This document shows, piece by piece, positions 1 through 48,710 of a DNA stretch of 48,710 bases. Every line of letters starts with the position of its first letter. The stretch's first letter is position 1. The stretch covers positions 1-48,710 of the forward strand of contig JAFYUI010000012.1 of assembly GCA_017549565.1 (NCBI GenBank), written 5' to 3'. Below the pieces are notes generated by a model. The model saw only the letters and a program-made list of their open reading frames with translations. It was not told where the DNA came from and did not search any database. The DNA is from Clostridia bacterium. Lineage in GTDB: Bacteria; Bacillota; Clostridia; Oscillospirales; Acutalibacteraceae. A program made the position numbers and the translations under genes.

Positions 1-109
1 GAGAATTGTCGGGTCCTTATTATTGTCGTTGTTTAATTTTCAAGGTCCGTTTTGCGCCCCCTCATTAGAGCGCTCGACTATAATACCACACCAAATACCC
101 CTTTGTCAA
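1..109 (-). promoter_or_regulatory. rRNA operon promoter and leader (16S gene off the left edge)
   Basis: On the minus strand there is a strong promoter: -35 TTGACA (104-109), 18-base spacer, -10 TATTAT (80-85). It is followed by a GC-rich discriminator and then the motif CTTGAAAATTAAACAACG at about 28-45. That motif, of the type CTTTGAAAACTAAACAA, is typical of the leader just upstream of 16S rRNA (and of the 16S-23S spacer) in Firmicutes. The 16S gene itself would lie left of base 1. Transcription runs leftward, away from oriC, as is usual for rRNA operons. The promoter is seen; its assignment to rRNA is inferred from the leader motif. Confidence 0.7.
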
Positions 110-196
110 CACTTTTTTTAAACTTTTTTTAAAAAATTTTTACCACCACAATATCTTGGGTTTTAGCCATTTTTACACACTATTTTTAAGCAAAAA

Positions 197-219
197 AGAG
201 GGCGGAAAACCCACCCTCT
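197..219 (-). terminator. Intrinsic terminator of the EamA transporter gene
   Basis: Reading the minus strand, AGAGGGTGG pairs with CCGCCCTCT (one G-U pair) around a short T-rich loop, followed directly by a run of T. It lies 40 bases past the transporter stop codon and separates that gene from the rRNA promoter. Confidence 0.8.
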
Positions 220-261
220 CTACATATTATATATATACATTCGTTTGCGAAAACTAAAAAA

Positions 262-1239
262 TTAACCCAAAATAACTATACCTGCAATTACCATAGCAAT
301 TACAACATAATGCTTCCAAGACATTTTTTCTTTTAGGAAAATTCTGCTCCACAAAACTGAAATTGCACAGTATGCAGAAATAATTACCATACCAACCGAA
401 AAGTCGCTGAACATAACTGCCATATAGAAGATTTGACCAACGGTTTCACACAAGCCGCCAAAGTATAAATGTTTATTACCTTTAAACATACTATCCTTTT
501 TAACAAGCTTAACCCAAATAAATGCGAACACTGCCAAAACAAAGAAGGTAAGCTCGAAAGCAGAGTTTGCGGCGTAGTCGCTCATTTCAATGCCGGTTTT
601 TTCGATAAACCAATCCGAGAAAAGAAATTCATCGCCAACGGTGCCGAGCGCATCTATTATAAGGTAAGAAATCGGCAACAAGAAAGCAAGTATGCTTTTT
701 GCATATTTACGGTTTGCTCTTTCCTGTCTTGCCTTTTTAACCTCTTCATCCTCATGCTGTTCAACAAAGCCAAGTGCAACAATACCGACAGTTATCATAG
801 CAATGCCAACGATTGTGGTTATTGTTATATCCTCGGTTGAAGTTAAACCAAAAATAAGGCACAAAATAAACGCAAGTGCACCTGATGAATTGCAAATTGG
901 TGAAGAAATTGAAAGTTCAATATAACGAAGGCCAATGTAACCTAAAACCATTGCAAATATGTAAAGCGCTGCAATAGGCAGATAGTACACAAAGTCTATC
1001 AGCTTGAAGTCAGTATAGAAAACACCTGCAACCATTTTTGGCACAGCATCAACACCGACTGTGTTATCAATTATTGCGCCGCCGATAAGGGTAATGAAAA
1101 AATGAATACCCATTATAAGACCAACGGCGAAAACAACCTTCCAATGACTGTTTTTATCTTTTTCTCTTGTTCCCATTTTTGAAAACAGGTCAGAGCCGCT
1201 CCAACAAAGCAGAGCTAAAATTGAAAAAATATAAAACAT
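262..1239 (-). CDS. EamA/DMT-family transporter
   Basis: A 325-residue, very hydrophobic protein with about ten membrane segments in two halves, the layout of the drug/metabolite transporter (EamA) family in the cytoplasmic membrane. The start YIFSILALLCWSGSDLFSK is typical of the first EamA helix. A charged cytoplasmic loop (residues about 160-180, rich in E, K and R) joins the halves. The ATG is preceded by AGAGGTGT at good spacing. The substrate cannot be told from sequence. It is a single-gene unit between its own terminator and parB. Confidence 0.75.
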   Translation of the reverse strand: MFYIFSILALLCWSGSDLFSKMGTREKDKNSHWKVVFAVGLIMGIHFFITLIGGAIIDNTVGVDAVPKMVAGVFYTDFKLIDFVYYLPIAALYIFAMVLGYIGLRYIELSISSPICNSSGALAFILCLIFGLTSTEDITITTIVGIAMITVGIVALGFVEQHEDEEVKKARQERANRKYAKSILAFLLPISYLIIDALGTVGDEFLFSDWFIEKTGIEMSDYAANSAFELTFFVLAVFAFIWVKLVKKDSMFKGNKHLYFGGLCETVGQIFYMAVMFSDFSVGMVIISAYCAISVLWSRIFLKEKMSWKHYVVIAMVIAGIVILG

Positions 1240-1347
1240 TTTTACACCTCTTAAATAATTATTTTCTTGAATACATTATTTAATTGGTGGTGGACGGCGT
1301 CTAAAATGCCTGCAGGGCAATATTTTTTTAAGTCGTTTTGTCATATA

Positions 1348-2190
1348 TTAGTCCGTTAATTTATTTGCAAAATCGCAAAGCTCTTTGTCGCTGTAAAATT
1401 CGATAGTAAGCTTACCCTTGCCCTTGCCGGTTGAAACAATTTTAACCTTGCGGTGAAGCTCGCTGCGAAGCGAAAGCTCAACCTCGCTGTAAAGCTTGTT
1501 CTTTTCTTGTTTCTTTGCGGCTTTGGCGGGTTTTTTAGCAAGCTGTGCCATTCTTTCTAAATCGCGCACAGAAGCGCCCTCCTGCGCGGCTGAAAGCATT
1601 TTTTGGCGAAGCTCGGCATCCTCAACGGTTATAAGTGTTCTTGCGTGGCCTGCGGTGATTGCGCCGACACGCAAAGCTGAAAGCTCATCCTCGTTAAGAT
1701 TTAAAAGGCGAAGTGCATTTGTAACCGCCGTACGAGATTTACCCATGCGAGTGGCAACCTCTTCCTGTGTTAAGCCAAAGGCATCAATAAGTGAACGATA
1801 TCCAAACGCTTCTTCAACAGGGTTTAAATCTTCACGCTGCAAATTTTCAATAAGCGCAATTTCCATAAGTTCTTGCTGTGAAGCGTCCTTAATTATAACA
1901 GGCACATCCATAAGCCCTGCTATACGGCATGCTCGCCAACGCCTTTCACCTGCAACTATACTATATCTTCCATTTGAAAGCGGTGTAACCACAATAGGTT
2001 GTATTAAACCGTGTTGTGCAATGCTATCCGCAAGCTCGGCAACCGCATCGTCATCAAAGTCCTTACGGGGTTGGTCACGATTTGGTTCAATATCATTTAT
2101 ATTTAAAGTTACGGCGCCGTTTTGCTCAGTAGCGTTTTCGCTAAAAAGAGAATCAAGTCCACGGCCAAGTCCACGATTTTTAACTGCCAT
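1348..2190 (-). CDS. parB: Chromosome partitioning protein ParB (Spo0J)
   Basis: A 280-residue ParB. It binds parS sites and, as a CTP-dependent clamp, spreads along DNA to recruit condensin and organise the origin. Visible parts: the N-terminal ParB/Srx domain with the CTP-binding motif GERRWRA (residues about 81-87), the helix-turn-helix around LTQEEVATRMGKSRTAVTN, and a lysine-rich linker before the C-terminal dimerisation domain. The ATG follows AGGAGAG. It starts three bases after the parA stop, so the two are one operon. Two perfect parS sites lie just upstream. Confidence 0.97.
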   Translation of the reverse strand: MAVKNRGLGRGLDSLFSENATEQNGAVTLNINDIEPNRDQPRKDFDDDAVAELADSIAQHGLIQPIVVTPLSNGRYSIVAGERRWRACRIAGLMDVPVIIKDASQQELMEIALIENLQREDLNPVEEAFGYRSLIDAFGLTQEEVATRMGKSRTAVTNALRLLNLNEDELSALRVGAITAGHARTLITVEDAELRQKMLSAAQEGASVRDLERMAQLAKKPAKAAKKQEKNKLYSEVELSLRSELHRKVKIVSTGKGKGKLTIEFYSDKELCDFANKLTD

Positions 2191-2193
2191 AAT

Positions 2194-2964
2194 TTACACT
2201 CTCCTGCTTTTCTTTAAAAATTCTTTTGCAAGGTCATTATAAGCCGCCGCACCCTTTGAACGCTTATCATAATATTGTATCGGCATACCAAAGGAAGGCG
2301 CTTCTGAAAGTCTTACCGCACGCGGAATTGCGGTTTTATAAAGCTTGTCAGCAAAATATTTTTTAATTTCGCCCACAACTTGACCGGTAAGATTTAAACG
2401 ACCGTCGTACATAGTGAGCACTATACCCTCAATTTCAAGGGTTGGGTTGTATAACCTTTTAACCTGTCTAACGGTTGCCATAAGCTGCGACAGGCCTTCA
2501 AGCGCAAAATATTCGCACTGAATTGGCACAAGCACAGTATCACTTGCATTTAAGGCGTTGATAGTAATAAGCCCCAAGGATGGTGGACAGTCGATAAATA
2601 TGTAATCGTATGCCTCACGCACGCTTGCAAGTGCCATTTTAAGCTGATTTTGTCGGTTTTCGATTTCAATTAAATCAATTTCCGCCGCCGCTAAATTTAT
2701 AGATGCAGGGATAATATCAACCTTTTGAAATTCGGTTTTAATTATGGAATCTTCAATTTTTCCTGTGCCAATAAGCAATTCATAGGTAGAAGCCCTTACA
2801 TTTTTCTTATGCACACCGTAACCGCTTGTGGTATTACCCTGTGGGTCAGCATCAACTATAAGCACCTTTTTGCCGGTAATACCAACCGCCGCAGCCAAAT
2901 TAACCGCTGTGGTGGTCTTTCCTACGCCGCCTTTTTGATTAACAACCGAGATGATTTTTCCCAT
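2194..2964 (-). CDS. parA: Chromosome partitioning ATPase ParA (Soj)
   Basis: A 256-residue ParA/Soj ATPase. It dimerises on DNA with ATP and, in Bacillus-like bacteria, also acts on DnaA. The deviant Walker A box KGGVGKTT is at residues 11-18, and DCPPSLG of the Walker B region is at about 125. Length is normal. The ATG is preceded by CGGAGG. The leader carries parS, and a promoter (TTTACA, 17 bases, TATAAT) lies immediately upstream. First gene of the parA-parB operon. It sits about 14 kb left of dnaA instead of beside it. Confidence 0.97.
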   Translation of the reverse strand: MGKIISVVNQKGGVGKTTTAVNLAAAVGITGKKVLIVDADPQGNTTSGYGVHKKNVRASTYELLIGTGKIEDSIIKTEFQKVDIIPASINLAAAEIDLIEIENRQNQLKMALASVREAYDYIFIDCPPSLGLITINALNASDTVLVPIQCEYFALEGLSQLMATVRQVKRLYNPTLEIEGIVLTMYDGRLNLTGQVVGEIKKYFADKLYKTAIPRAVRLSEAPSFGMPIQYYDKRSKGAAAYNDLAKEFLKKSRRV

Positions 2965-2978
2965 TTTAACCTCCGATA

Positions 2979-2994
2979 TGTTTCACGTGAAACA
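2979..2994. promoter_or_regulatory. parS site 1 (ParB-binding)
   Basis: Perfect 16-bp palindrome TGTTTCACGTGAAACA, matching the bacterial parS consensus TGTTNCACGTGAAACA. It lies between the parA promoter and the parA ribosome-binding site, so ParB bound here could also repress its own operon. Confidence 0.97.
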
Positions 2995-3009
2995 TTGCTT
3001 TGTGTTTTT

Positions 3010-3038
3010 ATTATACCAAAGCCAAATGTAATTGTAAA
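3010..3038 (-). promoter_or_regulatory. Sigma-A promoter of parA-parB
   Basis: Minus-strand TTTACA (3033-3038), 17-base spacer, TATAAT (3010-3015). The start point would fall just before parS site 1. Confidence 0.75.
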
Positions 3039-3040
3039 TA

Positions 3041-3072
3041 AAAAAATAAGCCGAATTTTCGGCTTATTTTTT
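3041..3072 (-). terminator. Terminator of spoVAE
   Basis: Hairpin AAAAAATAAGCCGAA / TTCGGCTTATTTTTT around a two-base loop. The spoVAE stop codon lies inside one arm. It separates spoVAE from the parA promoter. Confidence 0.8.
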
Positions 3073-3432
3073 GTCACTTGATTTAAAAATTAACGACATT
3101 ATTAGTCCCATAACGATAGCGGTTGTAATGCCCGCCGCCGTTGCGGTAAGTCCACCACTTAATGCACCTAAAAATCCGTACTGTGAAACCGCTTTTTCTA
3201 CACCTTTTGCAAGACTGTAACCAAATCCCGTAAGCGGCACCGTTGCACCTGCGCCTGCAAACTTTACAATCGGCTCATATACGCCGATAGCGGTTAATAT
3301 TACACCCGCCACCACATAGGACACCAATATTCTTGCAGGTGTCAGCTTTGTGCAGTCAATAAGCAGTTGACCGATTACGCATATCGCACCGCCCACCGCA
3401 AAGGCCTTTATACACTCTAAAAACAAATTCAC
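3064..3432 (-). CDS. spoVAE: Stage V sporulation protein AE (SpoVAC/SpoVAEB family)
   Basis: A small inner-membrane protein (122 residues) of the SpoVAC/SpoVAEB family, which forms part of the channel that moves calcium-dipicolinate into and out of the spore. The family hallmarks GGAICVIGQLLID and FAGAGATVPLTGFG are clear, and four hydrophobic segments are visible. I chose the GTG at 3432, preceded by AAAGGGG, because an upstream ATG would translate straight through a parS site. spoVAC and spoVAD, its usual partners, are not beside it. No spore-specific promoter was recognised. Confidence 0.9.
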   Translation of the reverse strand: MNLFLECIKAFAVGGAICVIGQLLIDCTKLTPARILVSYVVAGVILTAIGVYEPIVKFAGAGATVPLTGFGYSLAKGVEKAVSQYGFLGALSGGLTATAAGITTAIVMGLIMSLIFKSSDKK

Positions 3433-3445
3433 AATACCGCCCCTT

Positions 3446-3461
3446 TGTTTCACGTGAAACA
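3446..3461. promoter_or_regulatory. parS site 2 (ParB-binding)
   Basis: A second perfect TGTTTCACGTGAAACA, 467 bases from the first. It touches the Shine-Dalgarno region of spoVAE. Confidence 0.97.
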
Positions 3462-3491
3462 TTTTTAATATTTTGAGCGTGTATTGTGAAT

Positions 3492-4931
3492 TTATACCTT
3501 AATATCAAAATAATTATTTACAATTTCCTTAACCTTGTCATATTCTAAATGTCGAACACAAAGACTGTCGGCGCGTTCACTTCGCACAGTAATTGTTAAA
3601 CGACAGGTTTTATGCCAAATATCAGGCGGAAAACGGGTGAGTTTAATTTCGCCTATATTTTCCTTTGGGCAATAAAGCTCGCAGGTGCGAAGCCCCTTTC
3701 TGCCGCGAATAAATACATTTTCGCCGAAATCGACCTTGCTTTTAAAGCATTCAAAAAGGCAGAGCCCCGCGAAACACAAAATATATGCGCCCACAACAAA
3801 GAAACAAAAAACAAAAAAGCGGGTAAAATCTTGAAACCTTAAACCCAAAACAATGGCCAAAACGGTTGCACCTATTAAATAAATGGTTGGAAAGAAAAGA
3901 AAACGGCTTTTGTTAAGCGGATTTTCCTTTGGTTTTATAAAGATACCTGTATCACACTTAAAAAACGGCAAATATTCAGCAAAGTGCTTTCTTATTTGTT
4001 GGCCTTTTTCAAGTGGGATTACCACTTCCGAACGGTTTTTACTGTCGCCATAACCACCAACGCTAACCCTCATTGCAAAGCGTTTTATAAGCATCAAAAG
4101 AAGTGACTGCTCAATTCTTACATTGTTAATTGCCGCTTTTTTAAAGGATGTACGCTGTCTTACTATAATTCCCGACAGCATTTCGATTTTTTCTTTACCT
4201 AAAACAAGCTGGAAGTTTAGATATTTAAAAAGCGAATATAAAAAAGAAATTAAATACGAGCTTAAAAATATTAAGCTTATCGTATTTACAACCGGCGGGA
4301 AGTAGGTTTGAATTTTTTGCGAAAGCGACGCGATTTCGTTTAAAAGCATATCGCTTATGGCTATTCCAAGCAAATTACCTGCACGGTTTATAAGCGGAAC
4401 ACCAACAATTATGCCTGTAAATGCCGATGAGGTTGTTGCCGCAAGAATTGCAATTTTAAATACCGAATACCTTATAACCCGTTGCTCTTCCACACCGTAA
4501 AGCAATTTCGATACTTCTTTGCTCGCCTTAACACTTAATTTAAATTCATAGTCTGACTTATTTACAGTGCCTGCCTCGGTATTAAGGCGAAAGGTTACCG
4601 CACAAAAAATAAATTCTAACGGGTTTTGTTTCGTTTGCACCGATGAAAGCTTTTTTATGTTAATTTTAGCTGTTTTACGGAAAAACAGCCCACTTATAAC
4701 GGTTATTGTTTGGTTTTGCTCGTTAAAAACAAGCTTAAAGCACCACCAACGCAAAAAGCCAAAAACCAACAGCACAATTAAAAGCATTATTTCAAAGTGC
4801 AAAATGCTGTCATATTCACCACTTACCGAATATTGAATTATCCCCCTTACAACAGGAAGCAATAAAATAAATAAAAACGGCTTTAAAAAATTAAAAATCA
4901 TCAAAGGGTGGGCGCGAAAGGTTTTAGACAT
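3492..4931 (-). CDS. PH-domain membrane protein, YdbT-like
   Basis: A 479-residue membrane protein with several hydrophobic pairs of helices and bacterial PH (bPH2, DUF304) segments after each, for example VFNEQNQTITVISGLFFRKT near residue 70, EKIEMLSGIIVRQRTSFKK in the middle and FGENVFIRGRKGLRTCELYC near the C-terminus. This repeated plan matches YdbT of Bacillus. As I recall, YdbS-YdbT are linked there to tolerance of certain membrane-active bacteriocins. The ATG overlaps the end of the preceding gene by 8 bases and uses a GAGGGGG site inside it, so the two are translationally coupled. Confidence 0.8.
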   Translation of the reverse strand: MSKTFRAHPLMIFNFLKPFLFILLLPVVRGIIQYSVSGEYDSILHFEIMLLIVLLVFGFLRWWCFKLVFNEQNQTITVISGLFFRKTAKINIKKLSSVQTKQNPLEFIFCAVTFRLNTEAGTVNKSDYEFKLSVKASKEVSKLLYGVEEQRVIRYSVFKIAILAATTSSAFTGIIVGVPLINRAGNLLGIAISDMLLNEIASLSQKIQTYFPPVVNTISLIFLSSYLISFLYSLFKYLNFQLVLGKEKIEMLSGIIVRQRTSFKKAAINNVRIEQSLLLMLIKRFAMRVSVGGYGDSKNRSEVVIPLEKGQQIRKHFAEYLPFFKCDTGIFIKPKENPLNKSRFLFFPTIYLIGATVLAIVLGLRFQDFTRFFVFCFFVVGAYILCFAGLCLFECFKSKVDFGENVFIRGRKGLRTCELYCPKENIGEIKLTRFPPDIWHKTCRLTITVRSERADSLCVRHLEYDKVKEIVNNYFDIKV

Positions 4932-5361
4932 TTCGTTCCCCCTCTGCCAAGAAGTCGATTATTGCCTCTACCGACTGCTTTTCGGTTTCAGCAACAAGCA
5001 AATAGCTGCGGGCAGCTTTGAGGCGCACTGCCGCAATACCAAATTTTCGTGCCAAGGGTGTTTCAAAGCTTTGGGCATAAATCATTCGCTTATATGGCAT
5101 TATGTGTTCGGTCTTAATGAAAATGCCGTACTTTACAACCACCGCATCGTTGGTTAAAACAATTTTATAACCCTTAAAAAAGAAAGGCAAATACAAAAAG
5201 GTGATTAAAAGTCCCAAAACCGCTATAACGATAGCGGCTATTTTAAAGTAAACAAATAAGTTAGAAAAATAAAGACAAAGCGCGACTAAACATAAGGTAA
5301 TAGAAATAATTCTTACTTGCCAAAGAATTGTGGTCTTTTTTGGAAGAGTATTTTCTTTCAA
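4924..5361 (-). CDS. PH-domain membrane protein, YdbS-like
   Basis: A small (145-residue) protein with two membrane helices (residues about 15-60) followed by one bacterial PH domain, including GYKIVLTNDAVVVKYGIF and the conserved YKRMIYAQ. First gene of the pair with the YdbT-like protein. A GTG lies three codons upstream, but it falls inside the Shine-Dalgarno AGAGGTGA. I therefore take the TTG at 5361, which has proper spacing. Exact function unknown; the pair probably forms a membrane complex. Confidence 0.75.
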   Translation of the reverse strand: MKENTLPKKTTILWQVRIISITLCLVALCLYFSNLFVYFKIAAIVIAVLGLLITFLYLPFFFKGYKIVLTNDAVVVKYGIFIKTEHIMPYKRMIYAQSFETPLARKFGIAAVRLKAARSYLLVAETEKQSVEAIIDFLAEGERNV

Positions 5362-5408
5362 TTTTTTCACCTCTTGCGCCCATAATCAGTAAATAAACTT
5401 AAAATTTA

Positions 5409-6677
5409 TTATTTATTAGGCGTTTTAATTTTATCCCAATAATCTTTTGAGGATTGCTCGAATTTGTTGTCGCCAAAGGTATAATATTTCTTATTTTTTA
5501 TATCATCAGGAAGATATTGTTGGTTTACATAATGTCCTTTATAATTGTGTGGATATTTATAGTGTTGACCAACTATTTCAGCATCCTCACCATCAAAATG
5601 TTTGTTTTGCAAATGGCGTGGAATTTCTACCCCAAGTCCCCGCTCGATATCTGCCATTGCAGCGTTAATTGCATCGTGAGCAGTAACTGATTTGGGTGCA
5701 GTTGCCACCAAAATAACTGCATTTGCCAATGGCAGTCGTGCTTCGGGCAGGCCTACATACATCGCAGTATCAACAGCCGCCTTTACAATGGGAATTATTT
5801 GCGGGTAAGCAAGGCCAACATCTTCATTAGCGCAAACCAAAAGCCGTCTGCAAGCGCTTGGTAAATCACCCGCCGCCAAAAGCCGACCTAAATAATAAAT
5901 TGCGGCATCCGGGTCAGAGCCACGCATCGACTTTTGATAAGCCGAAATTATATCATAATGCTGGTCACCTTCACGGTCGTATCTAACCGAGTTTGAGGAC
6001 AAAATTTCTTCAAGTAAATCATTGGTTACATCAATGCCCTTACTGTTTTCGGCAGTAACAAGACAAAGTTCTAATGTGTTAAGGGCTTTACGAACATCAC
6101 CATGGGCCGAGGTTGCAATTTTTCTTATTGCATCATCGCTTATGTTAATTTTCTTTTGCTTTTCGTCACTTACAATACCCACACCACGAGTGATAACACC
6201 AATAATATCATCACGCGAAAGCGGTTTGAATTCAAAAACGGTTGAACGGCTTAATATGGCATTATAAACATAAAAAAACGGGTTTTCGGTTGTGGAGGCA
6301 ATAAGGGTTATATCCCCGTTTTCTATATAAGACAGCAAAATTTGCTGTTGCTTTTTATTAAAATACTGAATTTCATCAAGATAAAGCAAAATGCCGTTAC
6401 TGCTGTCAAAGGTGCCGATGGTGGAGATAATTTCCTTAATATCGGCAGTTGAAGCGGTGGTAGCATTTAAATAACACAGCTTTTTACCGCAATTTTCGGC
6501 AATAATGTTTGCAACGGTGGTTTTGCCGACACCTGACGGACCATAAAATATCAAATTTGGTATTTGTTTTGAATCAATAATTCGCTTTAAAACCTTACCT
6601 TCTGACAAAATGTGCTTTTGTCCGAAAACATCTTCTATTTTTTGCGGTCTTAATTTATCAGCCAAGGGTGATGCCAT
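5409..6677 (-). CDS. rarA: Replication-associated recombination ATPase RarA (MgsA)
   Basis: A 422-residue AAA+ ATPase of the RarA/MgsA/WRNIP1 family that acts at stalled replication forks with SSB. Walker A GPSGVGKTT at residues 46-54, Walker B LYLDEIQ at about 97, and sensor/arginine-finger region ASTTENPFF with LSRS. The C-terminal tetramerisation domain is full length, with the conserved HYKYPHNYKGHYVNQQYLP. The ATG follows AAGGAGGG at ideal spacing. Its own promoter lies upstream, divergent from spoVB. Confidence 0.95.
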   Translation of the reverse strand: MASPLADKLRPQKIEDVFGQKHILSEGKVLKRIIDSKQIPNLIFYGPSGVGKTTVANIIAENCGKKLCYLNATTASTADIKEIISTIGTFDSSNGILLYLDEIQYFNKKQQQILLSYIENGDITLIASTTENPFFYVYNAILSRSTVFEFKPLSRDDIIGVITRGVGIVSDEKQKKINISDDAIRKIATSAHGDVRKALNTLELCLVTAENSKGIDVTNDLLEEILSSNSVRYDREGDQHYDIISAYQKSMRGSDPDAAIYYLGRLLAAGDLPSACRRLLVCANEDVGLAYPQIIPIVKAAVDTAMYVGLPEARLPLANAVILVATAPKSVTAHDAINAAMADIERGLGVEIPRHLQNKHFDGEDAEIVGQHYKYPHNYKGHYVNQQYLPDDIKNKKYYTFGDNKFEQSSKDYWDKIKTPNK

Positions 6678-6698
6678 ATTATCCCTCCTTACCTTTTG

Positions 6699-6727
6699 AT
6701 TATACTAAATTTTTCTAAATATTTCAA
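6699..6727 (-). promoter_or_regulatory. Promoter of rarA
   Basis: Minus-strand TTGAAA (6722-6727), 17-base spacer, TATAAT (6699-6704), 22 bases before the rarA start. Confidence 0.7.
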
Positions 6728-6789
6728 TACTCATTAGTACAAGCCAACCCATCATACAATGAAATATATTATATTTTGGGGCGATTTGC

Positions 6790-8307
6790 TTGAAAAAAAC
6801 GGTTTTTATAAAAAATGCCGCAATTTTAACCGCAACCTCTCTTTTACTGCGGTTTGCGGGAATAATTTTTAAGGTTTGGCTGTCAGGCGCAATAGGCAGC
6901 GAAGGCATTGGTCTTTATCAGCTTGTTTTTTCGGTTTATGTTTTGGCATCTACCTTTGCCACAAGCGGAATTTCCACCGCAGTCACCCGCCTTTGTGCCG
7001 AAGAAATTGCCAAAGAAACGCCCAAAAACTGCAAGCGGATACTAAACCGCGCAGTTTGGCTTTGTCTTACAGTTGCTGTTTTTTCGGCAGCTTTGATAAT
7101 ATTCGGCGCCGATTTTATCGGTACAAATATTTTAGGTGATACACGCGCGGTGCCTTCTCTTAAAATTTTACCGCTTTCTCTTCCCTTTATGGCGTTTTCC
7201 TCTTGTTTAAGGGGATATTTTATCGCCAGAAGAAAAGTTTTATCAAATTCTGTTGGTCAAATTTTTGAACAAGCGGTCAGAATTTTATTTGTTGTTTTAT
7301 TTATAAAAATGTTTATTAAAAAAGGTCTTGCCGCCTGTTGCTTTGGCATTATTTTAGGGGATGGCGTTGCCGAAGCTTTTGGATTTTTGTTGCTTTATTT
7401 GTCATATATTGTCGATAAAAGAAACCTTAAATCAACAAAAACCAACACAACAACCGGTATTTTCCGCAAAATTTTGCATATCACAGTACCTATTACAAGC
7501 GGAAGATATTTAAATTCGCTTTTAAGAACAGGCGAAAATGTTTTAGTTCCAAAAAATTTAGCAAAATATCATTTATCGGGTGCAACCGCGCTATCACAGT
7601 TTGGTATGATTAAAGGTATGGCGCTACCACTATTGTTTTTCCCGTCTGCTATACTAAATTCCGTATCAACATTACTAATTCCCGAAATATCGGAGGCAGT
7701 AACACATAAAAACCGCCATACCATAAAAAGTGCGAGCGAAAAAATAATAAAGTTAACCCTGCTTTGCGGTATATTGTGCGGTGTTTTGTTTTTCTTTGGT
7801 GGTGAAAAAATAGGCGTTTTAATTTATCACGATAGTGATGTCGGCTTTTTGCTTAAAGCCCTTTCCCCCATTGTACCACTTATGTACCTTGATAGCATTT
7901 GCGACGGCATTTTAAAAGGACTTGACCAACAAAGCTTTACCTTTAAAACCGCTATAAGTGATTCGGCCTCCCGCATTGTTTTAGTTTTACTGCTTTTACC
8001 GAAAATGGGGATAAACGGTTTTATTTTAATTATGTATTTTTCAAACCTTTTAACCTGTCTTTTAAATGTTGGCCGACTTATAAAAACAAGCGGGGCAAAA
8101 ATTAAAATTTTTAGCGATTTATTGTTGCCATTTTTGTCAGCAGTTACCGTTTCAATGGTTTCAAACACAATATTAAAGCTTATAAATCTTCAAAATGATT
8201 TGGTTTACATAATATTTTTAACAAGTGTTTCCGGCATACTTTATGTGGGTGTATTATTCTATCTTGAAATAATACCTAAAAGAACGGTAAAAACGCTTGT
8301 AAAATAG
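6790..8307 (+). CDS. spoVB: Stage V sporulation protein B-like flippase
   Basis: A 505-residue protein with about 14 membrane helices, of the polysaccharide-flippase (MOP/MVF) superfamily. SpoVB acts in spore cortex synthesis, probably flipping lipid-linked precursors. Typical features: N-terminal AGIIFKVWLSGAIGSEGIGLYQL and SGISTAVTRL, close to SpoVB of Clostridia. It starts at a TTG eight bases after GGGG, so initiation may be weak. It is the only plus-strand gene left of oriC in this window. Other flippases of the family cannot be fully excluded. Confidence 0.85.
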   Translation: MKKTVFIKNAAILTATSLLLRFAGIIFKVWLSGAIGSEGIGLYQLVFSVYVLASTFATSGISTAVTRLCAEEIAKETPKNCKRILNRAVWLCLTVAVFSAALIIFGADFIGTNILGDTRAVPSLKILPLSLPFMAFSSCLRGYFIARRKVLSNSVGQIFEQAVRILFVVLFIKMFIKKGLAACCFGIILGDGVAEAFGFLLLYLSYIVDKRNLKSTKTNTTTGIFRKILHITVPITSGRYLNSLLRTGENVLVPKNLAKYHLSGATALSQFGMIKGMALPLLFFPSAILNSVSTLLIPEISEAVTHKNRHTIKSASEKIIKLTLLCGILCGVLFFFGGEKIGVLIYHDSDVGFLLKALSPIVPLMYLDSICDGILKGLDQQSFTFKTAISDSASRIVLVLLLLPKMGINGFILIMYFSNLLTCLLNVGRLIKTSGAKIKIFSDLLLPFLSAVTVSMVSNTILKLINLQNDLVYIIFLTSVSGILYVGVLFYLEIIPKRTVKTLVK

Positions 8308-8387
8308 CCCTTTTTCAGCCGTTTGTTTTTTATAAAACAAGTAATGTATCGTTTTATAATTTTCTATTGGCTTAAAAACAGCGTTTT

Positions 8388-8828
8388 TTAGCGTAATTTT
8401 TTGAAAAAACCTTGTAAAACTTTAAGGCAGTCATCCTCCATAATGCCGCCGTAAATTTCTACCTTGTGGTTAAAGGGATAATCACACAAATTTATAACGC
8501 TGTCCATACATCCCATTTTGCTGTCATAAGCGCCAAAAACTACGGTTTTAATTCTTGCGTTAATAATTGCACCCGTACACATTGGACAGGGCTCTAAAGT
8601 GACATACAGCTCGCAGTCATCAAGCCGCCAACTATTAAGTTTTTGACAAGCAATATTTATTGCTTCAATTTCGGCATGGGATAATGCGTTTTTCAGTTGT
8701 TCACGCCTATTGTGTGCGGCGGCAATCACTTCCCCATTTTTTACAATTACTGCACCAACAGGTACTTCGCCCTCTTCAGCGGCTTTTTGTGCCTCTAAAA
8801 TAGCAAGTTTCATAAATTCTTTATTCAT
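8388..8828 (-). CDS. tadA: tRNA-specific adenosine deaminase TadA
   Basis: A 146-residue zinc deaminase that converts A34 to inosine in tRNA-Arg(ACG). The catalytic set is intact: HAE at residues 51-53 (H51 zinc ligand, E53 proton shuttle) and PCPMC at 80-84 (C81 and C84 zinc ligands). Length is normal. The ATG follows AGGTGA. It lies downstream of the CPBP protease gene, with a terminator between them. The usual downstream SRP RNA or dnaX is not here. Confidence 0.95.
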   Translation of the reverse strand: MNKEFMKLAILEAQKAAEEGEVPVGAVIVKNGEVIAAAHNRREQLKNALSHAEIEAINIACQKLNSWRLDDCELYVTLEPCPMCTGAIINARIKTVVFGAYDSKMGCMDSVINLCDYPFNHKVEIYGGIMEDDCLKVLQGFFKKLR

Positions 8829-8850
8829 AAATTCACCTAAAATAAAGAAA

Positions 8851-8873
8851 CTCTAACATTTTTTTAGTTAGAG
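8851..8873 (-). terminator. Terminator after the CPBP protease gene
   Basis: CTCTAAC / GTTAGAG stem with a nine-base A/T loop, followed on the minus strand by TTTCTTTATTTT, just past the protease stop codon. Confidence 0.65.
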
Positions 8874-8881
8874 CCCCCTTT

Positions 8882-9934
8882 TTAAAACTTAAAAAATTTT
8901 AACGCATCATAAATGCAAATAAAAATAACAAACAGTGTGATTTCTGTTAAGAAAAACCACTTATACTTTTGCTCTTCTCCGCTTTCGGTATCAGACGGTG
9001 ATAATTTAAAAGCATACTTATCATTTTTTAAAAAAATAAGTCCCACAACACCAAGCAAAAGACAAATTGTTAAATAAAATGTATAAATAATGCTTTGCAA
9101 ATTAACCGACACATCCGCAAAGGCATATTGGAAAACAACCGAAGATAAATTATTATATGCGTGAATTAAAATTGCAGGCCAAATAGAACCGCACTTAACA
9201 GTTATAAAGCCCAAAACAAGCCCAACTAAAAAAGCAAATGGAGCTTGTTGAAAATTGCCGTGGATAAGACCAAACATTATTGCTGACACCATAATTGCAA
9301 AGCCGTCGCCAAATTTTCTTAAAGCGCCAAGCAAAACACCGCGACAGGCAAATTCTTCAACAAGTGGGGGAATAACCGCCGTTGAAAGAACAGTTAATGT
9401 TACACCCAAAATGCCTGTTGGGTCTTCGCCAAAGTCGACATCATAATTTATGCCAAAGCTTTCAAAAATGCTGCCTGCTATTGACACCGCAATGTTTGTA
9501 AAAGCACAAAAGCTAATTCCCATTAAGATAAAAGCAAACCAGTTTTTTGTTTTTGGTAAATTAAAATCTATAATTTTGCTAATTTTATACCCACCTATTT
9601 TAAAAAACAGGGCAAAAGGAATAATAAACATACTAACTGATGCTAAAATTTGAATAAACTGCAAAACATAGGCATCACTTAAAATTTCTCTTGTTTTTTC
9701 CAAGGAAAAACCTGCCACTGCAAATAAAAGTGGCAAAATATATTTCAAAATCGAGGAAAAAATCAACAAGCATAAAAATGAAGCACCCGAAAGCCGCGAA
9801 ATCTTTTTAATTTCACGGCTTTCATTATAACTTTTTTCATTAAAACCGTAAGGCACACGGTAAACAAAGCTTTTTATTCGGCTATTTTGCTGTTCACCAA
9901 AGGTTTCGGTATTTAAATCAAAATTTTCGTTCAT
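8882..9934 (-). CDS. CPBP family intramembrane metalloprotease
   Basis: A 350-residue membrane protein with about eight helices. It carries the CPBP (CAAX/Abi) motifs: EExxxR as E193-E194-FAC-R198, then H225 in HGNFQQAP, and H258 in HAYNN. These are the predicted glutamate and histidine active-site residues of the Rce1-like family. Substrate unknown; bacterial members process small peptides or have no known role. The N-terminal 45 residues are polar and cytoplasmic. It lies downstream of gyrA on the same strand with a 39-base gap. Confidence 0.9.
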   Translation of the reverse strand: MNENFDLNTETFGEQQNSRIKSFVYRVPYGFNEKSYNESREIKKISRLSGASFLCLLIFSSILKYILPLLFAVAGFSLEKTREILSDAYVLQFIQILASVSMFIIPFALFFKIGGYKISKIIDFNLPKTKNWFAFILMGISFCAFTNIAVSIAGSIFESFGINYDVDFGEDPTGILGVTLTVLSTAVIPPLVEEFACRGVLLGALRKFGDGFAIMVSAIMFGLIHGNFQQAPFAFLVGLVLGFITVKCGSIWPAILIHAYNNLSSVVFQYAFADVSVNLQSIIYTFYLTICLLLGVVGLIFLKNDKYAFKLSPSDTESGEEQKYKWFFLTEITLFVIFICIYDALKFFKF

Positions 9935-9973
9935 AAGGAAAAATCACCATTAAAATAAATTTTTACCGCTTTT

Positions 9974-12544
9974 TTAATTTTCCTCATCCTCAATAATTTC
10001 ATCGGGTTGGTTATTTTCGGCCTCTAATGCGGCGGCATCAACCGTGCCTGCGTCAGCATCAGCTTCTTCCGGCTTGTCGTTTACCTCGGCTTCGTTGTGT
10101 TCTGCAATACCAACCGATAAAATCTTTTCACCCTCTGCCACACGCATTACACGAACACCCTTTGCAGGACGGCTAAAGGTTGAAATATCACCCGCAAAAA
10201 TACGGATAACAATGCCGTTTGAAGCAATCATTATAATATCTTCTTCGCCTGTAACAGGGATAGTTGCCGCAACACAGCCATATTTTTCGGTGCGGTAGTT
10301 GGTAAGACCTTTACCGCCACGGGTTTGAATACGATAATCGCTGATATTACTAATACGGCCGTAACCTGTTTCGGTAATAGTTAAAATCTTAGTATCGGGC
10401 ACAGTTACCGCCATATCGACAACCTCGTCACCTGCGCGCATGCTAATTGCACGAACACCACGGGCATTTCTACCCATTGCACGCACATCAGTTTCCTTAA
10501 ACTGAATTGCAAGGCCGTTTTTAGTTGCAACAAAAAGATTTTGGTTGCCGTCGGTCATTCTTACAAATGCAAGCTCGTCATCATCATCAATAGAAATTGC
10601 AATAATACCGCTCTTACGGGTGTTTCTAAACTCTGAAACCTTTGTACGCTTAATGGTACCCTTTTTGGTAACCATTGCAATATACTTTTCTTCATCCAAT
10701 TCGCTTGCAGGTAAAATAACAGTAATCTTTTCACCCGGCATTAAGGGCACAATATTTACCATATTCATACCCTTTGAGGTACGGCTGCCTTCGGGAATTT
10801 CATATGCCTTTATGCGATACATACGACCAAGATTACTAAATAACATTACATAGTCATGTGAAGAGCATACAAACATATTTTCAACAATGTCATCTTCACG
10901 GGTGGTCATACCAGTAATACCTCTACCACCACGGTTTTGAACATTGTATGTGTCAGCAGGTAAACGCTTAATATAACCGTTAACTGTTTTTGTAAGCACA
11001 CATTCCTCTTTTGGAATAAGGTCTTCAATATCAACCTCTCCGAGAACATCCGAAATTTCGGTGCGGCGGTCGTCAGAATATTTATCACGAAGATTTAAAG
11101 ATTCTGTTTTAACAATATCCAAAATTCTATCTCTTGATGCTAAAATAGCGTCACATTCCTTAATAAAATCAAGCTTTTCTTGTAACTCATCAAGAATTTT
11201 TTGTTTTTCAAGACCTGCCAATTTACCAAGTTGCATTTGAACGATAGCAGTGGTTTGAATATCATCAAGACCAAAACGCTCAGATAAGGTTTCTTTACTT
11301 TCAGCAATAGTCTTGCTGCTTCTGATAATTGCAATAACCTCGTCAATAAAATCAAGCGCAACCTTTAAGCCCTCTAAAATGTGGGCGCGTTCAGCCGCTT
11401 TTTTGCGGTCAAATACAGTTCTGCGGCGAATAATTTCATATTGGAAGTCAATGCTGTTTTGAAGCATTTCCTTTAAGGTTAAAATTTGTGGCTTGCCGTT
11501 TACAATTGCAAGTAAAATTGCACCAAAGGTGGTTTGTAAAGCGGTGTTTTTATAAATTTTGTTAAGTACAACCTGTGGGTTGGCATCCTTTTTAATGTCG
11601 ACCACAATACGCATACCGCCATCACGGTTTGAAGAATAGTCAACAACATCGTCAATGCCTTCAATTTTCTTTTCAGCCGCAAGGTCATAAATATGCTTAA
11701 CAAGGTCTTTTTTACGAACCTTATAAGGAATTTCGGTAATAACTATGCGGAATTTACCGTTTTTAGTTTCTTCAATTTCGGCCTTACCGCGAACAACAAT
11801 TTTACCACGGCCTGTTGCATAAGCTGCACGAATACCCGCACGGCCCATAATAATACCGCCGGTAGGGAAGTCAGGTCCCTTAATATATTCGCAAAGGTCG
11901 GCAAGCTCAGCATCGGGGTTGTCGATAAGACAACACATAGCGTCAATAACCTCACCTAAATTGTGGGGTGGTATTTCGGTTGCCATACCAACTGCAATAC
12001 CCGAAGAGCCGTTAACCAAAAGCTGTGGAAAACGAACAGGTAAAACCTCGGGCTCTTCCAAACGGTCATCATAGTTTGGAAGCATATTTACAGTATCCTT
12101 TTTAATGTCGTCAAGCATACTGTATGATAAGCGGTTCATTTTAGATTCGGTATAACGGTAAGCAGCTGCGGGATAACCGTCAATGTTACCAAAGTTACCG
12201 TGACCGTCAATTAAAGGATAACGAAGGGAGAAATCCTGCGCCATACGAACCATTGCATCATAAACGCTGGCGTCACCGTGTGGATGGTATCTACCAAGCA
12301 CGGTACCAACAGTATCAGCACATTTACGATATTTACTTTCGGGTGTTAGACCGTTTTCATACATGGTGTAAAGAATACGGCGGTGAACGGGTTTAAGACC
12401 GTCACGAACATCTGGTAAAGCACGACCCACAAGCACCGACATTGAATATTGAAGCATACTTTGCTTTACTTCATCGGTAATCTCAACGGGAAGAATTTTA
12501 GTTTCTTCACTTTGGGGCCAATAAACTAATTCTTGTTTAGCCAT
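9974..12544 (-). CDS. gyrA: DNA gyrase subunit A
   Basis: An 856-residue gyrase A subunit, which breaks and rejoins DNA to introduce negative supercoils. Catalytic tyrosine Y131 in YRYTES. The beta-propeller C-terminal domain has a GyrA box, QNRGGRG, which favours GyrA over ParC. The quinolone-binding segment reads HPHGDASVYD, so the position equal to Ser83 of E. coli is Ala92, while Asp87 is kept (D96). The last 40 residues are acidic (rich in E and D). It starts 17 bases after gyrB, preceded by AAAGGAG. Confidence 0.97.
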   Translation of the reverse strand: MAKQELVYWPQSEETKILPVEITDEVKQSMLQYSMSVLVGRALPDVRDGLKPVHRRILYTMYENGLTPESKYRKCADTVGTVLGRYHPHGDASVYDAMVRMAQDFSLRYPLIDGHGNFGNIDGYPAAAYRYTESKMNRLSYSMLDDIKKDTVNMLPNYDDRLEEPEVLPVRFPQLLVNGSSGIAVGMATEIPPHNLGEVIDAMCCLIDNPDAELADLCEYIKGPDFPTGGIIMGRAGIRAAYATGRGKIVVRGKAEIEETKNGKFRIVITEIPYKVRKKDLVKHIYDLAAEKKIEGIDDVVDYSSNRDGGMRIVVDIKKDANPQVVLNKIYKNTALQTTFGAILLAIVNGKPQILTLKEMLQNSIDFQYEIIRRRTVFDRKKAAERAHILEGLKVALDFIDEVIAIIRSSKTIAESKETLSERFGLDDIQTTAIVQMQLGKLAGLEKQKILDELQEKLDFIKECDAILASRDRILDIVKTESLNLRDKYSDDRRTEISDVLGEVDIEDLIPKEECVLTKTVNGYIKRLPADTYNVQNRGGRGITGMTTREDDIVENMFVCSSHDYVMLFSNLGRMYRIKAYEIPEGSRTSKGMNMVNIVPLMPGEKITVILPASELDEEKYIAMVTKKGTIKRTKVSEFRNTRKSGIIAISIDDDDELAFVRMTDGNQNLFVATKNGLAIQFKETDVRAMGRNARGVRAISMRAGDEVVDMAVTVPDTKILTITETGYGRISNISDYRIQTRGGKGLTNYRTEKYGCVAATIPVTGEEDIIMIASNGIVIRIFAGDISTFSRPAKGVRVMRVAEGEKILSVGIAEHNEAEVNDKPEEADADAGTVDAAALEAENNQPDEIIEDEEN

Positions 12545-12561
12545 TAAAATTTCTCCTTTCC

Positions 12562-14511
12562 TTAAATATCCAAATCAGTCGCATAAATTGCGTTTTCTTC
12601 AATAAATTTACGGCGGGGTTCAACCTCTTCGCCCATCAAAATGGTAAAGGTTTCATCTGCCAAAGCGGCATCAGCCATAGTAACGCGTAAAAATGTTCTT
12701 TTTTCGGGGTCAAGGGTTGTTTCCCAAAGCTGTTCGGGGTCCATTTCACCAAGACCCTTATAACGCTGAACATCTACACCTGCACCAAGCTCTTCAACCT
12801 TTAATGCCTTTTCTTCATCGGTAAACACATCAAAATGCTGTTTACCCTTTGAAATGCGGTAAAGGGGAGGTTGTGCCAAATAAATATGACCTGTTTCAAT
12901 AAGCTGTGGCATATATCTGAAGAAGAAGGTAAGTAAAAGTGTTCTGATATGGCTACCGTCAACGTCGGCATCGGCCATAATAACAATTTTATCATAACGA
13001 AGCTTGTTTATATCAAAGTTTTCACCAATACCCGTGCCAAGCGCAGTAATAACAGGTGTTAACTTATCGTTGCCATAAACCTTATCTTCTCTTGCTTTTT
13101 CAACATTAAGCATTTTACCCCAAAGTGGTAAAATTGCCTGATATGTAGCATTTCTGCCTTCAACAGCACTACCGCCTGCCGAATCACCCTCGACAATATA
13201 AATTTCGGTCTTTGTGGGGTCGTTAGAAATACAGTCGGTAAGTTTTTCAGGCATTCTTGTCTTGCTGCCAATACCTGCCTTATTGCGTGATGCTTCACGG
13301 GCTTTTTGAGCCGCTTCACGCGCATTTGATGCGGCAATCGCTTTATCAATAACAATTTTTGCATCAGCAGGGTTTTCTTCAAGGAATTTATAAAGCTGGT
13401 CGTTTACGATATCACGCACCAACTGACCAACAGAGGTATTACCAAGCTTTGCTTTGGTTTGGCTTTCAAACTGTGCATCGGCAAGCTTAACAGACACAAC
13501 CGCAACCAAGCCCTCCATAATATCGTCGGCTTTAAGATTATCAGAAGATTCTTTAAGCTTTTTAAAATCGTGGGCGTATTTATTAACAACACGGGTAACA
13601 GTTTGCTTAAATGCCTGCTCGTGTGTACCGCCGTCGATTGTGTGCAAAGTATTTGCAAAGGATAAAACCTTGTTATCATAAGCAGTTGACCATAAAAGCG
13701 CTATTTCGGCGGTTTCATCCTTTTTACTGCCTGAAAGATAAACAACATCGTTAATTAAACTTTCTTTTTTAATGCCTTTAAGCAAATATTCAACATAAGA
13801 TTTAATACCGCCCTCAAAGCAAAGGTCATCGCTCTTACCCTTTGTAGAAATTGCATCATCGGTGCGTTTATCGGTTAAAACAACACGAATACCAGCATTT
13901 AAAAATGCTTGTTCTCTTAAACGATTAAGTAAAATATCATAATCATAGGTTGTGGTGTCGGTAAATATTGTTGGATCGGGCTTAAAGGTAACAGTTGTAC
14001 CTGTTTCAGTTGTTTCACCAATAACAGTTAAATCGGTTACAATAGCACCCTTTTCATAGCGCTGCTTGTAAATATTTTTACCGTCCCTAACTTCAACTTC
14101 AAGCCAGTTTGAAAGGGCATTAACAACGCTGGCACCTACACCGTGAAGACCACCTGATACTTTATATCCGCCACCGCCGAATTTACCGCCTGCGTGAAGA
14201 ATAGTAAATACAACAGTTACGGTTGGAATACCTTTTTGCGGGTTAATACCAACAGGTATACCACGGCCGTTGTCGGTAACGCGGATAATACCGTCGTCCA
14301 AAATTTCAACTTCGATTTTGTCGCAATAACCTGCTAACGCTTCGTCGATAGAGTTATCAACAATTTCATACACCAAATGGTGCAAGCCGCGTTCACCGGT
14401 AGAGCCAATATACATACCGGGGCGTTTTCTTACCGCTTCAAGACCTTCCAATACCTGTATGGAATTTTCGTCATAATTTTCGGTTACAGGTGTTGTAATT
14501 TCGTTATTCAT
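12562..14511 (-). CDS. gyrB: DNA gyrase subunit B
   Basis: A 649-residue ATPase subunit of gyrase. In order: GHKL ATPase motifs EIVDNSIDEALAGYCD, GRGIPVG and GGLHGVGAS; transducer domain; TOPRIM with EGDSAGGSA and DADVDGSHIRTLLLTFFFR; and the C-terminal QRYKGLGEMDPEQLWETT. Full length for the Gram-positive form. ATG preceded by AAAGGAAG. Middle of the remB-gyrB-gyrA series. Confidence 0.98.
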   Translation of the reverse strand: MNNEITTPVTENYDENSIQVLEGLEAVRKRPGMYIGSTGERGLHHLVYEIVDNSIDEALAGYCDKIEVEILDDGIIRVTDNGRGIPVGINPQKGIPTVTVVFTILHAGGKFGGGGYKVSGGLHGVGASVVNALSNWLEVEVRDGKNIYKQRYEKGAIVTDLTVIGETTETGTTVTFKPDPTIFTDTTTYDYDILLNRLREQAFLNAGIRVVLTDKRTDDAISTKGKSDDLCFEGGIKSYVEYLLKGIKKESLINDVVYLSGSKKDETAEIALLWSTAYDNKVLSFANTLHTIDGGTHEQAFKQTVTRVVNKYAHDFKKLKESSDNLKADDIMEGLVAVVSVKLADAQFESQTKAKLGNTSVGQLVRDIVNDQLYKFLEENPADAKIVIDKAIAASNAREAAQKAREASRNKAGIGSKTRMPEKLTDCISNDPTKTEIYIVEGDSAGGSAVEGRNATYQAILPLWGKMLNVEKAREDKVYGNDKLTPVITALGTGIGENFDINKLRYDKIVIMADADVDGSHIRTLLLTFFFRYMPQLIETGHIYLAQPPLYRISKGKQHFDVFTDEEKALKVEELGAGVDVQRYKGLGEMDPEQLWETTLDPEKRTFLRVTMADAALADETFTILMGEEVEPRRKFIEENAIYATDLDI

Positions 14512-14541
14512 TAAAAACTTCCTTTCAAAGCTTTAATATTT

Positions 14542-14793
14542 TTATAAAATATTTGACCTTTTTTGTAGAGTTAAAGGGGAAATTTGCGAAATATAAACGC
14601 TGTTTTCTTTTTTGTTGTTTGTAACAATAAAAGATTTTGGCAATTCATAGCTTACATTTTTTACAATTTTGTTTTTTTCTGCCTTTTCTAAAAAAATGCG
14701 TGTTTTTTGCGAAACGGTGGTGGTTTCAATATCAAAAATGCCGATTATTTCATCCTCTTTTACAACCGTTTCATTACCTAAATGCACATACAT
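14542..14793 (-). CDS. remB: Extracellular matrix regulator RemB-like (DUF370)
   Basis: An 83-residue protein beginning MYVHLGNETVVKEDEIIGIFDIETTT, the hallmark of the DUF370/RemB family (YaaB of Bacillus) that sits between recF and gyrB. RemA-type relatives bind DNA as rings and control matrix genes; the role of RemB is less clear. The start overlaps the recF stop as TAATG, so translation is coupled. An in-frame start four codons upstream lies inside recF and lacks a ribosome-binding site. Confidence 0.85.
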   Translation of the reverse strand: MYVHLGNETVVKEDEIIGIFDIETTTVSQKTRIFLEKAEKNKIVKNVSYELPKSFIVTNNKKENSVYISQISPLTLQKRSNIL

Positions 14794-15854
14794 TAAAGCA
14801 CACACCCATTATTAATAACAAATTTTTTGCCCATTTGTAAGCCCTTAACATTTTGGTCATCACAACAAGTAATAAATGACTGCATACCCTTTATGTGATT
14901 TAAAATGTAATTTTGGCGGGTTACATCAAGCTCGCTCATAACATCATCAAGCAAAATTACGGGCCATTCGCCAACATTTTTGTTAATAACCTCGGCTTCG
15001 GCAAGCTTTACCGCCAAGGCAACGCTGCGCTTTTGCCCTTGCGAGCCAAACTTTCTAGCTGAAATGCCGTTAATTTTAAAATCAATATCATCACGGTGGG
15101 GACCAATTGAAGTAACACCTGTGTACATATCTTCCTGTCGACTGTTTTTAAGTTCACTTAAAAAATCACCGCTGAAAGAATAAATATACTTTGTTTCAAG
15201 TGTTTCCTTACCTGCCGAAATACCGCTGTGAATTGTCGGTAAAAATTCATTAAGCATTTCAATATATTTTTGGCGGTACTTTGTAATTTTTTCGCCTAAA
15301 TTTGCAATTTCACCCTCAAAAACATCCAACATAATTGAAAGGGTGCTGTCATATTTAAAATCCTTAATTACCTTGTTGCGCTGTGCGACTGCGCGGGTAT
15401 AATCCTTTAAAAGATTTATATAATTTGGAAAAATTTGACCTATTGCAGTGTCTAAAAAACGCCTTCTTACTGCGGGACCGTCAGACACAAGCTTTAAATC
15501 GGTCGGTGAAAAGATAACCGCATTAAATTTCCCCGCCATAAGTGAGGGTGAGCTTAATTTATTTTGGTTAAGCACCACGCGGCGTTTGTCGGTTATGGTG
15601 ATTTCGGCCTCGTTTTCAACGCCCTCGCTTAAAAATTTAAGGTTCATAACGGCTTTTTGACTTCCAAACCTTAAAAAATCGCTGTCTTTATTTGTTCTAA
15701 AACTTTTAGCACCCGTAAAAAGCCAAATACCTTCAATAATATTTGTTTTACCCTGTGCATTTTCACCGCAAATTACATTAGTTTCACCGCAAGGTGAAAT
15801 TTCTATTTCATTAAGGTTTCTAAAATTTTTTAAGCTTAAACTTAAAATTTTCAT
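14793..15854 (-). CDS. recF: DNA replication and repair protein RecF
   Basis: A 353-residue SMC-like ATPase that helps load RecA at gaps with RecO and RecR. Walker A GENAQGKTN at residues 30-38, signature region KFGSQGQKRSVALAVKLAE near 270, Walker B VILLDDVMSELD near 300. Normal length. Its ATG overlaps the stop of the S4 gene (ATGA), and its stop overlaps remB (TAATG). Confidence 0.97.
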   Translation of the reverse strand: MKILSLSLKNFRNLNEIEISPCGETNVICGENAQGKTNIIEGIWLFTGAKSFRTNKDSDFLRFGSQKAVMNLKFLSEGVENEAEITITDKRRVVLNQNKLSSPSLMAGKFNAVIFSPTDLKLVSDGPAVRRRFLDTAIGQIFPNYINLLKDYTRAVAQRNKVIKDFKYDSTLSIMLDVFEGEIANLGEKITKYRQKYIEMLNEFLPTIHSGISAGKETLETKYIYSFSGDFLSELKNSRQEDMYTGVTSIGPHRDDIDFKINGISARKFGSQGQKRSVALAVKLAEAEVINKNVGEWPVILLDDVMSELDVTRQNYILNHIKGMQSFITCCDDQNVKGLQMGKKFVINNGCVL

Positions 15855-16063
15855 ACAATTTCAAAACCTTGGCCGTCAAATTCTACCTTATCGCCCTTAT
15901 AAAGCTTCTTACCGCGCATTGTGCAAATTTCACCGTTAACCAAAACCTCGCCGTCTTGAATAACAATTTTTGCATGACCGCCGGTAGAAACCAAATTTGC
16001 AAGCTTCATCGCGCTGTCAAGGCGAATAAAATCTTCTTTAATAGAAATTTTTTCAAAATTCAT
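15851..16063 (-). CDS. S4-domain RNA-binding protein (YaaA/RlbA type)
   Basis: A 70-residue protein that is essentially one S4 RNA-binding domain: IRLDSAMKLANLVSTGGHAK, then VLVNGEICTMRGKKLYKGDKVEF. Genes of this type lie between dnaN and recF throughout the Firmicutes and are linked to ribosome maturation. The start overlaps the dnaN stop (TAATG), and the end overlaps recF (ATGA). Confidence 0.93.
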   Translation of the reverse strand: MNFEKISIKEDFIRLDSAMKLANLVSTGGHAKIVIQDGEVLVNGEICTMRGKKLYKGDKVEFDGQGFEIV

Positions 16064-17163
16064 TATTTTAACCTCATCGGCATTATCATATATTTAAAGT
16101 TGTCATCATCAACAGGCAAGAACAAAACACCTGCATTTGGACCATTAAATAAAATTTGAATTTGTTCATCCTCAATGGCCTTTAAAACATCTAACAAATA
16201 GTGGCTGTTAAGACCAATTTCAAAATTTTCACCCTCAAGCTTTAAGTTAAAGGTTTCGGTAGCGCGACCAACAGAGGTTGCACAGGTAAAAACAACATTA
16301 AGTTCGTTAAAATAGCAACGAATTGGGGTGGTAAAGGATTCGCTTATAAGTAATGAAACGCGTTCAATAGTGTTAATTAAATCGCGTGTGTTAACAACAA
16401 CCTTTTGTTTATTTTCGGTCGGTATTGTTTTTTGGTAATTTACAAAATCACCCTCTAAAAGACGGGAAATAAAGGTATAACCGTTAATGTTAAAACCAAT
16501 AAGGCGGTTTGAAACATTTATTTCAATATCTTCACTTTCATCATCAATAAGCTTTACAACTTCATTAAGGGCTTTGCCTGTAACTGTAAATTCAAAATTG
16601 TTTTGATTTTCAATTTTTTCTTTTTTAATTGCCAAACGATAGCCGTCAATAGCAACAAACTGAATAAAACCATCATTTAAGGAAATGTTAATACCTGTAA
16701 GGATGGGCTTTGCACCCTCGTTTTGTGCGGCAGCAAAGGCAGTACCTTTTTTAAGAGAAGCAAAAACCTTGCCGTCAACCTTAAAGCTGTTATCACTCGA
16801 AACAGACGGAATTTCAGGAAAATCGGTTGCAGCCATACCCATAATATCAAAGGTGGCTTCACCGCACTTGATATTGCAGTTAAGCTTACTGTCAGCCGAA
16901 ATTTCAACCTGCATATCGCTCATTTTTCTTAAAATGTCAGCCAAAAGCTTAGCGGGTATAACAATATCGCCCGGTTCTTCACATTTAGCATAAATTTCTT
17001 TTTTAATACCCATTTCAAGATTATAAGCAATTAAGGTAATTTTGCCTTGTTCGGCTGAAATTAAAATACCTTCAAGCACAGGCATTGAGGTTTTGCTGCC
17101 TACAACGCTTTGAAGTTTTAAGACTGTTTCTAAAAGCTTTGCGCGTTCAACGATGAATTTCAT
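16063..17163 (-). CDS. dnaN: DNA polymerase III sliding clamp (beta subunit)
   Basis: A 366-residue beta clamp that holds the replicase on DNA. Three clamp folds in a row. Visible family marks: KTSMPVLEGILISAEQGKITLIAYNLEMG in domain 1 and the C-terminal YMIMPMRLK, equal to the usual MPMRL end. ATG preceded by GGAGG. Directly downstream of dnaA across oriC. Confidence 0.98.
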   Translation of the reverse strand: MKFIVERAKLLETVLKLQSVVGSKTSMPVLEGILISAEQGKITLIAYNLEMGIKKEIYAKCEEPGDIVIPAKLLADILRKMSDMQVEISADSKLNCNIKCGEATFDIMGMAATDFPEIPSVSSDNSFKVDGKVFASLKKGTAFAAAQNEGAKPILTGINISLNDGFIQFVAIDGYRLAIKKEKIENQNNFEFTVTGKALNEVVKLIDDESEDIEINVSNRLIGFNINGYTFISRLLEGDFVNYQKTIPTENKQKVVVNTRDLINTIERVSLLISESFTTPIRCYFNELNVVFTCATSVGRATETFNLKLEGENFEIGLNSHYLLDVLKAIEDEQIQILFNGPNAGVLFLPVDDDNFKYMIMPMRLK

Positions 17164-17361
17164 AAAAAATCCTCCAAAATAAGAGATTTAAAATAACAGC
17201 AGTAATAAGCTGTGTTAAAACGGTGGATAACTTGTCCCACACCGCATTATTAAAAGGTTTTGGGTGTTAATTAAAAAATTGATAATTTGTTGATAAAAAA
17301 CCTTTAAAAAAGTTATCAACACTTATAAAACATTTACTAACCTTAATTAACATTAAAAATG
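17164..17361. other. oriC: oriC region: dnaA-dnaN intergenic with DnaA boxes and AT-rich stretch
   Basis: This 198-base gap holds three near-perfect DnaA boxes, each one base off TTATCCACA or its complement: GGTGGATAA (17222-17230), TGTTGATAA (17288-17296) and TTATCAACA (17313-17321). The DNA between and beyond them is very AT-rich and could be the unwinding element. TTACTAAC and GTTAGTAA at the dnaA end form an inverted repeat that could terminate dnaA transcripts. Firmicutes origins are commonly split around dnaA; the upstream side here is AT-rich but shows no clear boxes. Confidence 0.8.
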
Positions 17362-18711
17362 TTAGTAACTGCCACTTGCATTGTTTCTTAAATTTTTAAT
17401 AATATCTTCAACAAGTTCTTTTTGATATGGCTTGTCCTTTAAAAATTCTTCAATGCGGTTTACATTGTAGAGCACGGTTGTGTGGTCCTTACCAAAGCTT
17501 TCACCAATGGCTTTATACGAAAGGTCGGTGGTTTCGCGTGCTATATACATTGCAACCTGTCTTGCAAGAGCCAAAGAAGCAGTTCTTCTGTTGGATAAAA
17601 TATCGGCCTCCGACACATTATAGGTGTGGGCAACCTCAACAATAATATTATCAATTTGGATAGGTTCTGGCTTATCGTCCGAAATAATGTCCCTAATAAA
17701 GGTTTGCACAACCGCAACGGTTGGCACCTTGTTTTGAATGTTTATATAAGCTTCAAGCTTTTTAACAACACCCTCAAGCTGACGGGTATTTGATTTTATA
17801 TGCTCGGCAATATAATAAACAATCGCTTCATCAAGTGTAATTCCGCTTTGTTCGGCCTTTTTATTTACAATACCAACCCTTGTTTCAAAATCGGGTGGGG
17901 TAATGTCACCATAAAAGCCGCCCTCTAAACGACTGCGGATACGCTCGTCAAGAGTTTTAATTTCTTTAACGGGGCGGTCAAGTGTAACAACAATTTGCTT
18001 GCCATTTTGATAAAGAGCGTTAAAGGTGTTAAAAAATTCTTCCTGTGTGGTTTCCTTACCTGCGATAAAGTGAATATCGTCAAGAAGCAAAACATCAACA
18101 TTGCGGTATTTATTTCTAAATTCTTCAACCAACGGAAGACCAAGCTTACCTTGGTTTAATGCCTGAATAAATTGGTTTGTAAATTCCTCACCACGAACAA
18201 ATTCAACCACCTTGTGCGGATATTTGTTTTTAATGTGGTTTTTAATTGCAAGCATCAGGTGGGTTTTACCAACGCCCGACGGGCCGTAAATTACAAGCGG
18301 GTTAAAGGTTGGTTGTGGGATTTGTGCTTCAGCAACGGCAAGCGCTGCGGCGTGGGCAAAACGGTTGGTAGAACCAACAATAAAATTTTGGAAGGTGAAA
18401 AAATCTTCAAATGAAAGACCTTCACTTTGTTGTTCGGCCTTTAAAATAACTTCTTCGTCTTCATCAACAACAATTCGTGCAACCATATCAAGACCAATTA
18501 TAGTTTTAATAGCAGCATTCAATTTTTCAGAATAGTTATTTTCAATAAGACCTTTTATGTGTTGGTCGTTTATAGAAATTGTAAATTCACCATCACTCAT
18601 AAAAACAGGAACAAGGTCTTTAAAAAAACAGTTAAATGTAACATCTGAAATTGATTTTTTAAGTTCATCGCAAATGGCCGCCCAAACAGTTTCTAACGGA
18701 CTTAGTGACAT
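17362..18711 (-). CDS. dnaA: Chromosomal replication initiator DnaA
   Basis: A 449-residue initiator ATPase that opens oriC. Domain I (residues 1-80) is followed by a short acidic linker. The AAA+ domain has Walker A GPSGVGKT (143-150) and Walker B VLLLDDIHF (about 207). The C-terminal DNA-binding domain has the DnaA signature with KDHTTVLYNVNRIE. ATG preceded by GGAAGG. Promoter TTGCAA-17-TATACT lies upstream. Confidence 0.98.
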   Translation of the reverse strand: MSLSPLETVWAAICDELKKSISDVTFNCFFKDLVPVFMSDGEFTISINDQHIKGLIENNYSEKLNAAIKTIIGLDMVARIVVDEDEEVILKAEQQSEGLSFEDFFTFQNFIVGSTNRFAHAAALAVAEAQIPQPTFNPLVIYGPSGVGKTHLMLAIKNHIKNKYPHKVVEFVRGEEFTNQFIQALNQGKLGLPLVEEFRNKYRNVDVLLLDDIHFIAGKETTQEEFFNTFNALYQNGKQIVVTLDRPVKEIKTLDERIRSRLEGGFYGDITPPDFETRVGIVNKKAEQSGITLDEAIVYYIAEHIKSNTRQLEGVVKKLEAYINIQNKVPTVAVVQTFIRDIISDDKPEPIQIDNIIVEVAHTYNVSEADILSNRRTASLALARQVAMYIARETTDLSYKAIGESFGKDHTTVLYNVNRIEEFLKDKPYQKELVEDIIKNLRNNASGSY

Positions 18712-18754
18712 TTTTTTAACCTTCCTTTATATTATAATATTATATATTTATATT

Positions 18755-18783
18755 AGTATAACATATAGCATATTAAATTGCAA
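18755..18783 (-). promoter_or_regulatory. Promoter of dnaA
   Basis: Minus-strand TTGCAA (18778-18783), 17-base spacer, TATACT (18755-18760), in the AT-rich gap between dnaA and gpr. No DnaA box was found here, so autoregulation by DnaA is not evident. Confidence 0.65.
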
Positions 18784-18809
18784 CAATTTTTAACAAAAAG
18801 AGGTAGATT

Positions 18810-19586
18810 ATGGGGATAAGAACAGACCTTGCATTAGAAACTGAAAAAATAACCGAAAGTGATGGTTTTTATACCGAAAAAGAGGGTGTTTTTGAGTTTA
18901 ACTATGCCGAAATTAAAGAAAACGAAAGCAAAAATGCAGGAAAATATATAACCCTTTCTTTTTGTGATTTACAAAAAATAACCAACTTTGATGTGCTTGA
19001 AAAACAGTTTAAAAAAGCACTTGAAGCACTTTTAAAAGAAAATAAAAACACCCTTGTTGTAGGGCTTGGAAACCGTGAAATTACTGCCGATTCGGTGGGG
19101 GTTAAAACGGCGGAAAAAATTTTGGCAACACGGCATATTACGGGCGAATTTGCGGAAAAAATCGGGCTTTTTGGGCTTCAAAATGTGTCAGTAATTGTGC
19201 CAAATGTTTTAGGTAAAACAGGCATTGAGGTAATGGAAATTTTAAAGGGTATTATAAGCGAAACAAAGGCGGATACAGTAATAGTAATTGATGCCTTGTG
19301 TGCAAGGGATGAAAGCCGACTTTTTAAAACAATTCAGCTTACCGATAGCGGCATTTCGCCCGGGTCGGGTGTTAAAAACAAACGGCAGGAAATAAGCCAA
19401 AAAACACTTGGTGTAAAAGTTGTGGCAATAGGTGTTCCAACCGTTATAGAATATAGCGAAAATTTAATTGTAACCCCAAAGGATTGCGACCTTTTTACCG
19501 ATAAAATAAGCGATATTTTAGCCCTTAATTTAAATATGTTTTTGCAGCCCGAAATTGACCGCGAAATACTGTGTGAATTGGTATAA
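18810..19586 (+). CDS. gpr: GPR endopeptidase (spore protease)
   Basis: A 258-residue spore protease that degrades small acid-soluble proteins at germination. Family blocks: GIRTDLALE at the N-terminus (the maturation cleavage region), VVGLGNREITADSVG, VPNVLGKTGIE, DALCARDESRLFKTIQLTDSGISPGSG and VVAIGVPTVIEYSEN. It is much shorter than the roughly 370-residue Bacillus enzyme, but all conserved blocks are present. SD AGAGGT, ATG. Forms a plus-strand unit with spoIIP, divergent from dnaA. Confidence 0.93.
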   Translation: MGIRTDLALETEKITESDGFYTEKEGVFEFNYAEIKENESKNAGKYITLSFCDLQKITNFDVLEKQFKKALEALLKENKNTLVVGLGNREITADSVGVKTAEKILATRHITGEFAEKIGLFGLQNVSVIVPNVLGKTGIEVMEILKGIISETKADTVIVIDALCARDESRLFKTIQLTDSGISPGSGVKNKRQEISQKTLGVKVVAIGVPTVIEYSENLIVTPKDCDLFTDKISDILALNLNMFLQPEIDREILCELV

Positions 19587-19625
19587 AAATCCGCCTTTTT
19601 GAATAAAATTTAAAGAGGTGATATT

Positions 19626-20696
19626 ATGCAAAAACGGTGGGCAATTATAAGAATTTTAACCTGTTATTTGCTTTGTTTTTTCCTTATTTTAGGGGCATTT
19701 TATAACATAATTTCGCAAAAAATTGAGGTTAAAAATGATAATTTTTTGCTTGGTTTTTCGGATAATTTAACGGTTTTTGAAGCTACAAAAACCGAAGAAA
19801 AACCGCAAAATGAAACCACTGAAACAAAGGAAAATTCACAAAATATCACCTTAAACAGTAGTCAAAACAGCAGTGTAAATTCAGTTCAAACAAGCACCTC
19901 AAGTGTTAAAGGAAATGTTATTGAAAAGTACATTTCACCCTATACCGCACCCCTTTCATACAGTGGTGTTTATATGAAAAATAGCAGCGGTTTATCAATA
20001 AATATTAAAAATCTTTTATCTTCAAAATTAAAGTTTAAAATCGAAAAAAACAGTCAGCCGCAGGTGCTTATAATGCACACCCACACCACCGAAACCTTTT
20101 TAAATGAGGATAAAAAAACCTATACTGAAAATGACAAGGCACGCACCACCGACAATAATAAAAATATGGTAATGGTGGGGGAGATAATAGCCAAAAAATT
20201 AAATGAAGCGGGAATAAAAACCTTGCACGATAAAACCCAGCACGATTACCCGCAATATACCGGCAGTTATAGCCGAAGTGCCAAAACCGTAAACAGTTAT
20301 TTAAGTAAATATAAAAGCATTAAAATTGTGTTAGATTTGCACCGCGATTCCGTAACGGTCAGCGGTAATGATAAAGCAAAATTAGTTACCAAAATAAACG
20401 GCAAAAAAGCGGCACAGGTAATGCTTGTTATGGGCAGTCAAAGCGGAAGCATTAAAAACCACCCAAATTGGCAGGAAAACTTAAAATTGGCGTTAAAGTT
20501 TCAACAAACGATGGAGGCAAAATACCCAACCCTTGCACGCCCGCTTGTGCTTGCATCAAAAAATTATAATCAGTCGCTTTGTAGCGGCTCAATGCTTATT
20601 GAATTTGGCACCGAAATGAATTCGCTTGATGAAGCAAAATATTCGGCCGAGCTTGTAGGCAATTCGCTTGTAAGTTTGCTTAATACAATAAAATAG
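19626..20696 (+). CDS. spoIIP: Stage II sporulation protein P
   Basis: A 356-residue peptidoglycan amidase/endopeptidase that works with SpoIID and SpoIIM during engulfment. One membrane helix (residues about 8-28), then a long Ser/Thr/Asn-rich linker (50-95), then the catalytic domain: IMHTHTTETF (H151, H153, E156), VLDLHRDSV, and LIEFGTEMNSLDEA near the C-terminus. ATG follows AGAGGTGA. It lies 39 bases after gpr, the common gpr-spoIIP pair of Clostridia. Confidence 0.95.
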   Translation: MQKRWAIIRILTCYLLCFFLILGAFYNIISQKIEVKNDNFLLGFSDNLTVFEATKTEEKPQNETTETKENSQNITLNSSQNSSVNSVQTSTSSVKGNVIEKYISPYTAPLSYSGVYMKNSSGLSINIKNLLSSKLKFKIEKNSQPQVLIMHTHTTETFLNEDKKTYTENDKARTTDNNKNMVMVGEIIAKKLNEAGIKTLHDKTQHDYPQYTGSYSRSAKTVNSYLSKYKSIKIVLDLHRDSVTVSGNDKAKLVTKINGKKAAQVMLVMGSQSGSIKNHPNWQENLKLALKFQQTMEAKYPTLARPLVLASKNYNQSLCSGSMLIEFGTEMNSLDEAKYSAELVGNSLVSLLNTIK

Positions 20697-20709
20697 GAGA
20701 ATTTTTAAA

Positions 20710-20895
20710 ATGAAAAACAGTATACGAAAATTTTACATTTCGTTTATAGTTACTTGTTGCATAGTTTTTGGTTTTTTAAGTGTTTGCATTGCTTATGAAA
20801 ACATTCGTGCAGTTGAATATGGCGACACAAGACGGGCAATAGCGGTAGAAGACGGAAAAATTTATTTTTTTGATTATGAAATTGAATTTAAATAA
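20710..20895 (+). CDS. Small single-pass membrane protein, unknown function
   Basis: A 61-residue protein with one N-terminal membrane helix (residues 9-28, FYISFIVTCCIVFGFLSVCI) and a short, mixed-charge tail outside (RAVEYGDTRRAIAVEDGKIYFFDYEIEF). ATG preceded by AGGAG at good spacing, 13 bases after the spoIIP stop, and followed by a terminator, so it is probably the last gene of the gpr-spoIIP operon. I do not recognise the family; a sporulation role is only suggested by position. Confidence 0.6.
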   Translation: MKNSIRKFYISFIVTCCIVFGFLSVCIAYENIRAVEYGDTRRAIAVEDGKIYFFDYEIEFK

Positions 20896-20898
20896 TAG

Positions 20899-20930
20899 AA
20901 AACCAAGATAGAATTAACTATCTTGGTTTT
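20899..20930. terminator. Bidirectional terminator between the spoIIP operon and the RAYT gene
   Basis: Perfect 13-bp stem AAAACCAAGATAG / CTATCTTGGTTTT with a six-base loop AATTAA and T-runs on both sides. The loop contains the stop codon of the convergent RAYT gene. Confidence 0.85.
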
Positions 20931-21429
20931 TCTTTAATAGATATTTTTTGGGATTATTTTCAATATATTCAAAAATTTCGTTATAATCTTCTTGATTGCG
21001 TATTACGTGGTCATAATATCTCGATTGCCAAATATTTTCTCCATATTCTTTATTACAAAATCTTTTAAAAGTACTTACAAAATTTGATATAGTTGAATTT
21101 TTATTTTCAGTTTTAATATTAGAATGTGTAGGGACAGGCGTCCTCGACTGTCCGTTTAATATTGAAACTAAAAGATGAATATGGTCGGGCATAATAATAT
21201 ATTTATCAACTGAAATATTATCATAAAAAATATTTAATTTTTTAATATACCTGTCGGCAATTTCACCATATGGTAAAAATACAGTTTTCGGACAGTCGGG
21301 GACGCCTGTCCCTACAATTTTGCTTAAAATAGGTTTTCTATCTTTGATACATATTGTAATAAAATATGCGCCATTTTGACTGTAATTATAATTTTCTAAT
21401 CTATTATTTTTTCTTTTTGGTAATTTCAT
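20914..21429 (-). CDS. REP-associated tyrosine transposase (RAYT, TnpA_REP / IS200-like Y1 family)
   Basis: A 171-residue single-strand DNA transposase-like protein. N-terminal RAYT signature LPKRKNNRLENYNYSQNGAYFIT; HUH motif HIH at residues 83-85 in MPDHIHLLVS; likely nucleophile Y149 in EDYNEIFEYIENNP. I chose the ATG giving MKLPKRK; an upstream start adds 15 hydrophobic residues unlike the family. Two surface loops, residues 38-47 and 92-101, are encoded by the two arms of a 28-bp REP-like inverted repeat. No IS ends or target duplications are visible, in keeping with a domesticated RAYT. Confidence 0.88.
   Translation of the reverse strand: MKLPKRKNNRLENYNYSQNGAYFITICIKDRKPILSKIVGTGVPDCPKTVFLPYGEIADRYIKKLNIFYDNISVDKYIIMPDHIHLLVSILNGQSRTPVPTHSNIKTENKNSTISNFVSTFKRFCNKEYGENIWQSRYYDHVIRNQEDYNEIFEYIENNPKKYLLKKNQDS
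21127..21316. repeat. REP-like inverted repeat inside the RAYT gene
   Basis: Arms 21127-21154 and 21289-21316 are 28 bp each, 27 of 28 matching in inverted orientation, 134 bases apart, and GC-rich (core GGGACAGGCGTCC). They are much richer in GC than the surrounding gene, and both lie in frame within its coding sequence. No further copy was noticed in this window. They resemble the dispersed REP units that RAYT proteins recognise. Confidence 0.8.
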
Positions 21430-21500
21430 TTTTATCACCAATAAAATTTTATCATAAAAGTAATAAAATAACAATTATTTAATTTTTGCATATTGCAAAC

Positions 21501-21539
21501 TTTCTTTGCTTTACAAAGAAATATTATTCGTGTTAAAAT
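21501..21539 (+). promoter_or_regulatory. Promoter and likely operator of the XRE membrane regulator
   Basis: TTTCTTTG and CAAAGAAA (21501-21508, 21514-21521) form an 8-bp inverted repeat with a 5-base gap. It overlaps a -35 TTTACA (21510-21515), 18 bases before TAAAAT (21534-21539). The placement suggests repression of the promoter, most simply by the XRE protein encoded just downstream. Confidence 0.5.
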
Positions 21540-21557
21540 TTGGGTGAGGTGAAAACA

Positions 21558-22241
21558 ATGGCAAACATAAGCAAAAACATTAAACAAATTCGCATTAAAA
21601 ACAATATGACACAGGAAGAACTCGCCGAAGCGCTTTTTGTGACGCGGCAAACAATTTCAAATTATGAAACGGGAAAGTCAAACCCCGATATAGATACAAT
21701 AATTAAAATTGCCGAAGTTTTCAAGGTTGATACAAACACCGTAATTTACGGTCTACCTTTGGAAGAAAATCAAAAGCGTGCGCGCAGTTTTGCAATAAGC
21801 TATGGAATTTTCCTTATTATATTGTTAATTGCTGATTTTGTAATTGATAAAATTTTTGAAGAATATGTGGGCTTTTACCCACCACCCGAACAAATTTTAA
21901 AATTTACACTTTTTCCTTTCACATTTTTTGTTTGCGGTTTTTATGCAATGCATATTATCGGGTTATTTACCCCTTTAAAACCGCTTAATAATTTGGCTGC
22001 AAAAATTATAAGGGTAGTAATTGTTTTAATATTACTTATAATTGCAATACCAATGTTATACTATGCATCATTTTTTACCTTTTCATTTATAAAACAACTT
22101 ACACAAAGCAGTGTACATATAAGATGGCCAGGGTTTTATAGTGTGTTTAGAAATATTTTATTAGTTATAAAATATCCCTTTGTATTTTCTATACTTGGCG
22201 CATTAAGTTGGTTGTTTGGTTTAATATATCGTAATAAATAA
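21558..22241 (+). CDS. XRE-family regulator with membrane-anchored C-terminus
   Basis: A 227-residue protein. Residues 1-65 form a Cro/C1-type helix-turn-helix (IKQIRIKNNMTQEELAEALFVTRQTISNYETGKSNPD). Four hydrophobic segments follow (about 80-100, 120-145, 155-180 and 200-225), so this is a DNA-binding domain tied to the membrane. The upstream TTG start is less likely than this ATG, which has AGGTG at proper spacing. Such regulators are common beside stress or transport genes, but here no obvious target gene follows. Confidence 0.8.
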   Translation: MANISKNIKQIRIKNNMTQEELAEALFVTRQTISNYETGKSNPDIDTIIKIAEVFKVDTNTVIYGLPLEENQKRARSFAISYGIFLIILLIADFVIDKIFEEYVGFYPPPEQILKFTLFPFTFFVCGFYAMHIIGLFTPLKPLNNLAAKIIRVVIVLILLIIAIPMLYYASFFTFSFIKQLTQSSVHIRWPGFYSVFRNILLVIKYPFVFSILGALSWLFGLIYRNK

Positions 22242-22274
22242 AATAAAAGCGACCTTTTAAGGTCGCTTTTATTT
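22241..22274. terminator. Bidirectional terminator between XRE regulator and mrp
   Basis: Perfect 16-bp stem (core AAAAGCGACCTT / AAGGTCGCTTTT) with a two-base loop and T-rich ends both ways. It serves both convergent genes. Confidence 0.9.
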
Positions 22275-23115
22275 ATTTGTTTATTTTATTGTCAATTTTT
22301 TCGGCAGCATCTTTAAGGTAAATATTATCATATTTTTCAAAGCAACCGTTATCAACAAGCTGTGCCAAAGTTACATCAATGGGCATTTTGCCAAGAAGCT
22401 CAACACCGATTTCGTCTGCAACGGTTTCGCTGCCACTGCCAAAAATCTTAAATTCCTTTTTACATTCGGGGCAAATAACACTGCTCATATTTTCAATAAT
22501 GCCTAAAACGGGAATATTCATCATATTTGCCATATTATATGCTTTTTTAACTATCATTGAAACCAAATCTTGTGGTGAGGTAACAATAACAACACCGTCA
22601 AGGGGAAGACTTTGGAAAACAGTAAGCGGAACATCGCCTGTACCTGGGGGACAGTCAACAAATAAATAATCTAAATCGCCCCAAACAACATCGTGCCAAA
22701 ACTGCTTAACAGCGCCCGCAATAACAGGACCACGCCATAAAACAGGGGCTTCCTTATCCTCTAAAAGCAAATTTATTGACATAATTTTAATACCGTTTTC
22801 GGTCTCGGCGGGTAAAATGCCAAGCTCGTTTTGGTAAACCTTTGAATTTATGCCAAACGATTTTGGAATTGACGGGCCTGTGATATCGGCATCCAAAATA
22901 CCAACCTTATAACCCATTTTGTTCATTAAAACCGCAAGGGAAGAGGTAACCATTGATTTACCAACGCCACCCTTACCGCTTACAACACCGATAACATGCT
23001 TAATGTTATTAAATTCAGCGGTGGGCTCTAACAAGCTTTGGGGCTCGTTCCTTGAACTGCAACTTTGCCCACAGCTTGAACAGTTACCACTGCAATTACT
23101 TTTTTGTTCTGCCAT
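22273..23115 (-). CDS. mrp: Mrp/NBP35-type Fe-S cluster carrier ATPase
   Basis: A 280-residue P-loop protein that binds and transfers iron-sulfur clusters. Cysteine-rich N-terminus (CSGNCSSCGQSC, residues about 8-19) as in the Nbp35 type; deviant Walker A GKGGVGKS near residue 50; DCPPGTGD; and the CPEC motif in the C-terminal half. The ATG follows TTGGAGA; a start five codons upstream lacks such a site. Promoter TTGATT-17-TATAAT lies upstream. Confidence 0.92.
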   Translation of the reverse strand: MAEQKSNCSGNCSSCGQSCSSRNEPQSLLEPTAEFNNIKHVIGVVSGKGGVGKSMVTSSLAVLMNKMGYKVGILDADITGPSIPKSFGINSKVYQNELGILPAETENGIKIMSINLLLEDKEAPVLWRGPVIAGAVKQFWHDVVWGDLDYLFVDCPPGTGDVPLTVFQSLPLDGVVIVTSPQDLVSMIVKKAYNMANMMNIPVLGIIENMSSVICPECKKEFKIFGSGSETVADEIGVELLGKMPIDVTLAQLVDNGCFEKYDNIYLKDAAEKIDNKINK

Positions 23116-23151
23116 TTTAAAAATCTCCAATGCATTAAAATACTGTACTAA

Positions 23152-23180
23152 ATTATACTACCCAAATTTTAAAAAATCAA
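23152..23180 (-). promoter_or_regulatory. Promoter of mrp
   Basis: Minus-strand TTGATT (23175-23180), 17-base spacer, TATAAT (23152-23157). Confidence 0.65.
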
Positions 23181-23183
23181 TAC

Positions 23184-24542
23184 CTATTGGTTTATAAAAT
23201 AATCATATTGCTGTGCAATGGTTGCCCAGGTTACAGGTCCAACCGCTCCCGATTCGGTAATACCAAAAAGTCGCTGAAAAATTCTAACGGCATTTTCGGT
23301 TTGTTCACCGTAAAAACCCGTTTGCGGAAGTGTTGGTATTTCGTTTATATTTTGACCTATTAAATCAATATAGGTTTGCAAATCTCTAACATCCTCGCTT
23401 CGCATACCTCGGGTTAAGAAATATCCCGGGTACAGCTTGGCATTTTCACCCGAATAACCGCTCGGCAGGGCAGAAACGGTGTCGATATATGCCTGTGAAA
23501 TAACATTCCAGGTGTTTTGGTCAACCACACCCGTTACGGGCAAATTATAAAAGCTTTGAAACCTTTCAACCGCCTGCACTGTTTCAGGGCCGTAATAACC
23601 GCTTCTTATAACGGGGGATAATGCACCGTTAAAATATGCCAAAATAGATAAATAATACTGCAAGGTGGTAACGGGTATACCGCTTATACCTTCGCTTAAT
23701 TCATCGGTAAAGGGCACCGCTGCTTCGCTTATGGAAATACCCTCGCTTGAAAGCTCAGCAAGGCCCTTAACACCATTATAATACTGCTTGATTTTATACC
23801 AAGTTGATTTATCAACCACTCCTGTTTGTGATAAGTTAAATATTTTTTGAAATTCACGCACTGCATTTTCGGTTGAAACACCAAAAATCCCTTCGGCATC
23901 GGTTATTTTGGGTATTGCGGGGTAGTTTTGCGATATGCGGTTAAGCTGTGTTTGAATAATATCAACATTGTTGCCCGCATCCCCAACTCTTAAAGGCACA
24001 CCCGGGTAGCTTTCAACATTGTCGCTGACAGGGGCATTTTCTACAATGCCAATGTCATTGCCGTAATAATTTTGCAAAATTTCAAAAGGTGTTCGCCCTT
24101 GCTCCGCTAAATTAACGGTACCCCATTGTGAAAGTCCGCTGCAAGTGGATGTTGTGCCGTTGCAAAAGGTAGTAAAAAGGGGCTGAACATTGCCTTGCCT
24201 TATGACATAATCATTAAATATTTCATCAACAATTTGGCTTATGTTTTCAAAAATTTCGCGGTCGGGCACAAACGCTTGGTCAAACTGTGTGGTGTTGGTA
24301 ATATCAAAATCATACCCGCGGGATGGGTACCATTCGGTATAAATTCGGTTTAAAACAAAGGAAATAATGGCGTAAATATTGGCACGCAGAGCATTTTCGG
24401 GCCAGGTGGGGTAAATTTCGCTTGATGCAACATTTTTTATGTAATCGGCAAAGGGAACGGTTACATTTTGTGCATTCGAAGTCGGTGCACCTAAATGCAC
24501 AGTTATATTTTCGGGTATAACAGGGGTTATAATTTCCGGCAT
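23184..24542 (-). CDS. SpoIID-like domain protein with three peptidoglycan-binding repeats
   Basis: A 452-residue protein. Residues about 25-175 resemble SpoIID/LytB: VPFADYIKNVASSEIYPTWPENALRA, matching the SpoIID block with its catalytic-type Glu, and later CSGLSQWGTVNLAEQGRTPFEILQNYY, like the SpoIID C-terminal block. Three PG_binding_1 units follow (about 180-255, 290-355 and 375-450), each with a YG/FG...T..AV..FQ core. There is no signal peptide or membrane helix, so it is probably made in the mother cell and placed on the forespore surface. Coupled to the gene upstream by a 9-base gap. Confidence 0.8.
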   Translation of the reverse strand: MPEIITPVIPENITVHLGAPTSNAQNVTVPFADYIKNVASSEIYPTWPENALRANIYAIISFVLNRIYTEWYPSRGYDFDITNTTQFDQAFVPDREIFENISQIVDEIFNDYVIRQGNVQPLFTTFCNGTTSTCSGLSQWGTVNLAEQGRTPFEILQNYYGNDIGIVENAPVSDNVESYPGVPLRVGDAGNNVDIIQTQLNRISQNYPAIPKITDAEGIFGVSTENAVREFQKIFNLSQTGVVDKSTWYKIKQYYNGVKGLAELSSEGISISEAAVPFTDELSEGISGIPVTTLQYYLSILAYFNGALSPVIRSGYYGPETVQAVERFQSFYNLPVTGVVDQNTWNVISQAYIDTVSALPSGYSGENAKLYPGYFLTRGMRSEDVRDLQTYIDLIGQNINEIPTLPQTGFYGEQTENAVRIFQRLFGITESGAVGPVTWATIAQQYDYFINQ

Positions 24543-24551
24543 AGCATCACC

Positions 24552-25073
24552 TTAAAGATTATATTTTTGCGACTCGTCAAAAATTTGGGGTGTTTTGTCA
24601 ATTCGCTCTTCTGCTAAAATCATATCTGACCGCTGAATAGAGGTTATACCGCTGAAAACGGGGATATTAAGGTGTATGTTTTTTAAAAAGCCGTCGGCTT
24701 CAACCATCATATTATAAAGTGAATATGGGGTTTCGGCCAAATCGGGCGACATTGAAAGACTTTTGTCGGGTGCTGAAAGGGTAAACACCTTTGTTCTGCC
24801 ACTGCGGTCGGTAAAATCGCTGTCGATAATATTCATATTATCAATATCGCCTGTAAAAATTGTTACCTTTGCATTTTCGGCGGGGTAAAGCCCGCGAAAA
24901 GATGTTACAATACCCAAAAGTCCGCCTGTTTGTGTGCTTTGGCTTGGCGGTGTGGGTGCCGAAATATTTGGTGTGGGTGTAGTTTGTGCAGGAACATAAC
25001 CATTATTTTTCTTTGCTTTTTCATACATTTCAAGCATTTCTTTTTTATATTTTTCAAAGATTTCATTATTCAT
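24552..25073 (-). CDS. Carboxypeptidase-regulatory-like domain protein, partner of the SpoIID-like protein
   Basis: A 173-residue protein: N-terminal charged helix (MNNEIFEKYKKEMLEMYEKAKK), Pro/Thr-rich linker (30-50), then a beta-sandwich resembling a carboxypeptidase-regulatory or CnaB fold, with GLLGIVTSFRGLYPAENAKVTIF and DRSGRTKVFTLSAP. No signal peptide. ATG preceded by AGAGGTGA. First gene of a two-gene operon with the SpoIID/PG-binding protein, probably a spore-envelope pair. Function is inferred only from partner and fold. Confidence 0.6.
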   Translation of the reverse strand: MNNEIFEKYKKEMLEMYEKAKKNNGYVPAQTTPTPNISAPTPPSQSTQTGGLLGIVTSFRGLYPAENAKVTIFTGDIDNMNIIDSDFTDRSGRTKVFTLSAPDKSLSMSPDLAETPYSLYNMMVEADGFLKNIHLNIPVFSGITSIQRSDMILAEERIDKTPQIFDESQKYNL

Positions 25074-25124
25074 AAAATCACCTCTTATAATTTTATGAAT
25101 AAGCCCACAAAACCATACCACCTA

Positions 25125-25153
25125 TTGAAAAAAATGTAAAATTAGGTTATAAT
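25125..25153 (+). promoter_or_regulatory. Promoter of the aldose epimerase gene
   Basis: TTGAAA (25125-25130), 17-base spacer, TATAAT (25148-25153), ahead of the ATG at 25184. Confidence 0.7.
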
Positions 25154-25183
25154 TAACCCATCTTATTTTAGCAGGTGTTTTAA

Positions 25184-26032
25184 ATGATAATTTTAGACAA
25201 CGGCACGCTACGGGTTGAAATTGATAAAATGGGTGCGGAAATCCGCAGTGTTTTAAAGGACGGCCAAAATCGTATGTGGTCGGGTGACCCGTCATATTGG
25301 TCGGGTGTTTCGCCTGTTTTATTTCCAATTTGCAGTGGCATGCCAAATGATGAATATATCTATAACGGCAAAACCTATCAAATAGCAAAGCACGGCTTTG
25401 CTAAAAAAATGCCCTTTGAGGTTGAGGCCACCGCCGACGACACCGCAACCTTTATGTTAAAATCTAATGAAGAAACACTTAAAAATTTTCCTTGGAAATT
25501 TGAACTGCGTGTTAAATACACCCTTATTGGTGACAAAATAAAGGTTGAATATTTTGTTTTAAACAAGTCGGATGATACAATGTATTATTCTATCGGTGCA
25601 CACGAAGGTTATAACTGCCCCGAAGGCATTGAAAATTATGACATTGTCTTTGAAAAGGAAGAAGCTTTAAACACCTGTCTTTTAGACGGTGCGGTTTTAT
25701 CGGGTGAAACACAGCCGATTTTAACAAGCGGAAAAGTACTTTCTTTAAAAGAAGAATATTTTGAGGTTGATGCTTTGATTTTTAAAAATATAAAATCAAA
25801 AAAAGCAACACTTCTTAACCGCGTGACAGGGCAGGAAACTGTTGTTTCGTTCCCTGAATTTCCGTATCTTCTTTTGTGGCACCCCGTTGGCGCACCTTTT
25901 ATGTGTATCGAACCCTGGTGTGGCATTTGCTCTACCAAAGGCGACAGCATTGATATAACCGAAAAAGAAGGAATAATATCACTTGAAAGCCAAAACGAAA
26001 AAGTGCATACACATATAGTAGAGTTTAGATAA
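25184..26032 (+). CDS. Aldose 1-epimerase family protein (LacX-like mutarotase)
   Basis: A 282-residue protein of the galactose mutarotase fold, which interconverts alpha and beta sugar anomers. Seen: LRVEIDKMGAEIRSVLKDG, the LFPICS block, KHGFAKKM with the likely catalytic His, YSIGAHEGYNCP and LLWHPVGAPFMCIEPWCGI. It is closest in layout to the LacX/YihR subgroup, which lacks parts of classical GalM, so the sugar is uncertain. Single gene with its own promoter and terminator. Confidence 0.85.
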   Translation: MIILDNGTLRVEIDKMGAEIRSVLKDGQNRMWSGDPSYWSGVSPVLFPICSGMPNDEYIYNGKTYQIAKHGFAKKMPFEVEATADDTATFMLKSNEETLKNFPWKFELRVKYTLIGDKIKVEYFVLNKSDDTMYYSIGAHEGYNCPEGIENYDIVFEKEEALNTCLLDGAVLSGETQPILTSGKVLSLKEEYFEVDALIFKNIKSKKATLLNRVTGQETVVSFPEFPYLLLWHPVGAPFMCIEPWCGICSTKGDSIDITEKEGIISLESQNEKVHTHIVEFR

Positions 26033-26070
26033 AAAACAGACCTTGAGAAAAATCTCAAGGTCTGTTTTTT
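26031..26070. terminator. Terminator of the aldose epimerase gene
   Basis: Perfect 17-bp stem (core ACAGACCTTGAG / CTCAAGGTCTGT) with a six-base loop and T-run, starting just before the stop codon ends. It works in either direction and borders the hairpin array. Confidence 0.9.
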
Positions 26071-26141
26071 GTTATAAGTGTTTCACACGTTATGAATTCG
26101 GCAAGCCGAATGTTATGAACAAATTGCCTTAAAGCAATTTG
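26071..26141. repeat. Modular hairpin array, left side of the four-helix-bundle gene
   Basis: Units of a 7-mer plus a palindrome: GTTATAA + GTGTTTCACAC; GTTATGA + ATTCGGCAAGCCGAAT; GTTATGA + a stem CAAATTGC / GCAATTTG. Each palindrome differs while the 7-mer stays nearly constant. On the other side of the gene the 7-mer is inverted (TCATAAC). Confidence 0.8.
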
Positions 26142-26144
26142 CGT

Positions 26145-26498
26145 TTACAATTTTTTCTTCATTGTAGTAATAGAAGAAACTATCATTCGTCTTAATTCGA
26201 TATATTGTTTTTTAAAACAATCAAATTCTTCGACGGTCATACCGTTTGTTTCAAATAACAATTCTAACCAATAAGCGGTTTCATTACATTCTTTTAAGGC
26301 AATTTCTAATTTAGAAATGAAATCTTTAGTGCTTTGCGCATATTGTGCTTCGTAAACATTAGCACCGATTGAGGTACCCGCACGCAACAATTGGTTTGTT
26401 AGTGCAAATTCAGTATGATTACAATTTAATTTTCGGCAAAGGAAAATAATATTTTTGGCAAATTCTTTGGATTTTGCTCTTATTATGCTTTCAGACAT
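26145..26498 (-). CDS. Four-helix bundle protein (23S rRNA intervening-sequence protein family)
   Basis: A 117-residue, all-helical protein of the S23/IVP family: IIRAKSKEFAKNIIFLCRKL, then NQLLRAGTSIGANVYEAQYAQSTKDFISKLEIALKECNETAYWLELL. Members are encoded in intervening sequences of 23S rRNA, and relatives (Avd) are partners in diversity-generating retroelements. I chose the ATG after AAAGGAGA. It stands alone in an intergenic region, framed on both sides by hairpin modules with inverted 7-mers, so the whole (26071-26589) looks like one unit. Function unknown. Confidence 0.9.
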   Translation of the reverse strand: MSESIIRAKSKEFAKNIIFLCRKLNCNHTEFALTNQLLRAGTSIGANVYEAQYAQSTKDFISKLEIALKECNETAYWLELLFETNGMTVEEFDCFKKQYIELRRMIVSSITTMKKKL

Positions 26499-26517
26499 AT
26501 TTTCTCCTTTTAAAAAC

Positions 26518-26589
26518 TTTGCATAAAGCAAATCATAACTACGCAAAGCGTATCATAACTCATAACTTGCCCGTAAGGGCAATCATAAC
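26518..26589. repeat. Modular hairpin array, right side of the four-helix-bundle gene
   Basis: TTTGCATAAAGCAAA, then TCATAAC, palindrome TACGCAAAGCGTA, TCATAAC, TCATAAC, palindrome TTGCCCGTAAGGGCAA, TCATAAC. The four TCATAAC copies start at 26533, 26553, 26560 and 26583. They are the exact complement of GTTATGA on the left side. The palindromes fit between the 7-mers with at most one spare base. Confidence 0.85.
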
Positions 26590-26591
26590 TT

Positions 26592-26629
26592 AAAGATATA
26601 GATTAAGTGTCGCTTAATCTATATCTTTT
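26592..26629 (-). terminator. Terminator of secA
   Basis: AGATATAGATTAAG / CTTAATCTATATCT stem with a five-base loop and T-run. The last secA codons and its stop form one arm. Confidence 0.8.
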
Positions 26630-29340
26630 CCGCAGCAGCGTTTATATTTTTTGCCGCTTCCACATGGGCAAAGGGCGTTTTTGCCAACTGCACCCTTACC
26701 TTTAACGGTGTTGGGCTTGTTGTCTGCGCTTGATTCCTCGGCAACCTTTTCACGCTTAACCTCATCATCGCGGCGAACACGAACAGTCATAACAAGCTTT
26801 GCGGTTTGTTCGCGAATAGCGGTGGTCATTGCATCAAACATATCATAGCTGTCGTTGCGGTATTCAACAACAGGGTCGTGCTGACCATAACCACGAAGAC
26901 CTATACCTTGGCGTAATTGGTCCATAGCATCAATGTGGTCCATCCAGTTGGTATCAACCGACCTTAGCAGCATTACGCGTTCAATTTCACGCATCATATC
27001 ATTGCCAAGCTCATTTTCACGCTGTGCATAAATCTTTTCAGCACGGTCTTTAAGTAAATCGGCAATGTCACCTTTATCAAGCTTTGAAAGCTCGTTAGCG
27101 GTGTAGTTAAAGTCGTCAGGTGCAGTAAGCCAACCCATAAAGTATTCACGAAGACCCTTTAAGTCCCAATTATCAGCAATAGGGTCTGAAAGGTAAATAC
27201 TGCAATAAGAATCAACAGTGTCGCAAATCATCTTAAACACAGTGTCCTTAATGTCCTCGCCGTCGAGCACCTTGTTACGCTGGGTGTAAATAAGCTCACG
27301 CTGTTTGTTCATTACATCGTCATATTGAAGGGTGTTTTTACGGATGGCAAAGTTAATGCCTTCCTTCTTCTTTTGGGCACCCTCAATAGTTTTTGAAAGC
27401 ATACCGCTTTCAAGCGGCATATCCTCTTCCACACGCATTGTGTCCATAAGCATTGAAATTCTTTCGCCGCCGAAAAGTCGCATAAGGTCATCTTCAAGAG
27501 ATACAAAGAACTGTGTTTCACCGTTGTCACCCTGTCGACCCGCACGACCGCGCAGCTGGTTGTCAATACGGCGTGAATCGTGGCGCTCGGTACCGATAAT
27601 ACATAAACCGCCTGCCTGTCGTACTGCCTCGGCTTCGGGGGCAATTTCAGCTTTAAATTTGTTGTAATATTCAGTGTATTTTGCACGGGCAGCCAAAATG
27701 TCGGGGTCTTCGGTTTCGGCAAAGCCGGTGGCTTCAACAATCATTTCTTCGCTTAAACCATCGTGGCGAAGTGCAGATTTTGCTAAATATTCGGCATTAC
27801 CGCCAAGCATAATGTCGGTACCACGGCCCGCCATATTGGTGGCAATGGTAACGGCACCAAGTTTACCCGCTTGGGCAATAATTTCGGCTTCTTTTTCGTG
27901 GTGTTTTGCGTTTAAAACGTTGTGCTTAATACCACGCTTTTTAAGAAGTGCCGACAAAAGTTCAGACTTTTCAATGGTAATTGTACCCACAAGAACGGGC
28001 TGCCCCTTTTGGTGACATTCAATAATCTTGTCAATAACCGCCATAAACTTTGCTTTTTCGGTTTTGTAAACCACATCGTTTTGGTCAATACGGGCAATGG
28101 GCTTGTTGGTGGGAATTTCAATAACATCCAATTTATAAATTTCTTGGAATTCGGCTTCCTCGGTCATGGCAGTACCTGTCATACCCGAAAGCTTGTTATA
28201 AAGGCGGAAGAAGTTTTGAAAGGTAATAGTTGCAAGTGTTTTTGATTCTTTAGCAATCTTTACGCCTTCTTTAGCTTCAATTGCTTGGTGCAAGCCCTCG
28301 TTATAACGGCGGCCATACATTAAACGGCCGGTAAATTCGTCAACAATTATAACCTCGCCGTCTTTTACAACATAATCGACATCACGCTTCATAATACCGT
28401 GTGCACGAATTGCTTGGTTTATATGGTGGGCAATAGCGATGTTTTCGCTGTCGTTAAGGTTTTCGATGTTGAAATACTGTTCAACACGCTTAACACCGTC
28501 GGGGGTTAAAACGGCAGTCCTTGCCTTTTCATCAACTACATAGTCGCCCTCAATACCCATCTGCTCGTCCGACACCTTGTCGTCCATTTCTTTAATCTTA
28601 AACATTTTAAGTGAACGGGCAAGGCGGTTTGCGGCTTCATACAAATCGGTTGATTTATCACTTTGTCCCGAAATGATAAGGGGAGTTCTTGCTTCGTCAA
28701 CTAAAATCGAGTCAACCTCGTCGACAATAGCAAAGTTGTGTTCGCGCTGTACCTTTTGTTCTTTATAAATAACCATATTGTCACGCAAATAGTCAAAACC
28801 AAGCTCGTTATTGGTGCAATAGGTAATGTCGGCGTTATATGCTTCTTGCTTTTGCTCTTTGGTCATACCGTGGGTAACAAGACCAACAGTAAGCCCCATA
28901 AATTTATAAAGCTTGCCCATCCATTCGCTGTCACGCTTTGCAAGGTAATCGTTAACCGTTACAATGTGCACACCCTTACCCGAAAGAGCGTTAAGATATG
29001 CAGGAAGTGTTGCAACCAAGGTTTTACCTTCACCTGTTTTCATTTCGGCAATACGGCCTTGGTGCAAAATAATACCGCCGATAATCTGCACAGGGAAGTG
29101 GCGCATACCAAGTACACGGTCGCCTGCTTCTCGGCAAGCGGCAAATGCCTCGGGTAAAATGTCATCAAGAGTTTCACCCAATGTAAGTCTTTCTTTAAAT
29201 TCGTTGGTTTTTGCGCGCAGCTGTTCATCGGTTAATGACTTATATTCTTCTTCCAAAGCCAAAACCCTTGTTTGCAGCGGCATAATTCGTTTAAGTTCTT
29301 TTTGGCTGTAATTGCCAAAAAGTGCTGAAATCAAGCTCAT
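26614..29340 (-). CDS. secA: Preprotein translocase ATPase SecA
   Basis: A 908-residue motor that drives proteins through SecYEG. Walker A in [18 protein letters not shown] near residue 100; [33 protein letters not shown]; the arginine-rich helicase motif [11 protein letters not shown]; a helical scaffold; and the C-terminal zinc tail [13 protein letters not shown], which binds SecB-like partners or lipid. Full length. It runs toward oriC, against the expected fork direction, which is unusual for an essential gene. Confidence 0.98.
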
Positions 29341-29401
29341 TTTAATACCTCGTTGGTTAGTTTTTAAGTATTATATCAAATTAAAACTAAAAATTTTAAA
29401 A

Positions 29402-30343
29402 TTATTTGTAAATAATCTTTTTGCCCTTAATTTTAAGACCGTTTGAAACCGAAACCTTGCTGTCGGTTTTAACGAAAACTGCTTCATAGCCGTCGGTTTT
29501 ATTTATAAGAGCAAGACCTTCTTTTTCGCCCAAAAGCATACAAACGGTAGATAAAACATCACAGTCAGTGGCGTTTTCACCTAAAACAGTGACCGATGAC
29601 AAGTTATTATCAGTGGGCATACCTGTTGAAGAATTTAAAATGTGATGGTAAAGCACACCGTCTTTTTCAAAGCACTGTGGGTAAATACTGCTTGTATAAG
29701 CTGATGTGTTTTTAATTTTAATGGTCATTAAAGGATGACTTGAAAGGGGCTTTTTAATTTCATAATTATAACTTTGGCCAAAAACCTTTACATTACCATC
29801 TGTTGAAAAAACGCCGTTTTTTACACCTTTTTCTTTTAAGAAATTAACTGCCTTGTCTGTTATAAAGCCGTTTTTAATGCTTGATAAATCAATATCAGTA
29901 TCGTGAAGTGCTATGTCGTTGCCGATAAGCTCAATTCGGTCATAGCCAACATCTTCAAGTGCAATTCTTAACTCATCGGCGGTTGGAATTTTCTTTTCCT
30001 TAAAATTCCAAAGCTTAGTTACGGGGGTTAAGGTTATATCATATTTTCCACCGCTTTTTTCACAATAATAAAGTGCTTTTGTTAAAATTTCGCGTGTAGA
30101 GTCGGTTATTTCAAAAATGTCAAAATAATTCATCATTGAAATATCGCTGTCAGGTAAATGTGGAGAAAAAAGGCGTTCATATTCTTCGCACAAAGAAAAA
30201 GCACCGTTAAAAGCATCCTCATCGCAGTCGGCGGTGATAGAATAGGTGGTGTCTGAAAGTGTTTTTGTGTTTGTAATCTGCTCTTTTTTACATCCGCAGA
30301 GCAGCATTAGCGGGATGAGTGTAATAATAAATAATTTTTTCAT
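29402..30343 (-). CDS. apbE: FAD:protein FMN transferase (ApbE family lipoprotein)
   Basis: A 313-residue lipoprotein: signal MKKLFIITLIPLMLLCGC with lipobox cysteine C18. ApbE enzymes attach FMN to a threonine of flavoproteins such as RnfG and NqrC. Family marks: SLCEEYERLFSPHLPDSDISMMN, KSGGKYDITLTPVTKLW, and the Mg-binding ENATDCDVLSTVCMLLG. The usual DLGGIAKG block reads DLSSIKNGFITDKAV, a relaxed version. Own promoter upstream; no rnf genes in this window. Confidence 0.9.
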   Translation of the reverse strand: MKKLFIITLIPLMLLCGCKKEQITNTKTLSDTTYSITADCDEDAFNGAFSLCEEYERLFSPHLPDSDISMMNYFDIFEITDSTREILTKALYYCEKSGGKYDITLTPVTKLWNFKEKKIPTADELRIALEDVGYDRIELIGNDIALHDTDIDLSSIKNGFITDKAVNFLKEKGVKNGVFSTDGNVKVFGQSYNYEIKKPLSSHPLMTIKIKNTSAYTSSIYPQCFEKDGVLYHHILNSSTGMPTDNNLSSVTVLGENATDCDVLSTVCMLLGEKEGLALINKTDGYEAVFVKTDSKVSVSNGLKIKGKKIIYK

Positions 30344-30351
30344 AATATATT

Positions 30352-30380
30352 ATTATACAATGTAATTACTTCTTTGTAAA
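30352..30380 (-). promoter_or_regulatory. Promoter of apbE
   Basis: Minus-strand TTTACA (30375-30380), 17-base spacer, TATAAT (30352-30357). Confidence 0.7.
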
Positions 30381-30464
30381 CACGATTTTTAAAAATTAAA
30401 GTTTTAAAAATAAAAATAAAACCTCATTTTCGAGACATAATAGTCGTAAAGGGAGGTTTTTTCT

Positions 30465-30647
30465 ATGCAAAGTAATTCAGTTATGACATTTATGAAGGGC
30501 GTAGGCGCGGGTATGATAGCAGGTGCCGCCGCAGTTACAGTTGGTAAAATGATGATGAAGGATAATAAAAACATTGAAAAAGGCGGAGCAAAGCTTTTAA
30601 AGGCCGCAGGCGAAATGGTCGAGGGCTTTCAGACGATGTTTCATTAA
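30465..30647 (+). CDS. Small glycine/alanine-rich membrane-helix protein, unknown
   Basis: A 60-residue protein: short Met-rich N-terminus, a helix rich in Gly, Ala and Val (GVGAGMIAGAAAVTVGKMMM), then a lysine-rich amphipathic tail. ATG preceded by a strong GGGAGG. Upstream a CATAATA box resembles a sigma-G type -10, and AAAACCTC could pair with the ribosome-binding site; both are weak. Resembles small YtxH-like or spore-associated proteins only in general character. The stop codon touches the 32-bp inverted repeat. Confidence 0.6.
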   Translation: MQSNSVMTFMKGVGAGMIAGAAAVTVGKMMMKDNKNIEKGGAKLLKAAGEMVEGFQTMFH

Positions 30648-30678
30648 ATGCGTAATGCGTAATTCGTAATGCGTAATT
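30647..30678. repeat. 32-bp inverted repeat, left copy
   Basis: Built from 7-base steps (GCGTAAT, GCGTAAT, TCGTAAT, GCGTAAT). Its exact reverse complement, 32 of 32 bases, lies at 32497-32528. The two copies bracket the aconitase-X operon. Confidence 0.9.
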
Positions 30679-30700
30679 GTACAAATTATAATTTAAAAAC

Positions 30701-30730
30701 AAAAAACGCGGTATTTCTACCGCGTTTTTT
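30701..30730. terminator. Terminator of the aconitase-X operon
   Basis: AAAAAACGCGGTA / TACCGCGTTTTTT stem with a four-base loop, just past the small-subunit stop codon and inside the 32-bp repeat bracket. Confidence 0.85.
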
Positions 30731-30733
30731 AGT

Positions 30734-31180
30734 TTAATCTTCTACAACAACTGTTCCGTCTTCTTCAATGGTGATTTTCATACCATCTTTTACATAATTT
30801 ATAAATTCATCACCAAGGCAGTCGATAACCGGCATAGTAATATCCTCAACCCAAACATCCGCAAGCACAGCACCTGCCGCTGCAAGTGAATCAATGTGGT
30901 TTGCAAAAAGCATACAAGCGGGGTTTTTCTTCATAGCGCAAGCGCAGTAAAGCACCAAGCCGCCTGTGGTCGAGCCAATAGTTTGTGGTAAGCAAAGTGC
31001 CTTGTTTATAAGGGGCTTACCGTAAAGGTCGGCGTTGTTTTGGTCGCCGCATTTTACCTGCTTATCACCAAACTGTAAAGCCATTTGAAAGGATGCCAAG
31101 GTGTTAAAGCCCTCGGTTGAAACAACGGCCTCGGCGCTAACGGTACCGGGGGTAACAATTCTTCCTTTAAACTTTTTCAT
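30734..31180 (-). CDS. Aconitase X, swivelling (small) subunit (DUF126)
   Basis: A 148-residue DUF126 protein: GRIVTPGTVSAEAVVSTEGFNTL, GKPLINKALCLPQTIGSTTGG (the conserved glycine/serine loop), CMLFANHIDSLAAAGAVLADV. It forms the swivel domain that pairs with the catalytic aconitase-X subunit. Starts two bases after the large subunit stop, with GGGAGG, as the second gene of a heterodimer operon. Known members of the AcnX family dehydrate cis-3-hydroxy-L-proline (bacteria) or mevalonate 5-phosphate (archaea); the substrate here is open. Confidence 0.9.
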   Translation of the reverse strand: MKKFKGRIVTPGTVSAEAVVSTEGFNTLASFQMALQFGDKQVKCGDQNNADLYGKPLINKALCLPQTIGSTTGGLVLYCACAMKKNPACMLFANHIDSLAAAGAVLADVWVEDITMPVIDCLGDEFINYVKDGMKITIEEDGTVVVED

Positions 31181-31182
31181 TT

Positions 31183-32457
31183 TTATTTACCTCCCTTTGT
31201 GATAGCGGTTAAAATTTCATCATCGGTGTAATAGCGCGCACTGGTATAGGTGCGAAGCTTGTTTGATGAGGTTATAACAGGCATTGTTTTGCAAAGCGGG
31301 TTGTTCATATACATAAGTGGGCAAATGTAAGAAGTAATAACACCTGTGGCTTTAAGGCGGGCAGCATATTCGGTTTTGTTAAATGCCTCTAAAACCTTGG
31401 GGGCTGCGGTGAAAACGGTGGGAATAAGCACCTTTTTGTTGCCGTTTTCTTTTAATGCTGCTTCAACCTTGTCGGTCCAGGTTTTAAGCTGCTCCAAGCT
31501 CATATGTGGGCAACCCATAAAGCAAAGCTTTGGCTTTGCATCGGGGTTTTTCCACATTACAGGGTAATTTGCTTTTACTCTTTCAAGCTCGGCATCGTCG
31601 ATGATATATTCCTTTGCACCTTCTACAATAAGGTCTTTTCCGCTTTCCTTTGCTTCGGGTGTAAGGTTTTCAATGTGGTAAAGGCCAACTGCACCGTTTG
31701 AAGCGGTAGCGGCACCAAAATCTTTAAGATATGTACAAGCCGCATCGTTAAGCTCGGTACCAAGCCATTTGTCAAGACCAACAACATAAGGCACATCTTC
31801 CATAACTTTCATACCAATGGCCGAGCCAAGAAGCTGTGCTTCGGGCTTTTTGGTGGTTTCAATTTTTACAACCCAAGTGGCTTTACGGCCCTCATCGGTC
31901 AAAAGTCCAAAATAAGGCACATAACCAACGATAGAACCCATAATGTCTAAAATACCGCTGTTACGGTTGCAACGAGCACCTAAAACCGAGTTTGCATAAA
32001 CAACGGCAGAAGATTCAGCCCAGCTTAAAACATCGCCCTTTTTGGGTTTGTTGCCAACTTCATCCATATAGCAAGCGCAGGTGAAAGCATTTTCATCAAT
32101 AAGACCAAGTTTGTGAAGTTGCTTTTCATAAAAATCTTGCTTGGTGTACATAAAATTCTTAAAAACAAACTTTTGCAAAAAGCTTGCGGGCACATTGCTG
32201 TCAAGCGGGCGTGGGTCAACCGAAAACTTTTGGCCGGATGCCACATCAGCGTCCAAAATTTGTTGCATTAAGTCATAAACGGGTGACATAACCTTTAAAC
32301 CAAACGAGGTTACAAGGTGGTTATATTTTGATGTAATGGGAACAAGCTTTTCGGCTTCAAAAGCATCACCGTACATAACAAGGGTCTTCATAACCTTTGC
32401 CATGGTTTCGCCCTTTTCGCCGTTTAAAATCGCCTGTTGTTCAGCAGTAAGTATCAT
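31183..32457 (-). CDS. Aconitase X, catalytic (large) subunit (DUF521)
   Basis: A 424-residue Fe-S hydro-lyase. Family marks: ILTAEQQAILNGEKGETMAKVM, LVPITSKYNHLV, CACYMDEVGNKPKKGDVLSWAESSAVVYANSVLGARCNRN, and GYVPYFGLLTDEGRKA. Candidate cluster cysteines lie in the CAC segment, the CFMGCPHMS segment and the ICPLMYMNNPL segment near the C-terminus. ATG chosen after AAAGGAGA; a TTG upstream overlaps that site. It forms the enzyme with the small subunit downstream. The reductase gene upstream may share the pathway. Confidence 0.9.
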   Translation of the reverse strand: MILTAEQQAILNGEKGETMAKVMKTLVMYGDAFEAEKLVPITSKYNHLVTSFGLKVMSPVYDLMQQILDADVASGQKFSVDPRPLDSNVPASFLQKFVFKNFMYTKQDFYEKQLHKLGLIDENAFTCACYMDEVGNKPKKGDVLSWAESSAVVYANSVLGARCNRNSGILDIMGSIVGYVPYFGLLTDEGRKATWVVKIETTKKPEAQLLGSAIGMKVMEDVPYVVGLDKWLGTELNDAACTYLKDFGAATASNGAVGLYHIENLTPEAKESGKDLIVEGAKEYIIDDAELERVKANYPVMWKNPDAKPKLCFMGCPHMSLEQLKTWTDKVEAALKENGNKKVLIPTVFTAAPKVLEAFNKTEYAARLKATGVITSYICPLMYMNNPLCKTMPVITSSNKLRTYTSARYYTDDEILTAITKGGK

Positions 32458-32496
32458 AGGATTTTCTCCTTTCAAGATTTAGTTAAGTTATTATAT

Positions 32497-32528
32497 AATT
32501 ACGCATTACGAATTACGCATTACGCATT
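32497..32528. repeat. 32-bp inverted repeat, right copy
   Basis: Exact reverse complement of 30647-30678. It lies between the reductase stop codon (3 bases away) and the aconitase-X ribosome-binding site, so it is probably within or just ahead of the transcript. Confidence 0.9.
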
Positions 32529-32531
32529 ATA

Positions 32532-34592
32532 TTAAAGCTTCATACAAACATCCCACGCACCCCAAATAACTGTGCGAAGGTTACCAACATTTGCGGCATC
32601 CCCTATAACATGCACCTTGCCGCCTTTTTTAGCAAGAGGAGTGGGGTTGTAGCCAACCGACATAATAACGCTGTCGCAAGCAATATCAAATTGCTTGCCG
32701 TCTTTGTCGGTAACGGTGATGCTACCATCGTTAATAGAGTTAAGTTTGGTTTCCAAATGAACGGGAACGCTGTTGGTTTTAAAGAAATCACGAAGAAAAC
32801 TTGTGTTAGCAAGGCAAATACCCGGTGTTGTGATAAGGTCGTCCTGCATTTCAATAATGGTTGGCTTTTTGCCCTTTAAATAAAGGTCATAAGCAATTTC
32901 GCAACCGGTTAAACCGCCACCGATAATTGCAACATTTTCCTTAACTTCTTTGTTGCCGAGCAGGTAATCAACTGCTTCAATGGTGGTTTCAATATTTTTA
33001 ATCGGAATATTTTTAGCCACAGCACCGGTAGCAACAATAATTTCATCGGCATTAAGTGATTTTACATCCTTAATTTCGGTGTTTAATTTTATATCAATAG
33101 GATATTTAGAAAGCTCGCGAACATACCAAGCAATAAGCGCTTTGTCCTTTTCTTTAAAATCAGGTGCAGCCGCTGCAATAAACACACCGCCTAATTTATC
33201 GGTCTTTTCATAAAGGGTTACCTTGTGGCCGCGCTCGGCACAAACAAGTGCTGCCTCCATACCACCGATACCGCCACCGATAATGGCAATATTCTTAACC
33301 TTTTTAGCGGGTGTAAGCTTATATTTTTTAGACTGCATTGTCTTGGGGTTTAATGCGCAACGGGCAAGACCCATTGTGTCGGTAAGGTCTTGTGTGTTTG
33401 CGTGACCTTTTGAAGACGAGAAGTTAAAGCAACCTGCGTGACAGCAAATGCATGGCTTAATGTCTTCAAGGCGGTCTTCAAGCATTTTTGTAATCCATTC
33501 AGGGTCGGTAAGGAACTGACGGGCAACACCAACGGCATCAATTTTGCCGTCTTTAACTGCATTGGCACCAACATCGGGTTCCATTCTGCCTGCACAAACA
33601 ACAGGGATATCAACAAATTTTTTAATGTGTGAAACATCTTCCAAATTGCAGTTTTGGGGCATATACATTGGCGGATGCGCCCAATACCACGAGTCGTATG
33701 TACCATTGTCGGCGTTAAGCATATCATAGCCCGCATCTTGCAAATATTTAGCGGCCTTTTCGCTTTCGGCCATATTTCGACCAACTTCAACATAATCTTC
33801 GCCCGGCATTGCACCCTCGCAAAAGCCCTTCATTTTGCTTTCTACCGAATAACGAAGCGATACGGGGAAGTCGTTTCCGCATTCGCCTTTAATTGCTTTA
33901 ACAATTTCAGCCGCAAAGCGATAGCGGTTTTCAAAGCTGCCGCCATATTCATCGGTACGCTTGTTGAAAAATTTAATAGAAAATTGGTCTAAAAGATAGC
34001 CCTCGTGCACGGCGTGAACTTCAACACCGTCAACACCCGCCTTTTTACAAAGCGCGGCGGTTTTTGCAAATGCCTCAATAATTTCGTGAATTTGCTCCTT
34101 TGTCATTTCGGGGCAAATAATATCGTGTGCCCAGCGTGACGGCTGTGCACTTGGTGAAGCAAGCTCGTGCGAGGTGTCAATAATAGGTTTAATAAGGGTA
34201 CGGGTCACCTTGTTTTTGTGAAGCGGTGCTACCAATTCGGTAATAGCCCAGCTTCTGCCCATACCTGCGGTTAACTGCACAAAAAGCTTTGCGCCAGATT
34301 TATGTATTTCATCCATAAATTCCTTTAACTCGTCAAACATTTTAGGATTTTGCCAAAGCCATTTGCCCCAAAATGTATCGCGAAGCGGTGCAATACCGGG
34401 GATAATAAGACCAACATTGTTGTTTGCGCGTTCTAAAAAGAAGTTTGCGGCTTCCTTATCAAAGTGGCAACCGCCAAGCTCAAACCAGCCAAATAGCGAG
34501 GTACCGCCCATAGGGCAAAGCACAATGCGGTTTTTAATTTCAACATTTCCTATTTTCCAAGGGGTAAAAAGGGGCTCAAATTTTTTGTCCAT
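32532..34592 (-). CDS. Old-yellow-enzyme family enoate reductase (FadH/BaiCD-like), FMN-FeS-FAD
   Basis: A 686-residue three-cofactor reductase. TIM barrel with FMN site: KNRIVLCPMGGTS, and VHAVHEGYLLDQFSIKFFNKRTDEYGGSFENRYRF. A 4Fe-4S motif CICCHAGCF...RCALNP at about 390-425. Then FAD and NADH domains with IAIIGGGIGGMEAALV and VAIIGGGLTGCEIAYDL. Such enzymes reduce activated C=C bonds (2-enoates, 2,4-dienoyl-CoA, bile acid or steroid 4-en-3-ones). The substrate is unknown. Same strand as, and just before, the aconitase-X genes. Confidence 0.9.
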   Translation of the reverse strand: MDKKFEPLFTPWKIGNVEIKNRIVLCPMGGTSLFGWFELGGCHFDKEAANFFLERANNNVGLIIPGIAPLRDTFWGKWLWQNPKMFDELKEFMDEIHKSGAKLFVQLTAGMGRSWAITELVAPLHKNKVTRTLIKPIIDTSHELASPSAQPSRWAHDIICPEMTKEQIHEIIEAFAKTAALCKKAGVDGVEVHAVHEGYLLDQFSIKFFNKRTDEYGGSFENRYRFAAEIVKAIKGECGNDFPVSLRYSVESKMKGFCEGAMPGEDYVEVGRNMAESEKAAKYLQDAGYDMLNADNGTYDSWYWAHPPMYMPQNCNLEDVSHIKKFVDIPVVCAGRMEPDVGANAVKDGKIDAVGVARQFLTDPEWITKMLEDRLEDIKPCICCHAGCFNFSSSKGHANTQDLTDTMGLARCALNPKTMQSKKYKLTPAKKVKNIAIIGGGIGGMEAALVCAERGHKVTLYEKTDKLGGVFIAAAAPDFKEKDKALIAWYVRELSKYPIDIKLNTEIKDVKSLNADEIIVATGAVAKNIPIKNIETTIEAVDYLLGNKEVKENVAIIGGGLTGCEIAYDLYLKGKKPTIIEMQDDLITTPGICLANTSFLRDFFKTNSVPVHLETKLNSINDGSITVTDKDGKQFDIACDSVIMSVGYNPTPLAKKGGKVHVIGDAANVGNLRTVIWGAWDVCMKL

Positions 34593-34687
34593 AAATGCAC
34601 ATCCTTTTTAAAAGTTATAAATATATTTTAATATATATTTGTTAAAAAATCAACAATTTAAAAAAGGGCAGATAATTTGCTTTTTTC

Positions 34688-34716
34688 TTGACTAATGTTC
34701 TAAATGCTTGTAAAAT
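34688..34716 (+). promoter_or_regulatory. Promoter of the mscS-family gene
   Basis: TTGACT (34688-34693), 17-base spacer, TAAAAT (34711-34716). Confidence 0.65.
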
Positions 34717-34741
34717 TTAAATATAGCATATAAATTAAGGA

Positions 34742-35560
34742 GTGCTTTTTATGTTAGAAAAAATTTTAGACTGGCTTTTCGAGCTTGCAACATCCTTTGG
34801 GCTTAAAATTTTAATTGGCATTTTGGTTTTAGTTGTTGGACTTTTTATAATTAAAATTGTTAAAAAGTTTATTAAAACCTCTAAAAAGCTTGATAAACTT
34901 GATTTAAGCATCCGTTCATTTTTGGCAAGCTTTGCAACTATCACGCTTTACATATTGCTTTTTATAACCTTGGCAATGGTTGTGGGCATTCCTGTTACAT
35001 CATTTTTAACCGTTTTGGCATCCTGCGGTGTGGCTATTGGCTTGGCGCTTCAAGGTGCACTTTCAAACTTTGCGGGCGGTTTAATGATTTTACTTTTTAA
35101 GCCCTTTAAGGTTGGTGACTATATCGAAGCCGCAGGTGAAGCGGGCACAGTTTCGGAAATTACGGTGGTTTACACCGTGCTTTTAACACCCGATAATAAG
35201 CAAATCACCATACCCAACGGCTCAATAACAAATGCCGTAATTGAAAATTATTCCGCAAAGGATATACGCCGTGTTGATACAACCTTTGTTGCCGATTATA
35301 GCTGTGACAGCGAAAAGGTTAAAGAAATTATTATGAAGGTTGTCACCTCACACAAAAAGGCACTCAAAACACCCGAAGCATTTGTAAGGGTTTCAAAATG
35401 TGCTGACAGCGGTGTAGAATATACCGCGCGCGTTTGGTCAAATACCGCAGATTATTGGGATGTTTATTTCGATGTTATCGAAGGTGTTAAAAAAGCGTTT
35501 GAAGAAAACGATATTAAAGTACCTTACCCTCAAATGGAAGTAAAAATTAAAGAAAAATAA
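34742..35560 (+). CDS. mscS: Small-conductance mechanosensitive channel, MscS family
   Basis: A 272-residue channel that opens under membrane tension to release solutes in osmotic downshock. Three membrane helices; the pore helix GVAIGLALQGALSNFAGGLMILLFKPFKVGDYIEA is textbook; soluble beta and C-terminal domains follow with DNKQITIPNGSITNAVIENYS. ATG after AAGGAG. Monocistronic, with promoter and terminator. Confidence 0.95.
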   Translation: MLFMLEKILDWLFELATSFGLKILIGILVLVVGLFIIKIVKKFIKTSKKLDKLDLSIRSFLASFATITLYILLFITLAMVVGIPVTSFLTVLASCGVAIGLALQGALSNFAGGLMILLFKPFKVGDYIEAAGEAGTVSEITVVYTVLLTPDNKQITIPNGSITNAVIENYSAKDIRRVDTTFVADYSCDSEKVKEIIMKVVTSHKKALKTPEAFVRVSKCADSGVEYTARVWSNTADYWDVYFDVIEGVKKAFEENDIKVPYPQMEVKIKEK

Positions 35561-35562
35561 AC

Positions 35563-35590
35563 AAAAACCGCCGAATTTTCGGCGGTTTTT
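35563..35590 (+). terminator. Terminator of mscS
   Basis: AAAAACCGCCGAA / TTCGGCGGTTTTT stem with a two-base loop. Confidence 0.9.
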
Positions 35591-35720
35591 AATTTGCTAT
35601 ATCCACTTATTTTCAAAAACGGATATCAAGATTATATTTCACGGCTAAATTTAAAAAGTGTTAAAGAAAGGTTAGGCGTTTAAAATGAATAAATATTTTA
35701 AAGCATTTTTATTGCTCGGT

Positions 35721-36230
35721 TTAATTTATGTCGAAATCATATTCTTTATCAATAAGTATATAGTTTAATTTGTGTTTTTTTGCAAGTTCTAAAACTTTTG
35801 CATTTTCATAAAGTGCATTTTCGATTGTATAGTCATCATCAAGGCGGTTTTCAATAACATTTGCAAATTTTTTAATGTCATTAAAGCGGGTTTTAATGTA
35901 ATTTTCGCTCATCACAAGGCAGTAATATTTAATTTCGTTTAAATATTCTTTTTCAAAATCTTTTTCGTAATCAAAGGGGATATAGCACCCCTCAACAATA
36001 AGGTTTTGCTTGTTTTCAATGGCGGTTTTAATCATTTCACGCACAATGGGCCATAAATATTCGGTCAGGGCGTCATCATCGCTTAATGGCGTAAGATTAG
36101 TGTTGCCGCTGCGGACAAGCCCCATTTTTAAATGGTCAATTGAAAGATAGGGAAAGTGGTGTTTTTCTAAAAGCTTTTGTGCAAGGGCGGTTTTGCCCGT
36201 GTGGGATGCACCAGAAATTAAAATAATCAT
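35721..36230 (-). CDS. P-loop kinase-like protein (2-phosphoglycerate/shikimate kinase fold)
   Basis: A 169-residue protein with Walker A GASHTGKTA at about residues 7-15, then a short acceptor region FPYLSIDHLKMGLVRSG, VEGCYIPFDY as a Walker-B-like strand, and a lid with KTRFNDIKKFA. This is the general build of small-molecule kinases of the AAA_33 / 2-phosphoglycerate kinase type; the substrate is not identifiable. ATG after AGGAGAAAT. Stands alone between mscS and tRNA-Ala. Confidence 0.7.
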   Translation of the reverse strand: MIILISGASHTGKTALAQKLLEKHHFPYLSIDHLKMGLVRSGNTNLTPLSDDDALTEYLWPIVREMIKTAIENKQNLIVEGCYIPFDYEKDFEKEYLNEIKYYCLVMSENYIKTRFNDIKKFANVIENRLDDDYTIENALYENAKVLELAKKHKLNYILIDKEYDFDIN

Positions 36231-36272
36231 ATATTTCTCCTGTGAGGTTAAAATCAAGAAAAAGCAATATAT

Positions 36273-36303
36273 AAAAAACGACTTGTCAAAACAAGCCGTT
36301 TTT
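36273..36303 (-). terminator. Terminator of tRNA-Ala
   Basis: On the minus strand ACGGCTTGT / ACAAGTCGT (one G-U pair) followed by a T-run, directly after the tRNA CCA end. Confidence 0.8.
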
Positions 36304-36378
36304 GGTGGAGATAGTGGGGCTCGAACCCATGACCTCTTGACTGCCAGTCAAGCGCTCTCCCAGCTGAGCTATACCCCC
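36303..36378 (-). tRNA. tRNA-Ala (GGC)
   Basis: 76 bases on the minus strand. The acceptor begins GGGGGTA and ends TATCTCC-A-CCA with the CCA encoded; D-arm TAGCTCAGCTGGGAGAGC; anticodon arm CTTGA-CTGGCAG-TCAAG with anticodon GGC; T-arm with GGTTCGAGCC. All four stems form, with G-U pairs in the acceptor. Confidence 0.95.
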
Positions 36379-36445
36379 AAATTTTCGTGTGCATTTATAT
36401 TAACATAAAAGCGTATTAAATTCAAGTGTAATTTTAAAAATCGGC

Positions 36446-36473
36446 TTGACAAGTGTGAAAAATCGGTTATAAT
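36446..36473 (+). promoter_or_regulatory. Promoter of tRNA-Gln
   Basis: Perfect TTGACA (36446-36451) and TATAAT (36468-36473) with a 16-base spacer, 19 bases before the tRNA. Confidence 0.85.
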
Positions 36474-36491
36474 AGTTTTGTTAATAAATTT

Positions 36492-36565
36492 TGGGGAATT
36501 GTGTAACGGTAGCACGACAGACTCTGACTCTGTTTGTTGGGGTTCGAATCCCTATTCCCCAGCCA
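36492..36565 (+). tRNA. tRNA-Gln (CTG)
   Basis: 74 bases. Acceptor TGGGGAA pairs with TTCCCCA; discriminator G and encoded CCA; anticodon arm ACAGA-CTCTGAC-TCTGT, anticodon CTG; T-arm GGTTCGAATCC. The last 18 bases recur twice downstream, each time with the terminator. Confidence 0.95.
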
Positions 36566-37009
36566 AAAAAGAAGCACTGACTAAATAAGTCGGTGCTTTT
36601 ATTTTTTGCACAAAAGTTCAAAGGGATTCGAACAAGGGCGGTTTGCCGAATGGCAAATTGCAACACTTCGGGGAATTGTTGCAAAGCCCGTGGGCAACGA
36701 GCAAAGCGAGGCGGAGGGCGCGTTGCGACCGAATTATCCCTATTCTCCAGCGAAAAAGAAGCACTGACTAAATAAGTCGGTGCTTTTATTTTTTTGCACA
36801 AAACCTCAAAGGGATTCGAACAAGGAGGGAGCGAAGCGGAAGAAAACAGTTTGGGGAACTGTTTTCGCCGACGTGGGCAACGAGCAAAGCGAGGCGGAGG
36901 GCGCGTTGCGGCTGAATCATCCCTATTCCCCAGCCAAAAAGAAGCACTGACTAAATAAGTCGGTGCTTTTATTTTTTGCAAATATTATATTTTAGCGATT
37001 TGAACAAGG
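36548..37009 (+). repeat. Tandem repeat made of the tRNA-Gln 3' end, its terminator and a GC-rich block
   Basis: The segment ATCCCTATTCCCCAGCCA plus terminator starts at 36548 and returns at 36736 (two base changes in the first 18 bases) and 36919 (none), a period of about 185 bases. Between copies are a reversed T-arm piece (AGGGATTCGAAC; degenerate in the third unit) and a GC-rich block with CAACGAGCAAAGCGAGGCGG. The block differs in its middle between units. No gene is supported in this 470-base stretch. Confidence 0.9.
36572..36608 (+). terminator. Terminator of tRNA-Gln (first of three copies)
   Basis: AAGCACTGACT / AGTCGGTGCTT 11-bp stem with loop AAATA and a T-run. Copies with the same stem follow at about 36759-36795 and 36941-36977. 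Confidence 0.9.
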
Positions 37010-37033
37010 ACACCAACCTTAAAGGTTGGTGAT

Positions 37034-38239
37034 TTATGGTTGATTTTTGACTTTTTTAGAGGGAAATGAGATGATTGCCCCTAGTGCCACAAGACATAAC
37101 CATATAAGAACAAGGCCGTTCCAACCTACACTTGATACAGCGTTGGCAAAAACTGTCGACGATATTCCTGCCGAGATATAGCTTATAAAATCCAAAAATC
37201 CGGTTGCTGCCGAAACCATGCCGGTATCTCTAAGACTTGGGCAGTAACGACTGTAAAGCATAGTTGAGGCACAGTTTGAAGAAAAGATTGCCGCAACCAA
37301 TAAAATGGTATTTAATATGGGTGATTTTAAAACCCATACTGCCACAAAGCAACAAGATGATACTAAAAACGCAAGAAATACCGTAAGATTAACATTATGA
37401 TGTAATCTTTCGTAAATAAAGACCGATGTAAAGGAACAAAAAGTAAGTATAAAAGTAGAAACAGTAAATATCATTGCGGCTTTTTTGGTAGAAAATCCAA
37501 GATATTGATTTAAATATGTAGGTAACCAAAAAACAACCGTAGTTCTTACAACACCAGTAATAAACGCTATAGCAGTCCATTTGATGATTTTGTGCTCAAC
37601 AAGAACAGCAACACTGCCTTTGGTTTTCTCTTTTTTGTATTTTCCATATTCAATAACACCTTTTTTCTCGAAAAATGTAAAAACACAAAAACTTACAACA
37701 CCCATTAAAAGCAGGGCCATACTTCCGAAAAGAAATACCCATTGCCATGCAAGAACCGCAGCTAAAATCCCCGCTAATGGGGTGCCCAAGAAAGAGGCAA
37801 AGGTATAACCTAAGCTACAGCGTGTAGCATAAATTGGTTGAGTGTTTTCGGCCACAACCTTGGTCATAGGGCCGTATATCATAGAAAGAAAAAAGCCAGC
37901 TGCACCATAGGTTATTACTGCTGCAAGCTTTGAAGAAGCGGTGGTTGCTAATAAGGAATTGCTTATGCCCGCCAAAAAAAGGCCAAAGCTTATCATATAT
38001 TTTGCTCTTATTTTATCGCCTATAGCGCCATTTATAAGTTGCCCAAGTGCATAAGTAACAAAATATACTGAAGAAAGCAAACCGATTTCTTCGGTTGTAA
38101 AGTCACCCGATTCTATCATTTGGGGTGATACTGCACCTAAAATATTGCGTACAATATACACTGCAAGGTATGAAACTGAACAAAGACTGCCAATTTTTAT
38201 GGCTTTTACGGCTTCGTTGCTGATTTTTATTTTACCCAT
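37034..38239 (-). CDS. MFS transporter
   Basis: A 401-residue protein with about twelve membrane helices. The first loop carries VYFVTYALGQLINGAIGDKIRAKYM, the MFS A-type motif as in organophosphate/OPA-like (GlpT/UhpT) members, and VYIVRNILGAVSPQM in helix 1 fits that group. I chose the ATG at 38239; a GTG three codons earlier is also open. It lies 85 bases after the bile salt hydrolase on the same strand, so co-transcription is possible. Substrate unknown. Confidence 0.8.
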   Translation of the reverse strand: MGKIKISNEAVKAIKIGSLCSVSYLAVYIVRNILGAVSPQMIESGDFTTEEIGLLSSVYFVTYALGQLINGAIGDKIRAKYMISFGLFLAGISNSLLATTASSKLAAVITYGAAGFFLSMIYGPMTKVVAENTQPIYATRCSLGYTFASFLGTPLAGILAAVLAWQWVFLFGSMALLLMGVVSFCVFTFFEKKGVIEYGKYKKEKTKGSVAVLVEHKIIKWTAIAFITGVVRTTVVFWLPTYLNQYLGFSTKKAAMIFTVSTFILTFCSFTSVFIYERLHHNVNLTVFLAFLVSSCCFVAVWVLKSPILNTILLVAAIFSSNCASTMLYSRYCPSLRDTGMVSAATGFLDFISYISAGISSTVFANAVSSVGWNGLVLIWLCLVALGAIISFPSKKVKNQP

Positions 38240-38324
38240 TTTATACACATCCGTTTCGTCAAAAGAGTTATCTCAATAGACATGCGAGAGTATATCGCAT
38301 TTTATTAAAAAAGTCAATAAATAT

Positions 38325-39278
38325 CTATTGTTGCCTTAATTTAATTTCGTAAATTTTTCGCTTGTTTAAATTGAATTTATGCATTGAAATTTTTGTAATT
38401 TTTGGGTTTTCATAGGTGGTGTAATAATAGTCGCCCTTTTTGGTGTCACAGCAACAGGTGTAACGGGTATATTCAAATTCGCCGCGTTCGGTCTGTACAC
38501 ACCCCTTTGGCATTGCGACTGATGATAAAATATGAAAAAAGTGGTTTACAGCGCTGTCAGTTTCAAGGTTTTTTGGTGAATTTTCTTTCACAAACATAGC
38601 TTTGACAAAGCGGGACGGGGACGAAAAGTCACCCGGCAGTCCCACAGCGCCAAGACCCAATGAAAAATTGTGTAGATTAAAGCTTTTAAAAAGTTTATTT
38701 ACAGCTAAACCATTGTGAAGTGAGGTGTAATTTTGCAAATTCAGTAAATGCCAATCAAAAGTTGGGTTGTTTGTAAGCACACCCACGGGGTTTTCATAAA
38801 TTTTAAGCCCTGTTTTCAACGGCTCGACTGTTATCGATTTTTCACTGTCACAAATAAAAAAGTGCAAGGGAGACAGGGGTAATTCTTCGCTAAAACTGAT
38901 GTTTACAAGGTTTATATTTTTTAAAACAACACTCGCATCATCAACATTTTCACATCTACTTAAAACATATGGGATAAATTCAAACGGTGTGATATTGTTC
39001 ACACCGTCTTTTTTATTGTTATAGTGGGCATTGTCAGGGAAGTTAAGCCCCGCAATACTTAAGCCCTTTTCATTTGTTGCTTCATAATAAAGCGGCACAC
39101 CGTCAACAACGGTTGCCATACCGATAATAGCAAAATGAGTTGTAATATCATCTAAACATCGCATTTTAAAAGGAAAATTTCGTGGGGAAATTACAACACT
39201 TTCGTTATAAGAAAAGTCTAAATCTAAATTTCTGCCAAAGTAATGGTTTTTGGCCTTAAAGCTAATTGCGGTGCACAT
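38325..39278 (-). CDS. bsh: Bile salt hydrolase / choloylglycine hydrolase family
   Basis: A 317-residue Ntn hydrolase that splits amino-acid-conjugated bile acids (some relatives split penicillin V). After removal of Met the nucleophile is C2. The other expected residues are all visible: R16, D19, N79 (GLNFP), N171 (LTNNPTFDW) and R223 (SPSRF). AVGLPGDFSSPSRFVKA is typical of bile salt hydrolases and argues against penicillin acylases. No signal peptide, so it acts in the cytoplasm. SD GGAGATGA. Likely supports life in the gut. Confidence 0.9.
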   Translation of the reverse strand: MCTAISFKAKNHYFGRNLDLDFSYNESVVISPRNFPFKMRCLDDITTHFAIIGMATVVDGVPLYYEATNEKGLSIAGLNFPDNAHYNNKKDGVNNITPFEFIPYVLSRCENVDDASVVLKNINLVNISFSEELPLSPLHFFICDSEKSITVEPLKTGLKIYENPVGVLTNNPTFDWHLLNLQNYTSLHNGLAVNKLFKSFNLHNFSLGLGAVGLPGDFSSPSRFVKAMFVKENSPKNLETDSAVNHFFHILSSVAMPKGCVQTERGEFEYTRYTCCCDTKKGDYYYTTYENPKITKISMHKFNLNKRKIYEIKLRQQ

Positions 39279-39314
39279 TTGAAAATCATCTCCGCAATTA
39301 GTGTGCCCCGCAAT

Positions 39315-39830
39315 TTATAAAAATTTCTTTTTTAATAGATTTGAAATATAATATGCTAAAATGCAAAGTGGTATATCTTTAAGTAAAAATGGTATTGAAA
39401 CTAAAAGTGCACTTGTAGAAAAATTATTGCCCGAAAGTGCGGAATATTGCAAAACACCAATTGTGTGGCAAATGACAACGCCTGCAATGCCAAGCAAAAT
39501 TTTCAAGAGGTCAGTTTTAAAAAGATGTGCAATGCCGCAACAGCAAACAAGGGGAAGAAAACCAATTATAAAACCGCCGGTATAAGAAAGTATGTGTTGT
39601 GGACCGCCTTGAAAATGGCAAAAAACCGGAACGCCCATCAGTCCTGCTAAGATATAACAAGCAACCGCAAGTGAAGAATATCTCAAATGCAAAAAATAAC
39701 CGCAAAGGCAAATAATAAAAACCTGCAAGGAAGCCGGCACGATACCAATTGGAATTGAGAGCTGAGCAAAAACAGCGATTGTTGCGGTAAAAAGTGCGGC
39801 AAATGTTAAATGTTTAAGATTGTGTTTCAT
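39315..39830 (-). CDS. bioY: Biotin transporter BioY
   Basis: A 171-residue membrane protein, the substrate-binding S component of an energy-coupling-factor biotin importer. BioY marks: AALFTATIAVFAQLSIPIG, VPASLQVFIICLCGYFL, LAGLMGVPVFCHFQGGPQHILSYTGGFIIGF. Six helices. I chose the ATG preceded by GAGG, well downstream of the first in-frame start, because the perfect promoter lies inside the longer frame. No BirA operator was recognised. Confidence 0.93.
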   Translation of the reverse strand: MKHNLKHLTFAALFTATIAVFAQLSIPIGIVPASLQVFIICLCGYFLHLRYSSLAVACYILAGLMGVPVFCHFQGGPQHILSYTGGFIIGFLPLVCCCGIAHLFKTDLLKILLGIAGVVICHTIGVLQYSALSGNNFSTSALLVSIPFLLKDIPLCILAYYISNLLKKKFL

Positions 39831-39860
39831 TTTTAACCTCGTTTTCATTGATATATAACT

Positions 39861-39889
39861 ATTATAAAATTTAAATTCAATAATGTCAA
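39861..39889 (-). promoter_or_regulatory. Consensus promoter of bioY
   Basis: Minus-strand TTGACA (39884-39889), exactly 17 bases, TATAAT (39861-39866): a full sigma-A consensus, 30 bases before the chosen start. Confidence 0.9.
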
Positions 39890-39926
39890 TGCATTTATAG
39901 GTAGGCACCATTTTAAATTCCAATTA

Positions 39927-39955
39927 TTGCAATTTATTTTAAATAATAGTATAAT
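39927..39955 (+). promoter_or_regulatory. Promoter of the SLC45-like MFS gene
   Basis: TTGCAA (39927-39932), 17-base spacer, TATAAT (39950-39955). Confidence 0.75.
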
Positions 39956-39984
39956 AGTTGTAAATAATAATTTGGGAGAATATT

Positions 39985-41304
39985 ATGAAACTAAACAATA
40001 AACGAACCTTTCTTGTAGGTTTTGCCTTTTTGTCGATTTGTGCCTTTTGGCAGCTTTATGATAATTTGGTGCCCAAAATCTTAACCGAAACCTTTAATAT
40101 TGGTGAAAGTGTTTCCGGTATAATTATGGCAGCTGATAATGTTTTGGCACTTTTCCTTTTGCCGCTTTTCGGTGGTCTTTCGGATAAATGCAAAAGCCGT
40201 CTCGGTCGCAGACGCCCCTTTATTTTATTTGGCACACTTGCGGCGGTGGCGCTTATGATGGCATTGCCAATTTTGACCGATAGCTTCCACGCATCCCCTG
40301 CAAGCTGGAAAACAGTTACCTTCATAATTGCCCTTGGCCTTTTGCTTATCGCAATGGGTACCTATCGCAGCCCTGCAGTTGCCTTAATGCCGGATGTTAC
40401 ACCAAAACCTTTACGTAGTAAAGCAAACGCTATTATAAACCTTATGGGTGCAGTCGGCGGTATAATTTATCTTATACTTACCACATTTTTATATAAAACC
40501 AATGCAGATGTTTATGTTTCTTATTTGCCGTTATTTATAATTGTTGGCGCTATAATGCTTGCGGCACTTATTATACTTTTGCTTTTTGTAAACGAGCCAA
40601 AACTTGCTATTGAACAAAAGGCATATGAAGAGGCACACCCCGAAGATAATTTGGCTAAATCTACCGAAAACGGTGAAAAGCTGCCAAAGGACGTTAAGAA
40701 AAGTCTTGCTTTTTTGCTTTGCTCCATCGCACTTTGGTTTATCGGTTATAACGGTGTTACAACTTGGTTTTCGGTTTATGCGACAAAAAGCTGGTCTATG
40801 ACACTTGGCCAAGCAAACACCTGCCTTACCATTGCCACAGCGGGCGCTATTGTAAGCTATATTCCTATCGGCAATATTGCAAGTAAAATCGGTCGCCGCA
40901 AAACCATTCGTTTTGGCACACTTTTGTTATCGACAAGCTTTGGTACAGCGTTTTTATATACAATGCTTTCTAACAAGTTTAGCCCCATTTTATATATCAT
41001 TTTCATATTGGTAGGCGTTGCTTGGGCAGCAATAAATGTAAACTCGCTTCCAATGGTTGTTGAAATGTGCAAAGGCAGTGAGGTCGGCAAATTCACAGGT
41101 CTTTATTATACATTTTCAATGTCGGCTCAAATTGCCACCCCAATCATTGCGGGCTGGTTGCTTGAAAATATTGACTATAAAACCCTTTTCCCATACGCCA
41201 CCATCTTCGTGTTTGCATCCTTTATTACAATGTCATTTGTTAAACACGGCGACAATAAAATTGAAGCTAAAAAGGGTATCGAGGCCTTTGATGTGGAGGA
41301 TTAG
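39985..41304 (+). CDS. MFS transporter, SLC45/GPH-like
   Basis: A 439-residue, twelve-helix transporter. LLPLFGGLSDKCKSRLGRRRPFILFGTLAA matches the sucrose-type SLC45 and GPH sugar-cation symporter pattern, and the helix-1 block AFWQLYDNLVPKIL fits as well. A polar loop (residues about 205-235) divides the halves. Probably a sugar or glycoside importer. The SD of the next gene lies in its last codons (GGAGGA), so translation of the two is likely linked. Confidence 0.85.
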   Translation: MKLNNKRTFLVGFAFLSICAFWQLYDNLVPKILTETFNIGESVSGIIMAADNVLALFLLPLFGGLSDKCKSRLGRRRPFILFGTLAAVALMMALPILTDSFHASPASWKTVTFIIALGLLLIAMGTYRSPAVALMPDVTPKPLRSKANAIINLMGAVGGIIYLILTTFLYKTNADVYVSYLPLFIIVGAIMLAALIILLLFVNEPKLAIEQKAYEEAHPEDNLAKSTENGEKLPKDVKKSLAFLLCSIALWFIGYNGVTTWFSVYATKSWSMTLGQANTCLTIATAGAIVSYIPIGNIASKIGRRKTIRFGTLLLSTSFGTAFLYTMLSNKFSPILYIIFILVGVAWAAINVNSLPMVVEMCKGSEVGKFTGLYYTFSMSAQIATPIIAGWLLENIDYKTLFPYATIFVFASFITMSFVKHGDNKIEAKKGIEAFDVED

Positions 41305-41309
41305 TTAAT

Positions 41310-42116
41310 TTGCATATTGCAGTTTTAGTAATTGTTTTAATTTTTGTTTTGTATCTCTTTGCTGTGCGCGGCAGGGTGGGCAACGGTGACCTTGCAAAGC
41401 TTCGCGGCTTTGATTATGCACACCGCGGGCTTCACGGCAACGGTGTTTGCGAAAATTCGTTAACCGCCTTTCGCCTTGCTAAAGAAAACGGCTTTGGGGT
41501 TGAGCTTGATGTTCACCTTTTAAAAGACGGTAATCTTGCGGTTATTCACGACTCTGACCTAACCCGCATAACAGGTAAAAGTGGCAAAATTGAAGATTTG
41601 GAAACCGCAGACCTTAAAAATTATTATCTTTCTAATACGGGCGACACAATACCCTTGTTTCAAGATGTGTTAGAGCTTTTTGATGGTGCAGTTCCCTTAA
41701 TTGTTGAGCTAAAAGCAGTAAACGGTAATCACAAAATGCTTTGTGAAAAAGTAAACGCATTGTTAGAAAATTACAATGGTGTTTACTGTGTAGAAAGCTT
41801 TGACCCAAGGTGTGTTTATTGGTTCAAAAAGAACAAGCCCCAAATTTTAAGGGGACAGCTTGCTGAAAATTCCTTAAAACGAAAGTCAAAAGTTAATGTA
41901 ATAATTAGGTTTTTAATGACAAACAACCTTTTAAATTTCTTAACAAAGCCCGATTTTGTGGCATATAGGTTTGAAGATAGAAAAAATCTTTCAAACAAAA
42001 TTTGCCAAAAGATGTGGAAAATGCAAATGGTCGCTTGGACGGTTAGAACAAAAGAAGACCATGATAATATAAAGGCAAAAAATTGGATTTCAATTTTTGA
42101 ATATTTTATACCATAA
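41310..42116 (+). CDS. Glycerophosphodiester phosphodiesterase family protein
   Basis: A 268-residue protein with one N-terminal membrane helix (residues 3-19), then the GDPD barrel: AHRGLHGNG...ENSLTAF (catalytic His and metal-binding EN), GVELDVHLLKDGNLAVIHD, and VELKAV. It cleaves glycerophosphodiesters to glycerol 3-phosphate and an alcohol, here probably outside the cell or at the membrane. Starts at TTG six bases after the transporter stop, using GGAGGA. The C-terminal AWTVRTKEDH matches the family. Confidence 0.88.
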   Translation: MHIAVLVIVLIFVLYLFAVRGRVGNGDLAKLRGFDYAHRGLHGNGVCENSLTAFRLAKENGFGVELDVHLLKDGNLAVIHDSDLTRITGKSGKIEDLETADLKNYYLSNTGDTIPLFQDVLELFDGAVPLIVELKAVNGNHKMLCEKVNALLENYNGVYCVESFDPRCVYWFKKNKPQILRGQLAENSLKRKSKVNVIIRFLMTNNLLNFLTKPDFVAYRFEDRKNLSNKICQKMWKMQMVAWTVRTKEDHDNIKAKNWISIFEYFIP

Positions 42117-42120
42117 TAAA

Positions 42121-42152
42121 AACGGAGATAACCTTAATCGGTTATCTCCGTT
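42121..42152. terminator. Bidirectional terminator between GDPD and ppa
   Basis: AACGGAGATAACC / GGTTATCTCCGTT 13-bp stem with a six-base loop between convergent genes. Confidence 0.9.
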
Positions 42153-42158
42153 AAATTT

Positions 42159-42692
42159 TTATTTGCAAAAGCATTCAATATAATGGTCAATTGCTTGTTT
42201 TATAATTTTTATTGCGGCGTCTCTGCCTTCAACTTCATTTACTGCGGTTTCCTTGTTTTCAAGGTTTTTGTAAACCGTAAAGAAGTGGCGCATTTCATCA
42301 AAAATGTGTTTTGGCAACTGGTCAATGTCGGTATAGTGGTTATATGTTGGGTCATTGCAAGGGATAGCAATGATTTTTTCGTCATTTCGGCCGTTGTCAA
42401 TCATTGTAATAACACCAATGGGGTATGCCTTAACAAGTGTCAACGGGTCAAGCGCTTTGCCACATATCAAAAGTACATCCAACGGGTCACCGTCGTCACC
42501 ATAAGTGCGGGGAATAAACCCATAGTTTGCGGGGTAATGAGTTGATGTATATAAAATGCGGTCAAGCATAATAAAGCCGGTTTCTTTGTCAAGTTCGTAC
42601 TTCTTTTGGCTGCCTTTTGCAATTTCAATTACACAAATAAATTCTTCGGGGGTTATGCGTTTGGGCGAAATGTCGTGCCAGATATTTGACAT
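42159..42692 (-). CDS. ppa: Inorganic pyrophosphatase (family I)
   Basis: A 177-residue soluble enzyme that hydrolyses pyrophosphate and drives biosynthetic reactions. Signature DDGDPLDVLL (metal aspartates), HYPANYGFIPRTYGDDGDP, and the C-terminal YKNLENKETAVNEVEG. Normal length for the bacterial hexamer. Follows cysK by 19 bases with AAGGAATG, so they probably share a transcript. Confidence 0.96.
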   Translation of the reverse strand: MSNIWHDISPKRITPEEFICVIEIAKGSQKKYELDKETGFIMLDRILYTSTHYPANYGFIPRTYGDDGDPLDVLLICGKALDPLTLVKAYPIGVITMIDNGRNDEKIIAIPCNDPTYNHYTDIDQLPKHIFDEMRHFFTVYKNLENKETAVNEVEGRDAAIKIIKQAIDHYIECFCK

Positions 42693-42711
42693 AAAAAATC
42701 ATTCCTTTTTA

Positions 42712-43641
42712 TTAAACTTCAAAAAGTTCGGTGCTGAAATATCTTTCACCTGTATCGGGCAAAACGGTAACAACGGTTTTGCCTTTGCCTAAAATTTTTG
42801 CCATTCTAAGTGCGGCGGCAACATTTGTACCGCTTGAAATTCCGCACAAAATACCTTCTTCACGAATAAGGCGTTTTGATGTTTCAATCGCTTCATCATC
42901 AGTTACAATGGCGGTTTCGCTGAATATGTCAAGGTTTAGGTTGTCGGGTATAATGCCGTCGCCAATACCCATTTGCAAATGTGTGCCAATGCTTCCGCCT
43001 GATAAAATAGCGGCGTTTTCGGGCTCTACTGCCCAAATTTTAATATCGGGGTTATGTTCTTTTAAAACCTCACCAATGCCGGTTAGTGTACCGCCTGTGC
43101 CCACGCCCGAGCAAAAACCGTCAATTTGGCAATTTGCCTGCTTTAAAATTTCAACTGCGGTGGTGTTGCGGTGAATTTTTGGGTTATCGGGGTTTACAAA
43201 TTGCTGTGGCACCCAAACATTTTCATCCTCTTCCTGCATTTTAAGTGCAGTTTCAAGACATTCCTCAATGCATTTACCGATATCACCGTCATCGTGAACT
43301 AACACAAGCTCGGCACCGTAAGCTTTGATAAGCTTTCGGCGTTCTTCGCTTACCGAGTCAGGCATAATAATTCTAACCTTATAACCCTTAACTGCACCGA
43401 TAAGCGAAAGGCCAATGCCTTGGTTACCGCTTGTTGGCTCTACAATAATGGTATCTTTGGTTATTTTACCGCTTTTTTCGGCGCATTCAATCATACTTAA
43501 AGCGGTGCGGGTTTTAATTGACCCGCCAATATTTACGCCCTCGTATTTAACAAGCACCTGTGCACTGTCTTCGGGCACAATTTTTTGAAGTCGGATAAGC
43601 GGTGTGTTGCCAACCGCTTCTAAAACATTATTATAAATCAA
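42712..43641 (-). CDS. cysK: Cysteine synthase A (O-acetylserine sulfhydrylase)
   Basis: A 309-residue PLP enzyme making cysteine from O-acetylserine and sulfide. Begins (M)IYNNVLEAVGNTPLIRL from a TTG after GAGGAGA, which gives the standard N-terminus; the longer frame does not. PLP lysine K43 in GGSIKTRTAL; substrate loop TSGNQGIGLS; PLP-phosphate loop GVGTGGTLTG; ISSGTNVAAAL near the end. The GGS(V/I)KDR motif has T for D here. Operon with ppa. Confidence 0.95.
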   Translation of the reverse strand: MIYNNVLEAVGNTPLIRLQKIVPEDSAQVLVKYEGVNIGGSIKTRTALSMIECAEKSGKITKDTIIVEPTSGNQGIGLSLIGAVKGYKVRIIMPDSVSEERRKLIKAYGAELVLVHDDGDIGKCIEECLETALKMQEEDENVWVPQQFVNPDNPKIHRNTTAVEILKQANCQIDGFCSGVGTGGTLTGIGEVLKEHNPDIKIWAVEPENAAILSGGSIGTHLQMGIGDGIIPDNLNLDIFSETAIVTDDEAIETSKRLIREEGILCGISSGTNVAAALRMAKILGKGKTVVTVLPDTGERYFSTELFEV

Positions 43642-43675
43642 GTGAAAAATCTCCTCAAACAATTATGTATATTAT

Positions 43676-43704
43676 ATATTAGCACATATAACCAAATTTT
43701 TCAA
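43676..43704 (-). promoter_or_regulatory. Promoter of cysK-ppa
   Basis: Minus-strand TTGAAA (43699-43704), 17-base spacer, TAATAT (43676-43681). No T-box or CymR site was recognised in the short leader. Confidence 0.55.
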
Positions 43705-43753
43705 TTAAAGAATTATTTCTCCCTTAATAATCTATGTGGTAATACATAAATCG

Positions 43754-44866
43754 TTAAAAAATTGCGTTCCAAACAAGTGCAAATAAAGTCAGCACCGCTA
43801 AAAAACCAAAATTAAATGCCGAAAATGTGATTATGTAATGTTTAAATTTTTGGGGGTTGTGACTTGCATATTCGCGGAAGGTGATAAGACTTGCAAGGGA
43901 AGCGATAAGCGTTCCCGCACCGCCAATATTTACGCCAACAAGCAAATCGGCATAGTTTTCGGTAAACTGTGAAAGCAAAACTGCCGATGGCACATTGCTT
44001 ATGATTTGACAGGAAGCAACTGAAAACAGTAAGGTGCTTTTTGATAAAAGGTACGAAAATGCAGTTCTAACAGCTTCAATTCGTGCCATATTACCCGCAA
44101 AAACAAAGAAAAAGACAAAGGTTAAAAGAAGCGGATAATCCACCGCTTTTAAAGCGGTTTTGTCCATAAAAATTAAGAAAAGCGGAATAACAATAAGCCC
44201 CGTCCAATAGGGTATGCCCCTGAAAACAATTAAAATAGAAAAGGCAAAAAGTAATAAATACAAAATTGTTTTAATCGGTGGTAAATTCACCTGTTGTCTT
44301 TGTAAAATCACCTTTTCGGGTTTAATGAAAACAAGACAGCAAAGTGTAATTAAAATTATTGCAACCACAAAACAGGGGGCCATTATTCCCATAAATTCGG
44401 CGGTGTTAATTTTGAAAAAAGAATAGAGGTAAAGGTTTTGCGGGTTGCCAAAGGGGGTTAGCATACCACCCAAATTTGCGGCAATGTTTTGTAAAATAAA
44501 GGTAACTTCCATATATTTTTCCATTTTTGTGGTAGAAAGCACATAATAACCAAGCGGCAAAAATGTTAAAAGTGCCATATCGTTTGCAATAAGCATAGAG
44601 CCGATAAAGGTTATATAAACAAGAATTAAAACGCAGGTGCGTATATTTCCGCCCGCTTCAACAATTTTTCGCGCCAAAATATAGAAAAAGCGTATATTTT
44701 TTAAAGCGCAAACCACCGCCAAAACACAAAAAAGGCAGGTTAGGGTTTTAAAGTCGAAATACCCAACATAATTTTTATCGGGTGGTACTAATATGGATGT
44801 TATGATAGCGGCAATAAGTGCCACAGTCATTACAATGTTGTTTTTTAAAAATTTTAAAACTGTCAT
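43754..44866 (-). CDS. SLC13/ArsB-like anion permease (IT superfamily)
   Basis: A 370-residue, eleven-helix membrane protein of the ion-transporter superfamily. IANDMALLTFLPL and NLGGMLTPFGNPQNLYLYSFF are the two re-entrant-loop blocks of this fold, and the second half repeats the plan (QIISNVPSAVLLSQF, NIGGAGTLIASLASLITFREY). Members move dicarboxylates, sulfate, arsenite or sodium; the ion is undetermined. It lies upstream of cysK on the same strand, but cysK has its own promoter. Confidence 0.8.
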   Translation of the reverse strand: MTVLKFLKNNIVMTVALIAAIITSILVPPDKNYVGYFDFKTLTCLFCVLAVVCALKNIRFFYILARKIVEAGGNIRTCVLILVYITFIGSMLIANDMALLTFLPLGYYVLSTTKMEKYMEVTFILQNIAANLGGMLTPFGNPQNLYLYSFFKINTAEFMGIMAPCFVVAIILITLCCLVFIKPEKVILQRQQVNLPPIKTILYLLLFAFSILIVFRGIPYWTGLIVIPLFLIFMDKTALKAVDYPLLLTFVFFFVFAGNMARIEAVRTAFSYLLSKSTLLFSVASCQIISNVPSAVLLSQFTENYADLLVGVNIGGAGTLIASLASLITFREYASHNPQKFKHYIITFSAFNFGFLAVLTLFALVWNAIF

Positions 44867-44958
44867 TTTTTTCTCATCATTCTTTGTAAAAATGTGGTTT
44901 TACTTTTATATATTTTAAGTACAACAGCAAATTTTTGCAATAGGTTTTTAATATTTTC

Positions 44959-44987
44959 TTGTAAAAATTAACTATTTAAGATATAAT
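44959..44987 (+). promoter_or_regulatory. Promoter of the phosphoribosyltransferase-like gene
   Basis: TTGTAA (44959-44964), 17-base spacer, TATAAT (44982-44987). Confidence 0.7.
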
Positions 44988-45018
44988 TTAATTAAAGTTA
45001 ACAGGGAGGGTAAAAAAT

Positions 45019-45663
45019 ATGCCATCAAATGAAATTGTAAAAATTAAAACCGGTGTAGATAATCTTTATCTTCGCGTTGCAAAAGGTCACTTTGCATCCC
45101 CCCATGCACACACAAATTATTATATTGATGTTACAGCGCAAAAATCACGCCTTACTGAAGCAAAAGCAGTTGCACAAAAGCTTTGCAGCGGCTATAACTA
45201 TGCCACAACAGTAATTGACACAATTCTTTGCCTTGACGGTACCGAGGTTATCGGCACCTGTCTTGCAAACGAACTTACAAAAAACAGCTTTGTAAATATA
45301 AATTCACACCAAACAATTTATGTTGTTACACCCGAAGTGGTAAATAATTCACAGCTTATTTTTAGGGATAATATTGTTCCAATAATAAAAGGCAAGCATG
45401 TGCTTGTGTTGGCTGTTTCGGTTGCGACAGGTGCCACTGTTGCAAATGCTATTGAAGCCATAAATTATTACGGTGGGCAAACTGTTGGTATTGCGGCAAT
45501 GTTTTCAACTAAAGAAACTTGTTATGGTTATAATGTTAATTCGGTATTCAACCCCACTGACTTGCCGGGATATTTTTCACTTTCATCGCACGAATGTCCC
45601 CTTTGCAAAAAAGGCGAAAAAATAGACGCGCTTATAAACAGCCACGGCTTTTCAAAGCTTTAA
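45019..45663 (+). CDS. Phosphoribosyltransferase-like protein with altered PRPP loop
   Basis: A 214-residue protein with the type I phosphoribosyltransferase fold, closest in layout to orotate phosphoribosyltransferase. The PRPP loop reads VLVLAVSVATGATV (residues 128-141). The usual acidic pair is replaced by A132-V133, while TGAT is kept. The N-terminal HFASPHAH and the C-terminal CPLC (C193, C196, with H191 nearby) suggest a metal site. SD AGGGAGG. Own promoter and terminator. It may be an enzyme with a changed active site or a PRPP sensor. Confidence 0.75.
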   Translation: MPSNEIVKIKTGVDNLYLRVAKGHFASPHAHTNYYIDVTAQKSRLTEAKAVAQKLCSGYNYATTVIDTILCLDGTEVIGTCLANELTKNSFVNINSHQTIYVVTPEVVNNSQLIFRDNIVPIIKGKHVLVLAVSVATGATVANAIEAINYYGGQTVGIAAMFSTKETCYGYNVNSVFNPTDLPGYFSLSSHECPLCKKGEKIDALINSHGFSKL

Positions 45664-45670
45664 TGAAAAT

Positions 45671-45695
45671 AAACCCCGATGTATAGTCGGGGTTT
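45671..45695. terminator. Bidirectional terminator
   Basis: AAACCCCGA / TCGGGGTTT stem with a seven-base loop between the convergent phosphoribosyltransferase and S26 peptidase genes. Confidence 0.85.
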
Positions 45696-46171
45696 TATTT
45701 TTTAAATATTCGTTTTAAAAAATTTACAGATTTAGTTTTTAAAAGGCGGAACGGGTATAAAAACCGCCAAAGCTTAATATGGCAAAGGTATAAAAAATTG
45801 TTGCAGTTAAGCTGTTTGCCTTTGCGTTCAAAGGCGGTGGCAACTGCGATTATGTGCTTGTCAGTTATGCCTTTTTCAAGATACACCTGTGCATCACCAA
45901 GCATAATATATTCATTTTCTTTAACCTTAAAAATGCGGTGCAAAACATAGGTGCCGTTATCCCTTAAATATAAAACAACATCGTCTTTTTTTGGTTTTTT
46001 AGTTATGGGGGATAGCACTGCTTTATCGCGCTTATCCTTTAAAAAGGGGCACATACTGTTGCCCGTAACGGTTATTGCAACCTGCTTTTCCTTGGAAATA
46101 AAATCTTTAATTAAGGGACCTATTTCCTGCATTGAAAAGGGCAACACTTCATACTTTTTATTTATTCGCAT
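45695..46171 (-). CDS. S24/S26-family (signal-peptidase-like) serine protease
   Basis: A 158-residue protein with the S26 core: VTGNSMCPFLKD with catalytic-type S39; KKDDVVLYLRDNGTYVLHRIFKV, where H78 takes the place of the usual lysine as in SipW/ER-type signal peptidases; and IMLGDAQVYLEKGI. There is no clear membrane anchor; the C-terminus is basic and aromatic. Overlaps the PqqD gene by 10 bases. Last gene of a three-gene operon with the HPr-kinase-like and PqqD proteins, where it could cut a leader peptide. Confidence 0.8.
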   Translation of the reverse strand: MRINKKYEVLPFSMQEIGPLIKDFISKEKQVAITVTGNSMCPFLKDKRDKAVLSPITKKPKKDDVVLYLRDNGTYVLHRIFKVKENEYIMLGDAQVYLEKGITDKHIIAVATAFERKGKQLNCNNFLYLCHIKLWRFLYPFRLLKTKSVNFLKRIFKK

Positions 46172-46428
46172 AAAAAATCTTTATCCCTTAAATTTTGTAA
46201 AAATGCATCAATATCAGAAAGGGCACTTTCCTCATCGGTTTCATATTCGCTTAAAACCGCTTTTAAAAGTGCTTGCTTGTCGGTATCGGTTTGCATTAAA
46301 TCCCACAAAAAAGCGGCAGTTTCATTAAGCACAACAACGCCCGAAAAATCAACCGTATTTGCACCAACGGGAATAGCCACAATTTTGTCGGCAATTTCGG
46401 TTTTTATAAAGCCGTCCTTAATTTTCAT
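46162..46428 (-). CDS. PqqD-family peptide chaperone (RRE)
   Basis: An 88-residue PqqD-like protein: winged-helix layout with VVVLNETAAFLWDLMQT, then ALLKAVLSEYETDEESALSDIDAFLQNLRDKDFL. This domain binds leader peptides of ribosomally made, modified peptides and hands them to enzymes. ATG after AAAGGAG; start overlaps the kinase stop as ATGA. No precursor peptide was found next to it. Confidence 0.88.
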   Translation of the reverse strand: MKIKDGFIKTEIADKIVAIPVGANTVDFSGVVVLNETAAFLWDLMQTDTDKQALLKAVLSEYETDEESALSDIDAFLQNLRDKDFLCE

Positions 46429-47306
46429 AAAAGTTCTCCTTTAAAAATACCGTTGTATGAAACCTCAACTGCATTATCGCTGATATTACATTCAAGGTCG
46501 TAAACAGGGGTGTTTATTTCGTAAAGCTTTTTAATAAAATCAACCGTTTTTGTGCCGATTTCGCTGTCATAAAACGGGTTGGGTAGTTGACGAGAAAGGT
46601 TTAAAACTGCATTTAAAGCATCCATTGTCTTTATTTTATTTTGTTCCCCTCGGCTTAAAAAGACAACGGCTTTCAAGGGGTGCTTAACATTGTTATTAAG
46701 GGAGGTTTTACCGCTCCAAGGGGTGCCGTAAACAAACGCTTTTCCCTTTTCAATTTTTATGGCGGGCTTGTCATCGTTTATAATTTCTGCACGCTCGCCA
46801 AAGTGCTGCCGCCACAAATTTGTGTGGGTAGATTTTCCTGTGCCCGAATTTGCCGAAAATACAATGCCCTCGCCGTCAAGGGCAATGCTCGAGCCGTGAA
46901 GCACAGTACCGCCAAGTACGGTCAGTCGGTTTGCAAACATAAAGCCGGTGTACATATATTCGTAATTAGTGGGGCCAAGCCCGTCAATGCAAAGTGTATC
47001 TAAAATTTCAATTAAAACATTGCTATAATCAGCGGTGTATGTAATCATAAAAACAATTTCGTTGGTTTTTGTGCATTTTAAATATCGGCAAAAGCGCCCG
47101 TTAGGCAGTTTTAAAAGGCAAACGCGGTTTTGCTGAAAACAAATTTCACCCTCTGGCGCGGTTATATGGTTTAAAACCTCGGTTTTCATTGTCATATCGG
47201 GGTTTTGTGAAAATTCACATTCATAATCCTTAAAGCGTGATGAAAAAAATGCTTCATCAGCGCTTTTTATATTTATGTATAAGCCCGCAACACAAATTGT
47301 ACGCAT
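46425..47306 (-). CDS. HPr-kinase-like P-loop protein of the PqqD-associated type
   Basis: A 293-residue protein. Residues 130-200 carry an HPr kinase/PEP-carboxykinase-type site: LHGSSIALDGEGIVFSANSGTGKST (P-loop 151-160), NDDKPAI (D178, D179) and GTPWSGK (194-200). The N-terminal 125 residues are a separate, poorly conserved domain. It is not a classical HprK, which has another N-terminus and the PTS HPr partner. Relatives occur with PqqD proteins and lasso-type peptide genes. SD AAGGAG; promoter TTGCAC-17-TATACT. First gene of the trio. Confidence 0.8.
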   Translation of the reverse strand: MRTICVAGLYINIKSADEAFFSSRFKDYECEFSQNPDMTMKTEVLNHITAPEGEICFQQNRVCLLKLPNGRFCRYLKCTKTNEIVFMITYTADYSNVLIEILDTLCIDGLGPTNYEYMYTGFMFANRLTVLGGTVLHGSSIALDGEGIVFSANSGTGKSTHTNLWRQHFGERAEIINDDKPAIKIEKGKAFVYGTPWSGKTSLNNNVKHPLKAVVFLSRGEQNKIKTMDALNAVLNLSRQLPNPFYDSEIGTKTVDFIKKLYEINTPVYDLECNISDNAVEVSYNGIFKGELL

Positions 47307-47330
47307 TTTTTCTCACACTCCTTTTTTAAA

Positions 47331-47359
47331 AGTATATCACAGCTTTGTTTTTAGTGCAA
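47331..47359 (-). promoter_or_regulatory. Promoter of the kinase-PqqD-S26 operon
   Basis: Minus-strand TTGCAC (47354-47359), 17-base spacer, TATACT (47331-47336). Confidence 0.7.
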
Positions 47360-47376
47360 CCTTAATAATTAAAAAA

Positions 47377-47400
47377 GCGATATGGTATATACCATATCGC
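47377..47400 (-). terminator. Terminator of the S1-domain gene
   Basis: Perfect 24-base palindrome (arm GCGATATGGTAT) followed on the minus strand by a T-run, six bases past the stop codon. It insulates the kinase operon promoter. Confidence 0.85.
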
Positions 47401-47406
47401 TTAAAT

Positions 47407-48333
47407 TTAACCGCAAAATTTAGTTGTAATTTGCTTTCGGCAGTCCTTTGGGGAATATTCCCATTCGCTGATAATATCATCGGTGCTGTAATATTTAATT
47501 TTGGGAATATAGCTCGATTCAAAGCTGTCAATAATGATAAGCTTAATTTTCATTTTGTCTTTTAAAATGCTTTTAATAAAAACACTTGCCTGTTGACCAA
47601 CCCTAACATTTTCTCTTGGCTCGGCAAGACCTGCAAGATTTGGGGTAATTTCCACAAAAATGCCGTAATCCTCAACACTTCTAATCACACCCGTAACCGT
47701 TTGCCCGGGTGAAAATTCACGGGCGTTTTCCTCCCAAGTACCCAAAAGCTCCTTGTGGGAAAGGGTGATTTTGCCGTCATCGGCAATGCTTTTTATCACC
47801 GCTTTGATTTTGTCACCCACATAAAAGCGGTCTTTTGGGTGTGAAATGCGGGAAACCGAAATAGCATCAATAGGTAAAAGCGCAATATTACCGCAACCAA
47901 TGTCACAAAAAGCGCCAAAGCTTTCAAGGTGGGTTACAACCGTGTCAATTACCTGACCGATTTTATACTCGCTTTCGATATAGCTTTTACAAAGGGTTTG
48001 CGCCTTTTTGCGTGAAAGCAGAGCGTATAATTCGCCGTCCTCGTCGCTTTTAATTTCGGTTATAATAAAGCAAACGGGCTTGCCAACGCGGGATATAAGC
48101 GCAATATCTCGGGTTGCGCCACTATCAATACCTATCGCACCCTCGCGCCTTGGAATAACACCTTTCATACACCCTAAATTTACAATAAGGTTGTGGTCGG
48201 TGTCGCACATAATAACGGGCGCTTCCAAAACCACCCCTCTAATTTGGGCATCTAAAAGGGTTGCGGGGGAAAGCATATACCTTTTATTTTCCTGTGTGTT
48301 GTAAAGTTTACCTTCGGGGTAAAATCCGTTCAT
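47407..48333 (-). CDS. S1 RNA-binding domain protein (RpsA-like)
   Basis: A 308-residue protein with several S1 folds: a divergent first one (residues about 30-110, DAQIRGVVLEAPVIM), a clear second (about 125-200, IGQVIDTVVTHLESFGAFCDIGCGNIALLPI) and a third (about 208-265, PGQTVTGVIRSVEDYGIFVEITPNLAGLAEP). Resembles the S1-like proteins of Clostridia that may act in mRNA binding. ATG after AAAGGTGA. Monocistronic. Confidence 0.85.
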   Translation of the reverse strand: MNGFYPEGKLYNTQENKRYMLSPATLLDAQIRGVVLEAPVIMCDTDHNLIVNLGCMKGVIPRREGAIGIDSGATRDIALISRVGKPVCFIITEIKSDEDGELYALLSRKKAQTLCKSYIESEYKIGQVIDTVVTHLESFGAFCDIGCGNIALLPIDAISVSRISHPKDRFYVGDKIKAVIKSIADDGKITLSHKELLGTWEENAREFSPGQTVTGVIRSVEDYGIFVEITPNLAGLAEPRENVRVGQQASVFIKSILKDKMKIKLIIIDSFESSYIPKIKYYSTDDIISEWEYSPKDCRKQITTKFCG

Positions 48334-48432
48334 TTAACTATCACCTTTCTTTTAAGCTCATTTAATAAAATTATATTAAAAATATATTGAAAAAATGATA
48401 GAAAAATGTCCTTGAATTTAAAAATAATAAAA

Positions 48433-48462
48433 AAACACGAAGGTATTTTTACCTTCGTGTTT
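48433..48462 (-). terminator. Terminator of pyrI
   Basis: AAACACGAAGGTA / TACCTTCGTGTTT stem followed on the minus strand by a T-run, just past the pyrI stop. Confidence 0.85.
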
Positions 48463-48469
48463 TAAAAAC

Positions 48470-48709
48470 TTATTTCGCCTTGCTTTCGCAGTAAATACAG
48501 CGGTAAATTCTGTTTTCTTTGTCGGTCAATTTGAAAATTTGGGGCAATTCTTGTTCGGTGGTGGTAATGCAGCGTGGGTTTTTGCAAGAAATTACATTTT
48601 CAAGTTTTTCAGGCAATGCAATGCGTTTTTTCTCAACAATATTGCCGTCTTTAATAACATTTACTGTAATGCCGGGGTCAATATATCCCAAAATATCGGT
48701 ATTAACTTC
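48470..48709 (-). CDS. pyrI: Aspartate carbamoyltransferase regulatory subunit, C-terminal part (cut by window edge)
   Basis: The open frame reads EVNTDILGYIDPGITVNVIKDG and on to CKNPRCITTTEQEL...YRCIYCE. This is the end of the allosteric domain and the zinc domain of PyrI, with the zinc ligands as CxxxxC and CxxC. It controls pyrimidine synthesis through the PyrB-PyrI complex. The frame is open through the right edge, so the N-terminal half, and probably pyrB, lie beyond. Confidence 0.93.
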   Translation of the reverse strand, partial: EVNTDILGYIDPGITVNVIKDGNIVEKKRIALPEKLENVISCKNPRCITTTEQELPQIFKLTDKENRIYRCIYCESKAK

Positions 48710-48710
48710 A

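Follow-up and report, generated by a model that had tools for sequence, protein, structure and literature searches.

A heptamer array in two inverted halves covaries with the IVP protein encoded beside it: a candidate two-part repeat system in Clostridia

Introduction

What kind of element separates galM from secA in the genome of a Clostridia bacterium (Acutalibacteraceae)? Within the window, the 48,710-nucleotide stretch of contig JAFYUI010000012.1 analysed here, this intergenic insert consists of a small gene framed by hairpins that are spaced by a constant 7-mer. An earlier note on this DNA proposed a mobile or RNA-level element with constant 7-mers and free stems. Heptamer repeats and the 23S-IVP protein family are both without a function so far. 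Small cyanobacterial repeats were reportedly the subject of work by Elhai in 2008. The candidates named for heptamer repeats in the accessible text of two papers are S1, Csp, CsrA or G-quadruplexes (PMC4679880, PMC4692102). That text names an IVP protein in neither paper, and a literature search conducted mostly without subscription papers found nothing linking heptamer repeats with the IVP family.

Results

An IVP gene between two inverted half-arrays

The insert spans positions 26071–26589, with galM (25184–26032, + strand) on its left and secA (26614–29340, − strand) on its right (Table 1). Read along the gene strand, its 5' half runs from the secA-end palindrome through GTTATGA, a hairpin, two adjacent copies of GTTATGA, a hairpin, GTTATGA and a further hairpin to the ribosome-binding site. 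The IVP gene (26498 to 26145) is followed by a hairpin, TCATAAC, a hairpin, TCATAAC, a weak hairpin, TTATAAC and the terminator-like palindrome of galM. The exact positions bear out what the earlier note had read, GTTATGA on the left and its exact complement TCATAAC on the right, the outermost left copy being the variant GTTATAA. They likewise bear out its count of at least five differing palindromes between the 7-mers: five were found, with stem arms ATTCGG/CCGAAT, CAAATTGC/GCAATTTG, TTTGC/GCAAA, TACGC/GCGTA and TTGCCC/GGGCAA, plus a weak one (GTG/CAC). The border palindrome on the secA side and the terminator-like palindrome behind galM are additions to that description.

Table 1. Positions of the features in and around the insert, in window coordinates.
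Feature	Position	Strand	Remark
Terminator-like palindrome, perfect 18-bp	26031..26070		behind galM; left border of insert
Variant heptamer GTTATAA	26071..26077	+	
Heptamer GTTATGA	26089..26095	+	
Palindrome ATTCGGcaagCCGAAT	26096..26111		exact gap fill
Heptamer GTTATGA	26112..26118	+	
Palindrome CAAATTGCcttaaaGCAATTTG	26120..26141		adjoins stop codon of IVP gene
IVP-family protein gene, 117 aa	26145..26498	-	PF05635, TIGR02436; Ser4 and Glu65 are the covarying positions
Palindrome TTTGCataaaGCAAA	26518..26532		
Heptamer GTTATGA on gene strand (TCATAAC on +)	26533..26539	-	
Palindrome TACGCaaaGCGTA	26540..26552		exact gap fill
Two tandem heptamers GTTATGAGTTATGA on gene strand (TCATAAC at 26553 and 26560 on +)	26553..26566	-	
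Palindrome TTGCCCgtaaGGGCAA	26567..26582		exact gap fill
Heptamer GTTATGA on gene strand (TCATAAC on +)	26583..26589	-	
Border palindrome	26592..26628		26592–26607 is an inverted copy of the last codons of secA (26613–26628)

The heptamer occurs in 13 exact copies in the window (both strands), against 6.0 ± 2.8 in dinucleotide shuffles, of which 1 in 100 reached this count; six of the 13 copies lie within 501 bases. From this count, and from the comparison of hairpin-border counts with controls given below, we rejected a chance origin of the layout. Folded as single-stranded DNA, the two flanks of the insert with their border palindromes gave z = -7.6 and -8.0, equalled by none of 200 shuffles. 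A cmscan search of the window found two tRNAs only and no rRNA gene. At Rfam gathering thresholds the arrays of the window and of 10 array loci had no match, so a known Rfam RNA family was rejected as their identity, in keeping with the earlier note, which knew of no matching family.

The gene, with its ATG at 26498, encodes a protein that matches PF05635 (E 5.7e-27, 94.5 bits, cut-off 33.8) and TIGR02436 (108.3 bits, cut-off 24), which places it in the 23S intervening-sequence/Avd family, as the earlier note had it. The predicted structure is a bundle of four helices (residues 2–26, 31–51, 57–83 and 89–116; mean pLDDT 95.3). Helix 1 carries residue 4 at its start, and helix 3 carries residue 65 within its first third. 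In an up-down bundle, we infer, the two residues are situated toward the same end. A family member, Xcc0516, is described as a homopentamer in the accessible text of PMC4990558, and entries 2rld and 2gsc contain five chains each.

The same design with other heptamers

The genome itself holds four IVP genes, three of them each beside a different heptamer: besides the gene of the insert, two share the hairpin-array design with the words ACATCGT and ATATCAT. The fourth (G000:C29:91508, L016) has an in-frame TAG, short repeats upstream and no hairpin array. A GTTATGA array lacking a gene lies at G000:C37:17856.

IVP genes are present in 57 of 70 genomes of the genus, with 0 to 7 each among the matches listed, and 96 of them were examined in 94 loci. 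A 7-mer occurring at least three times at hairpin borders was found upstream of 47 of 90 IVP genes, versus 3 of 211 control ORFs of the same loci (all three resembling such arrays by their words) and none of 900 dinucleotide shuffles. Among the 43 other genes, 35 have a tandem of period 7 or 14 in a flank, which leaves 8 of the 90 with neither form. The heptamer copies mostly form two blocks, the first reverse and the second forward (RRRRFFFF and similar), with words such as ATTTCAT, ACATCAC and ACTTCAC. We also tested the reading of the earlier note that one fixed 7-mer serves all copies; the word differs from locus to locus, and this reading was rejected.

Some loci show further peculiarities. 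At L236, three successive ACTTCAC array copies stand at a single IVP locus. AATTCAT arrays at L103, L191, L195 and L206 lie at the 3' end of a gene that by eye resembles an RNA methyltransferase, its last codons forming one arm of the border hairpin. Upstream of the IVP genes of L097, L129, L103, L105, L014 and L013, an arm of the first hairpin appears, also by eye, for a third time where the second half-array begins; two folds could compete there, a possible switch.

Two residues covary with two bases of the heptamer

In a protein tree of 95 rows, 19 rows lacked a motif label and were left out; the remaining 76 fall into 18 motif classes, which require 19 changes, while 200 label shuffles require at least 53. 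In this labelling AATTCGG and AATGCG count as one class, and the labels of L023, L078 and L081 were changed by eye to AATGCG (a tie in the case of L078). Judged by this tree, the heptamer follows the protein and not the genome.

Alignment columns were scanned in the 53 of 95 rows whose words have the form nn[A/T]TCA[T/C]; the hairpin-free TATTCAT class contributes ten of these rows. The mixed array of L096 was left out, and the words TCATAAC, ACATCGT, ATTTAGC, AATGCG, AATGCA and TTTTTAG, like the unlabelled rows, are not of this form. The best column for base 7 corresponds to Ser4 of the window protein: Ser goes with C (14 rows), and Asn (37) or Asp (2) with T, in 53 of 53 rows. For base 3 it corresponds to Glu65, Glu going with A, and Gln and others with T, again in 53 of 53. 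The next best column reached 51 of 53 for either base.

Applied unchanged to held-out genes, the two rules were correct in 41/41 and 42/42 cases. The held-out set comprised 110 loci with 106 IVP genes, 102 after removal of identical ones, and 43 of the 102 were used for scoring (L159 was dropped as a tie); residue 4 is missing from two of these and position 65 is Asn in one, hence the two totals. The best identity of the held-out proteins to the first set had a median of 85% (up to 97%), with 11 of 43 under 80%. For eight genes the nearest training protein (75–90% identical) has a word with another base at position 3 or 7; the residues were right in 8/8, so nearness alone does not suffice as an explanation. 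A 96-row tree built without both columns requires 12 changes of base 7 and three of base 3. Well-supported forks are few in the trees: base 7 has 2–3 starred independent pairs and base 3 has one, each of them concordant, which is too few for a sign test.

The window protein (Ser4, Glu65), whose word TCATAAC stands outside the 53, fits both rules (base 3 A, base 7 C) if the word is read in the same frame. Other residues also occur, Lys at position 4 with ATATCGC in L204 and Asn at position 65 in other classes. We conclude from these alignments that residue and base covary at two positions.

Period-7 repeats at IVP genes beyond the genus

Among the 102 held-out genes, hairpin arrays accompany 52 and period-7 or period-14 tandems alone another 35, which leaves 15 with neither. 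Several IVP genes of Bacteroidota and Verrucomicrobiota are flanked by plain tandem heptamers, in many cases inverted from one side to the other, such as AATTGAG x4 and CTCAATT x4 in L198 or AATTCAA and TTGAATT in L166. The repeats of L185 (Chryseobacterium populi) are GTTATGA, the word of the window itself. In 35 loci with repeats on both sides, scored by exact unit, the unit recurs only inverted in 16, in both orientations in 4, only directly in 3 and in neither orientation in 12.

Plasmid-borne IVP genes (17 of 26 records found, 12 of the 17 cyanobacterial) have a period-7 repeat within 300 nt in 15 of 17 cases, versus 3 of 190 genus control ORFs. Mean flank periodicity peaks at lags 7, 14 and 21 in five hairpin-free sets (6.1, 5.4 and 4.4 for the plasmids), against scores of 0.2, 0.2 and 0.5 in genus controls (n = 217). 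The held-out loci gave controls that are just as flat (0.2, 0.1 and 0.5; n = 206), with period 7 in 9 of 206. Control ORFs of Bacteroidota and Verrucomicrobiota (n = 40) score 0.8, 0.4 and 0.6, and period 7 was found in 6 of these 40 versus 6 of 14 IVP genes; heptamers are therefore spread in these genomes and denser at IVP genes. A distant IVP subfamily, in which L353, L354, L365 and L367 repeat genes already in other sets, has weaker periodicity.

Some of the plasmid genes have neighbours of interest: one lies between hsdS and hsdR (L328), those of L330, L331 and L342 beside cas1/cas2, and those of L335 and L339–L341 among helicase, methylase or HEPN genes. By this gene order, heptamer elements may enter defence operons.

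Free stems between fixed heptamers: DNA or RNA

The 352 gaps between neighbouring heptamers comprise 186 hairpins, 12 tandem junctions and 154 of neither kind; 47 of the latter are array centres, where the two halves meet and no hairpin ever occurs. Palindrome and gap coincide exactly in 154 of the 186 hairpin gaps. The stems have 137 distinct cores among 156 palindromic gaps and the heptamer is the constant part, which lends support to the protein-plus-repeat element with constant 7-mers and free stems that the earlier note had envisaged. Because hairpin lengths vary, the heptamers have no fixed spacing on double-stranded DNA. With the hairpins folded out, most heptamers become contiguous, so the hairpin-array and plain tandem forms look equivalent.

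Related arrays have exchanged stems on both arms and kept their heptamers, and the loops of some related copies differ by reverse complement. Allowing one kind of mismatch rescued imperfect palindromes in 11 (G.T), 8 (A.C), 17 (A.G) and 2 (C.T) cases. The reverse-complemented loops and the about equal rarity of G.T and A.C point weakly to DNA rather than RNA. These data bear on a reading of the insert as an RNA-level element like the intervening sequences of 23S rRNA, in which the arrays would pair in the transcript, RNase III would free the gene loop and the protein would bind RNA. The predicted RNA fold of the whole insert does pair the upstream GUUAUGA with the downstream UCAUAAC, with the hairpins as side arms (z = -6.6, equalled by none of 100 shuffles), and several Bacteroidota and plasmid loci have repeats close to start codons or between same-strand neighbour genes. 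Excision of such a sequence by RNase III is reported for Coxiella in the accessible text of PMC4990558. The rescued mismatches, however, have no clear RNA-strand bias, and a TATAAT-like box lies between array and IVP gene in 56 of 76 Clostridia cases (39.9 in shuffles), so many arrays may lie outside the IVP mRNA. We therefore consider an RNA-level element doubtful. Of the earlier note's pair of options, mobile or RNA-level, the first agrees with presence and absence at one site (below), and for the second no clear strand-specific wobble was found.

Spread, gene-less arrays and neighbouring sites

Thirty secA loci were fetched, from 68 genomes with a match, and galM adjoins secA in the own genome and four relatives. 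Empty galM–secA sites, for which the earlier note had suggested a search, were found once: in G044 (L052), galM, the palindrome with its core CTTGAGAaaaaTCTCAAG retained and the end of secA follow one another with nothing between. The site holds a RAYT-like gene in L049 and L051 and a different small repeat in L050; in the closest relative, L048, galM is absent from the fetched 1.5 kb and other sequence is found there. Since the contents differ among relatives, the site is by this comparison a hot spot, at which the insert was gained in the own genome or lost elsewhere.

Arrays also occur alone. Twenty regions were picked from array hits, so their counts are not genome-wide rates: L320 has an intact IVP gene, L310 a weak remnant (25% identity, E 0.003), and the other 18, of about 1–4 kb each, have no IVP gene, one farther off being possible. 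Genome G016 has at least several ATTTCAT arrays, and its one IVP gene (among the matches listed) belongs to the ATATCAC class. Against its own proposal the earlier note had set wide occurrence of hairpin arrays without such a gene and without sign of joint gain or loss; the first part was found, yet the heptamer is tied to the protein by residue–base covariation, a bond that counts of joint occurrence would miss. The gene-less ATTTCAT arrays of L306, L317, L318, L321 and L323 are followed by a common stretch like ATATGTAGGGGTTCAAACACATAGG, which may be the element's far end; a comparable stretch is found downstream of the L016 IVP gene.

Of 88 IVP-linked arrays, 44 have a tRNA gene no more than 190 nt upstream; in the array-picked regions a tRNA gene lies within 190 nt of 6 of 25 arrays. 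A terminator-like palindrome directly precedes 26 of 92 IVP-linked arrays, versus 3 of 280 random positions. No target duplication could be defined at the insertion sites; several have instead a border palindrome with one arm in host coding DNA (secA in the window), as though by a copying of the flanking sequence back onto itself.

These distributions also weigh on a non-selfish reading, in which the arrays would serve IVP and other genes as operators or translational control sites under a host-type regulator. The arrays end near the IVP gene (last heptamer and start are a median of 51.5 nt apart), the start codon of L185 overlaps a partial last heptamer, and translational regulation was proposed by MacGregor for TAACTGA heptamers (PMC4679880, accessible text). 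Such a regulator is hard to reconcile with arrays at many places without a gene, with the empty galM–secA site and with IVP copy numbers of 0–7 per genus genome (among the matches listed) and 3–17 in 14 other genomes chosen for having the gene; we judge it unlikely.

A RAYT-like Y1 transposase gene lies 5 kb from the insert (20914–21474, − strand; Pfam Y1_Tnp, NCBIfam REP_Tyr_transpos below cut-off), and the genes at the galM–secA site of L049 and L051 are 76–77% identical to it. The palindromes could be of the REP/REPIN type, in which case a RAYT (Y1) transposase would move them and the IVP gene would be a bystander. This is very unlikely, as single residues of the IVP protein covary with the heptamer and no heptamer array flanks the window's RAYT-like gene on either side, for which reason this gene was rejected as the partner of the arrays. 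Ordinary heptamer microsatellites, arisen by replication slippage and near IVP genes by chance, are hardly credible: heptamers are over-represented in many bacteria (PMC4692102, accessible text) and 6/40 non-Bacillota control ORFs have period 7, but this reading is largely contradicted by the few period-7 controls elsewhere (3/190 in the genus, 9/206 at held-out loci), the inverted halves and the residue–base agreement in held-out data.

Discussion

We read the insert, with a probability of roughly 0.7, as one copy of a two-part selfish repeat system made of an IVP protein and an array of its own recognition heptamer in inverted halves. The covariation suggests that each IVP protein binds its own heptamer directly, the array standing in two inverted halves around or beside the gene. 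As the palindromes are mostly exact gap fills of no fixed length, the bound form is probably single-stranded or extruded nucleic acid. TRAP-type ring proteins wind RNA triplet repeats. The heptamers perhaps wind in a like manner round a five-subunit ring, one heptamer per subunit; this is a guess that shares with TRAP the idea of one repeat per ring subunit, but the fold is unrelated and binding here is putative. New sites, many of them behind tRNA genes and terminators, would probably be reached via host replication or repair, copying of the hairpins by these being our guess for the mode of movement.

In its widest form, which we hold to be an even call, this proposal says that bacterial heptamer repeats are largely footprints of IVP/Avd-like proteins, each protein reading one heptamer by a residue code, two positions of which are described above, and palindromes leaving this reading undisturbed because they fold out of the single strand. 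An amino-acid-to-base code would link heptamer repeats with the 23S-IVP family and open both to experiment together. Such a link points to sequence-specific binders of a new kind, whose specificity can be rewritten, and to a novel type of mobile repeat; it is also relevant to what the related protein Avd does in diversity-generating retroelements.

Among known systems, REPIN–RAYT pairs come closest in working. According to the accessible text of PMC3116915, these too are dispersed, inverted palindromic repeats, extragenic and in many cases without a gene, each repeat class lies beside its own class of protein gene, and co-evolution has been proposed. The partner here, however, is a four-helix-bundle IVP protein (PF05635) and not a Y1 transposase, and the heptamer is constant and the palindromes free, the reverse of REPs. 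With the intervening sequences of 23S rRNA the insert shares the protein family and an ORF bordered by complementary sequences (PMC4990558, accessible text), but it is intergenic, has no rRNA gene and is bordered by heptamer arrays with side hairpins. Diversity-generating retroelements offer two likenesses in the accessible texts, Avd resembling PF05635 (PMC10053308) and the target including a DNA hairpin/cruciform with a free stem sequence (PMC3240598). This identity was rejected because the reverse transcriptase family PF00078 had no match in the own, 96%-complete genome (3 of 14 control genomes match). The system thus resembles the REPIN–RAYT pair in its working and fails its defining features, and it is neither an intervening sequence nor a diversity-generating retroelement.

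The empty site (L052) and the copies at many places, some gene-less, are shared with MITEs and other mobile elements. The unit length is that of two sets of published repeats, as given in the accessible texts: TAACTGA of Beggiatoaceae, cyanobacteria and Bacteroidetes (PMC4679880), a rotation of which, AACTGAT, lies at the IVP gene of L156, and GGGAATC / GGGGA(T/C)T of Xanthomonas and Nostoc (PMC4692102), with AATCCCC, the complement of GGGGATT, at the IVP gene of L336. These long-unexplained heptamer repeats may have found their partner protein.
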